NCBI GenBank assembly: GCA_017882375.1
Contig: JADGPP010000002.1
Span: 35,256 to 99,255, forward strand
Reading direction: 5' to 3'
Origin: Solirubrobacteraceae bacterium
GTDB lineage: Bacteria; Actinomycetota; Thermoleophilia; Solirubrobacterales; Solirubrobacteraceae
DNA length: 64,000 nucleotides
Made by a program: the position numbers and the translations under genes. The notes beneath the pieces were generated by a model. The model ran no database searches. It had not been told where the DNA came from and was given only the letters and a program-made list of their open reading frames with translations. Shown here piece after piece: positions 1 through 64,000 of this stretch. The first letter of the stretch is position 1, and the number at the start of each line of letters is the position of its first letter.

Positions 1-1592
1 ATCGCGATCGGTCGCGGCTCGCTCGGCAGGGGGACGCCCATTCCTTCGCCGCGCGGGTAGCGCATGGCGATCGGGCCGTCGAAGACGAGCGCCGTGCGCA
101 GCATGTGCACGAGCATCGCCTCGTCGCGCGGCGCCATCAGCACGATGTTCGGCAGGCAGCGCAGGTAGGCGATGTCGAACGCCCCGTGGTGGGTCGGACC
201 GTCGTCGCCGACGAGGCCGGCACGGTCCATGGCGAACACGACGTTGAGCTTCTGCAGGCACACGTCGTGCACGATCTGGTCGTAGGCGCGCTGCAGGAAG
301 GTCGAGTAGATCGCGGCGACCGGCTTGACCCCCTCCAGTGCCAGGCCGGAGGCGAACAGGATCGCTTGCTGCTCGGCGATGCCCACGTCGAAGTAGCGCT
401 CGGGCATCGCCTTCTGCAGGATGCTCAGCCCGGTGCCGGAGTTCATCGCCGCGGTGATCCCGACGACGCGCGCGTCGCGTTCGCACTCGCGCACCAGCGC
501 CTCGCCGAAGACCTGGGTGTACTGCGGCGCCGGCACCTTCGCGGGCTTGGTCGTCACGCGGTCCTCGCGCGAGGCGGCGCTCGCGGGCAGCCCGTTGACG
601 ATCGACTTGGGCTTTGCGGCGTGCCACTCCTCCATGCCCTCCAAGCCGCCGTCCTCGGCCGGCGCGAAGCCCTTGCCCTTGACGGTGGCGATGTGCACGA
701 CGACCGGTCGTTCGGCCGCCAGTGCCTCGCGCAGTGCCTCGCGCAGCGTGCGAACGTCGTGGCCGTCGACGACGCCCATGTAGGCCCAGTCGAGCTCCTC
801 CCACCACAGGCCGGGCGCCCAGAAGGCCTTGATCGACTCCTTCAGCTGGGGTCCGAGCCGCTCGAACGCCGAGCCGATCCCGCCGGGCAGGCGCGTCAGC
901 CCGCCCTCGACCTCGGCGCGCGCGTGCCACAGCTTCGGGTTCAGGCGCACGCGGTTGAAGTAGCGCGACAGCGCGCCGACGTTCGGCGCGATCGACATGC
1001 CGTTGTCGTTGAGGACGACCACCATCGGCGTGCCCAGGCCGCCGGCCTGGCCGATCGCCTCGAAGGCGACGCCGCCGGTCATCGCGCCGTCGCCGATCAC
1101 CGCGACGACCTTGCCGTCGGCCTCGCCGCCGAGGTGACGCATGCCCTCCTTCAGTCCGACCGCGTAGCCGATCGACGTCGAGGCGTGGCCGGCGCCCATG
1201 ATGTCGTGCTCGGACTCCTCGCGCGAGCAGAACGGCGCGATGCCGCCGTACTGGCGGATCGTGGCAAGGCTGTCGCGCCGGCCGGTGAGGATCTTGTGCG
1301 GGTAGGCCTGGTGGCCGACGTCCCAGAGGATCTTGTCTTTCGGCGACTCGAGCACCGAATGCAGCGCGACGGCCAGCTCGCACGTGCCGAGGTTGGCGCC
1401 GAAGTGCCCGCCGATCTCACCGACTGTGTCGATGATGTGCTTGCGCACCTCCTGGGCGACGGTCGCGAGCTCCTGCTCGGACAGGCCGTGCAGGTCCTGC
1501 GGCCCGTCGATCGAGTCGAGCAGGCGCACAGGCTGGCGCGCAGCCGGCTGGCCCTCGCCGGCGTCGTCGTTGGACTTTGGCTTGCGGTTCAT
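1..1592 (-). CDS. dxs: 1-deoxy-D-xylulose-5-phosphate synthase (3' end beyond window)
   Basis: Minus-strand frame from ATG at 1592 reads LLDSIDGPQDLHGLSEQEL...GHFGANLGTCELAVALH...DKILWDVGHQAYPHKILTGR...GDGAMTGGVAFEA; no stop before the window edge, so absent from the ORF track. Confidence 0.95.
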   Translation of the reverse strand, partial: MNRKPKSNDDAGEGQPAARQPVRLLDSIDGPQDLHGLSEQELATVAQEVRKHIIDTVGEIGGHFGANLGTCELAVALHSVLESPKDKILWDVGHQAYPHKILTGRRDSLATIRQYGGIAPFCSREESEHDIMGAGHASTSIGYAVGLKEGMRHLGGEADGKVVAVIGDGAMTGGVAFEAIGQAGGLGTPMVVVLNDNGMSIAPNVGALSRYFNRVRLNPKLWHARAEVEGGLTRLPGGIGSAFERLGPQLKESIKAFWAPGLWWEELDWAYMGVVDGHDVRTLREALREALAAERPVVVHIATVKGKGFAPAEDGGLEGMEEWHAAKPKSIVNGLPASAASREDRVTTKPAKVPAPQYTQVFGEALVRECERDARVVGITAAMNSGTGLSILQKAMPERYFDVGIAEQQAILFASGLALEGVKPVAAIYSTFLQRAYDQIVHDVCLQKLNVVFAMDRAGLVGDDGPTHHGAFDIAYLRCLPNIVLMAPRDEAMLVHMLRTALVFDGPIAMRYPRGEGMGVPLPSEPRPIA

Positions 1593-1599
1593 GTTCGCC

Positions 1600-2514
1600 T
1601 CATGATGTTCGCGTGTAGATGAAGTCGGTGATCTGCTGCAGCTCGTCGGTGTCAGAGCGCTGCGGGGCGCCCGCTGCGACGGGCGATCGCTGCGCCGCCT
1701 CGGCTAGCGCCTGCAAGGCCGTCTCGTGCGATTGCGCGGCCAGCTCGCGGGCGCGCTCGATCCCGAACTCACTGACATATGTCCGCTTGCCATGACGCTC
1801 ATCGCTTCCTCGCGGCTTTCCCAGGGCATCGTCTGTGCCGGTTACGTCGAGTATGTCGTCGACGATCTGAAACAACACGCCCAACTCAGTGGCAAAACGA
1901 CCAAAGGGATCCATTGCGGGTCCATCCGCGACCCCTCCCAACAGTAGTACGCACAGCACCGACGCCCCGATCAGACGTCCGGTCTTCAGCTCGTGCAGCC
2001 GGCGCAGAGCGGCCGGGCCGGCCGTCGTGTCCGAGCTGACGTCGGCGTACTGGCCGCCGACCATGCCGTTGACGCCGGTCGCCGCGGCCAGCTCGGCCGC
2101 CGCCAGCAGCACGCGCTCGGGCGCTGAGCGCTGGTGGGTGAGCAGATGGCGAAAGGCCTCGGCGTAGAGGCCGTCGCCCGCGAGGATCGCGACGTCCTCG
2201 CCGAACTTCACGTGGCAGGTCGGCTGTCCGCGGCGCAGCTCGTCGTCGTCCATCGCCGGCAGGTCGTCGTGGATCAGCGAGTAGGTGTGGATCAGCTCGA
2301 GCGCCGCCGCCAGCGGCATCACCTCGCTCGGCTGCAATCCCACGGCGCGCGCCGTCGCAAGCGCGAGCACGGGACGAATGCGCTTGCCGCCGGCGAGCAA
2401 GGAGTAGCGCATCGCCTCCTCCAGCCCCGCCGTCAGCGCCTCCTCGGAGAAGCGCAGATCCTGCAGGTAGCTTTCGACGTCCTGGCGCAGGTTCTCCGGG
2501 TAGGTGGCGCTCAC
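1600..2514 (-). CDS. ispA: Polyprenyl (geranyl/farnesyl-type) diphosphate synthase
   Basis: GGKRIRP, first Asp-rich motif LIHDDLPAMDDD and second FQIVDDILD; adjacent to dxs and xseB. Confidence 0.92.
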   Translation of the reverse strand: MSATYPENLRQDVESYLQDLRFSEEALTAGLEEAMRYSLLAGGKRIRPVLALATARAVGLQPSEVMPLAAALELIHTYSLIHDDLPAMDDDELRRGQPTCHVKFGEDVAILAGDGLYAEAFRHLLTHQRSAPERVLLAAAELAAATGVNGMVGGQYADVSSDTTAGPAALRRLHELKTGRLIGASVLCVLLLGGVADGPAMDPFGRFATELGVLFQIVDDILDVTGTDDALGKPRGSDERHGKRTYVSEFGIERARELAAQSHETALQALAEAAQRSPVAAGAPQRSDTDELQQITDFIYTRTS

Positions 2515-2529
2515 GAGCAGCCGGAAGCC

Positions 2530-2736
2530 CTAGAGCAGGCTGTCCTGGCCGGGCGGCGGCGCCGACGCCTCGGCGCGACTGAGCTGCTCGAGCTCGGCGG
2601 CGGCCTGCGTGGCGAGCATCGCGCAGTCCTCGACCATCGTCGCCGCCGCGTCGGGCGACAGCTCGCCCGAGCGAAGCTGCTCGGCGGCGCGCTCCAGGCG
2701 CGCGATCACGTCGTCGAGGTGCTCTGTGCCGGTCAT
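2530..2736 (-). CDS. xseB: Exodeoxyribonuclease VII small subunit
   Basis: 68 aa, IARLERAAEQLRSGELSPDAAATMVEDC resembles XseB; located between ispA and nusB. Confidence 0.7.
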   Translation of the reverse strand: MTGTEHLDDVIARLERAAEQLRSGELSPDAAATMVEDCAMLATQAAAELEQLSRAEASAPPPGQDSLL

Positions 2737-3143
2737 CGGATGTGCGCATTCTCGCGCACGTCGCGGAGGACTGCGCCCAGCACCCCGTTGACGAACCCCG
2801 GAGCCTCCGAGCCGCAGAACGTCTTGGCGCTCTCCACGGCCTCCTCGATCGCGCCCTCCGCCGGGATCGGCTCGTCGCCGGGTACCGCGTCCGGGTGCAG
2901 CATCTCGATCAGCGCGACGCGCATGATGCTGCGCTCCAGCGGCTGGATCCTGCCCACAGACCAGCCGTGCGCGTGGCGGTCGATCACCTCGTCGAGCTCG
3001 TCGGCGCGGTCGGCCGCCGCGTGCGCCAGCGCGCGCACGAACAGCGAGTCGCGCGCAGCAAGCGTCTCGGCCAGCGGCCGGCCGGTGAGATCGTGCTGGT
3101 AGAGCGCAACCACGGCCGCCCTGCGCTGCTCGGAGCGACGCAT
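2733..3143 (-). CDS. nusB: Transcription antitermination factor NusB
   Basis: RRSEQRRAAVVALYQHDLTG... and GAPGFVNGVLGAVLRDVRE-type C-terminus; next to efp. Confidence 0.93.
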   Translation of the reverse strand: MRRSEQRRAAVVALYQHDLTGRPLAETLAARDSLFVRALAHAAADRADELDEVIDRHAHGWSVGRIQPLERSIMRVALIEMLHPDAVPGDEPIPAEGAIEEAVESAKTFCGSEAPGFVNGVLGAVLRDVRENAHIR

Positions 3144-3144
3144 G

Positions 3145-3708
3145 CTAGGCGCGTGCCATGTACTCGCCAGAGCGCGTGTCCACGCGGATGCGTTGGCCCT
3201 GCTCGACGAACAGCGGAACCTGGATCACTGCGCCGGTCTCCAGCGTCGCCGGCTTGGTGCCTCCGCCGGAGACCGAGTCGCCGCGCAACCCGGGGTCGGT
3301 CTGCGTGACCTCGAGGTCCACGGCGCTCGGCAGCTGCACGTCGCCCGGCTGATCGTCGATGAACAGCACGTCGACCTCGCTGCTGGGCGTGCACCAGCGC
3401 AGGGTGTCGGCAACCGCCGCCTCGGGTATGGCGATCTGCTCGAAGGACTCCGTGTCCATGAAGTGCGCGTCGCTGCCGTCCGCGTAGAGGAACTGCATCT
3501 TGCGCGACTCCGTGCGCACCGAGCGAAACTTCTCGCCGGCGCGAAACGTGCGGTCGATCACGTTGCCGTCGGCGGCGCGGCGCAGCTTCGTGCGCACGAA
3601 TGCGCCGCCCTTGCCCGGCTTGACGTGCTGGAAGTCGACGATCTTGAAGATCGTGCCGTCGACCTCGATGTGATTGCCGTTCTTGAACTGGTTGGTGCTC
3701 AGGACCAC
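3145..3708 (-). CDS. efp: Elongation factor P (GTG start at 3708 preferred; ORF track extends to 3738)
   Basis: STNQFKNGNHIEVDGTIFKIVDFQHVKPGKGGAFVRTKLR. Confidence 0.93.
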   Translation of the reverse strand: MVLSTNQFKNGNHIEVDGTIFKIVDFQHVKPGKGGAFVRTKLRRAADGNVIDRTFRAGEKFRSVRTESRKMQFLYADGSDAHFMDTESFEQIAIPEAAVADTLRWCTPSSEVDVLFIDDQPGDVQLPSAVDLEVTQTDPGLRGDSVSGGGTKPATLETGAVIQVPLFVEQGQRIRVDTRSGEYMARA

Positions 3709-3776
3709 GCAGCCAGGGTACCGGGCGCGAAGCTTCACCCCAGCCGCCCGGCCGACTAGCCTGCTGGCCGCACCCC

Positions 3777-4679
3777 ATGGCCGACCGCGACGACATCGAC
3801 TTCACCTACTCGCTGACCGACCGCGTCTTTCGCCTGAGCATGGGCGAGCTCGCGGACTTCAGCGGCGCCAAGTACGACGGCGACTTCTCGCTGAGCCTCG
3901 AGCAGGCGCAGGCGCGCAAGCACGAGTACGTCGCCGAGCAGATCGGGATCGGTCCCGATCGGCGGGTGCTCGACCTCGGATGCGGCTGGGGGCCGCTGCT
4001 GAACTTCATCCGCGCCCGCGGCGCCAGCGGCCTCGGCGTCACCCTGTCCCAAGCGCAGTACGCGGCGTGCCGACGCCACGACCTCGACGTGCATCTCTAC
4101 GACGCGCGGCGGCTGGACCGCGAGAGCTTCGGCGCCTTCGACGCCGTGGCCAGCCTCGGCGCCTTCGAGCACTTCTGCTCGCCCGACGAGTACCGCGCCG
4201 GGCGCCAGGAGGAGATCTACCGCGCCATCTTCGAGCGCGTCGCCACCGTGCTGCCGGCGGGCGGTCGCTTCTACCTGCAGACGATGGTCTTCGGGCGCAA
4301 CATGATCCCGCTCGAGCAGGTCGATATAGACGCCTCGCGCGACTCCGACGCGTTCGTGCTCGCGCTGATGGAGCGCCAGTTCCCCGGCTCGTGGCTGCCG
4401 TTCGGCTCCGAGCAGGTGGTCAGCAGCGCCGAGCCCAGCTTCGAGCTGGTGTCGTCGTCAAACGGGCGTCTGGACTACATCGAGACGATCAGCCAGTGGA
4501 ACGCGCGCGTCGGCGCGCGTAGCCTGCGCAAGTCGTTGCTGAAGCTGCGCCTGGTGCCGCGCTGGCTGACCAGCGCCGACTTCCGCCTGGCCTTCACCTC
4601 CGGCGTGAGCGCCAACAAGGTCTGCTTCGAACGCGAGCTGCTCGACCACTACAGGCTCGTCTTTCAGAAGCGCGGCTGA
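3777..4679 (+). CDS. Cyclopropane-fatty-acyl-phospholipid synthase-like SAM methyltransferase
   Basis: VLDLGCGWGPLLNFI SAM motif, GVTLSQAQ, LGAFEHF and C-terminal CFA-synthase-like segment. Confidence 0.85.
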   Translation: MADRDDIDFTYSLTDRVFRLSMGELADFSGAKYDGDFSLSLEQAQARKHEYVAEQIGIGPDRRVLDLGCGWGPLLNFIRARGASGLGVTLSQAQYAACRRHDLDVHLYDARRLDRESFGAFDAVASLGAFEHFCSPDEYRAGRQEEIYRAIFERVATVLPAGGRFYLQTMVFGRNMIPLEQVDIDASRDSDAFVLALMERQFPGSWLPFGSEQVVSSAEPSFELVSSSNGRLDYIETISQWNARVGARSLRKSLLKLRLVPRWLTSADFRLAFTSGVSANKVCFERELLDHYRLVFQKRG

Positions 4680-5651
4680 GCCGGCGCGCAAGCCCGGCTC
4701 AGCGAGCGTTTGCAAGCGACTCGAGCGGGTGGCTCGGCGGCCGTCAGGCCGCCGAGCCGAGAGCATCGCCGTGTCGATGCCGATCACCTTCAGCCGGCGC
4801 TGCAGCGCGTTGAAGGCAAACGCGTTCGTTTCCGCCATCGTGTAGTCGAGGATCGCGTAGTCGCCGAGGTCCGCGCCGGGCGGCACGAGCACCGCGCTGG
4901 CGAGCGGGATCAACTCCGCCAAGCGCTCGGCGATGCGTTGCTTGAGGCCCTCGTCGCGCGCCTTCTCGCGCAGGAACCAGGTGCCGTAGGCGACGTGGCG
5001 GTGCTCGTCCTGGGAGATCAGCTTGAAGCCCTCCGTCCAGCCGGGGAGGATCCCGTTGCGCTCCATGTAGTCGGTCAAGAACCACTGCCCGGTCAACGCG
5101 AGCGTTCCCTCGATGATCATGTGGTAGAGGGTCACGAAGTCGACCTTCGCCTCGATGTCGCTCGGGTTGGCGATCAGGCGCTTGCCCCAGTCGACGAGCA
5201 CGCCGTCGAACATCTCGATGAACGCCGGGTTGAGGTCTTCGCGTGCTCGCGCCAGACGATCCTCGAAGCTTCCGTCGAGTCCGAGCACCTGCTCGTAGAA
5301 GCGGTTGAAGTGCTGCGCGTGGCGCGCCTCGTCGACCTGCTGCGTCGTCAGAAAGGCCTCTTCGGCCTGGCTCTCATAGGACATCACCAGCCCGGAGAAC
5401 TGCGTCGTCACGCGCTCCTCGCCGACGAAGAACGAGGACAGGTTCCAGGCTATGTTCTCGCGCAGGTCGCCGTCCAGGTCGTTCCAGTCGGCGCGGTCCT
5501 GCTCGAAGTCGATCGTGTGCGACTGCCAGTTCTGGCGCTCCCACAGCTCATACAGCTCCTGCGGGGTCATCAGCTTCACCGAGGACAGCTTGGACTCGTC
5601 GGAGATGGTGCCGACGTCACCCTGACTGGTCAGATCAAGCAGCGAGGGCAT
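4458..5651 (-). CDS. R2-like ligand-binding oxidase (ribonucleotide reductase R2 superfamily); C-terminal boundary uncertain
   Basis: MPSLLDLTSQGDV...; ferritin-like ligands FFVGEERV, EARHAQHF, TLYHMIIE, QDEHRHVAYG. Reading frame runs to a stop at 4458 inside the antisense of the CFA-like gene; a stop in another frame occurs at 4744. Confidence 0.82.
   Translation of the reverse strand: MPSLLDLTSQGDVGTISDESKLSSVKLMTPQELYELWERQNWQSHTIDFEQDRADWNDLDGDLRENIAWNLSSFFVGEERVTTQFSGLVMSYESQAEEAFLTTQQVDEARHAQHFNRFYEQVLGLDGSFEDRLARAREDLNPAFIEMFDGVLVDWGKRLIANPSDIEAKVDFVTLYHMIIEGTLALTGQWFLTDYMERNGILPGWTEGFKLISQDEHRHVAYGTWFLREKARDEGLKQRIAERLAELIPLASAVLVPPGADLGDYAILDYTMAETNAFAFNALQRRLKVIGIDTAMLSARRPDGRRATRSSRLQTLAEPGLRAGSAALLKDEPVVVEQLAFEADLVGAHAGGEGQAEVGAGQPARHQAQLQQRLAQATRADARVPLADRLDVVQTPV
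4675..4703. terminator. Hairpin at the end of the CFA-like gene
   Basis: Perfect 10-bp stem GCTGAGCCGG / CCGGCTCAGC with 9-nt loop, overlapping the TGA stop. Confidence 0.55.
4731..4758. terminator. Second hairpin between convergent genes
   Basis: Perfect 12-bp stem GGCTCGGCGGCC-GTCA-GGCCGCCGAGCC. Confidence 0.6.
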
Positions 5652-5813
5652 GACGGATGAACCTCCCGATGGATGGTCGTGCGCGCTTGCAGACATGCTG
5701 TGGGCGACCATACCCGCTCGTGCACCGGCCGTGGCCGAGGGTGGAGCCCGGCGCCTGGAGCGCAGCCGGGCCCCGCGCCTCAAGCAACGGACGTCGAGCG
5801 CCGATGCCGAGAT

Positions 5814-7094
5814 ATGCGGCGAATCGCACGCGAGAACGCTCCATGCGCGCTCATCGCGCTGGCCGGCTGTGCCGTGCTCGCCTGGCTGGGGCTGTACGGC
5901 TTTGCCTGGAACGACTACGACAACGAGGCGCGCGCGGCCTTCGACGCACTCGTGCACGGCCACGTCGAGCAGTTCCTGCGCGTCGCCCCGGCCTACGGCG
6001 GCTCGCTCGTCGAGCGCGCGCCGTTCGCGCTGATCCCGGGCCTGTGGGGAGGCGGCGAGCTGGCCGTCTACCGCATGGTCGCCCTGCCCTGCCTGCTCGC
6101 CTCGGCGCTGCTCGGCGTGTGGCTCGTCGCGCGCATGCGCGGCGAAGGTCGCCCGGCGCTGCACCGCGCGCTCGCGCTGGCCGTGTGCGTCGCCAACCCG
6201 ATCACGCTGCGCGCGCTGGAAGTCGGACACCCCGAGGAGCTGCTCGGCGCGTGCCTGTGCGTCGCGGCCGTGCTGCTCGCCAGCAAAGACCGCGGGCTCT
6301 GGGCGGGCGCAGCGCTGGGACTGGCGATCGCCAACAAGGAGTGGGCTCTGCTTGCCGCCGCACCCGTTCTGCTCGCGCTGCCGGTGCGCCGGCGCGTGCC
6401 CTGCCTGGCGATGGCGATTGCCATCGCGGGCGCCGTGCTCGCGCCGCTGGCGCTCGTGGGTTCCGGCGGCTTCGTGTCGGCCACGCGCGCCACCGCAACG
6501 GCCCCCTCGGCGATCTTCCAACCGTGGCAGATCTGGTGGTTCTTCGGCGAGCACGGTGCGCTCGTGCACGGCGCCTTCGGCGCGGCCAAGCCCGGCTATC
6601 GGATCGCCCCCGGCTGGACCGCGACGATCAGCCATCCGCTCGTCGTCGTCGCCGGGCTGGCGCCGGGCATCGCGCTGTGGGCGCGCCGGCGCGGCGGCCG
6701 GGTCGGCCTGCGCGGCGCCCTGCTCGCGCTCGCGCTCGCGATGCTCCTGCGCTGCGTGCTCGACACGTGGGACACCGAGTACTACCTGCTGCCGTTCGTC
6801 TTCGCCGTGCTTGCTTGGGAGCTCTGCGCCCCGGGACCGGCGCGACCCCCGGTGCTCGCGCTGTCCAGCAGCGCGCTCGCGTGGCTGAGCTTTCAATGGC
6901 TGCCGGCGCACGTCTCGCCCGACCTGCAGGCGGCCGTGTTCCTCGCCTGGTCGCTGCCGCTGGCGGCAGTGCTCGCCCGGCGGCTGCTGCTACCGCGCCG
7001 AGCGGCCCGCGCCGGTCACGACGGGCGCGGCGAGCCTCGCGGCGCTCACGAGATGACCGTCAGCGCCTTGTCCAGGCCGTTGAGAACCTCCTGA
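5814..7094 (+). CDS. Multi-pass membrane glycosyltransferase-like protein (GT87/DUF2029-like)
   Basis: MRRIARENAPCALIALAGCAVLAWLG...; about 10 hydrophobic segments, ANKEWALLAAAP motif. Confidence 0.6.
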   Translation: MRRIARENAPCALIALAGCAVLAWLGLYGFAWNDYDNEARAAFDALVHGHVEQFLRVAPAYGGSLVERAPFALIPGLWGGGELAVYRMVALPCLLASALLGVWLVARMRGEGRPALHRALALAVCVANPITLRALEVGHPEELLGACLCVAAVLLASKDRGLWAGAALGLAIANKEWALLAAAPVLLALPVRRRVPCLAMAIAIAGAVLAPLALVGSGGFVSATRATATAPSAIFQPWQIWWFFGEHGALVHGAFGAAKPGYRIAPGWTATISHPLVVVAGLAPGIALWARRRGGRVGLRGALLALALAMLLRCVLDTWDTEYYLLPFVFAVLAWELCAPGPARPPVLALSSSALAWLSFQWLPAHVSPDLQAAVFLAWSLPLAAVLARRLLLPRRAARAGHDGRGEPRGAHEMTVSALSRPLRTS

Positions 7095-8164
7095 CCGTCC
7101 TCGCGGACGACCAGTAGATCCTCGATCCGCACGCCGAGGAGTCCGGGCAGGTAGACGCCCGGCTCGACCGTCACCACGTTGCCCGCCAGCAGCCGGCGCT
7201 CCCCTTCGGTGCGCGACAGGCGAGGTCCCTCGTGGATCTCCATGCCCACGCCGTGGCCGAGGCCGTGGCCGAAGTGCTCTCCGTGCCCTGCGCGCTCGAT
7301 CGCCTCGCGGGCGACCGCGTCGACCTCGCGCCCGGTCGGGCCGGCGCGCACGGCGGCGACGCCCAGTTCCTGGGCGTCGAGCACCAGCGCGTAGATCTCG
7401 CGCGCCTGCTCTGACAGTCCCTCTCCGGTCGCGTACGTGCGCGTGCAGTCCGAGCAGTAGCCCTCGTGCAGTGCTCCCCAGTCGATCGTCACGAGCACGT
7501 CGCGGGCGATCGGCTCGGCGCGCGGCTCGGCGTGCGGGAGCGCCCCGTGCGAGCCCGCGGCGACGATCGACGGAAAGCTGGCCGACTCGGCGCCCAGCCG
7601 GCGCATGCGCAGCTCCAGGTCGATCGCCACGTCACGCTCGCTGCGCCCGACCAGGCCGCCTTCGAGCAGGCCTCGCAGGGCCTCGTCGGCGAGCAGCGCG
7701 GCCGCGCGCATGCGCTCGATCTCCTGTGCGTCCTTGACCGCGCGCAGACGCTCGACGGCCCCCGCACAAGGCGCCAGCTCCCAACCCTGCGCCAGCGCCT
7801 TGCGCAGGCGCTCGTGATCGGCGACCGTGACGCTTGCGTCGTCGAAGCCCAGCGTCCCACCCGAGCCTGGCAGCGTCCGCGCCGCCGCCTCCAGCAGGTT
7901 GCCGGTGACGATCTCGCGCGCCAGCACCGGCGCGACCTGTTCGGCCGACTGGGTGGTGTAGCGAAAGTCCGTCAGGAAGCGGTGCCCGTCGGCCTGCTCG
8001 CCGGCGGCGAGCAGCACCAGGCCGTTGCTGCCGGTGAAGCCGGTCAGGTAGCGCACGTTCACCGGCGTGCTGACGAGCAGCGCGTCGACCCCGCGCTCGG
8101 TCAGCTCGCCGGCCAGCCGCTCGATGCGCTGCTCCTCGCGGGTCTGCGCGACGGCGCTCGTCAC
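7046..8164 (-). CDS. pepQ: Xaa-Pro aminopeptidase / M24 peptidase
   Basis: NVRYLTGFTGSNG, DWGALHEGYCSDCTRTYATG, GHGLGHGVGMEIHEGP, VTVEPGVYLPG; GTG start overlapping the aroQ stop. Confidence 0.92.
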   Translation of the reverse strand: MTSAVAQTREEQRIERLAGELTERGVDALLVSTPVNVRYLTGFTGSNGLVLLAAGEQADGHRFLTDFRYTTQSAEQVAPVLAREIVTGNLLEAAARTLPGSGGTLGFDDASVTVADHERLRKALAQGWELAPCAGAVERLRAVKDAQEIERMRAAALLADEALRGLLEGGLVGRSERDVAIDLELRMRRLGAESASFPSIVAAGSHGALPHAEPRAEPIARDVLVTIDWGALHEGYCSDCTRTYATGEGLSEQAREIYALVLDAQELGVAAVRAGPTGREVDAVAREAIERAGHGEHFGHGLGHGVGMEIHEGPRLSRTEGERRLLAGNVVTVEPGVYLPGLLGVRIEDLLVVREDGQEVLNGLDKALTVIS

Positions 8165-8619
8165 GAGCCGCCCCGGTCGAGCTCTTCGCGCAGCAGCTTC
8201 AGCGCGTCGGTGTAGCCGTCGGGCCCGCGACCGGAGACCGTCGCGAAGCACAGATCGCCGATCACCGACGTCCGCCGCCAGGCCTCGCGGCTCTGCACGT
8301 CTGAGAGGTGGATCTCCAGCGCCGGCAGCGCGGCGATCTCCAGCGCGTCGCGGATCGCCCACGCGTAGTGCGTCCACGCGCCCGGGTTCAGCAGGATCGC
8401 GTCGGCCTCGTCGCGCAGCTCGTGCAGGCGCTCGACGAACGCACCCTCGTAGTTGCTCTGAAAGAAGCTCGTCCGCAGGCCGAGCTCGCCGGCCTCCGTC
8501 GCGATGCGCTGCTCCAGCTCGGCGAGCGTCAGCGTCCCGTACAGCGCCGGATCGCGCCGGCCGAGCTGGTCGAGGTTGACCCCGTGCATGACCGCGATGC
8601 GGTTTCGCGACTCAGTCAT
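8161..8619 (-). CDS. aroQ: 3-dehydroquinate dehydratase, type II
   Basis: FFQSNYEGAFVERLHE, ILLNPGAWTHYAWAIRDA, EIHLSD. Confidence 0.94.
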   Translation of the reverse strand: MTESRNRIAVMHGVNLDQLGRRDPALYGTLTLAELEQRIATEAGELGLRTSFFQSNYEGAFVERLHELRDEADAILLNPGAWTHYAWAIRDALEIAALPALEIHLSDVQSREAWRRTSVIGDLCFATVSGRGPDGYTDALKLLREELDRGGS

Positions 8620-10229
8620 CGTGTTCGGCGGTCATCGCCTGCCAGCTCAAGGACGGCCGACCGCAGCTCGCCCGGCGCGATCTCGCAGCCGATCCGCGCG
8701 TCGCCCGGCTCGCCGACGAGCACGAACGGCAGCGACTCGCCGACGCGCTTCTTGTCGCGTGCGACGGCGCGCAGGACGTCCTCCACCTCGGCGCCGTCGA
8801 GCGTGACCGGCAGGTCGCGCTGGCGCAGCATCTCGCGGACCTGCTCGCGCAGCGCGTCGGCGCCGGAGAGGCGCAGCGTCGCCAGCAGGCCGAGCCCAAC
8901 GGCCTCGCCGTGGCGATAGCGCGCGTAGCCCGTCGCCGTCTCGATCGCGTGACCGACCGTGTGCCCGAGGTTCAGCACCTGCCGGCGCCCGGCGTCGCGT
9001 TCGTCGGCGGCGACCACCGCGAGCTTGGTGCGCGCACAGGCGAGGATCGTCTGCTCGTCGAGGTCGGCGCCCGCCGAGACGCGCTCCCACAGCGCCCCGC
9101 CGGCGATCAGCGCAGTCTTGAGCACCTCGACCCAGCCGGCGGCGAGCTCCCGCTCGGGCAGGCTCTGCAGCGTGTCGGGATCGACGAGCACGCCCGCCGG
9201 CTGGTGGTAGACGCCGACGTAGTTCTTCGCCTCGGGCAGATCCACGCCGGTCTTGCCGCCGTAGGCCGAGTCGACTTGGGCCAGCAGCGTCGTCGGGATG
9301 TGCACGATCGGCACGCCGCGCTGATAGGTCGCCGCACAGAAACCCGCGAGATCGCCGACGACGCCGCCGCCGAGCGCCACCACGTGGTCGCCGCGGTCGG
9401 CCTGTCGCGCCAGCAGCGCGCGCCAGACCGACTCCGCGACGGCGAGCGTCTTGTGCTGCTCGCCGGCCGGGATCGCGATCGTGCCCGCCAGCCCCTCCAG
9501 CTGGTCGCCGTACAACCGCCCGACGGTCTCGTCGGTCACGCAGAACGGCCGCGACACGGTGCGGTCCAGCGGCCACAGCTGGGCCGGCTCGCGCGCCCCC
9601 GCCGCGCGCAGCAGGCCGCGCCCGATCAGCACCGGGTACTCGCCCGCGGCGCTCTGCGCCCAGACCATGCGCATTCCCGGCGGGGCGGCGGCCAGCGCGC
9701 GCAGCACGTCGAGCACGTGCGTGGCGCCGCCGCGCACCAGCGGCGGCAGGAAGGCGTGGGCGTGACGCTCGTAGAGCTGGCGCCGCTCGGCGTGCAGCGC
9801 CAGGAAGGCCTCGCGGTCGCGCGCCAGCGGGCGGCCGAGCGCTCCCGGCGACGCCTCGGCAGGGCGCCCCACGCGCTCCCACGCCTGCTCGGCCTCGATG
9901 TCCAGCAGCACCACGACGTGCGGCTCGAGCGCCACGCGAACGCGCTCGGAGAGGATGCTGCCGCCTCCCAGTGCGATCACCGCGCCGGGCTCGGCGGCGT
10001 CGAGCAGCTCGCAGACGACCTGCTCCTCGGCGGCGCGGAAGGACGCCTCGCCGTGCAGCTCGAACTCCGTCGCAGGCGAATGCCCGAAGCGCTGCGCCAG
10101 CAGCTCGTCGCTGTCGAGCGCCGTGACGCCGAGCGCCTGCGCGAGCTCGGCGGCGACGGTCGACTTGCCCGCGCCCATGAACCCGATCAGCACGAGCGCC
10201 CGTCGCGGCGCGCCCGCTACGTCGGCCAT
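8616..10229 (-). CDS. aroKB: Bifunctional shikimate kinase / 3-dehydroquinate synthase
   Basis: N-terminal LIGFMGAGKSTVAAELA kinase; C-terminal ALGGGVVGDLAGFCAATYQRGVPIVHIPTTLLAQVDSAYGGKTGVD dehydroquinate synthase in one ORF. Confidence 0.95.
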   Translation of the reverse strand: MADVAGAPRRALVLIGFMGAGKSTVAAELAQALGVTALDSDELLAQRFGHSPATEFELHGEASFRAAEEQVVCELLDAAEPGAVIALGGGSILSERVRVALEPHVVVLLDIEAEQAWERVGRPAEASPGALGRPLARDREAFLALHAERRQLYERHAHAFLPPLVRGGATHVLDVLRALAAAPPGMRMVWAQSAAGEYPVLIGRGLLRAAGAREPAQLWPLDRTVSRPFCVTDETVGRLYGDQLEGLAGTIAIPAGEQHKTLAVAESVWRALLARQADRGDHVVALGGGVVGDLAGFCAATYQRGVPIVHIPTTLLAQVDSAYGGKTGVDLPEAKNYVGVYHQPAGVLVDPDTLQSLPERELAAGWVEVLKTALIAGGALWERVSAGADLDEQTILACARTKLAVVAADERDAGRRQVLNLGHTVGHAIETATGYARYRHGEAVGLGLLATLRLSGADALREQVREMLRQRDLPVTLDGAEVEDVLRAVARDKKRVGESLPFVLVGEPGDARIGCEIAPGELRSAVLELAGDDRRTR

Positions 10230-11383
10230 CCGATCCGCTCGCCGTAGGCGCCGACCGCCTGCAGCACGTCGTCGATGTGGTCGCCGCCGAACTTGCGCCG
10301 GTAGGCATCGGCGAGCACGAACGCGACCATCGCCTCGCCGACGACGCCCGCCGCGGGCACCGTGCAGGAGTCGGTGCGCTCGCGCAGCGCCTGCGCGGGC
10401 TCGTGGGTCTCGGTGTCGACCGAGCGCAGCGGCTTGGTCAGCGTCGGCAGCGGCTTCATCGCCCCGCGCACGATCAGCGGCAGGCCGTTGGTCATCCCGC
10501 CCTCCAGCCCTCCGGCGCGGTTGGTCTCGCGGTAGTAGCCGCGCTCTGTGGAGTAGTAGATCTCGTCGTGCGCCTGCGAACCGGGCAGACCGGCGACCGT
10601 GAAGGCATCGCCCAGCGATGCGCCCTTGACGGCCTGGATCGAGCAGATCGCCATCGCCAGGCGGCCGTCCATCCGCTCCTCCCAGGAGACGTGCGAGCCC
10701 AGTCCCGGCACCAGCCCGAACGCCTGCACCTCAAACACGCCGCCGAGCGACTCGTTGGCCTTGCGCAGGTCGTCGATCTCGCGCACCATCGCGCGCGTGG
10801 CATCGGCGTCCAGGCAGCGCACGGGCGAGCTGTCGGCCTCGGCGAAGTCCTCGAGCGTGAGCGCGCGCCCGGGCTCGGGAGCGTGCACGGAGGCGATCTG
10901 CACGACATGCGAGCGAACCTCCACGCCGAGTGCCCGCAGGAACGTCTTGCACAGCGCCCCTCCGGCGACGCGCGCGGCCGTCTCGCGCGCCGAGGCGCGC
11001 TCGAGGATGTTGCGCACGTCGCTGTGCTTGTACTTCTGCGTGCCCACGAGGTCGGCGTGGCCGGGGCGCGGAAGGTGGACCTCGGCCACCTCCTGGTCGA
11101 CCGGCCACGGGCTCATGCGCTCCTCCCAGTTGGCGTAGTCGCGGTTGGCGACCTGCAGGGCGATCGGGCCGCCCAGCGTGCGGCCGTGGCGGATGCCCGC
11201 GGTGACCTCGGCGGCGTCGCGCTCGATCTTCATCCGCCCGCCGCGACCGTGGCCGAGCTGGCGGCGGGCCATGTCGCGATTGAGATCCTCGGGCGTGATC
11301 GCCAGCCCCGCCGGCAATCCCTCGACGAGACACGTCAAGCCGGGGCCGTGCGACTCGCCGGCGGTTATCAGACGGAGCGTCAC
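10217..11383 (-). CDS. aroC: Chorismate synthase
   Basis: LRLITAGESHGPGL, RRQLGHGRGGRMKIERD, GGLEGGMTNGLPL. Confidence 0.97.
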   Translation of the reverse strand: MTLRLITAGESHGPGLTCLVEGLPAGLAITPEDLNRDMARRQLGHGRGGRMKIERDAAEVTAGIRHGRTLGGPIALQVANRDYANWEERMSPWPVDQEVAEVHLPRPGHADLVGTQKYKHSDVRNILERASARETAARVAGGALCKTFLRALGVEVRSHVVQIASVHAPEPGRALTLEDFAEADSSPVRCLDADATRAMVREIDDLRKANESLGGVFEVQAFGLVPGLGSHVSWEERMDGRLAMAICSIQAVKGASLGDAFTVAGLPGSQAHDEIYYSTERGYYRETNRAGGLEGGMTNGLPLIVRGAMKPLPTLTKPLRSVDTETHEPAQALRERTDSCTVPAAGVVGEAMVAFVLADAYRRKFGGDHIDDVLQAVGAYGERIGWPT

Positions 11384-11413
11384 GCTCCTAGCTTATTTGC
11401 TGGGCCGTCCGCC

Positions 11414-12460
11414 TCAGAGCGAGGCGCTCCACGCGGCCATGTGGGCGCGACCGATCAGAGATCGGCCGGCGAAGGCCCGGTGCTGGGCGAACACGAGCAC
11501 GCCCTTGTCGGCGGAGTAGCGCATGCCGGGCAGCGCGGACAGGCCGACGCTGCGAAGCAATTGCAGCCCGGCCTTCGATTCCGCGCGGAAGATCCGGCGC
11601 GCGGCCGACGCCGACGCCTTGCTCGCGTCGATGCTCACGACCTGCAGCTGGTAGACGACGGGGGTGCCTTCCGGCGGCACGTATTCGAGTTCCTCGAGCT
11701 GCCCTGCTTTGAGGTCGATCGTCTGGCACTGCGATGCGTTGGGCAGGCAGGCGGCGCTGCCGCGCAGGATCGCTTCGCCGACGAGCGTGAACGACGCGCT
11801 CTTGCCTCCGGCCGTCACGCCGCGGAAGACCACCAGCGGCTGTGCGGTCGATGGCAGCGGCTGCTGGCGCTTGAGGTGTTCATACGGCGTCAGCGTCGGG
11901 CTGGGCGACGGTGAGCCGGCCGGCACGGCGCCGAACAGCACCGCGACGCGGTAGACGGTCTGCTTCTTGGGCTTGCTCGGCGACGGTTTGCTTTCAGGCG
12001 TCGAGGTACCACCGCCCTGGGAGCCGGAGCTCGATTCCGAGCCCGCGCCGGGGGTCGTCGTGGAAGCGCCCGACGGGGAGGAGGAGGACGATCCCGAGCC
12101 TGCGCTCGTGCCGGCGCTCGCTTCAGAGGCTGTCGACGCGCTCGGCGCCTTGGCTCCGGGCAGCGGCGCAAAGGGGTTGCGCGACACGCCGGCGGCGCGA
12201 TGCGAGGACCCGCTGGTCGTCTCGGCCACCGGCTGACCGATGTCGGTCGGCGCCTGGGTGACGGCGATGCTCGAGGCCGAGACACCCGTCGACAGCGGCG
12301 ACACGGTCGAGGCGACCGGCGCCGGAGTCGAGGCCGAGCTACCACCGCCCAGGATCGCGTAGGCCAGCGCGCCGACGAGGGCGACGCCGAGCAGGACGAG
12401 GATCGGCAGGATGCGCCGGTCGAGCAGGTCGGCCTTCAGAGAGCCGAGAAAGTCGGTCAT
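11414..12460 (-). CDS. Membrane-anchored pilus-cluster protein (PilP-position, unassigned)
   Basis: TM near N-terminus, long Ser/Thr/Gly/Pro linker, conserved-looking C-terminus; overlaps the PilO-like gene. Confidence 0.6.
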   Translation of the reverse strand: MTDFLGSLKADLLDRRILPILVLLGVALVGALAYAILGGGSSASTPAPVASTVSPLSTGVSASSIAVTQAPTDIGQPVAETTSGSSHRAAGVSRNPFAPLPGAKAPSASTASEASAGTSAGSGSSSSSPSGASTTTPGAGSESSSGSQGGGTSTPESKPSPSKPKKQTVYRVAVLFGAVPAGSPSPSPTLTPYEHLKRQQPLPSTAQPLVVFRGVTAGGKSASFTLVGEAILRGSAACLPNASQCQTIDLKAGQLEELEYVPPEGTPVVYQLQVVSIDASKASASAARRIFRAESKAGLQLLRSVGLSALPGMRYSADKGVLVFAQHRAFAGRSLIGRAHMAAWSASL

Positions 12461-13209
12461 GGGGTCACCCTGGCGATCGCGGGAGCGGCTGGGGAGCTGG
12501 TCGAGCCGGTGCCGGAGACGGGCGTCGTGGAGGCTCCCGTGGGAGACGCCGCGGTCGCGCCGCCGGTCAGGCTCTGCGTCGCGGGCAGCACGTACGCAGT
12601 CGCCGTGATCGTGCCCGTCAGGTGTTCGGTCGGCTTGGCGCCAACGGGGGTCGTGCTCGTCGACGGCGACAGCTTGGTGCTCTGGATCGTCAGCAGGCGC
12701 CCGCTGACCTGCAGGCCACCCGATGTGGTCCGGGTCGTGAAGCGGTTCATCTGCTGGAACAGGTGATAGAGGTCGTTGAAGCTGCCGTTGAACACGAACG
12801 TGAAGGGCATCTGCGTGAAGCCGGCGCTGGCGACGGCCGCCGCGGGGGCGTTCGCCGTCGAGCCCGACGTGCTCGCGGCGCCCGCGCCGGTTGAGATCGA
12901 GGTGAAGTCGACGTGCTTCTGGTTGGACGCCTGCGCGAGCTGGTAGATCAGCGAGGGAACTTCCTGGCCCGCCGGCACGGCTTTGCCGAGGCTCACGATC
13001 GACGCGTACGCCGAGGAGTAGCGCACCTGATCGGCGCGTGCGCTGGCGACCTGCCCCTCGGCGCTTGCCAGCAGCGCGTTGGCGGTGGCCACCTGCGCGT
13101 TGAGCGAGGAGGCCTGCTTGCGCTCGGGCGCGACCACGAGCAGGTACACGGCCGCGAGCATTGCAAGCGCCCCCAGTCCGATCAATACGAGACGGTCGCG
13201 ACTGGTCAT
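12457..13209 (-). CDS. pilO: PilO-like type IV pilus inner-membrane protein
   Basis: Single N-terminal TM, coiled-coil, MTSRDRLVLIGLGALAMLAAVYLLVVAPERKQ; follows PilN/PilM. Confidence 0.7.
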   Translation of the reverse strand: MTSRDRLVLIGLGALAMLAAVYLLVVAPERKQASSLNAQVATANALLASAEGQVASARADQVRYSSAYASIVSLGKAVPAGQEVPSLIYQLAQASNQKHVDFTSISTGAGAASTSGSTANAPAAAVASAGFTQMPFTFVFNGSFNDLYHLFQQMNRFTTRTTSGGLQVSGRLLTIQSTKLSPSTSTTPVGAKPTEHLTGTITATAYVLPATQSLTGGATAASPTGASTTPVSGTGSTSSPAAPAIARVTP

Positions 13210-13985
13210 CGCCCTGCTCCCTTCTGCGAGGTGAGCTTCGCCGTCGAGCTGATCGTCGATGAGCTCGGCAGCGGATCGAAGGTGATCTGCACGGTGAACG
13301 CGGGATCGTTGCTTTCGCACTTGCCTGCCGCGCTCGAGGCGGCGCCACCCCCGCCGGACTTGGTCGAGCTCTGCAGCGCAACGCCGCTGACGCCGTCGAT
13401 CAGGCGCAGGCGCTGGAGTGTCAGAGCCACCTCCTGCTGACTGGTCGCGCAACCGCTGAGAGTGAAAGTGGGAACGCTCCCCGGCGGCGTGGCCGAGGTG
13501 GCCGTGACACCGGCGGCGCCTGCTGCGGCCGAGGCCGCCGACGCCGCGGAGGAGGAGGATGAACCGCCGGAGGTCGACGGCGTGGACGCAGCGGAGGTGG
13601 ACGTCGGGCCGACCGTGCCGTCCAGCGACGCGATCGCGGCGTCACGCGGCAGCACGCGCCCGAGCTCGTGGAACGCATGCGCCCAGTCAAAGCGCGCGTC
13701 GACGAGATCCGACACGGCCTGCAGGCGCTGCTGGCGCAGCGCGGCGAAGCTCGTGTACGGCGCCAGCTGCGCGACCTCGGCCTGCGCGCTCTGAGCGCGC
13801 GCGGTCAGCGACGCGGCCTGCGCGCGGCGGCTGGAGACCTGATGGTGGGCGATGCCGTACAGCAGCGCGAGGATCGCCAGCCCGCCGAGGATCGCGAGCA
13901 CCGCGTAGGCGCCGCCACCGGAGCGACCCGCACCGGGCGTCGGGCCCGAACGGCTTTCCGACGGGATCAGGTTGACGGCCCTCAT
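13206..13985 (-). CDS. pilN: PilN-like type IV pilus assembly protein
   Basis: MRAVNLIPSE start, single TM, coiled-coil; between PilM and PilO. Confidence 0.75.
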   Translation of the reverse strand: MRAVNLIPSESRSGPTPGAGRSGGGAYAVLAILGGLAILALLYGIAHHQVSSRRAQAASLTARAQSAQAEVAQLAPYTSFAALRQQRLQAVSDLVDARFDWAHAFHELGRVLPRDAAIASLDGTVGPTSTSAASTPSTSGGSSSSSAASAASAAAGAAGVTATSATPPGSVPTFTLSGCATSQQEVALTLQRLRLIDGVSGVALQSSTKSGGGGAASSAAGKCESNDPAFTVQITFDPLPSSSTISSTAKLTSQKGAGR

Positions 13986-15271
13986 CGGGGCGCCTCCTCG
14001 CAGGCAAGCCCGGCGGCCACCGACAGGCGGTTGGTGGAGACCTTGCCGGCCAAGCCGGCGTCGGCCACGCCGACCGAGTCGCTGCGCACCTCGAAGCCCA
14101 GCGAGGCCTGCAGCGCCTCGGCGAAGCCGGGTAGGTCCAGCGCAGCGCCGCTGAGCACCACGTGGGAGACCTGGCCGCCTTCCTCTTGGGAACGGTAGAA
14201 GTCAAGTGAGTTGCGCACCTCGCCGGAGATCTCGCGGACGCCGTTCTCGAGCACGGCGCGCACGTCTGCGTCGGAGTCCGGCGTCGCCGGCTGCGACCCG
14301 GGCTCGCGCGCCTGTATGGCGGCGGCGATCGTCTCGGAGTAGCCCATCGCGATCTCGCGTGCTTCATGGTCCTCGGGGCTGAGCGCAACGTCAGGCTCAG
14401 CCGAGGCATCGGGCTGCGGCGACTCGCTGGCCGCCTCGGGCTTGGCGAGCGCGATCGTCGCGGGCTCGACGGCGGGCGCGGAGAGATCGACCCCGTTTAG
14501 CAACGTGCGCGCCTGTTCCACGGCAATGCCTCGACGCTCGGCGATCTCGCCGGCCATCGACTCCAGTCCGCCGCCGACGACGCGAGTGAAGCGACAGATC
14601 GTCCCGTCGGCGATCGCCAGGTTGGTGAGGCCGTCGACGTTCAGATAGAGCACCCGGCCCTCCTGGTCTTCGACGCGGTGATGCAGCGAGCGGATCAGGG
14701 CGAAGGCCGACAGATCGATGCCCTCGGGCGTGAGTCCGGCGCCGCGCAGCGCGGCGAGCAGCTTCTCGACCATGTCGCGCTGAGCGGCCACGAGCACGAC
14801 CCGCTGGCGCGGGCCCGCGGGAGTGTCGATGATTCCGAGGGGGTGAAAATCGAGCACGGCGCTGTTCAGCGGCATCGGCACCTGGTCCTGCGCCTGGAAG
14901 CGCACGACGGCCGCGAGCTCCTTGCGATCGGTCACCGGGGGCAGCTCGAGCGTGCGCATGACTGTCCGCTGGTTGGCGATGCCCACGCGGACGCGCTTGC
15001 CGAGCTGGTTCTCGGCGAACAGCTCGCGCAACGCCTCGCTGAGCGCGTCCTGATCGACGACCTCGCCCTCACGGACGACGTCGGAGCCGAGCGGCATGGC
15101 CGCGGCGCGTTCGGCGAGGATCGAGCCGTTGACGCGCGCCTTGACGGCGGCGATCAGACCCGGCTGGACGTCCAGGCCGACGACGTCTGCGCCGGGGCGC
15201 CCGCCGAGCTTCAGGTCAGCGAGCCGGCCGAGCTTCAAGTTGGGGATAGATGGCATCTTTACGGGGGTCAT
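13982..15271 (-). CDS. pilM: Type IV pilus assembly ATPase-fold protein PilM
   Basis: GADVVGLDVQPGLIAAVKA, VRFQAQDQVPMPLNSAVLDFHPLG, VVLSGAALDLPGFAEAL. Confidence 0.88.
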   Translation of the reverse strand: MTPVKMPSIPNLKLGRLADLKLGGRPGADVVGLDVQPGLIAAVKARVNGSILAERAAAMPLGSDVVREGEVVDQDALSEALRELFAENQLGKRVRVGIANQRTVMRTLELPPVTDRKELAAVVRFQAQDQVPMPLNSAVLDFHPLGIIDTPAGPRQRVVLVAAQRDMVEKLLAALRGAGLTPEGIDLSAFALIRSLHHRVEDQEGRVLYLNVDGLTNLAIADGTICRFTRVVGGGLESMAGEIAERRGIAVEQARTLLNGVDLSAPAVEPATIALAKPEAASESPQPDASAEPDVALSPEDHEAREIAMGYSETIAAAIQAREPGSQPATPDSDADVRAVLENGVREISGEVRNSLDFYRSQEEGGQVSHVVLSGAALDLPGFAEALQASLGFEVRSDSVGVADAGLAGKVSTNRLSVAAGLACEEAPR

Positions 15272-15346
15272 GGTCTAGGGCGAGCGGGGCACTCGCAGGT
15301 CCCGTATCGGCGCGACGACCGGCGCGCTTTAGGGCTGCGTGCGCTG

Positions 15347-16141
15347 CTACAGGAAGTGGTTGACATAAAGGTCGATCAGCGGCTGACCGGCGAACACCCC
15401 GACGAGCGCTCCGAGCGCGAGGAACGGGCCGAACGGGACCGCCGTCTTGCGCCCTTGCGACGCGCCCTTCTCGGCGATGATCATCACGCCGACGAGCACG
15501 CCGGCGAGCAGCGCCACGAGGATCGCCGGTGCGACCGCGCGGCCGAGAAACAGGCCCATGACGCCGGCGAGCTTGACGTCGCCCATGCCCATCCCGCCGG
15601 GATAGGCCAGCGCGGCCAGCAGCAGCAGTCCGCCTGCGCCAGCTCCGGCGATCAGCCGTTCGGGCTCGCCGGCCGGATCGAGCGCCAGCCCGATCGCGAG
15701 AGCAAGCACCGCGCCGAGCGCGGTCAGTCGGTTGGGGATGATCCGGTGCTCGAGGTCGATCAGCGCAGCAGGGACCACGAGCAGGATCAGCGCGACGCTG
15801 AGAGCGACGCCGGACGCGGAGGTGTGCGCCAGCACGGCGCCGACGCACAGCGCTGCGGTGAGCACCTCGACGAGCGGGTAGCGCAGGGATATCGGCGCGG
15901 CACAGCTGCGACAGCGCCCGCGCAGCAGCAGCCACGAGAGGATCGGGATGTTGTCGTAGGGCTTCACCGGCGTGCCGCACTTCGGGCAATGCGAGGCCGG
16001 CGAGATCAGTGACTCGTGGCGCGGCAGCCTGTAGGAGACGACGTTCAAGAACGAGCCGACGATCGCGCCCAGTACGCCTGCGAAGGTGATGGCCTCCATG
16101 TGGTAATGATCGGCCGACGGGCCGGGAGGCTTGAGCCGCAA
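15347..16141 (-). CDS. pilD: Type IV prepilin peptidase
   Basis: GSFLNVVSYRLPR, CPKCGTPVKPYDNIPILSWLLLRGRCRSCAAPI zinc motif, GGMGMGDVKL active site. Confidence 0.94.
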   Translation of the reverse strand: MRLKPPGPSADHYHMEAITFAGVLGAIVGSFLNVVSYRLPRHESLISPASHCPKCGTPVKPYDNIPILSWLLLRGRCRSCAAPISLRYPLVEVLTAALCVGAVLAHTSASGVALSVALILLVVPAALIDLEHRIIPNRLTALGAVLALAIGLALDPAGEPERLIAGAGAGGLLLLAALAYPGGMGMGDVKLAGVMGLFLGRAVAPAILVALLAGVLVGVMIIAEKGASQGRKTAVPFGPFLALGALVGVFAGQPLIDLYVNHFL

Positions 16142-16179
16142 CGCTCTCGCTAGCGTCAGAGCACGTCATCAAGGGCACG

Positions 16180-16213
16180 CGAAAGGGGGTGGCCATTTGG
16201 CCACCCCCTTTCG
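16180..16213. terminator. Strong hairpin downstream of pilA
   Basis: Perfect 15-bp stem CGAAAGGGGGTGGCC-ATTT-GGCCACCCCCTTTCG. Confidence 0.75.
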
Positions 16214-16258
16214 TCAGACCTACGCCGAGCCTGAACAGTCAGGCGGGCGGCTCTCTAC

Positions 16259-16696
16259 CTACCAGGAGCCGGTCGCACTGCAGCCGCCTTTTCCAAGCGG
16301 CGTGCAAGTGCGTTCGACGCTTCCAGCCGTGCTTTTGAGCGTGTAAACGGCGCCGGTGCCCTTTGCGGTGGATGAGACGGTGAAGCTTTCGCTCGTGACC
16401 GCCCCGAGCCCCGCAGTCGCGGTCGTCGTGTCGTTCAGTGTGGGCTCGATTTTCTTCAGTTCGGGAAGCGTAGCTTCCGCGAAGCTGCCGTTGTGTTCAC
16501 TTGCGAAGGCCTCAATCGTCGTCTGCAGGGTTCCCACCTGCGTCTTGGCGGCGGAGTCGTTGGCCTTGCTCGTCTGGCTGAGGAAGGCCGGGATGGCGAT
16601 CGCGGCGAGAATGCCGATGATCAGGATGACAACCAGAAGCTCGATAAGAGTGAAACCACCCTCATTGCTCAAGCGCTGGCGCAGTCGATATAGCAT
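16259..16696 (-). CDS. pilA: Type IV major pilin-like prepilin
   Basis: GGFTLIELLVVILIIGILAAIAIPAFLSQ class III signal; SD AGGAGG upstream. Confidence 0.93.
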   Translation of the reverse strand: MLYRLRQRLSNEGGFTLIELLVVILIIGILAAIAIPAFLSQTSKANDSAAKTQVGTLQTTIEAFASEHNGSFAEATLPELKKIEPTLNDTTTATAGLGAVTSESFTVSSTAKGTGAVYTLKSTAGSVERTCTPLGKGGCSATGSW

Positions 16697-16905
16697 GTGA
16701 ATCCTCCTAGGATCCGTTTACAGAGCGCCAGCTCTTGGTCCATCGCCCGCAAGTGGCGATGCGTCCCCCGGTCGACCGGTCCGCGAGGACCGGCTTGTGA
16801 GAGCCGCCGGCTTTGCTTACACACCCCGAGGGGTGCACTGCCTTGGCACCTCGACACTGGCTTTGTCAGCCGGTGCATCGACCTCGGCTCCTGCGATCTT
16901 TAGTT
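16697..16905 (-). ncRNA. Structured 5' leader of pilA (candidate cis-regulatory RNA, class unknown)
   Basis: About 230-nt gap with several perfect stems: CCGGTCC-TCGC-GGACCGG, CATCGCC-(7)-GGCGATG, CACCC-CTCG-GGGTG; AAGCAAAGCC segment. Confidence 0.4.
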
Positions 16906-16929
16906 CTGCATCCCGCTTGGACGCATGCA

Positions 16930-17172
16930 CTATTCCGGCTCGGCGGAATCCTCGGTCTCGGCGACAGCCTGTGGTGTGTCCTTGAGCCACTTCCCCTGCG
17001 CATCGATGCCGGGGACGCGCACGCCGCTGCCATCGCACCACGGACAGGTGACGCTGTTGGGCGTCCCGCCCAGGTTGGAGATCACCTTGCCGGTGCCGCG
17101 GCAGGGCATACACTCCCGCGGCCCTTGGGACTGCTCCGTTCGATCTCCGCTGTCGGTTTGCTCGCTCGCCAC
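16930..17172 (-). CDS. Small DnaJ-type zinc-finger (CxxCxGxG) protein
   Basis: CMPCRGTGKVISNLGGTPNSVTCPWCDGSG. Confidence 0.7.
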   Translation of the reverse strand: MASEQTDSGDRTEQSQGPRECMPCRGTGKVISNLGGTPNSVTCPWCDGSGVRVPGIDAQGKWLKDTPQAVAETEDSAEPE

Positions 17173-17198
17173 GAGGCGATCAGACTAGCGTTCCGCAG

Positions 17199-19085
17199 AT
17201 GAGAAGACCCGTTCGTGCACATCAGTGGGTCGCGCTGGCGGCGATCACCGCCGCCGCGGCGGCGCTGCGGCTGATCCTGATCGGCAAGGTCGCACCGGAC
17301 CCCTTCTATGACGCAGCCGTGCGCAGCATGGGGCTGTCCTGGCACAACTTCTTCTTCGGCGCGTTCGAGCCCGGGGCGAGCGTGTCGATCGACAAGCCTC
17401 CGGTCGATCTGTGGCTGCAGGTCATCAGCGCGAAGGTGTTCGGCTTCTCCTCCACCACGCTGAAGCTTCCCGAGACCTTCGCCGGCATCGCCGCCGTGCC
17501 GCTGCTGTTCCTCGCCGTCAGGCGCATGTGGAGCACGACCGCCGGGCTGGCCGCGGCGGCGTCGCTGGCCGTCCTGCCGGTCGACGTGATCACCTCGCGC
17601 AGCGACACGATGGACTGCGTGATGATGATGCTGATCGTGCTCGCGCTGCTGTTGATCCTGCGCGCGTGCGACACGGGCCGCTCGCGCTGGCTGCTGGGCG
17701 GAGCGGCCGTGATGGGCCTGGCCTTCGATGTGAAGATCCTCGAGTCGCTGGTCGCGCTCCCGGCGCTGGCCGTGATCGCGCTGCTCGGCTTTCCGGCGCC
17801 GCGCGGGCGGCGGGTCCTGCATCTCGCGGCGGCCGGCGCGGTGTACGTCGTCGTCGCGCTGGCGTGGCTCACGGCCACCCTGCTCGTGCCCGCGCACGAC
17901 CGGCCGTGGGCGATCGGCGCGACAAACGGCAGCGCGTGGAACGCCGTGTTCGTGTTCAACGGCACCGAACGGCTCGGCGGCAAATCGCCTGAACCGCAGT
18001 TCACCGTCTACGAGCCGGGCCACAAGTACCCGGTCGCCACGCAGTCCCAGCGCGACCACATACCGATCGTCCCACCGTCGCCGACGCGCCTGCTGGCGCG
18101 CGTCGGCCCGCTCTCGGGCGAGCGCCTGGGGATGGAGCTGCTGGCCGCGCTGCTGCTCGGGATACCGGCGCTGCTGTGGGGCCTGCGCCGTCGCCGAGCC
18201 GCCGCAGATGGCGACGAGGACGAGGACGAGGCCGAGGCCGAGGACGATCAGGCCGAGCGGCGGCTGGGGCTCGCAGTCGCCGCGGGCCTGGGCGTCTGGC
18301 TGCTCACGGGGATCGTGCTGTTCAGCCACATGGCCCGGCTGCACCCGCGCTATGTCGAGGGTCTCGTGCCCGCGGTGGCCGCGACGCTCGGCATCGGCGC
18401 TGCGTGGGCCAGTGAAGCGCGCGGGCGAGCGCGGCTGGTCGTCCTCGCGCTGAGCCTCGCGGCGGTCGTCTTCTACGGCGAGCGACTGCTCTATGGCACG
18501 TCGGTGGAGTGGTGGATCACGCTCGCCGGTGCGCTGGGCGCGCTGGCGCTGGCGGCGCTGGCGAGATGGTCGGCTGTGCCGCAGGCGCTGCGCTCGCTGA
18601 TGGCGCCGTCGGGCGTGCTCGCGCTGACGCTCTGTGCAGTGCTCGCGATCTCCGTCGGCACCGACATCACATCGATCGACGGCCACGTCACCGACGCGGG
18701 CTACGTCGGCGCCCTGCCCCTGCAAGAGCAGCGCCTGGTGAGCAACTACCTGCGCGCCCACCAGGGCAGCGCCCGCTATGAGGTGGCTGCGCAGTCGGCC
18801 ACGCAGATCGGCTCGCTGATCGTGCAGGACGCGCGCCCGATCGTGATCCTCACCAGCTACGGCGCGCGCGTGTTCACGTCGGTCGACAAGCTCAAGCGGC
18901 TGATCGCCGCCGGCGAAGTCAAGTACGCCTTCCTGAACTCCCCCTGCCCGCACCGCTTCTCGCCGAAAAACCCCGCCTGCTCTGCGCCGGCGCTGTGGAT
19001 CCGCGAACACGCCACCGACGTATCGCGCAAGGCGGGGCTGGACCGCGGCAAGGTGCTCTGGCGGCTCCCCGGGGCGGCGCCGTGA
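17199..19085 (+). CDS. Membrane glycosyltransferase, ArnT/PMT (GT39/GT83) type
   Basis: DPFYDAAVRSMGLSWHNFFFGAFEPGASVSIDKPPVDLWLQ; multi-pass. Confidence 0.82.
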   Translation: MRRPVRAHQWVALAAITAAAAALRLILIGKVAPDPFYDAAVRSMGLSWHNFFFGAFEPGASVSIDKPPVDLWLQVISAKVFGFSSTTLKLPETFAGIAAVPLLFLAVRRMWSTTAGLAAAASLAVLPVDVITSRSDTMDCVMMMLIVLALLLILRACDTGRSRWLLGGAAVMGLAFDVKILESLVALPALAVIALLGFPAPRGRRVLHLAAAGAVYVVVALAWLTATLLVPAHDRPWAIGATNGSAWNAVFVFNGTERLGGKSPEPQFTVYEPGHKYPVATQSQRDHIPIVPPSPTRLLARVGPLSGERLGMELLAALLLGIPALLWGLRRRRAAADGDEDEDEAEAEDDQAERRLGLAVAAGLGVWLLTGIVLFSHMARLHPRYVEGLVPAVAATLGIGAAWASEARGRARLVVLALSLAAVVFYGERLLYGTSVEWWITLAGALGALALAALARWSAVPQALRSLMAPSGVLALTLCAVLAISVGTDITSIDGHVTDAGYVGALPLQEQRLVSNYLRAHQGSARYEVAAQSATQIGSLIVQDARPIVILTSYGARVFTSVDKLKRLIAAGEVKYAFLNSPCPHRFSPKNPACSAPALWIREHATDVSRKAGLDRGKVLWRLPGAAP

Positions 19086-20269
19086 GCGGCGCGCCGAGCG
19101 ATGGCTCGCTGCAGGCGCTCGTAGCGACGGCGCGCGCTTCGGGGCGCCTGGCGCTGGACACCGAGTTCGTCGGCGAGGGCCGCTACCGCACGCTGCTGTG
19201 CCTGATCCAGCTCGCCGTCGCCACGCACGACGGCGAGGACAAGCGCATCGAGGTGCTCGACCCGCTCGCCGACGGCTTCGACGGCGCGCCGCTGGCCGCG
19301 CTGCTGGCGGATCCCGATGTGGAGATCGTCGTCCACGCCGGGCGCCAGGACATCGCGCTCGCGCGCCGGGTGCTCGGCACGGAGGTGACCAACGTCTTCG
19401 ACACGCAGGTCGCCGCCGGCTTTGCCGGAATGGGCGCGCAGTCGTCGTATGAGTCGCTACTCAACGACGCGCTCGGCGTGCGCCTGGCAAAGAGCGCGAG
19501 CTTCACCCGCTGGGACGTGCGACCGCTGTCGGCCGAGCAGCTGGCATACGCGCGCGGCGATGTCGAGCACCTGCTGGCGCTCGCCGGCGAGCTGCAGCGC
19601 CGCCTGCACGAGCTCGGGCGCCTGGAGTGGGCGCGCGAGGAGTGCGCCGCGCTTGAACGCTCCAGCGACGAGCGCGACCTGCAGGCGGTCTTCGCGCGCC
19701 TGCCGCGGGTGCGCAACCTGACCCCCTCCGCCCGGCCGATCGCTCGCGCGCTGGTGCAGTGGCGCGAGGAGACCGCGGCGCGGCGCGATCGCCCTGTGCA
19801 GGGCGTGCTCGGCGACGCGGCGCTGATCGAGATCGCCAAGCGCAAACCGACCACGACCGCGCAGCTGGAGCAGATCCGCGGCTCCGGCGCGGCGAGCCTG
19901 CGCAAGCGTGGCGAGGAGCTCGTGGAGGTCGTTCGCCGCGCGCGTGAGTCCGCGCCCGAGCCGGCGCCAGCGGAGGCTCGCCCGCCCGCGCCCAGGCCCG
20001 AGGACGCACCGCTGATCGCCCTGGGCGAGGCGCTGCTGCGCGCGCGCGCTCGCGAAGCCGCGATCGCCTACGAGCTGCTCGCCGCGCGCGCCGATCTTCA
20101 GGCGATCGTCACGACGTGGCGCGCGGGCGGCGCGGAGGCCGACGTGCGCACGCTGCGCGGATGGCGGCGCGAGCTTGCAGGCGCCGAGCTGCTCGCGCTG
20201 CTGGGCGGGCGTGTATCGCTGTCGGTGCTCGACGGAAGCCTGCAGATCGCCGGGCCGGCGTCCGCCTGA
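19082..20269 (+). CDS. rnd: Ribonuclease D
   Basis: LALDTEFVGEGRYRTLLCLIQLA, VVHAGRQDIALAR, YARGDVEHLLAL plus HRDC-like region; GTG start at 19082. Confidence 0.9.
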   Translation: MSGAPSDGSLQALVATARASGRLALDTEFVGEGRYRTLLCLIQLAVATHDGEDKRIEVLDPLADGFDGAPLAALLADPDVEIVVHAGRQDIALARRVLGTEVTNVFDTQVAAGFAGMGAQSSYESLLNDALGVRLAKSASFTRWDVRPLSAEQLAYARGDVEHLLALAGELQRRLHELGRLEWAREECAALERSSDERDLQAVFARLPRVRNLTPSARPIARALVQWREETAARRDRPVQGVLGDAALIEIAKRKPTTTAQLEQIRGSGAASLRKRGEELVEVVRRARESAPEPAPAEARPPAPRPEDAPLIALGEALLRARAREAAIAYELLAARADLQAIVTTWRAGGAEADVRTLRGWRRELAGAELLALLGGRVSLSVLDGSLQIAGPASA

Positions 20270-20286
20270 GCGATCGGCGCGGGCGC

Positions 20287-21495
20287 CTATTTGATGTTGT
20301 TGTACACCGTGAACAGCGGCAGGTACATCGACACCACGATGAAGCCGACGATGCCACCGATCACGACGATCATTATCGGCTCGAGAATCGAGGTCAGCGC
20401 CTTCACGGAGGCTTCCACCTGATCCTCGTAGAACTCGGCGACCTTGTCGAGCATCGCGTCCAGCGCGCCGGTTTCCTCGCCGACGCCGACCATGTGTGTG
20501 ACCATCGTCGGGAAGATCGGCGCCTGCGCGAGCGGCGCGGCGATCGTGCCTCCACGCTTGACTGAGTCGATCACGCCCTCCATCGCCTCCTCGATGGCGA
20601 CGTTTCCTCCGGTCCGACCGGTGATGTCGAGCGCCAGCAGCAGCGGCACTCCGGCGCTTGTGAGCGATGACAGCGTGCGCGACCAGCGCGCCACGGCGAT
20701 CTGCTGAACGATCGTGCCGATCTTCATCGGTATGTGCAGGCGGAAGTGGTCCCATTGCGGACGGCCCCACGAGGACCTCTTCCACTTCAAGAAAGCGAAG
20801 GCCGTGCCCCCCGCCAGCAGAAAGATCAGCCACCAGTAGCCGGTCACGGCGTGCGAGAGGAACACCGACACCTTGGTGATCGAGGGCAGTTCGCCACCGA
20901 ATTGCTTGAAGACGCCCTCGAACACGGGCACGAGGAACGCCACGAGTGCCATCATCACGCCGACCGCGAAGATGATCACGAGCGTCGGATAGACCATCGC
21001 CGATTTGATCTGACGCCTCAGCGAGGCATCCTTCTCCAGCTGATCGGCGACGCGCATCAGCGCGCCTTCGAGCACGCCGCCGGCCTCACCGGCCTGCGTC
21101 ATCGCCACGAACAGCGGGCTGAAGACCTTCGGATGGCGCCGCATCGCGTCGCTCAGCGAGATCCCCGCCTCGACGTCCTTGCGCACCGCCACGAGGGTTT
21201 CCTTGAGGAACTTGCCCTCGGTCTGCTCCTCGAGCACGTACAGGGCGCGCAGGATGCTCATCCCCGAGGAGATCATCGTCGACAGCTGGCGCGAGAAGAC
21301 AGCCAGTTCGGTCGCCTTGACCGACTTCAGAAAGGACAGCTCGATCTCCCGCGAGGCGTGCTTGTCGGCGATCTCCAGGACGATCAGGCCGCGCTGCTTG
21401 AGCTGATCGGAGACCGCCTGCTTGGAGTCGGCCTCCAGTTCGCCGCGCGCCTTGACGCCGGCGAGGTCCATGGCCTTGAAGACGTACGTGCTCAT
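20287..21495 (-). CDS. pilC: Type IV pilus inner-membrane platform protein PilC
   Basis: AVFSRQLSTMISSGMSILRAL, GEAGGVLEGALMRVADQLEKD, GEETGALDAMLDKVAEFYEDQVE. Confidence 0.94.
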   Translation of the reverse strand: MSTYVFKAMDLAGVKARGELEADSKQAVSDQLKQRGLIVLEIADKHASREIELSFLKSVKATELAVFSRQLSTMISSGMSILRALYVLEEQTEGKFLKETLVAVRKDVEAGISLSDAMRRHPKVFSPLFVAMTQAGEAGGVLEGALMRVADQLEKDASLRRQIKSAMVYPTLVIIFAVGVMMALVAFLVPVFEGVFKQFGGELPSITKVSVFLSHAVTGYWWLIFLLAGGTAFAFLKWKRSSWGRPQWDHFRLHIPMKIGTIVQQIAVARWSRTLSSLTSAGVPLLLALDITGRTGGNVAIEEAMEGVIDSVKRGGTIAAPLAQAPIFPTMVTHMVGVGEETGALDAMLDKVAEFYEDQVEASVKALTSILEPIMIVVIGGIVGFIVVSMYLPLFTVYNNIK

Positions 21496-21507
21496 CGCGG
21501 GCGCTCC

Positions 21508-22605
21508 CTACGCCGCGGCACGCTGGCCGAGATTCAGTGTTGCGTCGCCGAGCAGGCGCCCGAGCTCCTCCGGGGTGGACGAGCGCGATTCGGCGAGCTT
21601 GCGGGTGATCTGCCCCTGGCGCACGAGCGTCGCCAGCGAGGAGTCCATCGTCTGCATGCCAGACGCCGAGCTGGTCTGCAGCACCGAGTAGATCTGGTGC
21701 GTCTTGCCCTCGCGGATCAGGTTGCGCACGGCCGGGTTGGGCACGAGCACCTCCGTCGCGACGACGCGGCTCGAGCCATCGGCGGTCGGCAGCAGCTGCT
21801 GGGTCATGATCCCCTGCAGCGCGACCGACAGCTGCACGCGGACCTGGCCCTGCTGGTGTGCGGGGAACACGTCGATGATGCGGTCGATCGTCTGCGCGGT
21901 GTCCTGCGTGTGCAGCGTCGCGAACACGAGGTGGCCGGTCTCGGCCGCCGTCAGGGCCGTGGAGATCGTCTCCAGGTCGCGCATCTCGCCGACGAGGATC
22001 ACGTCGGGGTCCTGGCGCAGCGCCGCCTTCAGCGCCTCGGAGAAGCTCTGCGCGTCAGAGCCCAGCTCGCGCTGGTTGACGAGGCACTTCTTGTGTCCGT
22101 GCAGGAACTCGATCGGGTCCTCGATCGTCATGATGTGCTCCTCGCGCGTGCTGTTGATCTCGTCGATCATCGCCGCCAGCGAGGTGGACTTGCCCGAGCC
22201 GGTCGGGCCGGTGACGAGCACGAAGCCGCGCGGCTTGCGCGTGAACTCGTGCACGACCGCCGGCAGGCCGAGCTCGTCGATCGAAGACAGGTTGAACGGG
22301 ATCAGGCGAAAGGCCGCGCCGATCGCGCCGCGCTGAAAGTAGGCGTTGACGCGAAAGCGCGCGTGGCCGGGGATCGAGTAGGCGAAGTCCAGCTGCCAGT
22401 CGGTCTCCAAGCGCTGACGCTGGTCGCCGGTGAGAATCGAGTAGATGATCTCGCGCGTGTCCGTCGAGGAGAGCTTTGGGTAGCTCTCCAGTGGCGTCAG
22501 GCGCCCGCGGACGCGTATCGTCGGGTGTGCGCCGGCGCTCAGGTGCAGGTCGGACGCCCGGCGCGAGACGACCTCCATCAGCAGATCTGCGAAATCTATG
22601 TCCAT
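21508..22605 (-). CDS. pilT: Type IV pilus retraction ATPase PilT
   Basis: VTGPTGSGKSTSLAAMID Walker A, EDPIEFLH, ALRQDPDVILVGEMRDLETI, ETGHLVFATLHT. Confidence 0.95.
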   Translation of the reverse strand: MDIDFADLLMEVVSRRASDLHLSAGAHPTIRVRGRLTPLESYPKLSSTDTREIIYSILTGDQRQRLETDWQLDFAYSIPGHARFRVNAYFQRGAIGAAFRLIPFNLSSIDELGLPAVVHEFTRKPRGFVLVTGPTGSGKSTSLAAMIDEINSTREEHIMTIEDPIEFLHGHKKCLVNQRELGSDAQSFSEALKAALRQDPDVILVGEMRDLETISTALTAAETGHLVFATLHTQDTAQTIDRIIDVFPAHQQGQVRVQLSVALQGIMTQQLLPTADGSSRVVATEVLVPNPAVRNLIREGKTHQIYSVLQTSSASGMQTMDSSLATLVRQGQITRKLAESRSSTPEELGRLLGDATLNLGQRAAA

Positions 22606-22748
22606 GGTCCGGCCCATCGGCCGCGCAGGCGCTCCCATCGCATCTCAGGCGCGCGACTGGACGAAAGTTCGAGCGCGGTTGAGAGATCGCTGCGCTGCTG
22701 CTATGCCGCGCGCCACGATCCGCGCAGTGCCCGCCCTGCGCGGCTGTC

Positions 22749-23570
22749 TCAGACAGGGCCGGCGCCGGCGCGCGCCGCTTGGCGCATCACCTCAAGCGGA
22801 GCCGGGCGCCCGGTCCACAGCGAGAAGCTCAGAGCCCCCTGGGCGACCAGCACCTCCAGACCGTCGCGCGTGCGCGCTCCGTGGCGTCTTGCGGCGCTCA
22901 ACAGCTCGGTGGCGCCCGCGCGGTAGACGAGGTCGACGACGAGCGGATACTCGCCGATCGCCCCCTGCGTGAGCCCGAGCTGCGCCAGCTCGTCATCCGC
23001 CGGCGCCAGGCCGACGGCGGTGCAGTTGACCAGCAGATCGGCGGCCTGCGGAAGTGCGACCGCGCGAGCGCCCAGATCGCGTGCCAGTTGCTCGGCGCGC
23101 TCTGGCGTGCGGTTGTAGATCGACACCTCATCCGCGCCCGCCTCGCGCAGCGCCCACACGACCGCGCGCGCGCTGCCTCCGGCGCCGAGCACGAGCGCGC
23201 GCTTGCCCGTCAGCGACTCGCCGATCGCATCGATCAGCCCCGGGGCATCGGTGTTCTCGGCAGCGATCGTGCCGTCGGCGGCGAGCGTCAGCGTGTTCGC
23301 CGCGCCGATCGCCTCGGCGACGGCGCTGGCGCTGTCGGCCAGCTTCAGCGCCGCCTGCTTGTGCGGGATCGTCACGTTGGCGCCGACGAAGCCCGATTGC
23401 GCGAGCGCGCGCGTGGTCGGCGCGAACAGCGACGGCGGCACCGGCAGGCGCTGGTAGCGCCAGTCGCCCATGCCCAGCGACTGGAGCGCCGCGTTGTGAA
23501 TCGCCGGCGAGCGGCTGTGCGCGACCGGCCAGCCGAGCACGCCCAGGCGCTTGACTACTTCTTCTTGCAC
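22749..23570 (-). CDS. aroE: Shikimate dehydrogenase
   Basis: LGWPVAHSRSPAIHNAAL, GANVTIPHKQAA, NTDAPGL, VLGAGGSARAVVWAL; GTG start overlapping mltG end. Confidence 0.94.
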   Translation of the reverse strand: MQEEVVKRLGVLGWPVAHSRSPAIHNAALQSLGMGDWRYQRLPVPPSLFAPTTRALAQSGFVGANVTIPHKQAALKLADSASAVAEAIGAANTLTLAADGTIAAENTDAPGLIDAIGESLTGKRALVLGAGGSARAVVWALREAGADEVSIYNRTPERAEQLARDLGARAVALPQAADLLVNCTAVGLAPADDELAQLGLTQGAIGEYPLVVDLVYRAGATELLSAARRHGARTRDGLEVLVAQGALSFSLWTGRPAPLEVMRQAARAGAGPV

Positions 23571-25222
23571 TTCGGGGGGTGCCCGCCGTTCTTCTTCACC
23601 GCCGCCTGGTAGGCGGCGACGTTCTTCTGGAACTGCGCGTAGGTGTCCGAGAAGGCCTGCTCGCCGCAGCCGTCGGCGCCGGCCACGTAGTAGAGGTAGT
23701 GCACATGCGCCGGATGCGCCGCGGCGTTGATCGACGCTTCTCCGGGATTTGAGATCGGCGTCGGCGGCAGGCCTTTGTGCGTGCGCGTGTTGTACGGCGA
23801 ATCGATCTTCAGCTGCGATTCGGTCAGTTCGCCGGTGTAGGTGGCGATCCCTTTCTGCAGCTCGACCGCGTAGTAGGTGGTCGCGTCGATCCCCAGCGGG
23901 ATGCCTTCGCGCAGTCGGTTGTAGATGACCGCCGCGATCAGCGGCCTGTCGTGGTCGGTCTGCGCCTCGCGCTCGATCATCGAGGCGACCGTCAGCAGCT
24001 GATACGGCGTCACTCCCAGGGCGCGTGCGCGACGCCTGTCGGCCGCGCTGAAGCGCTGATGAAATGCGGTCAGCTGCTCGTCGACCAGGCGCTTGACCGG
24101 CGCGCCCGCGCTCAGGTCGTACGTCGCCGGGAACAGGAACCCCTCGAGATCGTGCGTGCTCGCGGGCGCTCCGTAGTGGGCCGGGTCGAGCACGCGCGAG
24201 CGCTTGGTCGCGGCCAGATAGCTGCCCGTCAGCGCGTCTTCGTCGACGAGATCGGCGATCTGGCGGCGCGTGTAGCCCTCGGGGATCACCACCTTGACCG
24301 CGATCACGCGCGGCGGCGGCTTGCTCAGCGCGTCGATCGCCGCCGAGTAGCTCATGTCGCGCTTGAGCTGAAAGCGCCCGGAGTGCAGCGAGCTGCGCTT
24401 GCCCACCAGCAGCGCGCGCACGTCGAAGAAGAAGCCCGACGAGACGACGCCGTCGTGGGCGAGGATCGATCCGATCTTGCTCGAGCTCGAGCCCTTCGGG
24501 ATCGACACGATCACCCTCCCGCTGCCCGATCCCGCAAACGGCTGAAACAGCGAGACGAGAAACCACATGAGCACGATCGCCGCCGCCAGCGCGAGCAGCG
24601 CAGCGCCGCGTGCGCGCGTCAGGCGCCGGCCGCCGTGCCCTTTGCCGGGCTGTGAGCGACCGCCGCGACCACGCGGACCCCTGCCGCCTGAGCCGGCGCC
24701 CGCCAGGCGCCCGCCAGGCGCGCGCATGCGCTGGCCGACGACGAGATTCGCCGGCGGGGGCGCCGCTGGCAGCGCCGGCGCCGGGTCGGGCTCCCCTCCC
24801 ACCTCCCACGGCGGCCGCTCTTCCGGCGGCGGCTCGAGATCGTCGCGCTCGCCCTCGGGCTCGTCGTCATCGAGGTCGTCCTCGAACCCGCGATCGTCGA
24901 TGTCCGGTTCTGGCTGCGCCTGAACGGGCTCGGGCTCGTTGTGCTCGGGCGCGGCGACGGGCTCAGGATCGACTGGCGCGGCGGCGGGCTCGGGCACGTC
25001 CGCCCCGTGCACGGGCTCGGTCTGTGGCGGCTCGGACACAACCTCCGGCGCGTGCGGCGGGTCGGCCTGGACGGGATCGATCGGCTCGCTCACCGGCTCG
25101 GGCTGGACGGGGGTCTCCAGCCCCTCGCGCTCGGCGCGGTGGCGTTCGCGTTCGGAGCGATCATTCTCGCGTTCCTGCGCGGTGCGCTCGTGCGCTGGGC
25201 GTGATCGATTGCCGCGAGACAA
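23555..25222 (-). CDS. mltG: Endolytic murein transglycosylase MltG (YceG-like) with long disordered N-terminus
   Basis: VIPEGYTRRQIADLV, EGFLFPATYDLS, SMIEREAQTDHDRPLIAAVIYNRL, YNTRTHKGLPPTPISNPGEASINAA. Confidence 0.93.
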   Translation of the reverse strand: MSRGNRSRPAHERTAQERENDRSERERHRAEREGLETPVQPEPVSEPIDPVQADPPHAPEVVSEPPQTEPVHGADVPEPAAAPVDPEPVAAPEHNEPEPVQAQPEPDIDDRGFEDDLDDDEPEGERDDLEPPPEERPPWEVGGEPDPAPALPAAPPPANLVVGQRMRAPGGRLAGAGSGGRGPRGRGGRSQPGKGHGGRRLTRARGAALLALAAAIVLMWFLVSLFQPFAGSGSGRVIVSIPKGSSSSKIGSILAHDGVVSSGFFFDVRALLVGKRSSLHSGRFQLKRDMSYSAAIDALSKPPPRVIAVKVVIPEGYTRRQIADLVDEDALTGSYLAATKRSRVLDPAHYGAPASTHDLEGFLFPATYDLSAGAPVKRLVDEQLTAFHQRFSAADRRRARALGVTPYQLLTVASMIEREAQTDHDRPLIAAVIYNRLREGIPLGIDATTYYAVELQKGIATYTGELTESQLKIDSPYNTRTHKGLPPTPISNPGEASINAAAHPAHVHYLYYVAGADGCGEQAFSDTYAQFQKNVAAYQAAVKKNGGHPPKCKKK

Positions 25223-25233
25223 GAACTGAGACC

Positions 25234-25632
25234 TTAGTGTGCGCGCGCCGAGATCCAGCTCTCGAGCAGGTGTGCCGCCGCGCGCGAGTCCTCGCTCGCG
25301 CTCGAGGCGACGTCCAGGCGCTGGGCCATGCGCGTGGTGAAGCGCTCGTCATACATCTCGACCGGCACCTCGTCGCCCAGGCGCCGGGCAAGGCGCTGGG
25401 CGAACTCGCGCGTCTCGCGCGTCTGCTCGCTGTCGCCGCCGCGCAGCGACAGCGGCAGCCCGACGACCACGTGAGCGACCTCGCGCTCGGCCACCAGCCG
25501 CGCCAGCGCGAGCATCCCCCGGCGCGAACGCGGGCGCGGCACCGGCTCGATCGGCGTCACGATCGTTTCCGTCGGGTCGCTGACCGCGCAGCCGCACCGG
25601 GCGCTGCCGTAGTCCAGCGCAAGCACGCGCAT
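25234..25632 (-). CDS. ruvX: Putative pre-16S rRNA nuclease / Holliday junction resolvase YqgF
   Basis: VLALDYGSARCGCAVSDPT, VVGLPLSLRG, YDERFTTRMA. Confidence 0.92.
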   Translation of the reverse strand: MRVLALDYGSARCGCAVSDPTETIVTPIEPVPRPRSRRGMLALARLVAEREVAHVVVGLPLSLRGGDSEQTRETREFAQRLARRLGDEVPVEMYDERFTTRMAQRLDVASSASEDSRAAAHLLESWISARAH

Positions 25633-28301
25633 CAGCCTGCAAGCGCCGCGGCGATCGCCGCGCGCGCGGTGTCCAGCGCGTCGGCGAGCTTCTCCGGCTC
25701 GCGCCCACCGGCCTGGGCCAGCGTGTCGCGCCCGCCGCCGCCGCCGCCGACGACCTCGGCCGCCGCCTTGACCACGGCTCCCGCCTTGACGCCGCGCTGC
25801 ACGAGCTCCGGCGCGACGCTTACGAGCAGATGCACGCGACCGTCCACGGCTGCGCCGAGCACCATCACCCCGTTGGCGAGCTTGCCCTTCAAGCGATCCG
25901 CAACGTCCAGCAGCGCCTTGGCGTCGGGCACCTCGACGACCTCCGCAAGCACCGCCGCTCCCGCGACATCAGCCACGCGACCCAACAGATCATCGAAATC
26001 GATCCCCGCGGCCCCAGCACCGCCCGCGGCCCCTGCCTTCAGCGCCTTCTCCAGCTCGCGGCGCTCGCGCTCGCGCGTCCTGACCAGCTCGGCCGCGTCC
26101 TGCGGGCGCGTGCGCAGCGCCGCTGCGACCTCGCCCAGCACGCGGTCATGATCGCGCAGCAGCCTGACCGCCTCGGGCCCGGTGAGCGCCTCGATACGGC
26201 GCACGTTCGCCGAGCTGGAGGTCTCGCCGACGATCCGAAACGGGCCGATCTCAGCCGTGCGGCGCACGTGCGTTCCGCCGCACAGCTCGCGCGAGTACTC
26301 GCCGTCGCCGATCTCCACCATGCGCACCACGTCGCCGTACTTCTCGCCGAACAGCGCCATCGCGCCCAGACGCTTGGCCTCGTCGAGCGTCGTCGTGATC
26401 GGGCGCACGGAATCGTTGCGGGCGATCCACTCGTTCACGCGGTCCTCGACGTCGCGCAGTTCCTGCTCAGACAGGCCCTGACCGTGGCTGAAATCGAAGC
26501 GCAGCTTGTCCGGCCCGACATAGGACCCCGCCTGGCGCACGTGACTGCCCACGCGCTCGCGCAGCGCCGCCTGCAGCAGGTGCGTCGCCGTGTGGTTGGC
26601 CTCGATCGCGTGGCGCGCCGCGTGATCGACGGTCGCCAGCACCCGCTTGCCCGGCGCCGGCGTGCCGTTTGAGAACTGCGCCGCCAGCGCCTGGTCGTCG
26701 CCGACCCGGAACACCCGCTTGACCACGCCATGGCAGTCCCCCTCCTCGCACTCGATCGTCCCCTCGTCGCCGATCTGACCTCCCCCGGGCGCGTAGAACG
26801 GAGACTCGGCGAGCTTCAGCAGCCACATCTGCTCGCCGACTTTCTCGGCGTCGTCGATCGTCGTCTGCTGGCGCTCGGTCTCATAGCCGGTGAACCGCGT
26901 TGGCACGTCGCTCTCGGCGACGAACGACCTCGCACCCGCGTCGCCGACGCCCTCGGAGCTCACTTCGGCCGCGGCGCTCTCGCGCACGCGCCCTTCGCGG
27001 CTGCGCGTGCGCTGCTCGGCCATCAGCGACTCGAAGTCGCCCTCGATCGACAGCTGCTCGGCGCCGAGCAGCTCCTTGGTCATCTCATAGGGAAAGCCGA
27101 AGGTGTCGTGCAGGCGAAAGACCTCCGCGGCGGCGACCGTCCGTCGATCGCGCTCGCGCGTCTGCTCGATCAGCGAGCGCAGCGTCGCCAGCCCCTGGGC
27201 GAGCGTGCGCCCGAAGCCCTCCTCCTCGGAGGACAGCCACATGTCCACCGACTCGGCGTGCTCGATCAGCTCGGGGTAGGTCCCGCCCATCACCTCACGC
27301 ACGCGCTCGGCGTAGCGCGTGAGAAAGCCCGGCGCGAGCTCCAGCGAGCGGCCCTGCTGGATCGCGCGGCGCATCACGCGGCGCAGCACGTAGCCGCGGT
27401 CCTCGTTGGACGGCACCACGCCGTCGGCGACCAGGAACGTCATTGCGCGCGCGTGGTCGGCGAGGATTCGCAGCGCACGGTCGCTTGCGAAGTCCTCGCC
27501 GTAGCGCGCGCCCGAGAGCTGCTCGCCGAGCTCGATCAGCGGCTGGAACTGGTCGGTCTCGAACACCGACGGCTTGTCCTGCAGGATCGCCGCCATGCGG
27601 TTCAGGCCCATGCCCGTGTCGATGTTGTTCGCCGGCAGCGGCGCCAGGCGCCCGTCTTGCTGGTCGTACTGCATGAACACCAGGTTCCAGTACTCCAGGA
27701 AGCGCTCGTTCTCCCCGCCCGGCAAATCCTCGGGGGTGCCGCGATCGACGCCGCGGTCGAGGTACAGCTCAGAGCACGGCCCGCACGGTCCCGACGGGCC
27801 GGCCTGCCAGAAGTTCTCAGAGCGCGGACACAGCACGATCCGCTCGCGCGGCAAGCCCATCTGTAGCCAATGAGAGATCGCCTCCTCGTCGGGCCCGAGG
27901 CCGAGCTGCTCGTCGCCCTCGAACACCGTCACCCAGATGTCCTGCGCTGCGAAGCCGTAGACCTCGCGCGAGAGCTGCCAGGCGAACTCGATCGCCTCGC
28001 GCTTGAAGTAGTCGCCGAAGGAGAAGTTTCCGAGCATCTCAAAGAACGTCAGGTGGCGCGCGGTGTTGCCGACGTTGTCGATGTCGACCGTGCGAAAGAC
28101 CTTCTGGCAGTCCGTCAGGCGCGTCGCCGGCGGAGCTTCCTGGCCGAGGAAGTACGGCTTCAGCGGGTGCATGCCGGCGACCGTCAGCAGCGCCGACGGA
28201 TCGTGCGCGGAGGGCACGAGCGAGGCCGACGGTATGCGCCGGTGCCCGCGCTCGGCAAAGAACGCCAGGTAGCGCTCGCGGATCTCGTCAGATGTCATCA
28301 C
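25632..28301 (-). CDS. alaS: Alanyl-tRNA synthetase
   Basis: SAHDPSALLTVAGMHPLKPYFLG, FFEMLGNFSFGDYFK, NHTATHLLQAAL, CGGTHVRRTAEIG. Confidence 0.98.
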   Translation of the reverse strand: MMTSDEIRERYLAFFAERGHRRIPSASLVPSAHDPSALLTVAGMHPLKPYFLGQEAPPATRLTDCQKVFRTVDIDNVGNTARHLTFFEMLGNFSFGDYFKREAIEFAWQLSREVYGFAAQDIWVTVFEGDEQLGLGPDEEAISHWLQMGLPRERIVLCPRSENFWQAGPSGPCGPCSELYLDRGVDRGTPEDLPGGENERFLEYWNLVFMQYDQQDGRLAPLPANNIDTGMGLNRMAAILQDKPSVFETDQFQPLIELGEQLSGARYGEDFASDRALRILADHARAMTFLVADGVVPSNEDRGYVLRRVMRRAIQQGRSLELAPGFLTRYAERVREVMGGTYPELIEHAESVDMWLSSEEEGFGRTLAQGLATLRSLIEQTRERDRRTVAAAEVFRLHDTFGFPYEMTKELLGAEQLSIEGDFESLMAEQRTRSREGRVRESAAAEVSSEGVGDAGARSFVAESDVPTRFTGYETERQQTTIDDAEKVGEQMWLLKLAESPFYAPGGGQIGDEGTIECEEGDCHGVVKRVFRVGDDQALAAQFSNGTPAPGKRVLATVDHAARHAIEANHTATHLLQAALRERVGSHVRQAGSYVGPDKLRFDFSHGQGLSEQELRDVEDRVNEWIARNDSVRPITTTLDEAKRLGAMALFGEKYGDVVRMVEIGDGEYSRELCGGTHVRRTAEIGPFRIVGETSSSANVRRIEALTGPEAVRLLRDHDRVLGEVAAALRTRPQDAAELVRTRERERRELEKALKAGAAGGAGAAGIDFDDLLGRVADVAGAAVLAEVVEVPDAKALLDVADRLKGKLANGVMVLGAAVDGRVHLLVSVAPELVQRGVKAGAVVKAAAEVVGGGGGGRDTLAQAGGREPEKLADALDTARAAIAAALAG

Positions 28302-28346
28302 GCCGGTGATCTTAGGTCGCGCTCGGGTCGCAGGGGTCGGCGAACG

Positions 28347-29798
28347 CTAGGAGGCGATCGTGCCGTAGCCGACGACCAGCTCGCCGGCATACAGGCACGC
28401 CAGCTGGCCGGGCGCGGTGCGCTCGGCCGGCTGGGACAGCTCGATGCTCGCGCGCGCGTGGCGCCCGGCGTACAGGCCGCGCGGCAGCCGGCAGGCAAAG
28501 CGGCGCCCGTGCGAGCGCACGCGAACCCCGTCGACGCACTCGCCGTGGCGGTGCAGCGTCAGCTCGCGCACCGCCAGGCTCTGCGCGAGCAGGGCGCTGC
28601 GCGGCCCCACCTTGACCGTGTTGGCCTCTGTGTCCGTCCCCAGCACGTACAGCGGCTCGCCGGCGCCGATCCCCAGGCCGTGGCGCTGGCCGACCGTGTA
28701 GGAGTGCGCGCCGCGGTGCTCGCCGAGCACGGCGCCGTGCAGATCGACGATCTGCCCCGGCCGCGCGCCGAGGTCGCCGTGTCGCGCCAGGAAGTCGCTG
28801 TGGCGCGTTCCCGCCAGGAAGCACAGGTCCTGCGAGTCGGGCTTGCGCGCGACCGCCAGCCCGGCGCGCCGGGCCAGCTCGCGAACCTCGTGCTTGCGCA
28901 GCTCACCGAGCGGGAAGCGCAGGCGCGCCAGGGAAGCGGGCGACAGCGCCGACAGGACGTAGCTCTGGTCCTTGCCCACGTCGGTGGCCATGCGCAGCAG
29001 CCGGCCGTCCTGCACGCGCGCGTAGTGTCCGGTGGCCAGCGTGTGCGCGCCGAGTCGCTCGCCCAGGTCGAGCATCGCGTCCAGGCGCACGTTGCCGTTG
29101 CAGCGCACGCACGGGTTCGGCGTCAGCCCGGCGCGATGATCCTCCAGCCAGCCGTCGACCACGCCGGCGCGAAACTCCGCGCGCAGGTCGATCGACAGGT
29201 GCGCCATACCGAGGTCGTGCGCGAGCTCGCGCGCGCCGCGCACGGCCTGCGCCGAGCAGCAGCTGGACTCGCCGTCGTTCTCCGGATCGGACCACAGCTC
29301 GAGGGTGACCGCGATGGCCTCGTGGCCTTGCTGTGCCACGAGCAGCGCCGCGACGGCGCTGTCGACGCCGCCGCTCATCGCCACGAGCGCGCGCGACGGC
29401 GAAGAGGCCAGCTGCGCGCGCCCACGCGCGGCCTGGCCGAGCGCGCGGTGCAGCGCATCGGCCGCCAGCTCGGCCGCATGGCGCTTGGCGACGCTCAGCC
29501 CGCCGAGCTCCTGCGCGATCTCGCGCGTGCCGATGCGCGCCGCTGCCAGCAGCGAGGCCCCACGCAGCAGGCTGACGGTGGCGCTGCCGGCGGCGATCGT
29601 CGCGCCGCAGCCGCTCGCATCGAAGCCCGCGTCGAGGACCTGGCCGCCGGAGCTGTCGGCGTCGAGCGCGAGCGAGATGCGGATCAGGTCGCCGCACGCC
29701 GCGCCGCCGGCCGCGCCGGTGAATGCGTCCGCGGGCACGTGGCCGCGGTGCAGCGGTCGTTCGAGGTGCTGGCGAAGGTGCTCGGCGGTCGCGTCCAC
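28347..29798 (-). CDS. mnmA: IscU/NifU-like scaffold domain fused to tRNA 2-thiouridylase MnmA
   Basis: N-terminal AACGDLIRISL...FDASGCGATIAAGSA...VAKRHAAELAADAL; C-terminal AMSGGVDSAVAA, TPNPCVRCN, SQDLCFLAG, YTVGQRHGLGI. Confidence 0.93.
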   Translation of the reverse strand: MDATAEHLRQHLERPLHRGHVPADAFTGAAGGAACGDLIRISLALDADSSGGQVLDAGFDASGCGATIAAGSATVSLLRGASLLAAARIGTREIAQELGGLSVAKRHAAELAADALHRALGQAARGRAQLASSPSRALVAMSGGVDSAVAALLVAQQGHEAIAVTLELWSDPENDGESSCCSAQAVRGARELAHDLGMAHLSIDLRAEFRAGVVDGWLEDHRAGLTPNPCVRCNGNVRLDAMLDLGERLGAHTLATGHYARVQDGRLLRMATDVGKDQSYVLSALSPASLARLRFPLGELRKHEVRELARRAGLAVARKPDSQDLCFLAGTRHSDFLARHGDLGARPGQIVDLHGAVLGEHRGAHSYTVGQRHGLGIGAGEPLYVLGTDTEANTVKVGPRSALLAQSLAVRELTLHRHGECVDGVRVRSHGRRFACRLPRGLYAGRHARASIELSQPAERTAPGQLACLYAGELVVGYGTIAS

Positions 29799-29822
29799 GC
29801 GACCGAGTCTACGGGGAGGCGC

Positions 29823-30695
29823 TCAGTGCGCCTGCTTGACTTCCGCGACGGCTTGCTCGATCGAGAACGCGTCGGTCAGTCCGGTCACGCTGGAGGTCAG
29901 GCCCCTGGTGTTGATCAGCAGGATCGTCGGCGTGCTGTAGACCTGCACGGCTCGCGTGAACGTGCCGAACGAGCCGACCTGGCTGGAGCGCGCGTTGTGC
30001 ACGGCCAGCTTGCCGGCGAACTTGCTCGCGGCCGCCTGCAGTTCTCGGTGCACGACCGCGTCGACCGACCCCTGCGGATTCCAGAAGAGAATCGCCACGG
30101 TCTTTCCGTGCTTGAGCTGGCCTTCGACCTGCAGCTGCATAGCCGGAACGCCGCTCTTGGCGTGCGAGCCGGCGCCTGACGCGCCGGGCTTCGTCTTGAC
30201 GGCGCCATGCGGCGCGGCCTTGGCGGGGGAGCTGGTCGCCGGCGACACCGTCGCCGAGCGCTGGGAGCTGGTCGAGGATCCGGCCTGTGACGCGCTCGTC
30301 GAGCTCGTCTGGCCGGACTGCGTGGAGCCGGAGCTCGAGGCTTTTTCAGAGCTCTGCTGGGACTGGCGCGCACTCTGTTCGGACTGGGCCACGGCGCCAC
30401 GCGCTTTGGCGATCGCCCGGGTCAGTCCCGCCACGCCGGGCGCCGAGCCGTGGTAGGTCGAGCTCGGCGAGGAAGCGGAGCCGGAAGAGCCGCCCGAGCC
30501 CGAGCCGGAGCTCGATCCGGAGGCCTGCTGCGGTGTCGCCGGCTGCGCGCTGGAGGAGGCCGCCGAGCCCGAGCTTTCGCTCCCGGAGGAGTGCCCGCGC
30601 AGCGCGACGAACCACACGGCGACGAGCAGAGCCATCGCGGCGAGCGCGATTTGGAAGGGGCGCGAGATCTGCGTCATTGGCCCCTTCTTCGGCAT
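29823..30695 (-). CDS. Membrane-anchored protein with Ser/Gly/Gln linker and thioredoxin-like C-terminus lacking CxxC
   Basis: N-terminal TM; C-terminal KTVAILFWNPQGSVDAVVHRELQAA...VQVYSTPTILLINTRG. Confidence 0.6.
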   Translation of the reverse strand: MPKKGPMTQISRPFQIALAAMALLVAVWFVALRGHSSGSESSGSAASSSAQPATPQQASGSSSGSGSGGSSGSASSPSSTYHGSAPGVAGLTRAIAKARGAVAQSEQSARQSQQSSEKASSSGSTQSGQTSSTSASQAGSSTSSQRSATVSPATSSPAKAAPHGAVKTKPGASGAGSHAKSGVPAMQLQVEGQLKHGKTVAILFWNPQGSVDAVVHRELQAAASKFAGKLAVHNARSSQVGSFGTFTRAVQVYSTPTILLINTRGLTSSVTGLTDAFSIEQAVAEVKQAH

Positions 30696-30793
30696 TTCGA
30701 CGACGAGAGTTGAACGGCGCAGAGGCGCTTGGACGGCTCAGGCGTCGCTGCAAACGCGCTGTCGCGCCGTGCGCGCTGAGCGCAAGGCGCCGC

Positions 30794-32047
30794 TCAGAGC
30801 GCGCGCAGGCCGCGCAAGACGGCGTGCACGACGGTGTCGGTGGCGATCCGCTCCTGGCCGCCGTCCTGCATGTCCTTGAGCACGGTGGCGCCGTCCTCGA
30901 CGATCGCCACGTAGCGGGCGCCGAGCGCATCGGCGTGACCCAGCTGGCCTTTGAGCGAGCGCCCGGCGAGCTCCATCTGCGCGTGCAACCCAGCCGAGCG
31001 CGCCGCCTCCAGCAGGCCGAACGCGGCGCGCCGCGCGCCGTCTGAGCGCAGCGCGACGAACACGTCGACGGGGCTGGCACCGGCGGCGATCCCGTCGCCG
31101 GCGAGCATCATCCGCTCGACGCCGGCTGCCCAGCCCATGCCCGGCGTCGGGTGCCCGCCGAGTAGCTGCACGAGGCCGTCGTAGCGTCCGCCGCCACCCA
31201 CTCCGCTCTGCGCGCCGAGCGCGTCGGAGGTGAACTCGAAGACGGTGCGCGTGTAGTAGTCCAGGCCGCGCACGAGCGTCGAGTCGATCTCGTAGCGAAC
31301 GCAGGCCTCGTCGAGCAGCTCGCGCACCTGCGCGAAGTGCGCCGTGTCGTCGTCACTGAGGTGGTCGAGCAGTCGCGGCGCGTCGTGCATCACGCGCCTG
31401 GTGGCAGCGTGATCGGCGTCGAACGCGCGCAGGGGGTTCTGCTCGATGCGGCTGCGCACGTCCTCGGAGAGGCTCTGCTCGTGCGCGCGCAGGTAATCCT
31501 GCAGGCGCTCGCGATATTCGGCGCGGCTGTCGGCGCTGCCGAGGCTCGACAGGCGCAGGCGCACCTCGCGCACGCCCATCTGCGACAGCAGCGCGGCGAG
31601 CAGCGCGATCGACTCGGCGTCGACGGCCGGGTCGTCGGAACCGAGCGCCTCGGCGCCGACCTGCCAGAACTGCCGGTAGCGCCCGGCCTGCGCGCGCTCG
31701 TGGCGAAAGAAGCTCGACAGGTACCAGAGCTTGACCGGCTGGCGGCGCTTGTGCATGCCGTGCTCGACATACGCGCGGCAGACGGGCGCGGTGCCCTCCG
31801 GGCGCAGCGTCAGCGAGCGCCCGCCGCCGTCGTCGAAGGTGAACATCTCCTTGCGCACGATGTCCGTCGACTCGCCGACGCCGCGCGCGAACAGCTCGGT
31901 CGGCTCGAACGCGGGCGTCTCGATCCGCTCGTAGCCGGCGCCCGCCAGCAGCGACTTGGCGCGCGCCTCCAGCGTCGCGCGTGCCTCGGCCTGCTCGCCG
32001 AGCACGTCGTAGGTGCCGCGCGGCGCTTTGAGCGTTGGCGCGCTCAA
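30794..32047 (-). CDS. hisS: Histidyl-tRNA synthetase
   Basis: APRGTYDVLGEQA, LRPEGTAPVCRAY, GLDYYTRTVFEF, GGGGRYDGLVQLLGG. Confidence 0.96.
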   Translation of the reverse strand: MSAPTLKAPRGTYDVLGEQAEARATLEARAKSLLAGAGYERIETPAFEPTELFARGVGESTDIVRKEMFTFDDGGGRSLTLRPEGTAPVCRAYVEHGMHKRRQPVKLWYLSSFFRHERAQAGRYRQFWQVGAEALGSDDPAVDAESIALLAALLSQMGVREVRLRLSSLGSADSRAEYRERLQDYLRAHEQSLSEDVRSRIEQNPLRAFDADHAATRRVMHDAPRLLDHLSDDDTAHFAQVRELLDEACVRYEIDSTLVRGLDYYTRTVFEFTSDALGAQSGVGGGGRYDGLVQLLGGHPTPGMGWAAGVERMMLAGDGIAAGASPVDVFVALRSDGARRAAFGLLEAARSAGLHAQMELAGRSLKGQLGHADALGARYVAIVEDGATVLKDMQDGGQERIATDTVVHAVLRGLRAL

Positions 32048-32793
32048 CTTCCGGCGGCCGTCGCGTCCGGCGTCACCGTCTCGCGCGGCACGCGCTCACG
32101 CAGCTCTTGCAGGAACGGGTTGGTGTCGCGCTCGCGGCCGAGCGTGGTCACGCCCATGTGACCCGGATAGACGACGGTCTGCGCCGGGAACGCGCGCAGC
32201 AGGCTGCCGATCGAGCGCTCGAGCGTCGCCCAGTCGCCACCGGGAAGGTCCACGCGCCCGACCGAGCCTGCAAAGAGCACGTCGCCGGACAGCAGCGCCG
32301 GCTCGGCCGGCGCCCGTCCGCCCTGCTGCGCCGGATCCGCGCGGGCGATCGCGTAGGTGACGTGTCCGGGGCTGTGACCGGGCGTGAGCAGCACGTCGAT
32401 CTCCAGGCCGGCGAGCGTGAGCCGATCGCCGCCGGTGACCGTGTGGTCGGCCTCGTAGCTGTCAAACGGACCGAAGCCGGGCGGCACCCAGCTCATCACG
32501 TCGGCGAGCACCGGTCGCTCGATCTCCGGGCAGTAGACCGGCGCGCCGGTCGCCTGCGCGATCGGAGCGACGGCGCCGATGTGGTCGAAGTGGCAGTGCG
32601 TGACGAGGATCGCCTCGATGCGCACGCCGAGCGAGCGCGCCGCCTGCAGCAGGCGCTGCGGCTCGTCGCCGGGATCGACGATGACGGCGGGGCGCAGGCC
32701 GTCGGCGCCGGCGACCGCGCTCGAGTCGCTGACGATGTAGCAGTTCTCCTGGACCGGCCCGACGGTGAACGAGCGCACGTCCAGAGCGCTCAT
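32044..32793 (-). CDS. MBL-fold hydrolase (glyoxalase II-like)
   Basis: LVTHCHFDHIGAV, TPGHSPGHVTY, SGDVLFAGSVGRVD, YPGHM. Confidence 0.9.
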   Translation of the reverse strand: MSALDVRSFTVGPVQENCYIVSDSSAVAGADGLRPAVIVDPGDEPQRLLQAARSLGVRIEAILVTHCHFDHIGAVAPIAQATGAPVYCPEIERPVLADVMSWVPPGFGPFDSYEADHTVTGGDRLTLAGLEIDVLLTPGHSPGHVTYAIARADPAQQGGRAPAEPALLSGDVLFAGSVGRVDLPGGDWATLERSIGSLLRAFPAQTVVYPGHMGVTTLGRERDTNPFLQELRERVPRETVTPDATAAGS

Positions 32794-32824
32794 CGCGGCA
32801 TGCCCCTCGTCGCGGCGCGGGCGC

Positions 32825-33211
32825 TCACCGCGGCGCCGCCTTGCCACCGCGCTTTGCCTTGTTGCGCTGGCGGCGGTTGAAGATCCACTGGTCGCTGTAG
32901 AAGCTGATTGGCGTGTAGGCGATCAGTCCGACGAAGAAGTAGGCGACGGTCTGCCCGGCTTTGGCGTTGAGCACGAGCCCGGAGAGCAGCGCGAGCACGC
33001 CGGCGGCGAGCAGGCCGCGGTAGAAGGCGCCGCGCCATGTGGGCGGGCGGTCGGCGCGCTCCAGACGCTTCTCCTTGGCGCGCGCGGCCTCGGCGGCGCT
33101 GCCGCTCTTCTCCGCGGCGGTGGGCTTGCGTCCGGTGCGCCCGCGCGACTCGACCATGCCGGCGGCGTTGCCGCGGTGCTTGGTCCGGCGTTTGCGCCTG
33201 GTCTGAGCCAT
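32825..33211 (-). CDS. Small membrane protein, two predicted TM helices
   Basis: RGLLAAGVLALLSGLVLNAKAGQTVAYFFVGLIAYTPISFYSDQWI; basic termini. Confidence 0.6.
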   Translation of the reverse strand: MAQTRRKRRTKHRGNAAGMVESRGRTGRKPTAAEKSGSAAEAARAKEKRLERADRPPTWRGAFYRGLLAAGVLALLSGLVLNAKAGQTVAYFFVGLIAYTPISFYSDQWIFNRRQRNKAKRGGKAAPR

Positions 33212-33264
33212 GTCAGGAGCCTAGTGCGTTCTCGCCGAGGGCGTTCTGGACCGTCGGATCTTCT

Positions 33265-34227
33265 TTATTTGGATGGATCGGATATCGCCGTGTCGATGCC
33301 GAGTGCGCTCTCGATCACGTGGCGCGCGGGATCGAAGCCGGGCATGGGCAGGTTCTCGGGGAAGTTGTCGAGCGCCGCGCGTGGTGCCAGGCCGACGAGC
33401 TCGGCGCTCGCGAGCGGCGCGTGGCGAGCGACGGCGTGCACCACTTCAGCCAACGACAGCTCCAGCGGGCGCTCGACGTTCATCGATACCTGCGCCACGC
33501 CACCGGCGAGCTGCACGCCGATCGCGCGCACCCCCGGCAGGCCGTGCTCTGCGCCCTCACGGACGAGCGCAGCGACACGACGCGCGTCGGCGATGCCCGC
33601 CGGCGCCTGCAGGTGCAAGTTGAACGCGACGAGCGGCTCGCGCGCGGCGACGAGCGTCACGCCGGCGCTCGCGTGCGGCAGGGGCGGGCCGAAATCGGGC
33701 CGCAGCGCATCGTGCGCGCCGGCGGCGGCCTTCATTCGCGCAGTGAGCGCGGTGATCCCGCCGCGCCGCAGGTCCGCTCGGGTTCTGCCCTGCCGTCCGC
33801 CGGCGAGCTCGCCGTAGAGCAACACCGGCACGCCGAGCTCGCAGGCGATCCTGTCGCCGACGACGAGCGCCTCGGCGCATGCGGCGCCGCGCGCAGAGGC
33901 GTCGAGGTAGACGAGCGGCACGACGTCGAGCGCGCCAACGTGCGGGTGCGCGCCGGCCTCCGCCGGATCGCCGCCGGCGCGGGCGATGACATCGATCGAC
34001 TCGACGGCCACGCGCGCGCCGCGCAGCAGCGCCGAGGCGAGCGCTCGCTGGCGCCCGGCGAGCGTGAACACCGCGCGATGGTGGTCGCGGTCGCTGTGCA
34101 CGTCCAGCAGCCGGACCTCGCTGTGCGCCGAGGCGTCGAGCGCGAATGCGGCGGCGAGCGCGTCGATGGCGCGCGCGTCGCGGCCCTCGGAGACGTTGGG
34201 CACGGCGAGCAGGATCGGCGGCGTCAT
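33265..34227 (-). CDS. Glutamate formimidoyltransferase-like protein (FtcD N-domain)
   Basis: AVPNVSEGRD, HSDRDHHRAVFTLAG, HPHVGALDVVPLVY, NFPENLPMPGFD. Confidence 0.85.
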   Translation of the reverse strand: MTPPILLAVPNVSEGRDARAIDALAAAFALDASAHSEVRLLDVHSDRDHHRAVFTLAGRQRALASALLRGARVAVESIDVIARAGGDPAEAGAHPHVGALDVVPLVYLDASARGAACAEALVVGDRIACELGVPVLLYGELAGGRQGRTRADLRRGGITALTARMKAAAGAHDALRPDFGPPLPHASAGVTLVAAREPLVAFNLHLQAPAGIADARRVAALVREGAEHGLPGVRAIGVQLAGGVAQVSMNVERPLELSLAEVVHAVARHAPLASAELVGLAPRAALDNFPENLPMPGFDPARHVIESALGIDTAISDPSK

Positions 34228-34255
34228 GTCTACGAGGCTAGCCCGAGGGCCCGCG

Positions 34256-35557
34256 TCAGGTGAGGCTGAGCACGCCGAGGGCGACGACGGACACGGCGAC
34301 CAGCGCGATCACGCCGGCGGTCAGCAGCGAGTCCAGGCGCCCGAGACGGTGCGCGCCCATCAGCTGGCCGTCGCGCGCGAGCGCGCGCAGGAAGGGCAGG
34401 ATCGCCAGCAGCAGCACCGCGTTGAGCGCCTGGGAGAGGAAGAGGATGGAGATCAACGGCGCGCCGGGTATGAGCACGAAGGTGATCGCGAGCAGGACGC
34501 TGGCGCCGTAGGCGCCGTAGAAGAGCGGCGCCTGGGAGAAGCTGTCATTGAGATCGGCGCTTTGCTCGAAGGTCTCGGCGACCGAGTAGGCGGTCGACAG
34601 TGGGACGACGGCGGCGGCGAGCAGCGCTGCGCCGACGAGGCCGAGGCCGAACAGCGTCTGCGCGGCGCTGCCGGCGAGCGGGCGCAGCGCGACCGCCGCG
34701 TCGCTCGCTTCGTGGATGTGGCGGCCATGCGCGTGCAGCGTGGCGGCGCAGGCGACGACGATGAACACGCCGATGACGCCGGTCAGCACGGCGCCGCTGA
34801 CGACGTCGACGCGCTCGTAGCCGAGGTCCTTGACCTTCAGGCGCTTGTCGACGGCATAGGACTGGATGAACGCCAGGCCCCACGGGGCGAGCGTGGTCCC
34901 GAGCGTCGCGACGACGACGAGCAGCCCGTGGCGCGTGGAGGGCAGATTGGGGACGACCAGCCCGCGAGCCGTGGCGCCCCAATCGGGGCCGGCGAGAAAG
35001 CCGGAGAAGATGTAGGCGAGGAAGATCGCGCTGAGCGCGAGCAGCACGTGCTCGACGCGGCCGAACGACCCGCGCAGCACGAGCACGCCGACGGCGAGCG
35101 CGGCGAAGGGAACGGTGAGGTAGCGGCTGGCGCCGGTGAGCACTTCCATGCCGGCCGCCACGCCGGCGAACTCAGCGCAGATCGTGCCGACGTTGGCGAC
35201 GACCAGCGCGCTCAGCGCGACGGTCGTGGCGCGCGTGCCGTAGCGCTCTCGCACGAGCCGCATCAGGCCCTTGCCGGTCACCACGCCGGTGCGCGCGGCG
35301 AGCTCGTGGAAGACGATCAACGCGACCGTGGAGAGCGCGAGCACCCACAGCAGGCGGTAGCCGAAGTCGGCGCCGAGGATCGAGTAGGTGGTGATCCCGG
35401 CGGGGTCGTCGTCGGACAGCCCGGCGAGCAGCCCCGGTCCCAGGACGGCCACCAGCGCCAGCACCCCCGCCCGACGCCCGCGCAGCGAGGCGAGCCTGCG
35501 ATGCGGGTGGCGAACTGCCAGGTGCGGCGGAGATGGACGGGGGCGACGACGTGCCAT
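34256..35557 (-). CDS. Nramp-superfamily divalent cation transporter with altered metal-site motifs
   Basis: PGLLAGLSDDDPAGITTYSILG; ATLGTTLAPWGLAFIQSYAVDKR; 11ish hydrophobic segments. Confidence 0.82.
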   Translation of the reverse strand: MARRRPRPSPPHLAVRHPHRRLASLRGRRAGVLALVAVLGPGLLAGLSDDDPAGITTYSILGADFGYRLLWVLALSTVALIVFHELAARTGVVTGKGLMRLVRERYGTRATTVALSALVVANVGTICAEFAGVAAGMEVLTGASRYLTVPFAALAVGVLVLRGSFGRVEHVLLALSAIFLAYIFSGFLAGPDWGATARGLVVPNLPSTRHGLLVVVATLGTTLAPWGLAFIQSYAVDKRLKVKDLGYERVDVVSGAVLTGVIGVFIVVACAATLHAHGRHIHEASDAAVALRPLAGSAAQTLFGLGLVGAALLAAAVVPLSTAYSVAETFEQSADLNDSFSQAPLFYGAYGASVLLAITFVLIPGAPLISILFLSQALNAVLLLAILPFLRALARDGQLMGAHRLGRLDSLLTAGVIALVAVSVVALGVLSLT

Positions 35558-35732
35558 GCCGAACGCGAGATCTTGACGCGTTCGCGCCCCGCGGCCTGGC
35601 GCTCGGGCGCCGATGCCCGGGCAACGGCCCCGGCGGGCCCTCGAATACACTGGGCGACGGTGATCGCGACGCCTGCGAAGAGACGTCGGGCACCATTTCA
35701 ACGTGTGCGGGACGACCGACCGCCGCGACCCC

Positions 35733-35806
35733 GCCGGAGTAGCTCAGCTGGTTAGAGCAGCGGAATCATAATCCGCGTGTCGGGGGTTCGAGTCCCTCCT
35801 CCGGCA
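35733..35806 (+). tRNA. tRNA-Met (CAT), elongator-like
   Basis: GCCGGAG acceptor pairing CTCCGGC; TAGCTCAGCTGGTTAGAGCA; anticodon CAT at 35767-35769; GGTTCGAGTCC T-arm. Confidence 0.93.
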
Positions 35807-35934
35807 TCGCCAGAAGCCCTGCGCGGAGCACTCCCGGAGCTGGGTCCGGGGGGCGCTCATCGCCATCATCGGCGGCTACGGCTAGCGTGCCCAATCCGTC
35901 CGGCCGCTTCGGGCCGTTGGCGGTCTGTAACGAG

Positions 35935-36147
35935 ATGAGCGAACCATCGACCGCAACCACCCGGACCACCCTCACACAGGGGCCGCTGCTCCGTCCCGAG
36001 GAGGCCGCGAGCCTGCTGTCGGTCAGAACGAGCTGGATCTATGAGGCGGTGCGCGCAGGCCGGGTGCCCTGCCTTCGAGTCGGGCGCCATATCCGCTTCA
36101 CGCGCCCCATGCTCGAAGATTGGCTCGCCGAGCAGGCCAAGCTCTAG
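35935..36147 (+). CDS. Excisionase-family helix-turn-helix DNA-binding protein
   Basis: LLRPEEAASLLSVRTSWIYEAVRAGRVPCLRVGRHIRFTRPMLEDWLAEQ. Confidence 0.75.
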   Translation: MSEPSTATTRTTLTQGPLLRPEEAASLLSVRTSWIYEAVRAGRVPCLRVGRHIRFTRPMLEDWLAEQAKL

Positions 36148-36210
36148 CCAGAGGCCGCCTACCGTGGGTGGCGCTGCACCCGTGGTCAATGATGCTTGGG
36201 GGCGCTTGAC

Positions 36211-36911
36211 TTACTCGCTTGGGGCGTTGGCGCTCATCTCCCGCAGCCGGGGTAGGACGACGGCATCCGCGCGGGCCTGGCTGGCGGCATCCGGCGCTAG
36301 CGCCCCGAATACGCCGTCGGGAAATCGAGGATGGCTGAGCAGGAGCGCAAGTTCGTCTGCCAGATAGGCGCGCAGCTCGGGGGCGGCATCGCGGACTTCG
36401 CCGACGAGCTCCTCACGGCCGTCGGCGAGGACGATGATGTCGGCGAGGTCGCGGCTGGCGAGGAAGTCCCCGTTCCCGCGGCCCTTGAACGCCTCGATCT
36501 TGGTGGCGAGCAGATAGGCCGGCGGGGCGGCGCGGATCTTCGCACCGGAGGGCAGCTCGCGCTCGATCGCGTGGGGGATTGCGGCTGCCTGCCAGCGGTT
36601 GGCGAACCCGAGGATGCTCGGGTCGGAGGGCATCGCGTCGAGGATCAGCCGGTGTCGCTGTGGCGCCAGCGGCAGATGACGGCGTCGATCTGGTCCTCGT
36701 TGAAGCGCAGAGATCGCAGACGCTCCTCGAAGGCGTAGAAGGCGGAGCGGGTCGTGACCTCGACGACGACGTCGACGTCCATGGTCGGGCGCACAGGTGG
36801 CGCTCCCGGGTCGGTGATCCACAGGGCGACGCTCGCGCCGCCGAGGAAGACCACCTGATCGAGCACAGGCTCAAGCGTGGCAGCGGCGAGCTCGAGAAGC
36901 TCAACGCTCAC
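36211..36911 (-). pseudogene. Nucleotidyltransferase (AbiEii/DUF6036-like) split by a frameshift near 36650-36665
   Basis: 36645-36911 encodes VFLGGASVALWITD...PTMDVDVVVEV and stops; 36211-36660 continues in another frame as LILDAMPSDPSILGFANRWQAAAIPHAIERELPSGAKIRAAPPAYLLATKIEAFKGRGNGDFLASRDLADIIVL. Confidence 0.7.
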
Positions 36912-37426
36912 GCGGGCACCGCTGTGCCGGCGAGCCGCTCACGGAGCAGCTTGCCAGCCAGCCCGCGCACGCGCGCGTCACCGAGGCGCAGAGCGTCGAT
37001 CAATGCAAGGCGCTCGGCTAGAGCCGGGTCGCGGCGAGCGATCTCAGGAGCGCAGGCGTGCAGCGGCGCCAGCGCGATGCCCCTGGCCTGACCCATCGGA
37101 TCAGGCCAGACGAGAGGTAGCTCGTTCGTCGGGGCGAGCTCTGCGGCCAGGGGCGACGCAGACCACGCGGTCGGAATGCCCCGGGTCTCGCCGCCGAGCA
37201 CAGGCGGGAACACATACTTGACCGCGTGCACGAGGAACTCTTCGGCCTGGCTGGCGTTCACGCGCCGGCGTTTGGGGTCCAGCAGCCCGGCGTCCGTAAG
37301 ACGGACGATCGAACGATGGATCACGCTGCGGGGAATACCGATCTCGGCCTCGAGCGAGCGCACCGTCCAGTCCGCGGGTTCGGCGGCCAGCTTGAGCAGC
37401 ACGACGATGTCCTCGCCCTTGAGCAT
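36908..37426 (-). CDS. HTH transcriptional regulator, candidate antitoxin
   Basis: MLKGEDIVVLLKLAAEPADWTVRSLEAEIGIPRSVIHRSIVRLTDAGLLD winged-helix-like; overlaps the nucleotidyltransferase start. Confidence 0.7.
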   Translation of the reverse strand: MLKGEDIVVLLKLAAEPADWTVRSLEAEIGIPRSVIHRSIVRLTDAGLLDPKRRRVNASQAEEFLVHAVKYVFPPVLGGETRGIPTAWSASPLAAELAPTNELPLVWPDPMGQARGIALAPLHACAPEIARRDPALAERLALIDALRLGDARVRGLAGKLLRERLAGTAVPA

Positions 37427-37444
37427 GGGCACAGAATAGCAGCT

Positions 37445-37470
37445 CGTCCCTAGTCCCGGGACTAGGGACG
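37445..37470. promoter_or_regulatory. 26-bp perfect palindrome, candidate operator
   Basis: CGTCCCTAGTCCCGGGACTAGGGACG, 18 bp upstream of the HTH start codon. Confidence 0.7.
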
Positions 37471-37571
37471 TAGATTGTCGGCACTTCGGGGTGCAAAGGC
37501 CTCGGGCGGAATCACGGTGCCAATCGCGTCGAGCCATCGTCGCCCATGACCCTCATATCGACCGGCGCCTG

Positions 37572-37835
37572 ATGCCGCGGATCTGCGCCTTCTACGGGAT
37601 CGTGATCCGCATGTACTGGAACGAGCGCGATCATCCGGTAGCCCACTTCCATGCCGAATACGACGGGCGCAGCGCGTCGGTCGCAATCGACGGCACGGTG
37701 CTCGCCGGGAGCCTTCCGCCCCGAGCTGTCAGGTTGGTCCGCCGGTGGGTTCACCTGCACCACGACGAGCTGGTGGCGAACTGGAGGCGTGCTCGGCTGC
37801 ATGAGCCCCTCGCGCCGATCGACCCTCTCCCCTAA
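37572..37835 (+). CDS. DUF4160 family protein
   Basis: MPRICAFYGIVIRMYWNERDHPVAHFHAEYDGRSASVAIDG. Confidence 0.85.
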   Translation: MPRICAFYGIVIRMYWNERDHPVAHFHAEYDGRSASVAIDGTVLAGSLPPRAVRLVRRWVHLHHDELVANWRRARLHEPLAPIDPLP

Positions 37836-37844
37836 CATCGAATC

Positions 37845-38117
37845 GTGACCACTATCCCCCCACTCGTCCACGTCACAGGCGTCGAGCTGATCGGTGAGCA
37901 CGACCTACGCCTGACGTTCGAGGACGGCACAGTCGGCGACGTCAGCTTCGGCGACGACGAGTGGACAGGCGTGTTCGAGCCACTGCGCGACCCCGCGCGC
38001 TTCGCGAAGGTGCACATCGAAGGAGGGACGATCGTCTGGCCCGAGGACGGCCTCGACATGGCGCCTGAGCCGCTGTACGCCGAGGCGAAGCGGCGCCAGG
38101 TGGCCCAACAACTGTAG
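37845..38117 (+). CDS. DUF2442 family protein
   Basis: VTGVELIGEHDLRLTFEDGTVGDVSF...FEPLRDPARFAKVHIEGGTIVWPEDGLDMAPEPLY. Confidence 0.85.
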   Translation: MTTIPPLVHVTGVELIGEHDLRLTFEDGTVGDVSFGDDEWTGVFEPLRDPARFAKVHIEGGTIVWPEDGLDMAPEPLYAEAKRRQVAQQL

Positions 38118-38381
38118 ACACGGCCCGTCGCCACGGCAGTACAAGGTCGACCACGCGCTGGGCTGAGCACCGACTTGCCATGGCCCCGCGTCAGGCGTAG
38201 CATCGAACCCGCAAAAGGCCACACCCGCTTCTGCGAACCAGCCTGCAGGGCACCGCCGGCCGAGATGCCTGCGGCGACCTACCGGACCGCTTCTCCCAAG
38301 CGACGTAGAGCCGTTCACGACGAGAGTTGCTCGGAGGGCCTCCATGGGGGCAGTCCGCGGGCGATCAAGGAGGTTCGCACC

Positions 38382-39359
38382 ATGTACGTGTCCGACGATC
38401 GAGGCGACGATGCCTTGCCGTCCACAGCTGTCGGCGACCGCCCCGCCGAGATGGTCCCGATCGAGCACGAGGCAGCGGAGCGCGTGGCCAACGCCCTTGT
38501 GATCGCGCTGCCGCTCGCTGCGGTCGTGCTGGCCGCCTGGCTGGCTTGGGGTGGCAGCTTGCATTGGCAGGATCTGCTCGTGCTGCTGATCACCTACGTG
38601 TTCACGGGCATGGGCATCACGGTCGGGTTCCACCGCCTGTTCACGCATCGCAGCTTCGAGACGACCCGCACGCTGCGGATCGCGTTCGCGCTGCTGGGCT
38701 CGATGGCGGTCGAGGGGCCACTGATCGAGTGGGTCTCCACGCATCGCAAGCACCACCGATTCTCAGATCTCCCCGGCGACCCCCACAGCCCGCACGCCGA
38801 GCGCTCGGCCGGCTTGCGCGGGGCGCTGGGCGGGCTCGTCCACGCACACTTCGGTTGGATGTTCCGCGGCCAGGACATCGCCAACCCGCGCCGCTACGCC
38901 AAGGACCTGCTCGCCGACGGCGACCTTCGCTTCATCAGCCGCACGTTCCCGCTGTGGGTGCTGGTGGGGCTGGCGCTCCCGTTCGGGCTGGGCGTAGCGC
39001 TGACCGGCTCGCTTGTCGGCGGCCTGACGGGGCTGCTGTGGGGCGGTGCCGTGCGCATCTTCCTGCTGCACCACGCGACGTTCAGCATCAACTCGCTGTG
39101 CCACTTCTTCGGCCGGCGGTCGTTTGCCACGGGCGATCAGTCGCGCAACCTGGCGTGGCTGGCGCCGATCACCTTCGGCGAGGCCTGGCACAACAACCAC
39201 CACGCCTTTCCGACCTCCGCGCGCCACGGGCTCGGACGTCGCCAGCTCGACCCCGGCGCGTGGCTGATCGGGGGGCTCGAGCGCCTTCGCCTGGCGTGGG
39301 CGGTCGTGCGCGTGCGCCCCGAGCATCAGCGGGCCAAGCGGGTCGCCGGGGCTGCGTAG
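38382..39359 (+). CDS. Acyl-CoA/fatty-acid desaturase
   Basis: Histidine boxes HRLFTH, HRKHH, HNNHH; SD AAGGAGG upstream of ATG 38382. Confidence 0.93.
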   Translation: MYVSDDRGDDALPSTAVGDRPAEMVPIEHEAAERVANALVIALPLAAVVLAAWLAWGGSLHWQDLLVLLITYVFTGMGITVGFHRLFTHRSFETTRTLRIAFALLGSMAVEGPLIEWVSTHRKHHRFSDLPGDPHSPHAERSAGLRGALGGLVHAHFGWMFRGQDIANPRRYAKDLLADGDLRFISRTFPLWVLVGLALPFGLGVALTGSLVGGLTGLLWGGAVRIFLLHHATFSINSLCHFFGRRSFATGDQSRNLAWLAPITFGEAWHNNHHAFPTSARHGLGRRQLDPGAWLIGGLERLRLAWAVVRVRPEHQRAKRVAGAA

Positions 39360-39504
39360 CACCGGCCGCCACGGCTTCGCAGCGTGACCCTACGCCGCTG
39401 GCCGCCCGATCCGAGGAGGCGGATCGGCGATCTCCGCGGGGCCGTGCGATTACGCTTCCGGCCCCAACGCGCACCGCCGCAGAGCAGGAGACGCCTCGAC
39501 CGCC

Positions 39505-41991
39505 ATGAACGACACCCCCCGCCCCACGCCGATCGTCGACGCGCTTGGCGTGACCGCCGACGCCAAGGTGCGCGCCGGGGAAGCCCTGCCCCTGGCCGCC
39601 CGCCACCTCGACCCATCGCTCGTCGACGTGCTGCGCATCCTCGGCTTCGACAAGCAGTACGCCTCGGCCCAGGGGTCCTATCTGTATGACACGGCGGGCC
39701 GGGCGTATCTCGACTTCCACACCGGCGAGGGGTTCTCGAGCCTTGGTCACAACCATCCCGGCGTGCGAGAGGTGCTTCAGGCCACGCTCGACGCCGACCT
39801 GGTCGACGGCGTGCAGATCCACTACTCGCCGCTGGCCGGCATGCTCGCCGAAGCGCTGTCGCAGCGTCTGCCCCACGGACTCGACGCCGTGTTCTTCACG
39901 AGCACGGGCGCCGAGGCCGTGGACTCGGCGATGAAGTTCGCGCGCGCGGCGACGGGGCGACCGCGCCTGATCTCCTGCGACAACGGCTTTCACGGTGTCA
40001 CGCTCGGGCCACTGTCGCTTGTCGGCGACGAGTTCTTCAAGGAGGGCTTCGGCCCGCTGCTGCCCGGCTGCGCGCGCGTTCCCCTCGGTGACCTCGCGCG
40101 CTTGGAGGCGCAGCTGCGAACGAAGGATGTCGCGGCCTTCATCGTCGAGCCGATCCAAGGCCGCATGGTGACGCTCCCACCCGCCGGCTATCTGCAGGGC
40201 GCACAGGAGCTGTGCCGGCGCTACGGCACGATGTTCGTGATCGACGAGATCCAGACCGGCCTCGGACGCACGGGCAAGTGGTTCGCGCTCGAGCACTGGG
40301 GACTGCAGCCGGACTTCGTGCTCGTCGGCAAGGCGCTCAGCGGCGGCTACATGCCGGTCGCCGCGATGGTCACGACCAGGGAGACCTACCAGAAGGCCGT
40401 GGGAACGCTGGAGCGCAGCTACGTGCATCAGTCGACGTTCGGGCGCAATCGCCTGTCGATGGCGGCGGGTCTGGCGGCGATGCGGATCATCGAGCGCGAT
40501 CAGTTGGTCGAGCACGCCGCGCGGATGGGCGGCCTGCTGCTGGACGGGCTCAGCGAGCTGCAGGGGCGCTACGAGATGATCAAGGACGTTCGCGCCAGCG
40601 GGCTGATGATCGGCATCGAGCTCGGCGCGCCGAGCTCCCGCGCTGCGCGGCTGAACTGGCGTCTGATCCACATGGCCAGCGAGGGGCTGTTTCCGCAGCT
40701 GATCGTCATCCCTCTGCATCGCGACCACGGCGTGATCACGATGGCCGCCGGCAAGAACGACGTGATCAAGCTGCTGCCGCCGCTGACGCTCTCAGAAAGC
40801 GAGGCGCGGAGCTTTCTCGGCGCGCTCGACGCCGTGCTCGCCGACTGTCACGGCGCTGCCGGCAAGAACTGGGGCGTCGTGCGCGACATCGCCACCTCGA
40901 CGCTGCGTCGCCGGCCGCCGCCGGACGCGCCTGTCGGCGACTGGACCCCGTCTCGCGGCAAGCCGGTCGATCCGTCGCGTGACGACGTCTGCCTGGTCAC
41001 CGGTGCGACCGGGTTCATCGGCGGGCGCCTGGCGAGACGACTGGTGCAGGAAGGTCATCCGGTGCGTTGCCTGGTGCGCGCGAGCAGCGACACGTCGCTG
41101 CTGGACGAGCTGGATGTCGAGATCGCCGTCGGCGATCTGACCAGCGGTCACTCGCTCGCCCGCGCGGTGGACGGCTGCGACTACGTCTTTCACTGCGGCG
41201 CGCTGGTATCGGACTGGGCCACCAAGCAAGAGATCATCCGAACCAACGTCGAGGGCACGCGGAGCCTGCTCGAAGCCTGCGTCGACGCGTCGGTACAGCG
41301 CTTCATCCATTTCAGCACGACGGACGTCTACGGCTATCCCGGCGGCGCGGAGATCGACGAGGCCTACGCTTCCGGGCGCTTTCGCAACTGGTATGCGCAG
41401 ACGAAGCTGGAGGCCGAGACGGAAGTCCGTCGCGTGGAAGGGTCACACGCGCTGGACGCCGTCATCCTGCGCCCGGCGACCGTCTACGGACCCGGCTCGA
41501 CGGATCTCGTCGGCGAGATCGCGCGCGCGATCCGCGCGCGCAACATGCTGCTGGTCGACGGAGGGCGCGCGGTCGCGGGCCTCTGCTACGTCGACAACCT
41601 CGTGGACGCCGCGCTTCTCGCGCTCCGCCACCAAGCCGCGCCCGGCCACGCCTTCAACGTCAGTGACGGCCTCGGCGTCACCTGGAGGGAGTTCACCGAT
41701 GGCCTGGCCGAGGGCCTCGGTTGCTCGAAGGTCCGTTGGAGCCTGCCCTACTGGGCGGCCAACAGCGTCGGCTTCTCGCTCGAGCACGGCTACCGGTTGC
41801 TGCGCAGGACGACCGGCCTGAACGCGCCGCCTCTGCTCTCCCGTCAAGCGGTGCAGGTCCTCGGAAAGAACCAGGACTTCAGCAATCGCAAAGCGCGAGA
41901 GGTGCTTGGTTGGGAGCCGCGTGTCGAGTACTCGGCCGGCCTGGAGGCGACGCTCGCCTGGCTGAGGACCGAGCACCTCGAGCACGCCTGA
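39505..41991 (+). CDS. Fusion: class III PLP aminotransferase + extended SDR (NAD-dependent epimerase / 3-beta-HSD-like)
   Basis: Aminotransferase: [65 protein letters not shown] active site, FNVSDG. Confidence 0.92.
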
Positions 41992-42069
41992 CGAGGTCGA
42001 CGGCGACGGGCATCGACTCGGCCGGACGTTCCCCCGCTTTCAACTCGCCTCGCCTGGCCACGACACCAT

Positions 42070-42100
42070 CGCAGAGGCTCCGCCGGGTGGAGCCTCTGCG
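42070..42100. terminator. Bidirectional hairpin between convergent genes
   Basis: Perfect 12-bp stem CGCAGAGGCTCC-(7)-GGAGCCTCTGCG. Confidence 0.75.
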
Positions 42101-42113
42101 CTGGCTTACGTTC

Positions 42114-42659
42114 CTAGGCGATCGTGAACGGCGTCGTCCCGGTCACGTCGATTCGCTTGAGCTTGTTCTTCTTGGTGCACGGTTCACCTTTGCCCTTGAA
42201 CACACTCGTGCCCGACAGGGTGCTCGACATGCTCAGGCCTTCGAACGGCCCCGAGGTAACCGTTCCACTCAGCGTGAAACCGGAGCTCGGGCTGCCCGTG
42301 ACCACGAGCGTGCCCTGCGAGTTGCCATGGCCGTGTCCCCACTTGAGGATCACCGTGCCTTCTGAGGTCGCCCCTCCGGCGTCCAAGGAGGCGCAAGTCA
42401 CGCCAGCGGTCGTCTTGAGGTGCGCCACGTACGTCGCCGACGCTCCCGTGCTGCCGGTGCATCCCGACAGCGCGCCCTTGATCGTGATGTTCTGCACCTT
42501 TGCGACTTCTTCGATGCCCGGAGACAGCGTCGCAACGCCACTGTCCGATGAACACGTCGTCCCCGTTTCTTCGGCGGCTCCGGCCGACACCGCGGCGAAA
42601 CCGGCGCACCCGATTGCCGCCAGAGCGACCAGAATGAGCTTCAGCACAAGCTTTTGCAC
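42114..42659 (-). CDS. Secreted protein of unknown function
   Basis: Signal peptide MQKLVLKLILVALAAIGCAGFAAVSAGAAEE; Thr/Ser/Gly-rich mature region with several Cys. Confidence 0.65.
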   Translation of the reverse strand: MQKLVLKLILVALAAIGCAGFAAVSAGAAEETGTTCSSDSGVATLSPGIEEVAKVQNITIKGALSGCTGSTGASATYVAHLKTTAGVTCASLDAGGATSEGTVILKWGHGHGNSQGTLVVTGSPSSGFTLSGTVTSGPFEGLSMSSTLSGTSVFKGKGEPCTKKNKLKRIDVTGTTPFTIA

Positions 42660-42752
42660 AGCTTCCCTCCTACCTCGTTTTCAGGATCGCCCTTGCTAGG
42701 TGGCAACCGTATTAACGTGACGGGGCCGCGGAGATTGGGAGGGGACCGGGAC

Positions 42753-44483
42753 TCAGGGCTTCTGCGGATGCCCGCTGGGTGCTTCGTGGGCGCCACCGGC
42801 CGACGCGCCCTGTTCGCCCTGACCGTGGGAAGAGCCGCCGGCACTGCCGGCGCTGGGACCAGGTGCGCCCGGCGGCGAAGCGCCTTCCCCGTGGCCGCCG
42901 GCGGATTGGCCCGGCGGATTGCCGGTGGTGGGGCTGTTGGCGTTTGCGCTGCCCGCCGTGTTCCCGTTGCCCGGCGCGACGCCGTGCCCGCCGGCGCCTT
43001 CGCCGTTTGGATGCGCTGCCGGGCTGCCCGCCGCCGAGCTCGGGCCGTTGCCGTGGGCTTGGCCACTCTGGCCATGGGATGCGCCGTTGCCGTTGCCGTT
43101 GCCGTTGCCGTGGGCTTGGCCGCTACTGCCGTGGGCTGTCCCGTTGCCGTGGGCTCCTGCGCTCTTGCCGTGGGCCGTGGCGCTGCCGTGAGCTTCGCTG
43201 CTCTTGCCTTTGGCTTCTTCGCTGTTTCCGCGGCCGAGGCCGTTGCCATGAGCTTCGGCGCTCTTTCCCGGACCTGCGCCGCTGCTCTGCATTTGCGCGC
43301 CCTTGCCGTGACCGGCGCCGGCGGCGCTGGCGGTTCTGGACGACCTCGTGGGGCGATCGGTGGCCGGCCTCTGCCCCGTCTGCTTGGCGTCTCCCGCACC
43401 GCCAGCCCGCAGGGACACTGCCGCGTTGGCGCTGGTGTCGCGCGTGGCGAGTCCGTGCAAGCCGGCTGCATCGGCCGCAAGGCGCAGGCGTGTCACAGAG
43501 CGCGGGGGGCTCGTCGCAGCCGTGCTCAGCGCCAGCGTCCCGGCACCGGTTCCGACGCCCACGCCGGCTACGCCGATGAGCAGCTTGGCCACCAGCGCCT
43601 TGGCTCCGGTGCCGGCGAGCTCCGCGGTCGTTCCCGCGACCGATGCCCCGACGGTCGCGCCGCCCATGCACGTCCCGGCGCCGGGCGCGTTGCCCGCCGC
43701 CGCGTCGAGCACCCGGCGCTTGAGTGCCAGCGTAGGCGCCAGCGGAAGCAGGATGCCCAGCTGCCCGCGCTGACGGGATAGCTCGGCGGCGTAGTCGCGA
43801 CAGCCCTCACACGAGCGCAGATGGCGTCGAAGCTTGCCTTTCAGCAGCGCTGCGCCGCGAGCCGTGGAGAGCTCCATGCGTATCTCCGCGCAGTCGACGC
43901 TGCGCGCGACCCGCTCGGAGATCAGGCTCGACCGCGCCTGATAGATGTAGGACTTGACCCTCTCGGCGGGGATTCCGAGCACCGTGCCGATCTCACCGTG
44001 ACTGAGTCCGTGCAGCTCGGCCAGGACCAGCGCGGTCCGCTGGCGCTCGGGCAGATCGAGCATCGTCGCGACCACCTGGCGCAGGTTCTCGCGCTGCTCG
44101 GCCTGCACCGCCGGATCCTCGCCCGCCACGGCCGCCTCGTGGATCTCCGTCGTCGGTCGGCGCTTGCGCAGGATGCTCAGCGAGGCGTTGCGAGCGATCG
44201 AGAAGAGCCACGGGCGCAGATCCACGCGCCGCTCGTCGGCCATCAGCGCTCTGTACGCCGACGCGAACGTCGATTGCACGGCGTCCTCGGCGTCGTGCTT
44301 GGAGTCCAGGATGTAGCTGCAGAACACCAGCAGCTCGCGAGCGTGGCGGTCATAGAGGATCTCAAACGCCGTCAGGTCGCCGCGGCGCACGAGCGCAACG
44401 AGGCGGTCATCCGCCGCAAAACGAGGCCACACGCGACCACGAGCGCCGGGCACGACTGCGGCTGCTCGATGGCGATTGACCAA
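42753..44483 (-). CDS. ECF sigma factor fused to zinc-finger anti-sigma-like segment, TM helix and Gly/His repeat tail
   Basis: Sigma2 DRLVALVRRGDLTAFEILYDRHARELLVFCSYILDSKHDAEDAVQSTFASAYRAL; sigma4 LPERQRTALVLAELHGLSHGEIGTVLGIPAERVKSYIYQAR; HLRSCEGCRDY; KLLIGVAGVGVGTGAGTLALS; GKSAEAH-type tail. Confidence 0.85.
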   Translation of the reverse strand: MVNRHRAAAVVPGARGRVWPRFAADDRLVALVRRGDLTAFEILYDRHARELLVFCSYILDSKHDAEDAVQSTFASAYRALMADERRVDLRPWLFSIARNASLSILRKRRPTTEIHEAAVAGEDPAVQAEQRENLRQVVATMLDLPERQRTALVLAELHGLSHGEIGTVLGIPAERVKSYIYQARSSLISERVARSVDCAEIRMELSTARGAALLKGKLRRHLRSCEGCRDYAAELSRQRGQLGILLPLAPTLALKRRVLDAAAGNAPGAGTCMGGATVGASVAGTTAELAGTGAKALVAKLLIGVAGVGVGTGAGTLALSTAATSPPRSVTRLRLAADAAGLHGLATRDTSANAAVSLRAGGAGDAKQTGQRPATDRPTRSSRTASAAGAGHGKGAQMQSSGAGPGKSAEAHGNGLGRGNSEEAKGKSSEAHGSATAHGKSAGAHGNGTAHGSSGQAHGNGNGNGNGASHGQSGQAHGNGPSSAAGSPAAHPNGEGAGGHGVAPGNGNTAGSANANSPTTGNPPGQSAGGHGEGASPPGAPGPSAGSAGGSSHGQGEQGASAGGAHEAPSGHPQKP

Positions 44484-44609
44484 TCCCTCTCCCGATGTCT
44501 CGTGAGCGCGGGTTCGGACCCGTTGTCTTGCCGCCCGCCTTCGCGTCTCCGCTAAGAAACTCTACCTTACCCAATTGTCAGGCGGTCAAACCGGGATCCG
44601 TGTTGGACG

Positions 44610-46529
44610 CTAGGTGTGCCCGTGCGCTTCTTCGCTCTTTCCGTGCGCTTCTTCGCCGCCGCCGTGAGCTTCTTCGGCCTTGCCACCGCTGCTTTCACCG
44701 CTTTTTCCGGGAGCTTCTTCGGAGTTGCCGTGCGGCGTTTCGCCTTTCCCCGGCGCTTCTTCGCTCTTGCCATGCGGTGCTTCGCTGTTGCCGTGAGCTT
44801 CTTCGCTGTTGCCGTGGGGTTCTTCGCTTTTTCCGTGCGGCGCTCCGGCTTTGCCGTGGGCTTCTTCGCTTTTGCCGTGCGGCACTCCGGCTTTGCCGTG
44901 CGCTTCTTCGCTTTTGCCGTGCGGCGCTCCGGCTTTGCCTTGCGCGACTTCCCGAATGCTGTGCGGCGTTTCGCTTCGTCCGAGGGTCGTCTCGCTGCCG
45001 CCGTGGATCGCGCTGCTCTTGCCTGGCGCGCCAGCTGCCGCCTGCCCAGCGCCGCCAGCGATGCTGCCTTGCGGCGCCTGCGCTGCGGTCACGCCGCCAA
45101 CCGATCGAATCGATGGCTGGGCCGGCGAGCTGCTGCGCGAGAGCAGCCCCGCCCCGGCGGCACGCCCTCTGGCCCGCTGGCGCGCGCTCGCCGTCGTCCC
45201 TGAGGTCAGCCCCAGCGCAAGGGCCTGATTCGGACGTCCGAGCGCCGCCGCCGCCGATACTTCGGGCGACCCTGTGGAGCTCTGCTTGGCCGGGAGCGCG
45301 AGCGGCGACGTCGCCGCAGCCGTACCGCCGACCAGCGCGGCGACGGCCAGCATCTTGGCAGCCGAAGCGACGCTCCCGACGCTTCCGCCGAGCCAGGAGA
45401 CCGCTCGCTCGGGAAGGCCTGCAAGAAATGCCCAGAGCGCGATCGGACGACGGCCGGCATAGTGGCTGCAGAACGCCCGCACTACCGCCGCGTCGAGCGT
45501 CGTGCCCGCCTCTGCCTGGAGGATGTCGATCGCCCTCCTGTGGGGGCTGGCGGGCCGATACGGACGCGCTGAGGACATTGCGTCGAACGTGTCGGCTACA
45601 GCGACGATCCGTGCACCCAGCGGGATGCTCTCAGCTGTCAGAGCGTCGGGATAGCCGGAGCCGTCGAGACGCTCGTGATGATGGCGCACGATCGAGGTCA
45701 GCTCCTGATCGCCGAGGACCGAGGCCATCTCCCCGCCGTCGCCGGGATGGCGCTTGATGACCGCGTACTCCTCGTCTGTCAAACGCGCCGGCTTGTGCAG
45801 GATCGCCTTTGGCGTGTTGACCTTGCCGACGTCGTGGATCGCGGCTGCGGTGCGGATCCGGGCCACTTCCGCGCCGGGCAGTCCCATCCGCCGCGCGATC
45901 ATCCAAGAATGGCGCGCCACCCGGCGGGAGTGACCATGCAGATAGGGATCGCGCGTCTCCATGCCCGCGACGAGCCTCTCCAGCAGCTTGGCCTGGCGCT
46001 TGGCGCTCGCGGCGCCGGGTGCGTCGTCTCGTGCTTCGCCGATCGGGCCGAGGATGTCGTGGGCCGAAGCCAAGCGATGCTCGCTGTAGCGCCGGTGCAG
46101 AAAGCCCCACAGCATCAACTCGCTGAACAGGAGATCTTCAGACGCCGGCCGCCTCTCCCACAGAAAGCACCCCAGCTGCGAGGCGCAGAGCGACAGCGCC
46201 ATGCCGAGCGCGACGCAAACGACCACTGAGGAGATCGCGCCGGAGCCACGAAGCCACCACACGATCGCCACCGGAAGCCCGGTGACCAGGAGCGTCGCCG
46301 TGGCGACCTGGGCCCACTGCTTGATCGAGGACGATCGGCGTTCGTGGCGAGACCGAGCCGCTGGACGCTCGCGTCCGACCCCCTCGTTCGCGCCGGGCGG
46401 CGCATCGCACACTGCAAGACGAGACGAAAGCACGCTAGCTCCTCTGTTGGGTCTGCTGGCGGCCGAGCTATCTCGAATGAGACCTCTTAGCTTTGCGTCC
46501 TCGCCTCGCGACGAGTTTGCCTTTTTCAA
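44610..46529 (-). CDS. Membrane HD-GYP domain protein with C-terminal G-K/N-S-E-E-A-H repeats
   Basis: AAIHDVGKVNTPKAIL, HHERLDGSGYPDAL; two N-terminal hydrophobic segments and one after HD-GYP; TTG start overlapping the upstream stop. Confidence 0.85.
   Translation of the reverse strand: MKKANSSRGEDAKLRGLIRDSSAASRPNRGASVLSSRLAVCDAPPGANEGVGRERPAARSRHERRSSSIKQWAQVATATLLVTGLPVAIVWWLRGSGAISSVVVCVALGMALSLCASQLGCFLWERRPASEDLLFSELMLWGFLHRRYSEHRLASAHDILGPIGEARDDAPGAASAKRQAKLLERLVAGMETRDPYLHGHSRRVARHSWMIARRMGLPGAEVARIRTAAAIHDVGKVNTPKAILHKPARLTDEEYAVIKRHPGDGGEMASVLGDQELTSIVRHHHERLDGSGYPDALTAESIPLGARIVAVADTFDAMSSARPYRPASPHRRAIDILQAEAGTTLDAAVVRAFCSHYAGRRPIALWAFLAGLPERAVSWLGGSVGSVASAAKMLAVAALVGGTAAATSPLALPAKQSSTGSPEVSAAAALGRPNQALALGLTSGTTASARQRARGRAAGAGLLSRSSSPAQPSIRSVGGVTAAQAPQGSIAGGAGQAAAGAPGKSSAIHGGSETTLGRSETPHSIREVAQGKAGAPHGKSEEAHGKAGVPHGKSEEAHGKAGAPHGKSEEPHGNSEEAHGNSEAPHGKSEEAPGKGETPHGNSEEAPGKSGESSGGKAEEAHGGGEEAHGKSEEAHGHT
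44613..44960 (-). repeat. Degenerate 21-bp tandem repeats encoding heptads G-[KN]-[SA]-x-x-[AP]-[HP]
   Basis: GKAGAPH GKSEEAH GKAGVPH GKSEEAH GKAGAPH GKSEEPH GNSEEAH GNSEAPH ... Confidence 0.85.
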
Positions 46530-48769
46530 TCTGGTGGGTCGGTGACTTGAGTCTGGTGTAGACGCTGTCGGCGCCAGGGGTCAATAGACGCATGTTCGAG
46601 TTCGCCGCTCGGTCCGTTCTGGCGGTCACCCGCCTTGCGACCCGTCAACTTGCCTTCGCCGGCTCTGTCGCGCCGGCGCGTTGGAGGGCGCTCGTCCTTG
46701 ACGGACACGCTGGCCTTCGGCGACGGCACGCTCTCGTCTTCGGAGTGCCCTTCGACGTGCTCGCACAGCGCCTCGACGACCTCCGGATCGAATTGCGTGC
46801 CGGCGTTCTCGCGCAGCTCGGCCAGCGCGGCCCCAGTCGAGCGCGCCGCGTCGTAGGAGCGCTCGGAGACCATCGCGTCAAAGGCATCGCACGCAGCGAT
46901 GACGCGCGATCCGAGCGGTATCTCCGTGCCGGACAGGCCGTCGGGATAGCCGCCGCCGTCCCATCGCTCGTGGCTGGAGCGAACCAGGCGCCCAACCGGT
47001 CGCAGCGCCGGTGCGGCGTTGAGGATCCGCTCGCCGATGATCGTGTGCTGGCGCATCAGGCGCCACTCGCTGTCGGTCAACGGCCCCGGCTTGTTGAGCA
47101 CCTGGTCAGGAACGGCGAGCTTGCCCAGATCGTGAAGCTCGGCAGCGCGGCGAAGCTCGTCGAGCTGTTCGGAGTTCAGCTCGAACTGGCGACCGATAGC
47201 CGTTGCCAGTAACCCTACGTCACATACGTGATCGTGCAGGCTCGGTTCGCGCTCGGTCAGGAGCTGCATCAGCACGCTCTGCTGCATCAGCACGGTCTGT
47301 GCCCGCGCCCGCGTCGAGCGACCGGCGCCCGACTTGTCGGCGTACATGCGCTCGTCTGCCAGGTTCAAGGCGACGCTCACCGTGTCGGCGTCCTGCGGCA
47401 GGATCACCACGCCGCAGGAGGCGGTCACGGTGAAGCCGCTGCCGTGCTCGGTCAGCGCGCTCTGGGCTCTGACCACGACATCGTCATCGCGGGGGTAACG
47501 ACCCGTCAGCAGCACGCAGAACTCGTCACCGCCGAGGCGGTAGGCCTCCCCCTCCCCCGCGACGGCCGTCGCCAGGGACTTTCCGAGACGGACCAGCAGG
47601 GCGTCTCCCGCCCCGTGGCCAAAGCTGTCGTTGTAGCGCTTGAAGCCATCGAGGTCGAAGAACGCGAGTGTCGAGGCGAGGCCGCGCCTGGCGCACGCCA
47701 GCGCCACCTCCAGGTCGTCCATCAGCTGCCGCCGGTTGCCGAGCTGGGTCAACGCGTCGGTCGTCGCGTCGCGCGTTTCGCGCCTGAGCATGCGCACGTT
47801 CTCGCGATAGGTGAGCCCCGCGCGCGTTCCGGCCGCCAGCAGCGCGAGGGTTGCCAACGCCACCGCCAGGCGGGTAAGGGGATGGATCGACGCGCTGACC
47901 AGCAGGGCGAGTGCGAGCAGCGCGAATGCGGCGGGAAGGACGATCGTGTGACGCCCGACGACGTTGCGCGCGCGCCGATTCGACCCCGGCTGCCACGCCG
48001 CAAGGGCGATCACCGCCATCGAGGCCGGCCACAGCGTGTCGAGCAGGTTGCCTTCCACGTAGGTGCCCTTGGCCACCTGGTAGACGTAGAGCATGTCCGC
48101 CATCGCGTTCAAGGCGATCCCCACGCCGAGCAGCAGCCATTGCCGGCCGGGCCGCCAACCCGACAGGGCAAAGCCGACGGCGATGAACACGAGCAACAGG
48201 AAATCGCCGAACGGGTAGGCCAGGTTCACGCCCACCGACGCGGCGTTGCCGCTGGCCGCGCCGAGCACCGCCGGAAAGACCAGATCAGCGCCGAGCGCCG
48301 CCATCGCCAGGCCGACGACGATGCCGTCGAGCCACACCGCCGCGCCGGTGTGGCGAAAGTGCGAGCGCATCAGCAGCGTCAGGCCGGCGTACATCGCCGG
48401 GTACAACGTCAGATAGAGCGCGTCGGCGATCGACGGATACGGCGGATTGGCCACGTTGCCCAGCCAGATCGTCCAGACGAAGTCACCGCCCGTCCAGGCC
48501 AGCAGCGCCGCGCTGATCAGCAGCCACGCGGCCCGATTCCCGCGTCGTCGCAATGCGCGCGCGACGCAGAGGCCCACGGCGACGAGCTCGATGCTCATGT
48601 AGACCCAATCGTTGGCGAAGTCGTCGAGGCCCGAGCCCCCGAGCCCTGTGGTCGCGTGCGCTGCGGCAAACGCGGTGGCCAAGCTCACCGCCGCGAAGGC
48701 GGCGACGAGGGCCCGAGACCTCGAGTCGAACAGCCCTCGCGTATTGACAGTTGGCAGCCGATTGCGCAC
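46526..48769 (-). CDS. Multi-TM GGDEF + HD-GYP hybrid protein
   Basis: DALTQLGNRRQL, FFDLDGFKRYNDSFGHGAGDALL, RLGGDEFCVLL; ELHDLGKLAVPDQVL, SSHERWDGGGYPDGL. Confidence 0.9.
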   Translation of the reverse strand: MRNRLPTVNTRGLFDSRSRALVAAFAAVSLATAFAAAHATTGLGGSGLDDFANDWVYMSIELVAVGLCVARALRRRGNRAAWLLISAALLAWTGGDFVWTIWLGNVANPPYPSIADALYLTLYPAMYAGLTLLMRSHFRHTGAAVWLDGIVVGLAMAALGADLVFPAVLGAASGNAASVGVNLAYPFGDFLLLVFIAVGFALSGWRPGRQWLLLGVGIALNAMADMLYVYQVAKGTYVEGNLLDTLWPASMAVIALAAWQPGSNRRARNVVGRHTIVLPAAFALLALALLVSASIHPLTRLAVALATLALLAAGTRAGLTYRENVRMLRRETRDATTDALTQLGNRRQLMDDLEVALACARRGLASTLAFFDLDGFKRYNDSFGHGAGDALLVRLGKSLATAVAGEGEAYRLGGDEFCVLLTGRYPRDDDVVVRAQSALTEHGSGFTVTASCGVVILPQDADTVSVALNLADERMYADKSGAGRSTRARAQTVLMQQSVLMQLLTEREPSLHDHVCDVGLLATAIGRQFELNSEQLDELRRAAELHDLGKLAVPDQVLNKPGPLTDSEWRLMRQHTIIGERILNAAPALRPVGRLVRSSHERWDGGGYPDGLSGTEIPLGSRVIAACDAFDAMVSERSYDAARSTGAALAELRENAGTQFDPEVVEALCEHVEGHSEDESVPSPKASVSVKDERPPTRRRDRAGEGKLTGRKAGDRQNGPSGELEHASIDPWRRQRLHQTQVTDPPD

Positions 48770-48997
48770 CAGGTGTCACATCGACGCGCCGTCGCCCGGC
48801 CTTGAAACGGGCTGCCCTGCGGTGGACGTGCGCTCCGGCGCCGCGGAGCGCCGGCGGTGATCGGCCGCTCACCGGCGTCTCGATTCGACATCTAAGCTAC
48901 TGCGACCTCGACCTGTGGGGAGCCCTGACGTGAACGTCGATCCGACTGCCGTCCTGATCTCTATTGGCGCCTGGCGGCGCACGGGCTGCGTGATGGC

Positions 48998-49489
48998 ATG
49001 AGCTCGGCGAGCGGTGCCGGCCGGGATCGCCGGCCCCAGAGCGCGGCGATGGGCTCCCCCTTTCCGCCGTTCGTCCACGAGTTGCGCGTGCGCTACGGCG
49101 AGTGCGATCCGCAGGGGATCGTGTTCAACGCCAACTACCTGCTCTACTTCGACGTCGCCTTCACGGAGCTGTGGCGCGCGGCGATCGGGCCGTGGCAGGA
49201 CATGGTCGACCGGGGCCTCGACGCCGTCGTGGCCGACGCGAGCATCAGCTTTCGCGCACCGGCACGCTTCGACGACGAGCTCGAGCTGAGGGCGCAGGTG
49301 ACGCGGATCGGCACGACCTCGATCACCACGCAGATCGACGTCGTGCGCGACCGCGACGTGCTCGTGTCGGGCACGCTTCGCCACGTCTGCGTCGCGACCG
49401 ACACCTGGGCGAAGACCGAGCTGCCCGACTGGATTCGCGACGGCCTGCGGCGCTTTGCCGCCGCGGACGCCGAGCGCGCCGAGGCCTAG
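48998..49489 (+). CDS. Acyl-CoA thioesterase (4HBT, YbgC/FadM-like)
   Basis: HELRVRYGECDPQGIVFNANYLLYFDVAFTELWR. Confidence 0.88.
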   Translation: MSSASGAGRDRRPQSAAMGSPFPPFVHELRVRYGECDPQGIVFNANYLLYFDVAFTELWRAAIGPWQDMVDRGLDAVVADASISFRAPARFDDELELRAQVTRIGTTSITTQIDVVRDRDVLVSGTLRHVCVATDTWAKTELPDWIRDGLRRFAAADAERAEA

Positions 49490-49662
49490 ATCGACGCCCG
49501 AGGCCCGGCCGCTGCCGATCCGCGCGCAGCGCGACGGCGCAGTTCACGGTGCACGCGCAACGCGCGCGCGATCGTGCGCCTACGATAGATGCGAGCAATC
49601 AAACGGCTTTGCCCGCAGCGGGCAGCGTGCGGGTGGATCTGTCTTGTTTGGGGAGAACGAGG

Positions 49663-51558
49663 ATGACCGATACGGCAGCGATTTCCAGGGATGAGCTGCG
49701 CATGCAGGCGCGCGGGCCTTCGCTGAGCCGGCGCGAAGTGCGCACGGCGATCCTCGCCGAGGCCGTGCTGTACGTGGTCGGCGGCCTGCTCTGCGCGACG
49801 GCGCTGCTGATCCCCCATGTGCGCGCTCCCGAGGCCGTCGCGGCGGTGGGGGTGAACGCCCAGATGGTGGCCGCGGCGCTAGTGGTCGCCGCCCGTCGCG
49901 AGCGCGGCGGGCTGGGGCTGGCGTTCGCCGGGGATCTGTGGGGCGTCGTGCTCGTCGGCGTGCTGTGCGCGGCGGCCGGCGGCGCCAGCAGCCCGTTCGC
50001 GCTGATCTACCTGTTCGCGATCGGCCACGCCGCGGGCTTTCAGCCGCGCAACCGCTACATCGTCGTGCTGATCGCCTCGCTCGTCGCATTTCTGCTGCCG
50101 CTCACCTACGAAAACGTCCCGGAAATGTTCGGTGCGGTGGCAATCGTGGGCATCGTGCTCGCCGTGCTGACCACGGTCGTGATCCATCTCGCGCTCAATG
50201 GCCTTCGCGAGCATCGGCGCCGGCTGAAATTCCTGATCGACGCGACCGCTTCGTTCGACACGTCGCTCGACCCCGCCGAGTCCCTGCGCAACCTCGCGCG
50301 CGCGGCGGTCCCCGAGCTGGCCGAGCTGTGCGTGATCGACCTGCTCGATCGCAACGGATCGGTCGCCAGCACGGTGGCGGCGGCGCTGGAGCCCGAGGTC
50401 GCCGAAGACCTGGAAGAGTTGCGCAGGCGCCTCCCGCTGGACCTCGACGGCACGCATCCGGTGGCGCGCGCGCTGGCCAGCGGCATGCCGTGCGTGGTCG
50501 ACGACCTGACCGACGAGCTCGAGCTCGCGCAGGCCGCTCAGAGCGACGAGCACCAGCGCTTCATGCGCGGCGCCGGCTACCGCTCGGCGGCCGTCTTCCC
50601 GATGATCGCGCGCGGGCGCACGCACGGCGCGATCTCCTTCCTGCACGTGCGCAGCGAGGCGCGCTACTCGCGCGGCGTGCTCGACGTGCTCGAAGACCTC
50701 AGCGGCCGCGCGGCGATGGCCTTTGACAACGCGCAGCTGTACGCCGAGCGCACACGCGTCGCGCAGACGTTGCGCCGCAGCCTGATGCCGGCGGTGCTGC
50801 CCGCGATACCGGGGCTGGAGCTGGCCAGCTACTTTCGCCCGCTCGGCGCCGGCAGCGAAGTCGGCGGCGACTTCTACGACGTGTTCGGCGACGAGCACAG
50901 CTGCTGGCTGGTCGTCGGCGACGTCTGCGGCAAGGGCGCGGAGGCCGCCGCGCTGACGGGCTTTCTGCGACACACGACCGTCGCCTACGCACGCGATGCG
51001 AACAGTCCCCGCACGGTGCTCGCCCAGGTCAACCGCGTGATGCTCGAGCAGGACTTCGAAGGCCGCTTTGCGACGGCGATCCTCGTCAACCTGCGCATTG
51101 CCGGCGGCGAGGTCGCCGTGACGATCGCCTCGGCCGGTCACCCGGCTGCGCTGCTCACGCGCAGCGACGGCGCGGCGACGCAGTTCGGCGAGCGCGGCTC
51201 GCTGCTGGGCGTGTTCGCCGACCCGATCATCGAGGAGGTCTCCACGGTGCTGCAGACCGGCGATTCGCTGGCGCTGTACACCGACGGCCTGATCGAGGCG
51301 CACGCTCCCGCGCTCACGGTGACGCCTGAGCAGATGCTCGAGCAACTGCAGCGTCGCTCGCCGGCGGGCGCTCGGGAGGCGATCGACGCGCTGCTCGGCC
51401 TGATCGAGCTCGACGAACACGTGCGCGACGACATCGCGATCCTCAGCGTGCACGTAGCGCCGGCGACGGGCACGGTCGCACAGCTGCAGCGAACGCCGAC
51501 GGCACTCGCGTCTCCCGCCGTCGCGGAGAAGCTCGATCAGGCCGAGGGCGTGGCGTGA
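49663..51558 (+). CDS. Membrane GAF-PP2C (SpoIIE/RsbU-type) phosphatase
   Basis: N-terminal TM bundle, GAF-like region, AQTLRRSLMPAVLPAIPGLELASYFRPLGAGSEVGGDFYDVF, GDVCGKGAEAAALTGF, SAGHPAALL, YTDGLIEAH. Confidence 0.9.
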   Translation: MTDTAAISRDELRMQARGPSLSRREVRTAILAEAVLYVVGGLLCATALLIPHVRAPEAVAAVGVNAQMVAAALVVAARRERGGLGLAFAGDLWGVVLVGVLCAAAGGASSPFALIYLFAIGHAAGFQPRNRYIVVLIASLVAFLLPLTYENVPEMFGAVAIVGIVLAVLTTVVIHLALNGLREHRRRLKFLIDATASFDTSLDPAESLRNLARAAVPELAELCVIDLLDRNGSVASTVAAALEPEVAEDLEELRRRLPLDLDGTHPVARALASGMPCVVDDLTDELELAQAAQSDEHQRFMRGAGYRSAAVFPMIARGRTHGAISFLHVRSEARYSRGVLDVLEDLSGRAAMAFDNAQLYAERTRVAQTLRRSLMPAVLPAIPGLELASYFRPLGAGSEVGGDFYDVFGDEHSCWLVVGDVCGKGAEAAALTGFLRHTTVAYARDANSPRTVLAQVNRVMLEQDFEGRFATAILVNLRIAGGEVAVTIASAGHPAALLTRSDGAATQFGERGSLLGVFADPIIEEVSTVLQTGDSLALYTDGLIEAHAPALTVTPEQMLEQLQRRSPAGAREAIDALLGLIELDEHVRDDIAILSVHVAPATGTVAQLQRTPTALASPAVAEKLDQAEGVA

Positions 51559-51562
51559 GCGC

Positions 51563-51778
51563 TCAACGCGCGGGCGTCGTGCCACTGAGCGAGCGCTTGG
51601 CGGCCGTGCCGGCGACCCGAGCCGCGGCGTCGGCGCCGGTGGTCGTCCAGGTGGCGGTGAGGGACTCCGGGGCCACGGCGGCGGCCCTCACGGTGAGCGC
51701 CGCCAGCACGCTCTGACCATCGCCGGCGATCGGGCTCGGCGTGAGCCTGACCGTCCCGCTGACCGCCACGCCGGGCAC
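51563..51778 (-). CDS. Short hypothetical protein (weak)
   Basis: 71-aa ORF in a gap between convergent-side genes; no recognisable family. Confidence 0.25.
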   Translation of the reverse strand: MPGVAVSGTVRLTPSPIAGDGQSVLAALTVRAAAVAPESLTATWTTTGADAAARVAGTAAKRSLSGTTPAR

Positions 51779-51891
51779 GAGCCGGTCGCGCTGCAGCGTC
51801 AGCAGCGAGCCGGCCTGGGTGGCCGCGACTGGCCGGCTGGCGGACGTGGGCCGGCGCAGAGCCGGCGGGGGACTCTGATAGACCCCGCACG

Positions 51892-53034
51892 ATGGGCCCC
51901 CCCGCGAAGCCGCCGCCCCCTCGCAGACGAGCCCGCCAGCGGCGCGCTGGTCTGATCGTCGCGGCGATCCTGCTCGCGGGGCTGCTCGCGTTTGCGCTCT
52001 CGCGGCTGGGGTTGCATCGGATCGGCCACGCGCTGATCACCGCCAAGCCGGGATGGGTGGCGCTGGCGTTCGTGCTGATGGCCTGCTCGCTGGTGCTGCG
52101 CTCGGTCTCCTGGCACCAGACGCTGCGCGCGGCGCTGCCGGAGACGCGGATCCCCTGGCCGGCCGTCACGCGCGCGACGATGATCGGGGTGATGGCCTCG
52201 GCGGTCGTCCCCGGGCGGATCGGCGAGCCGACCCGCGTCGTCGTGCTCACGCGCAGGCTCGACGGACCCAGCAAGCGCCAGCTGCCGATCGTCGCCGGCA
52301 CGGTGTTCTCGCAGACGCTGATCAACCTGCTCGCGCTGGGCATCCTCGCGGCGATCACGTTCACCAGCGTCCCGCTGCTCAACGGGCATCCGGCGGGGAT
52401 CGCCACGGCGATCGCGATCCCGCTGCTGATCTGCGCGCTGGTCGTCGCCGGCCCGCGGCTGGTCGCGCTGGGCCGCCGGGCGCGCTCGCGGCGCGTGGCC
52501 AAGGCGGCCGACGCGGTCGCCGCGGCGCTCAGCCTCGCGCGCCGCGGCCTGATCGTGTTCGCGCGTCCGCGCTATGGCAGCACGGCGGTCGCCGGTCAGC
52601 TGGCGGCGTGGGCGCTGCAATGGCTCGCCTGCTACATGGTCGTGCTCGCCTTGGGCCTGCAGGACAAGGCCGGGTTGGCCGCGGCGGCGGCGATCCTGCT
52701 GGCGGTCAACGTCAGCGCGATCCTGCCCGCCACGCCCTCTAACGTCGGCGTCTTTCAGGCAGCCTGTCTGGTCGTCCTGACCGCCTACGGCGTCGGCGGC
52801 GGCCCCGGCTTGGCCTACGGCATCATCCTGCAGGCGGTGGAGGTGCTGACGGCGCTCGCCCTCGGCGTTCCGGCGCTGCTGGGCGAGGGGCTGACGTGGC
52901 GTGAGATCCGCGCGGAGTCGCAGACCGAGCGAGCGCGCGAGGAGGCATCGCCGGACGATCTGCCGTCGAGCCCGGGCGAGGCGGCGTCGATCGGAGGTGG
53001 CGAGGGGACGTCAGCCGGCGATCGCGCGCAGTGA
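51892..53034 (+). CDS. Lysylphosphatidylglycerol synthase TM-region/flippase-like protein (HpnL-like by family and context)
   Basis: VVPGRIGEPTRVVVLTRRL, ILPATPSNVGVFQAACLVVLTAYGV; multi-pass. Confidence 0.75.
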   Translation: MGPPAKPPPPRRRARQRRAGLIVAAILLAGLLAFALSRLGLHRIGHALITAKPGWVALAFVLMACSLVLRSVSWHQTLRAALPETRIPWPAVTRATMIGVMASAVVPGRIGEPTRVVVLTRRLDGPSKRQLPIVAGTVFSQTLINLLALGILAAITFTSVPLLNGHPAGIATAIAIPLLICALVVAGPRLVALGRRARSRRVAKAADAVAAALSLARRGLIVFARPRYGSTAVAGQLAAWALQWLACYMVVLALGLQDKAGLAAAAAILLAVNVSAILPATPSNVGVFQAACLVVLTAYGVGGGPGLAYGIILQAVEVLTALALGVPALLGEGLTWREIRAESQTERAREEASPDDLPSSPGEAASIGGGEGTSAGDRAQ

Positions 53035-54012
53035 CTGGCGCAGCGAGCGCGTGGTCTGCAGCACGGCCGTGGGCTCGTAGCCGCAGTGCGCCATGCAGTT
53101 TTCACAGCGCGGGTCCTTGCCACGACCGTACTTGCTCCAGTCGGTCGTCTCCAGCAGCTCTTTGTAGGTCTCGGTGTAGCCGTCGGCCATCAGGTAGCAG
53201 GGGCGCTGCCAGCCGAACAGCGAGTAGCTGGGGATGCCCCACGCGGTGCAGTCGAATTCGGCCTTGCCCTCGAGGAAGTCGAGGAACAGCGGGCTGTGGT
53301 TCAGGCGCCACTTCTTGCGCCGGCCTTCGCCGAAGGCCTCCTTGAACAGCTTGCGCGTCTCGGTCACGCCGAGGAAGTGCTCCTGGTCGGGAGCTTTCTC
53401 GTAGGCGTAGGCGGGCGAGATCATCATTTCGTCGACTTCGAGGTCGTCGTTGAGGAAGTCCAGCACCTCACGCACGGTCTTCGGCGAGTCCTGCGTGAAG
53501 AACGTCGTGTTCGTGGTGACGCGAAAGCCCGCCGCTTTGGCGGCCTTGATCGCCGCGACGGCCTTGTCGAAGACGCCCTCGCGCTCGACCGAGGCGTCGT
53601 GGCGCTCCTGCAGGCCGTCCATGTGCACCGCCCAGGAGAAGTACGGGCTCGGCTTGAAGTTCTCGAGCTTCTTCTCCAGCAGCAGCGCATTGGTGCACAG
53701 GTAGACGAACTTCTTGCGCTTGATCAGCTCGGCGGCGATCACGTGGATCTCCGGATGGATCAGCGGCTCGCCGCCGGCGATCGAGACCATCGGCGCACCG
53801 CTCTCCTCGATCGCGCCGATCGCCTGCTCGACGGGCATCCGCCGGCGCAGCTCGTGCTCGGGATGCTGGATCTTGCCGCAGCCCGAGCAGGCCAGGTTGC
53901 ACTGGAACAGCGGCTCGAGCTCGACGATCAGCGGGAACTTCTCACGTTTGGCAAGACGCTGGCGCATCAGGTACCAACCCATGCGCGTGCTCTGCCTGAC
54001 CCGGACCGCCAT
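53011..54012 (-). CDS. hpnH: Adenosyl-hopene transferase HpnH (radical SAM)
   Basis: LFQCNLACSGCGKIQHP, SIAGGEPLIHPEI, CENCMAHCGYEPTAV. Confidence 0.95.
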   Translation of the reverse strand: MAVRVRQSTRMGWYLMRQRLAKREKFPLIVELEPLFQCNLACSGCGKIQHPEHELRRRMPVEQAIGAIEESGAPMVSIAGGEPLIHPEIHVIAAELIKRKKFVYLCTNALLLEKKLENFKPSPYFSWAVHMDGLQERHDASVEREGVFDKAVAAIKAAKAAGFRVTTNTTFFTQDSPKTVREVLDFLNDDLEVDEMMISPAYAYEKAPDQEHFLGVTETRKLFKEAFGEGRRKKWRLNHSPLFLDFLEGKAEFDCTAWGIPSYSLFGWQRPCYLMADGYTETYKELLETTDWSKYGRGKDPRCENCMAHCGYEPTAVLQTTRSLRQSLRAIAG

Positions 54013-54022
54013 GCCGGGTACC

Positions 54023-54616
54023 TTAGCCCGCCGTGTCCCAGTCCTTAAGGGTCACCGCCGAAGCGCGCCGCAGAACGCGCGCGGCGTGCAGCGCCCAGCC
54101 CAGCGCCCGCGGGCGAAACAGCTCGTGACTGGGGCTGTCGAGTACCACGCGCACGACTGCGAACGGCCGTCCGGCGGCGCCGGCGGCCAGCCACGCGGAC
54201 TCCATGTCGACGGCCAGCGCCCCGGCCGCGCGCAGCTGCTCGCGCCGCTCGCCGGTGGCGATCTTGGCGACGCCGACGATCGGCCCCCGCCGCACCGTCA
54301 GCCCGGCGCCGCTCAGCGCGTCGGCCAGCTGCGTCGCGCCGTGGCAGCTCGCCTGGACGCGATCGTGCCCCTCGTCGGCGGCGGCGAGCACGTGATCGGC
54401 GACAATCACTTCGCCGGGTCGCGCCTGCGCGTCCAGTCCGCCGCAGAAGCCGAGCACCAGCAGCGCGTCGCCGGGCTCGCGCGACAGCGCGTCGGCCGCT
54501 CTGCGCGACTTCTCCGGACCCATGCCCGTCTTGCGCACGTGCGCCCCGCGCGCGCCCGAGCGGATCAGCATCTCCTCGAGACTCAGCGGCGCGGCGACGA
54601 CCACGCGGCGGCTCAT
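54023..54616 (-). CDS. hpnG: Adenosylhopane nucleosidase/phosphorylase HpnG
   Basis: LLVLGFCGGLDAQARPGEVIVADHV, AVDMESAWLA; located between hpnH and hpnE. Confidence 0.88.
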   Translation of the reverse strand: MSRRVVVAAPLSLEEMLIRSGARGAHVRKTGMGPEKSRRAADALSREPGDALLVLGFCGGLDAQARPGEVIVADHVLAAADEGHDRVQASCHGATQLADALSGAGLTVRRGPIVGVAKIATGERREQLRAAGALAVDMESAWLAAGAAGRPFAVVRVVLDSPSHELFRPRALGWALHAARVLRRASAVTLKDWDTAG

Positions 54617-56016
54617 CCTGGCACCGCGCCCGGCTCGCCGGTCGCTGCCGTGCTGGCCTGCGGGCCGTGCGCGTTCGGCGCCGCCGGCTCCAGGGCGAGC
54701 GCCGCGAGCGCCTCGGCAGCGGCGGCGTGCCCGCTCATCACGGCACCCTCGAGCGTCGCCGGCCATCCGGTGTCCGTCCAGCTGCCCGCGAGCACGAGCC
54801 CGGGAACGGATGTGCGCGGCCGCGGTCGCAGCACCGCCGTCCCAGGTACGGCGCGGAACGTTGCGGCGTGCTCGCGCGTGGCCAGGAAGCGCTCGACCGT
54901 CGCGTCGCGCGCGCCGGGAAGCAGCTCTTTCAAGGCCGGCACGTAGCGCGCGCGCAGCTCGTCGACGCTCATCCGCATCTGCTCGTCGGCCGCCGACAGC
55001 GAGACCGCCAGATACTGACATCCCGGCGGGGCGCCCGCGGCGGCGCTGCGGTCGAACACGTACTGCACGGGCGTGTCCACGCCGGCCGCGAAGGGCTCCT
55101 CGCAGACGACGCGGTCGAACACCACGTGCAGGTTGACGATCGGCGAGCTGCCCAGTCCGCGAACCGTCTGCGCCAGCTGTGGCAGCAGTGCCTCCAGCAG
55201 ACCTGCCGCGCGGGCGTGGGGCAAGGCGACGATCACCGCCTCGGAGCTGAAGCCCCCCTCCCCGCCCTCGACCTCAAACCCGGCGCCTGTGCGTCGCAGG
55301 CCGTGCGCGCGCCAGCCGAGGCGAAACTGAACCCCGGCGTCGGCCAGCGCACGCTCGGCCGGCTCGCCGATCGTCTCTGCGAGCGTGCCGACGTGAAAGC
55401 CGATGTCGCCGGCATCGGCGCCCGTGAGCAGCCCTGTGCGGAACACGAACGCGCCGAGCGCGAGCGAGGCCTCGGCGGCGGGGACGTTGAGCGTCGGCAA
55501 GGCGATCAGGTCCCACAGGACGCTCACCGCGTGCGCATCCTGGCCGCGCTCGGCCAGCCACGCGCCGAACGTCTGGCCGTCAAGCGCCGGGTCGGCCGGG
55601 TCGAGGCTCGTGAGCGCGCGCGCCGCGAGCGCTGCGCTGAGGCGCTCAGACGGACTGAGGTGGGGATAGCGCGCCAGCGCGCCGGCGAGGTGAAACGGCG
55701 GCGGCAGTGAGCCGCGGCGCAGCACGACCGGCTGCGCGCGCGGGCTCAGCACGGGAATCTCCAGGCGCTCCTGCACCGAGACGTGGTGCTCTGAGCCCAG
55801 CCGCGCCAGCAACGAGCGATAGGCCGAGCAGCAGCGCAGGAAGACGTGCTGGCCGTTGTCGAAGTGCATGCCGTCGCGCTCGAAGGAGTAGGCCGCGCCG
55901 CCGAGCCTGCGCCGGACCTCGACGAGGGTGACGCGCGCGCCGGCCGCGGCGCAGTCCAGCGCCGCGGCGATCCCGGCCAGGCCGCCGCCGATCACCAGCA
56001 CGCGCCGCTCGCCGCT
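54613..56016 (-). CDS. hpnE: Hydroxysqualene dehydroxylase HpnE
   Basis: VLVIGGGLAGIAAALDCAAAGARVTLVEVRRRLGGAAYSF, HFDNGQHVFLRCC, GSWTDTGWPATLEGAVMSG; GTG start. Confidence 0.92.
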   Translation of the reverse strand, partial: SGERRVLVIGGGLAGIAAALDCAAAGARVTLVEVRRRLGGAAYSFERDGMHFDNGQHVFLRCCSAYRSLLARLGSEHHVSVQERLEIPVLSPRAQPVVLRRGSLPPPFHLAGALARYPHLSPSERLSAALAARALTSLDPADPALDGQTFGAWLAERGQDAHAVSVLWDLIALPTLNVPAAEASLALGAFVFRTGLLTGADAGDIGFHVGTLAETIGEPAERALADAGVQFRLGWRAHGLRRTGAGFEVEGGEGGFSSEAVIVALPHARAAGLLEALLPQLAQTVRGLGSSPIVNLHVVFDRVVCEEPFAAGVDTPVQYVFDRSAAAGAPPGCQYLAVSLSAADEQMRMSVDELRARYVPALKELLPGARDATVERFLATREHAATFRAVPGTAVLRPRPRTSVPGLVLAGSWTDTGWPATLEGAVMSGHAAAAEALAALALEPAAPNAHGPQASTAATGEPGAVPG

Positions 56017-56939
56017 CACACGCTCCTCCCGGCGATGCTGCGCAGGGCAACCCGGACCTTCTCGCCGGCCGACAGCGAGGCGCGCTGGTGCAGCGCGCGC
56101 TGCGGATCGGCCCCGATCCGCGCCAGCAGGCGGTGGTAGATGCCGCTCATCGCCAGCACGCACGCGGCACTGCGCCTGTCCAGCAGCGGCACGAGCCGCA
56201 TGCCGCGATCGAACCACTGCTGCGCGCGCTCGGCCTCGAAGCGCACGAGCGCGCCGAGCGAATCCGGCGACGCCGTCTCTCCACGCAGTGCCGCGAGCAT
56301 CTCGGCGGCGCCGGCGGCGCCCGGCCCGGAGATCACGCCGAAGCGCCGCAGATCCTCGGCGGGCAGGTAGACGCGCCCGATCTCGGCGTCCTCGCGCACG
56401 TCGCGCAGGATGTTCGTGAGCTGCAGCGCGACGCCGAGCTCGTCGGCGAGCCGTTCGGCTTGCGCGCGGTCCACCCTGGCTGCGCCGCGCGCTCGCGTGC
56501 CGAAGATCGCCAGGCAGACGCGCCCGATCGCGCCGGCCACGCGCCGGCAGTAGACCACGAGATCCTCGATGCGCTCATACGTCACGCCGTCGACGTCCAT
56601 GCGCACCCCCTCGATCAGCTCGCCCATCGCACCGGGCGGAAGCGCGAAGCGACGGTGCGCGTCGGCGAGCGCCACGATCACCGGGTCCCGCGCAGCGTGC
56701 TGCGCCGAGCCGGTCCGTTCGAGCGCGCTCAACTGCTCGGCGGCCTCGTCGAGCAGCGCACGCTTGCGCTCGCGGTCGAGGTCGCCGTCGCCGATGTCGT
56801 CGACGCGCCGGGCGAACGCGTAGGCGGCGCACATCGCCCGGCGACGCTCGGGCGCCAGCAGGCGGATGCCGTAGTAGAAGTTCGCCGCCTGCGAGCGCGT
56901 GATCGCCGCACAGCGGGCGTAGGCCTCCTTCGTGGGCAT
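56016..56939 (-). CDS. hpnD: Presqualene diphosphate synthase HpnD
   Basis: NFYYGIRLLAPERRRAMCAAYAFARRVDDIGD, QLTNILRDVREDAEIGRVYLPAEDL. Confidence 0.93.
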   Translation of the reverse strand: MPTKEAYARCAAITRSQAANFYYGIRLLAPERRRAMCAAYAFARRVDDIGDGDLDRERKRALLDEAAEQLSALERTGSAQHAARDPVIVALADAHRRFALPPGAMGELIEGVRMDVDGVTYERIEDLVVYCRRVAGAIGRVCLAIFGTRARGAARVDRAQAERLADELGVALQLTNILRDVREDAEIGRVYLPAEDLRRFGVISGPGAAGAAEMLAALRGETASPDSLGALVRFEAERAQQWFDRGMRLVPLLDRRSAACVLAMSGIYHRLLARIGADPQRALHQRASLSAGEKVRVALRSIAGRSV

Positions 56940-56982
56940 CTCGCGGCTCACGACGCCGCCCTGGCGCGGCATTCGCCGCCGA

Positions 56983-57879
56983 TCACGAGCGGCTCGGTGC
57001 TGCGCCCGTCGTGCCGCTCCGGCGCTGCTTGAAGAGCACGCCGGCCAGCGCGCGCAGCCGCTCCCAGCCCGAAGCTCGCGGCGGCCCGGAGAGGACGTCA
57101 TAGCGCGCGCGCTCGATCGCGTGCAGCGCGGCGTGCCCGCCGGCGACGAACGCGGCGACGGCCAGGCGCTCGCGTCCGCGCAACTCGCCCACCAACGGCG
57201 TGCCCTCGTCGAGCAGGGCGCGTGCGCGCTGCACCTCGAACGCGAGCACGGCGCGCAGGGCCGTGTCGTCGCGCTCGGCGCGGGGGTCGATATCGGCCGT
57301 CGTGGCGCCGAAGCGCGCGAGGTCCTCGGCGGGCAGGTAGATGCGCCCGGCGGCGAAGTCCTCGGCGACGTCCTGGCAGTGCTCGGCCAGCTGCAGCGCC
57401 GTGCAGATCGAGTCCGACAGGGCGATCCGCGCGGGGGTCGCCTTGGCGAAGATGCCGAGCACGATCTCGCCCACCGGGTCGGCCGACAGCGCGCAGTAGC
57501 CGCGCAACTGCTGCCAGGTCTCATAGCGGCTGATGCGCTGGTCGGCGCGGTTTGCCTCGATCAGGCGCTCGAACGGCTCGCGCGGCAGCGCGCACTCGCG
57601 CACGGTCACCGCCAGGCGGCGCATCAGCGGGTGCTCCGGCGTGCCCTCGTAGGCGCGCTGCAGGTCGCGCCCCAGCCAATCGAGCGCCTCCAGCCGATCG
57701 CCGGGCGCGGAGTCGCCGAGTTCGTCGACCAGCCGAGCGAAGCCGTACACGGCGAGCATGTGCGCGCGCACGCGGCGCGGCAGCACCCTGCTGGCGACCG
57801 GGAAGTTCTCGCCCTCGGCGCGCGCCATCACCTCGCGAGCGCTCGGCGCCCTCGGCGCGGCGTCGGCGAGCAGCATCAT
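56983..57879 (-). CDS. hpnC: Hydroxysqualene synthase HpnC
   Basis: ENFPVASRVLPRRVRAHMLAVYGFARLVDELGD, QLAEHCQDVAEDFAAGRIYLPAEDL. Confidence 0.93.
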   Translation of the reverse strand: MMLLADAAPRAPSAREVMARAEGENFPVASRVLPRRVRAHMLAVYGFARLVDELGDSAPGDRLEALDWLGRDLQRAYEGTPEHPLMRRLAVTVRECALPREPFERLIEANRADQRISRYETWQQLRGYCALSADPVGEIVLGIFAKATPARIALSDSICTALQLAEHCQDVAEDFAAGRIYLPAEDLARFGATTADIDPRAERDDTALRAVLAFEVQRARALLDEGTPLVGELRGRERLAVAAFVAGGHAALHAIERARYDVLSGPPRASGWERLRALAGVLFKQRRSGTTGAAPSRS

Positions 57880-59774
57880 CGCCGGCAGCGTCCGAGCGCC
57901 ATGATCGGAAAGGCGAGCCTGTAGAGGTGGTAGTTGATGTAGTAGTCGGAGGGAAAGCCGGTGCCGGTGTACTGCGGCTCGTCCCAGCCCCCGTCGGCGC
58001 GCTGGGTGGCGACCAGCCAGCCGACCCCCCGCTCGATCGCCTCGGGAGCGCCCTTCGCGGCGTGCAGGGCCAGCAGCGCCCAGGCGGTCTGCGAGGCCGT
58101 GCTCGGGCCCCGCCCGATCCACTCCTCCTCGTCGTAGGAGCGCGGGTCCTCGCCCCAGCCGCCGTCGTCGTTCTGGTGGTCCAGCAGCCAGCGCAGCGCG
58201 CGCTTAATGCACTGCTCGGAGGGGTCCATGCCGGCGGCGATGAGCGCGGGAACGGCGGCGCCGGTGCCGTACACGTGGTTGACGCCCCAGCGCCCGAACC
58301 ACGACCCGTCGGCCTCCTGCTGCTCGACCAGCCAGCGCATCCCGCGCTGTGCGACGGGCGTGTCGAGCAGCCCGAGCTCGGCGAGCATCTCCAGCGCGTG
58401 CGCGCTGACGTCGGCGCTCGGCTCGTCGATCACCTCGCCGAAGTCCAGGAACGGTAGCTCGCGGACCATCGTGCGCGTGTTCTCCGCGTCGAAGGCGCCC
58501 CAGCCCCCGCCGGAGCTCTGCATGCCCTCCACCCAGCGGGCGGCGCGCCGCACCGCACCGCTCAGCCGCGCGTTGTCCTTGACGCGGCGCAGGGCGAGGA
58601 CGACCTCGGCGGTGTCGTCGACATCGGGGTAGTTGACGTTGGCGAACTCGAAGGCCCAGCCGCCGGGAGCGAGGCGCGGCCTGGCGACCGACCAGTCCCC
58701 GGGGATCGTGACCTCCTCCCCCAGCAGCCAGTCGGCCGCGCGCGCGAGCGCGGGATGGTCGCCGGGCAGCCCGGCGTCGCTCAGCGCGATCAGCGCCAGC
58801 GCGGTGTCCCAGACGGGCGACTGACAGGCTTCCAGGCGCCGGCTGCGGCCCGCCGGCGCACCGACCGCCCGCGAGTCGTCGCGGTCCTCGACCATGAAGT
58901 TGTTCAGGCCGTCCATTCCGCGGCGCATGACCGGGTGATCGGGCGCGTAGCCGGACAGGTGCAGGGCGATCAGCGAGTAGACCCACGGCGGCTGGATCCC
59001 GCCCCACGAGCCGTCGGCCTCCTGGCGGCGCACGATCCAGCGCTCCGCGCGTGCCAGTGCGATCCGCCGCAGCAGTCGCAGCGGCCGGCGTTCGTAGGCG
59101 CGCAGGATGCGGTCCCCGCGAGCCAGCCACCGCGCGCGCGGCGCGGCCTGGGGCTCTGCCGCGTCCTGCGGGCGCTCGACCCGCAGCTCGTCCAGGTCGA
59201 ATGGCAGCTCGCGCGCCGGCCGGTGGGTTTTGACGAGCGAAAGCGCGACGATCGTCTGGCGTGCCCAGCAGGCGAAGTCGTAGATGTTCAGGGGAAACCA
59301 CGACGGCAGCAGGACGATCTCCGGCGGCAGCGCCGGAACGTCCTCCCACGACCACAGGCCGAACAGCGCGAGCCACAGGTGGGTGAACACGCGCGCGTTC
59401 GCGACACCGCCCTGTTCGCGGATGAACTCGGCGGCCGTGCGCATGTGCTCGGCGTCGGGCCGATCGCCGGCGAGACGCAGTGCCCAGTAGGCCTCGATCG
59501 TCGTCGACAGGTCGCCGGGGCCGCCGTAGAAGTTCGTCCAGGTTCCGTCGGCGCGCTGCTGGGAGCGGATCCACGCCGCCGAGCGCTCGGTCTCGTCGGC
59601 TCGGCGCACGCCGAGGAACTCGCGCAGGAGCATGTCCTCGGCGTCCATCGTCACGTTGGTCTGCAGCTCGCCCTGCCACCAGCCGGCCCGGTCCTGCAGC
59701 GAGAGCAGGTGCTCGCAGGCGAGCTCCAACGCCATCTGAGCCTCGTTTTGGGCCTCTATGGTTGACGACGCCAT
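57876..59774 (-). CDS. shc: Squalene-hopene cyclase
   Basis: DVDDTAEVVLAL catalytic motif, QW repeats (QEADGSWFGRWGVNHVYGT, RADGGWDEPQYTGTGFP). Confidence 0.97.
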   Translation of the reverse strand: MASSTIEAQNEAQMALELACEHLLSLQDRAGWWQGELQTNVTMDAEDMLLREFLGVRRADETERSAAWIRSQQRADGTWTNFYGGPGDLSTTIEAYWALRLAGDRPDAEHMRTAAEFIREQGGVANARVFTHLWLALFGLWSWEDVPALPPEIVLLPSWFPLNIYDFACWARQTIVALSLVKTHRPARELPFDLDELRVERPQDAAEPQAAPRARWLARGDRILRAYERRPLRLLRRIALARAERWIVRRQEADGSWGGIQPPWVYSLIALHLSGYAPDHPVMRRGMDGLNNFMVEDRDDSRAVGAPAGRSRRLEACQSPVWDTALALIALSDAGLPGDHPALARAADWLLGEEVTIPGDWSVARPRLAPGGWAFEFANVNYPDVDDTAEVVLALRRVKDNARLSGAVRRAARWVEGMQSSGGGWGAFDAENTRTMVRELPFLDFGEVIDEPSADVSAHALEMLAELGLLDTPVAQRGMRWLVEQQEADGSWFGRWGVNHVYGTGAAVPALIAAGMDPSEQCIKRALRWLLDHQNDDGGWGEDPRSYDEEEWIGRGPSTASQTAWALLALHAAKGAPEAIERGVGWLVATQRADGGWDEPQYTGTGFPSDYYINYHLYRLAFPIMALGRCRR

Positions 59775-59783
59775 TGCGGGAAC

Positions 59784-61487
59784 TTAAATGTTTTCATCGG
59801 ACGATGACATTTGCGAGCGCAACGAGCCTGTGGTTGCGGCCGTGACGGAGTTCCGATCGCCGGCTGGCACGAGCACCTCGGGGTGGGCGAGCGTGATCAC
59901 GTGACGGCGCAGCTCGGCCTCCGACACGAGGCGCGGCACCGAGGATACGAAGCGATAGACGATCAACCCGTCGACGTCCTTGCGGGCGAGCAGATGGAAC
60001 CCGGGCGCGGGCGCGCTGCCGGCCCCGTGACGCAGCGGGGCGTAGCCGGTCTCGTCGATCTCGCTCACGCGCACGCTGGAGTGGCGGGCGAGATTGTGCA
60101 GGTGGCCCAGGTAGTAGTCCAGCGGCGCCGCGCCGAGCTCGACGGTGGTGATCGCCCTCGCGCCGTCGCCCGCGCCGAGCGCGCCGGCGACGTCGCGCCA
60201 GTTGCCGCGCTGCAGGCGGGGGCTGAGATCGACGTCGACGGACACGACCGCGAAGGCCGCGACGATCGTCGCGGCGAGCGCCGCGCCGGGACGCAGCAGC
60301 GCCGAGGCGGCGAAACGCCCTTCGTCGCCCTGCCGCGCCGGCGGATCGAGATCGATCGCGGCGAGCAGGATGGCGATCAGGACGCTCAGCGGGATCATCG
60401 CGCCGACGAGGTTGCGCGGCGCGAGGTAGTCCGCGCCGAAGACCACGAGCACGATCGGGGCGAGCACGCCGCAGGCGGCGATCGACAACGCGATCAGCGC
60501 TCCTCGGCGCATCCTGGCGAGGCTGGCGACCGCCGGGCGCGGGTCGCGCGCGCGCGGGTCCGCCGCGGCGCTCTGCGCGCGCGTCGGGGGGGCGCTCAGG
60601 CGCCACGCGCCGAGCGCGGCGCCGGCGAGGATCGGCAGGGCGACGAGCAGCTCGACGCCGTGTCCGAGCGGCGCTCCGGAGTATCCGGTGAGGAAGTACT
60701 GCGGGATCGCCTGCAGGCGGCTGGACAGCGCCCAGCGCCCGATCCACTGCGTGCCGTGACCGCCCTGGGCGGAGATCAGCGGCAAGAGCGCCAGGCCGAC
60801 GGCCACGAGCGCCGCCACGGCCGCCAGCGCCGCGCGCCGGTGCGAATGCTCGCGCAGCAGCCACAGTGCCATCGGTATCAACAGGAAGACGGCGAAGTAG
60901 TGCGTCAGCAGCGCCAGCGCACCGGCGACCGCGAAGGCCGCCATGCGCCCACGCGTCGGCTCGGCCAGCGCGCGCACGAAGCACAGCATCGCGAGCGCCG
61001 ACATGAACACGAACAGCCCGTATGCGCGCGCCTCCTGCGAGTACCACACGAACAGCGGGTTGACGGCGACGATGGCCGCCGCGATCAGCGCGGCGCGGCG
61101 GCCCGTCACTGGCCGATCTTCGATCGGTCGGCCGGCGAGCTGCTGGCCGATCGCCCAGACGACCGGGACGGTGAGGACTCCGGCGAGCGCCGAGGGCAGC
61201 CGCAGCGCGAGCGCGCCGTCGCCGAACAGGCGCACGTCGGCCCACGCGATCAGGTACCACAGCGGCGGGGTGTTCTCGTGGTGGACGACCCCCCTCAGCG
61301 TCGCCCCGAGGCCGCTGTGCAGGACGTGAACGGGCGTGAACGCCTCGTCGTACCAGAAGCTCTGCTGATCCAGCGTGGCCAGACGCAGCACGGCCGCCAG
61401 CACGATCAGCACCGCCAGCGGCCACCACGACGGCAACCGCCGATCGCTCTCGGCGCCGACCGGGCGGGCAGCGGCCACGGCGCTCAC
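59784..61487 (-). CDS. PMT-family membrane glycosyltransferase
   Basis: QQSFWYDEAFTPVHVL, HHENTPPLWYLIAWADVRLFG, WYSQEARAYGLFVF; GTG start. Confidence 0.85.
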   Translation of the reverse strand: MSAVAAARPVGAESDRRLPSWWPLAVLIVLAAVLRLATLDQQSFWYDEAFTPVHVLHSGLGATLRGVVHHENTPPLWYLIAWADVRLFGDGALALRLPSALAGVLTVPVVWAIGQQLAGRPIEDRPVTGRRAALIAAAIVAVNPLFVWYSQEARAYGLFVFMSALAMLCFVRALAEPTRGRMAAFAVAGALALLTHYFAVFLLIPMALWLLREHSHRRAALAAVAALVAVGLALLPLISAQGGHGTQWIGRWALSSRLQAIPQYFLTGYSGAPLGHGVELLVALPILAGAALGAWRLSAPPTRAQSAAADPRARDPRPAVASLARMRRGALIALSIAACGVLAPIVLVVFGADYLAPRNLVGAMIPLSVLIAILLAAIDLDPPARQGDEGRFAASALLRPGAALAATIVAAFAVVSVDVDLSPRLQRGNWRDVAGALGAGDGARAITTVELGAAPLDYYLGHLHNLARHSSVRVSEIDETGYAPLRHGAGSAPAPGFHLLARKDVDGLIVYRFVSSVPRLVSEAELRRHVITLAHPEVLVPAGDRNSVTAATTGSLRSQMSSSDENI

Positions 61488-61966
61488 CGCGGGCACACAC
61501 CCTGTTGCTTGGGCGGGCCGAAGCAGCCGTAGCGGTAGCGGTGCAGGTTGTCGGCCTTCGGCGGCAGGTACCAGCCCCCGCGCGCCGCGCGCAGGCCCTT
61601 GACCGTCGGCCCGGTCACCTGCAGGCACAGCTGGATGCGCTCTTTCGGCGGCCCGGGCGTGGTGTTGCCGCAGACGACATCGGTGGTCGTGTACTTGCGG
61701 ATGTCCTGTTCGGCGGAGACGTTCTTGTAGTTGTGGCCGGTGTAGTGGCGCCACGTGCGCAGGTCGACGACGAGGCGGTGGTTGGTGTGCGTGGCGAGCA
61801 CCACGTCGTTGACCGTGGCGATCGCAAGCAGCAGCCCGACGAGCAGCAGGACGACCGTCTCGACCCGCCACAGGCGACCGCTGCCGGGCTGCTCGGCGTC
61901 GCGCGGGCGCAGCTGCGCCGGCAGGCGCTGCCGGCCTCGCTTCAGCGGTGTCGCGTCCGCGCTCAT
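61484..61966 (-). CDS. Single-TM protein of unknown function, co-encoded with glycosyltransferases
   Basis: VETVVLLLVGLLLAIATVNDVVLA; extracytoplasmic domain with Cys residues. Confidence 0.65.
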   Translation of the reverse strand: MSADATPLKRGRQRLPAQLRPRDAEQPGSGRLWRVETVVLLLVGLLLAIATVNDVVLATHTNHRLVVDLRTWRHYTGHNYKNVSAEQDIRKYTTTDVVCGNTTPGPPKERIQLCLQVTGPTVKGLRAARGGWYLPPKADNLHRYRYGCFGPPKQQGVCPR

Positions 61967-63273
61967 GAGACGGGAGCGAACAGCGGGGTCAGTTGATGGA
62001 CGATGAACAACGCCTGCACCGCGAGCGTCGCGACGAGCAGGCGGCGATCGCGCGAGATCACCGCCAGCGGCAGCGGCCAGAGGATGTACCAGGCCAGCAG
62101 CCAGCTGCTGGTGACCGAGATCGCGAGCAACGCCCAGCCGGAGGCGGCGACCCAGTCATAACCGCGCCAGGTGCGCCACATCAGGTGCAGCCCGACCACG
62201 ACCAGCGCCGCCTTGAGCAGGTCGTGATCGATCGGGAAGACCCCGGGCTTGCCGACGAGATGGGCGATCTCCGTGGGAAAGCTGTCGGTCGAGACGAACG
62301 CCGCATCGCGATTGAGCGCGGCGATGATGTTGATCCCGTCGACGCCGAAGGCAAGCAGGCCGATCAGCAGACCGAGGACGAGCGCGGCGAGGGCTCCGAA
62401 GATCTGCGCGCGGCTGCGCCGGGCGAGGATCATGAACGGCAGCAGTGCCGCGACGGTCGCCTTGACGAGCGCCCCGGCGACGACTGCGGCGGCCGCAGGC
62501 GCGTCGCGCCGGGCGAACGTGAGGCTGACGGCCGCCATCATCAGCAGCAGCATGACCAGATCGTTATGCGCGCCGCCCAGGCAATAGATCACGTACAGCG
62601 GATTGGCGCCGACGAGCAGGATCGCCCCGACCGGGTTGATCTCGCGCAGGCGCGCGCAGCGCCACACGAGCGCGAGCGTTCCCGCGCTGGCGAGCATCGC
62701 CAGCACCTTCATCCCCCACAGCGCGCCCTCCACGCCGAGCGGCGCGAACGGGTAGGAGAGCAGCGTGTAGAGCGGGCCGTACGCCGTCGCCACGAGCTTC
62801 CAGTCCGTCCCGACGTAGTGATAGACGGGATCGTGCGGGATCGCGATCGGCCCGTGCAGGTAGGGGTTGATCCCGTGCTCGACGCCCATGCGGGCGTAGG
62901 CGATGTAGCTGAAGACGTCGGTCGAGAGCAGGATCGGCCCGACGAAGACGATCGCGTGCAGGACCGCGATCAGCGCGATCGCCCAGCGTTTGGAGACCGT
63001 GCGCCCCAGCGCCCATAGGCCGGCATAGCCGGCGCTGAAGGCGAGGATGGCGATCAGAAACACGCGAAAGCCCAGGCGCTCGCCGATCCCCGAGAGCCAG
63101 CCGGCGATCTGCGGCGACTTGGGAATCAGCGCGGAGTGCCCGACGGCGCCGTCGAGCACGATCTCGGCGGTCGCTGCGACGAGCACCAGCGCGCACACCG
63201 CGGCGAGCGCCGGCGCCCACTGCGCGGAGCGTGTGCGTGCCAGCCGAAGTTCGCTTTGCGCGGCGACGCTCAC
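61963..63273 (-). CDS. Membrane mannosyltransferase-like protein (GT87-like)
   Basis: STDVFSYIAYARMGVEHGINPYLHGP, YGPLYTLLSYPFA, LGGAHNDLVMLLLMMAAV; GTG start. Confidence 0.82.
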   Translation of the reverse strand: MSVAAQSELRLARTRSAQWAPALAAVCALVLVAATAEIVLDGAVGHSALIPKSPQIAGWLSGIGERLGFRVFLIAILAFSAGYAGLWALGRTVSKRWAIALIAVLHAIVFVGPILLSTDVFSYIAYARMGVEHGINPYLHGPIAIPHDPVYHYVGTDWKLVATAYGPLYTLLSYPFAPLGVEGALWGMKVLAMLASAGTLALVWRCARLREINPVGAILLVGANPLYVIYCLGGAHNDLVMLLLMMAAVSLTFARRDAPAAAAVVAGALVKATVAALLPFMILARRSRAQIFGALAALVLGLLIGLLAFGVDGINIIAALNRDAAFVSTDSFPTEIAHLVGKPGVFPIDHDLLKAALVVVGLHLMWRTWRGYDWVAASGWALLAISVTSSWLLAWYILWPLPLAVISRDRRLLVATLAVQALFIVHQLTPLFAPVS

Positions 63274-63286
63274 GACGCCGCGCGGC

Positions 63287-64000
63287 TCACAAGGCTGTCC
63301 AGACGGTCTTCGTCTCCAGGTAGGCGTCCAGGCCGTCGTGACCGTGCTCGCGGCCCAGCCCCGATGCCTTGAAGCCGCCGAACGGCGCCGACGGCTCGGC
63401 GTTGCCCCACGTGTTGACGTAAACCGTGCCGGCGCGCAGCATCGCCGCCAGCTTGTGCGCGCTGCCGACGTCGCGCGTCCACACACCCGCGGCGAGCCCG
63501 TACTCGCCGGCGTTGGCGCGCTGGGCTACCTCCTCGAGGCTGTCGTACGGCGAGGCCACGAGCACCGGGCCGAAGATCTCCTCGCGGGCGATCTTCAGCT
63601 CGTCGGAGCTGGTGCTGAACAGCGTCGGGGCGACGTAGTAGCCACCGCTGTCGGTAAGCGCCGTCTCGCCGCCGGCGAGCAGCTCGGCGCCCTGCTCGCG
63701 CCCGGAGTCGATGTAGCTCATCACGCGGTCGCGCTGCTCGGCTGAGACGAGCGGTCCGAGCTGGGTCTCCGGGTCAAGACCCGGCCCCAGACGCGCGGCG
63801 TTGGCCGCCTCGGCGAGCGCGCCCATCACCTGGTCGAAGCTGTCCGCCGGCACGAACAGGCGCGAGCCCGCGTTGCAGGCCTGTCCGGAGTTGAAGTAGA
63901 TCCCCTGAAAGGAGCCCTTGATCGCCGCCTCGATGTCGGCGTCGGGGAGCATCACGTTGGGCGACTTGCCGCCGAGCTCGAGCGTCACGCGCTTGAGCGC
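63287..64000 (-). CDS. Aldehyde dehydrogenase family protein (5' end beyond window)
   Basis: LELGGKSPNVMLPDADIEAAI, FNSGQACNAGSRLFV, EEIFGPVL, NTWGNAEPSAPFGGFKASGLGREHG. Confidence 0.94.
   Translation of the reverse strand, partial: ALKRVTLELGGKSPNVMLPDADIEAAIKGSFQGIYFNSGQACNAGSRLFVPADSFDQVMGALAEAANAARLGPGLDPETQLGPLVSAEQRDRVMSYIDSGREQGAELLAGGETALTDSGGYYVAPTLFSTSSDELKIAREEIFGPVLVASPYDSLEEVAQRANAGEYGLAAGVWTRDVGSAHKLAAMLRAGTVYVNTWGNAEPSAPFGGFKASGLGREHGHDGLDAYLETKTVWTAL

What the first reader, a model, noticed from the sequence alone, without database searches (positions are those of the whole stretch)
39505..41991. 828-aa class III aminotransferase fused to an NAD-dependent SDR
Complete PLP-aminotransferase and complete extended SDR (GxxGxxG and YxxxK intact) in one chain. 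Chemically this could be a self-contained alcohol-to-amine converter (oxidise OH, then transaminate). Hopanoid genes lie in the same window, and hopanoid pathways use a class III aminotransferase (HpnO) and an epimerase-like SDR (HpnA), so a role in aminated hopanoids or another lipid amine is plausible but unproven. It sits right after a desaturase.
Basis: partly seen in the sequence, partly recalled or inferred. Interest (0 to 1): 0.68.

Follow-up and report, generated by a model that had tools for sequence, protein, structure and literature searches.

The report
Fused hopanoid-type aminotransferase and reductase
A soil actinobacterium carries one protein that joins an aminotransferase, closely related to the enzyme that puts the amine on bacterial hopanoid membrane lipids, to a dehydrogenase/reductase that sits beside it as a separate gene in relatives, pointing to a second, still unknown step in making amine-bearing hopanoids.

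Summary
The 828-aa fusion is real: a complete class III aminotransferase (AT, residues ~20-465) joined by a variable ~30-residue linker to a complete extended SDR (495-822). It recurs in many Solirubrobacterales, including two single-contig genomes. In others the same proteins are separate genes whose ends overlap by 4 bp. The separate pair also occurs in two Verrucomicrobiota and one Bradymonadales MAG. Neighbouring genes are not conserved, so the unit is this two-step enzyme.

The AT half forms its own clade, joined to HpnO, the aminobacteriohopanetriol aminotransferase (support 100/99), excluding PigE. The two share a rewired active site: the OAT Glu235/Arg413 positions are Lys/Lys in HpnO and Arg/Lys here.

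In Thermoleophilia 20 of 21 genomes with the pair have HpnH, against 0 of 19 without any such AT. Nineteen of 21 also carry a separate true HpnO, so this is an additional enzyme.

The SDR is catalytically intact but matches neither HpnA nor OleD at cut-off. It looks NADP(H)-type, not NAD-type.

Best reading: a hopanoid side-chain enzyme in which SDR and transaminase act in sequence on one carbon, probably alcohol to carbonyl to amine. The hopanoid assignment is fairly strong; substrate, position and direction are inference.

The parts
39505..40920 (+). N-terminal half: class III PLP aminotransferase of the HpnO superclade, distinct subclade (residues ~1-472; PLP lysine K276; Arg220 at the OAT-Glu235 position, Lys422 at the OAT-Arg413 position)
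   Evidence: Pfam; trees; residue analysis
40921..40986 (+). Variable linker; in relatives with separate genes this is where AT stop and SDR start overlap by 4 bp
40987..41988 (+). C-terminal half: extended SDR (TGATGFIG; S604/Y630/K634; beta-2 Arg525, NADP(H)-type), nearest characterised kinds OleD/HpnA/3beta-HSD
53011..54012 (-). hpnH, adenosylhopane synthase (context; shows the host makes extended hopanoids)
   Evidence: TIGR03470 527 bits, cut-off 225
54023..54616 (-). hpnG-like phosphorylase (context)
   Evidence: TIGR03468 90 bits, below cut-off 187
54613..59735 (-). hpnE, hpnD, hpnC and shc (context)
   Evidence: NCBIfam; HpnD 275 bits, just below cut-off 278.6
38382..39359 (+). Acyl-CoA Delta9-type desaturase directly upstream (context; association uncertain)
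   Evidence: Pfam FA_desaturase; homologue distribution; Delta9 type judged from histidine boxes

Best explanation
A bifunctional side-chain enzyme of extended hopanoids. Shown by sequence: an HpnO-type transaminase is consistently paired with, and repeatedly fused to, an intact NADP(H)-type extended SDR, in hopanoid producers that mostly already have HpnO. Inferred: the SDR interconverts a hydroxyl and a carbonyl on the polyol chain of a C35 bacteriohopanepolyol derived from ribosylhopane, and the transaminase exchanges that carbonyl for an amine with an amino-acid donor. The net conversion would be alcohol to amine at a position, or on a substrate, that HpnO does not serve. Fusion or translational coupling would keep the reactive carbonyl between the two sites.
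For: AT half clusters with HpnO excluding PigE at 100/99 and 98. The true HpnO lies beside hpnH in L087/L088 and in a Streptomyces hpn cluster. Basic-for-Glu at the OAT switch position: R220 in 21/21 pair members, K220 in 40/41 HpnO rows, and E in PigE and PatA; Lys422 replaces the Arg in both clades. Co-occurrence with HpnH: 20/21 pair-bearing Thermoleophilia against 1/20 without a strong AT hit, the one being a genome with HpnO present but below the search threshold, with same-genus contrasts G1017/G031, G875/G892 and G1051/G854. The three pair-bearing MAGs outside the phylum all have SHC and two have HpnH. HpnO is retained alongside in 19/21. The AT-SDR pair is conserved while neighbours are not. 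Separate genes overlap by 4 bp.
Against: No biochemistry and no lipid data from any carrier. The pair is not in the hpn cluster. The NADP(H)-type Arg fits a reductase better than an alcohol oxidase. Two carriers lack both HpnH and SHC (G072, G078; completeness not reported). Co-occurrence inside Solirubrobacterales partly reflects shared ancestry and the presence of HpnO. The AU test does not decide whether the clade is nested in HpnO or sister to it (p 0.43). I know of no described diamino-hopanoid.
Confidence: 0.45

Rival explanations
1. Hopanoid enzyme in which the SDR works as a reductase: it reduces the C35 aldehyde of ribosylhopane (the unidentified BHT-forming step) or a keto-BHP, while the AT serves the amine branch or runs in reverse (amine to aldehyde). 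The fusion is then a branch-point or interconversion enzyme between aminotriol and BHT.
For: Invariant beta-2 Arg predicts NADP(H). Nearest families OleD and Gox2253 are reductases (their activity from general knowledge). The ribosylhopane-to-BHT enzyme is stated as not established (PMC12583986). HpnO is adjacent to HpnA-type SDRs in L094, L106 and L107.
Against: HpnH-positive relatives without the pair are common, so it cannot be the general BHT reductase. Competing use of one aldehyde gives little reason to fuse.
Confidence: 0.2
2. The pair acts on a different lipid or polyketide-like carbonyl (long-chain amine, sphingoid-like base, PigE-like chemistry), and the link with hopanoids is a shared habitat or lineage effect.
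For: Best curated family hit of the AT is PigE (391 bits, cut-off 850). The SDR is closest to OleD, an acyl-chain ketoreductase. Fatty-acid desaturases sit upstream in the window and in L039.
Against: PigE is excluded from the HpnO plus AT-SDR clade and lacks the basic switch residue. Co-occurrence with HpnH holds within genera and across phyla. The two desaturases belong to different types and none was found at the other loci.
Confidence: 0.2
3. General amine or polyol catabolism enzyme (PatA/GabT-like transaminase plus sugar dehydrogenase) unrelated to lipids.
For: Class III ATs and extended SDRs are abundant and promiscuous families. Locus neighbours are varied metabolic genes.
Against: Phylogeny, active-site signature and tight co-occurrence with HpnH. 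The canonical Glu235/Arg413 switch residues of ornithine-type aminotransferases are lost.
Confidence: 0.1

Closest known systems
HpnO (aminobacteriohopanetriol aminotransferase; Streptomyces hpn cluster AT, Solirubrobacterales HpnO)
   Same: Class III fold, about 46% identity, one superclade (100/99), basic residue at the OAT-Glu235 site and Lys at the OAT-Arg413 site, host genomes carry hpnH
   Different: R220/H82/F77/V299 instead of K/R/V/F; followed by or fused to its own SDR; present in addition to HpnO
PigE (prodigiosin MAP aminotransferase, PDB 4ppm)
   Same: Class III AT domain, about 40% identity, top curated and PDB hit; also part of a multidomain protein (aldehyde substrate from general knowledge)
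   Different: Outside the HpnO clade; Glu at the switch position; different partner domain, placed N-terminal to the AT; 391 bits against cut-off 850
HpnA (hopanoid-associated sugar epimerase, TIGR03466; Gox2253 3wj7)
   Same: Extended SDR of the same broad group, beta-2 Arg; HpnA-type genes sit next to HpnO in a few relatives
   Different: 159 bits against cut-off 368; about 28-34% identity; own invariant motifs (VSDW, STTDVYG.PG, WY, LLSRQAV)
OleD (2-alkyl-3-ketoalkanoate reductase, NF042422)
   Same: Best-scoring SDR equivalog (169 bits); NADP(H) use of OleD from general knowledge
   Different: Far below cut-off 580; no Ole-type genes noticed next to the pair

Membership tests
HpnO | Groups with bona fide HpnO (gene in hpn cluster) to the exclusion of PigE, PatA and other class III ATs | tested here: met
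   Superclade support 100/99, 98; sister or nested not resolved (AU p 0.43)
HpnO | HpnO active-site signature K220/R82 | tested here: not met
   R220/H82 in 21/21 pair members; K/R in 40/41 HpnO rows
HpnO | Only HpnO-type AT of the genome (ortholog rather than extra paralog) | tested here: not met
   Separate HpnO in 19/21 carriers, including the window genome
HpnO | Makes 35-aminobacteriohopanetriol | not testable with these tools
   Needs knockout and LC-MS
HpnA | TIGR03466 curated cut-off 367.65 bits | tested here: not met
   159 bits
OleD | NF042422 curated cut-off 580 bits | tested here: not met
   169 bits
PigE | NF053554 cut-off 850 bits and pig cluster context | tested here: not met
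   391 bits; neighbours differ from real pig clusters
Extended SDR | TGxxGxxG and S-YxxxK catalytic residues | tested here: met
   Present in the window protein and conserved in relatives
Class III aminotransferase | Aminotran_3 domain with PLP lysine | tested here: met
   E 4e-93; K276 in 21/21

The most novel reading that the evidence does not exclude
A previously undescribed branch of hopanoid side-chain biosynthesis: an HpnO-related transaminase and a dedicated SDR, fused or coupled, replace a second hydroxyl of the bacteriohopanepolyol chain by an amine, giving a diamino- or position-shifted amino-hopanoid in Solirubrobacterales and scattered Verrucomicrobiota and Bradymonadales.
Probability: 0.3. 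Interest if true: 0.72.

Novelty: new variant of a known kind. Interest (0 to 1): 0.52.

Why it matters
Hopanoids are widespread bacterial membrane lipids and their fossils are used to read ancient ecosystems. A recent survey states that the enzyme turning ribosylhopane into BHT and the role of HpnA are unknown, and that amino-hopanoids occur in more species than hpnO (PMC12583986). A conserved HpnO-like transaminase/SDR pair names one concrete gene to test for new amino-hopanoid chemistry, and its Arg220 signature gives a simple way to separate it from true HpnO in genome surveys.

Tried and rejected
Proximity to the hopanoid cluster as evidence: rejected, because the gene is far from hpnH in other genomes (G1074, G875). 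Desaturase as functional partner: homologues of the window desaturase lie directly upstream of HpnO in five genomes (L090, L095, L168-L170) and a different desaturase type precedes the fusion in L039, but other pair loci have none, so left as a lead. Assembly artefact as the cause of the fusion: rejected (single-contig genomes, several MAGs). Single origin of fusion: the tree needs 4 changes but starred branches force only 1, so undecided. AlphaFold of the whole fusion: failed (pLDDT 48, 7-sequence alignment). Fold search of the SDR model gave generic epimerases and Gox2253, with no substrate clue. Proteobacterial HpnO sequences could not be placed in the tree with the searches left. Literature searches for a described fusion found none in the open library; subscription papers were not covered.

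Full report
Observation. The ORF at 39505-41991 (+) encodes 828 residues. Pfam finds a full Aminotran_3 domain (52-445) and a full NAD(P)-binding Epimerase/3Beta_HSD-type domain (497-~820) in the same chain. Catalytic residues of both halves are intact and conserved in relatives. dN/dS against two close fused relatives is 0.17 (AT) and 0.13-0.18 (SDR), with a looser linker at 0.38-0.48. The host is a Solirubrobacterales MAG (close relatives named); the window is contig C2 of a 3.57 Mb, 96% complete genome.

Anatomy across genomes. The same fused gene occurs in L039-L044 and in G052, and in single-contig genomes G1074 and G875. In L045-L049, L052, L053 and others the two proteins are separate genes, and the AT stop overlaps the SDR start by 4 bp. 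More distant separate pairs occur in a Methylacidiphilales MAG (L054), a Verrucomicrobiae MAG (L055) and a Bradymonadales MAG (L057), at 56-59% identity for the AT and 42-47% for the SDR. Genes on either side are not conserved. The conserved unit is therefore the pair itself, and the fusion is one state of it. On a tree of the joined proteins the fused state needs four changes, but a single origin is not excluded.

What the AT half is. The first curated hit is PigE at less than half its cut-off. Searching relatives showed a second, about 45% identical AT in most genomes of the genus. That paralogue is HpnO. It lies next to hpnH-hpnG-...-shc in L087 and L088. Its Streptomyces counterpart is the last gene of an annotated hpnC-hpnD-hpnE-shc-hpnH-ispG-dxs cluster. 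HpnH and this AT also lie close together on the same contig in further genomes, for example G1051, G943, G875 and G1027. In a tree of 76 ATs the pair-associated ATs form one clade (100), joined with HpnO (98) and apart from PigE. A bootstrapped tree of 49 gives 100/100 for the pair clade and 100/99 for pair plus HpnO. Whether the pair clade lies inside HpnO or beside it is not resolved (AU p 0.43). An independent sign is the active site. The position equivalent to ornithine aminotransferase Glu235, which forms a salt bridge with Arg413 and is proposed to act as a switch between half-reactions (PMC9136103), is Glu in PigE and PatA, Lys in 40 of 41 HpnO rows, and Arg in 21 of 21 pair ATs. The Arg413 position is Lys in both clades. 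The assignment of these columns to OAT numbering rests on the EPIQGE and xRxxPP motifs, from general knowledge. The single row of the HpnO set with Glu (L150) comes from G666, the only genome of that comparison without HpnH.

Link with hopanoids. In the phyla of L055 and L057, 21 of 22 genomes with an AT of this superclade have HpnH, against 0 of 48 sampled genomes with a weaker hit or none. In Thermoleophilia, HpnH is present in 20 of 21 pair-bearing genomes, 22 of 24 with HpnO only, and 1 of 20 without a strong AT hit; that one (G017) does have an HpnO, which fell below the search threshold because its match is in two pieces. Same-genus contrasts agree: G1017 has both and G031 neither (g9), G875 has both and G892/G895 neither (g37), G1051 has both and G854 neither (g35). 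Of the 19 pair-bearing genomes in the named collection, 15 have HpnH over cut-off and 17 have HpnH or SHC, the three outside the phylum included. These counts treat related genomes as separate, so the P values overstate the case; the within-genus and cross-phylum contrasts are the stronger part. The association of the AT superclade with hopanoids is strong. That of the pair specifically rests on its place in the superclade, the three outside genomes and the contrasts. Nineteen of 21 carriers also have HpnO, and the two exceptions are only 75-76% complete, so the pair most likely does something extra.

What the SDR half is. It is an extended SDR with an intact triad and an invariant Arg at the end of beta-2, which in NADPH-dependent relatives such as dihydroflavonol reductase binds the 2'-phosphate (general knowledge). 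It scores 169 bits to OleD and 159 to HpnA, far under both cut-offs. Closest solved structure by sequence is Gox2253, 3wj7. The predicted structure is good (pLDDT 85) and matches Gox2253 and sugar epimerases. In three relatives HpnO itself is followed by an HpnA-type SDR, so coupling of this AT type to an SDR has happened more than once.

Mechanism. Fusion and 4-bp coupling argue for sequential steps on one molecule through a shared carbonyl. With HpnO already present, the simplest scheme is that the SDR oxidises a hydroxyl of the C35 polyol chain and the AT aminates the resulting carbonyl. Direction is not shown, and the NADP(H)-type pocket leaves room for the reverse or for a reductase role, including the unidentified conversion of ribosylhopane to BHT (PMC12583986). 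I give the alcohol-to-amine hopanoid reading 0.45, the reductase or interconversion reading 0.2, another lipid or polyketide 0.2, and general metabolism 0.1. Some hopanoid role overall is about 0.65-0.7.

Verdict. It is a new variant of a known kind: an HpnO-like transaminase with a dedicated SDR partner, sometimes fused. Not proven: substrate, position, direction and product.

Noticed in passing
L090 9605-10600, L095 9138-10139, L168 4829-5701, L169 6891-7754, L170 526-1479: A Delta9-type desaturase gene lies directly upstream of HpnO in five genomes of the window's genus (one gene away in L171); the window's related desaturase precedes the AT-SDR fusion instead.
   Followed up: partly
L039 6898-9327: A phosphatidylserine decarboxylase-like gene and a different, linoleoyl-type desaturase form an apparent operon with the AT-SDR fusion in this MAG.
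   Followed up: no
L088 10562-12103 (-): HpnG-like phosphorylase fused to LytB/IspH (last enzyme of the MEP pathway) inside a hopanoid cluster.
   Followed up: partly
L094 7339-9719, L106 2820-3800, L107 500-1450: HpnO immediately followed by an HpnA-type SDR, a second AT plus SDR pairing in the hopanoid setting.
   Followed up: partly
L175 7375-9811: In single-contig genome G1017 the pair AT is split by a frame break (382 + 94 aa) before the SDR; sequencing error or decay.
   Followed up: no
L182 985-2004: A second, 54% identical copy of the SDR without the AT, next to an M20 peptidase and a phage-type integrase, in a genome that also has the fusion.
   Followed up: no
window 42753-44390 (-): 545-aa protein with ECF sigma regions 2 and 4 in its first ~160 residues and a long unassigned C-terminal part.
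   Followed up: no
L099 6037-7350: A distant AT of about 37% identity in a Rhizobium plasmid phosphonate cluster (aepX, aepY).
   Followed up: no
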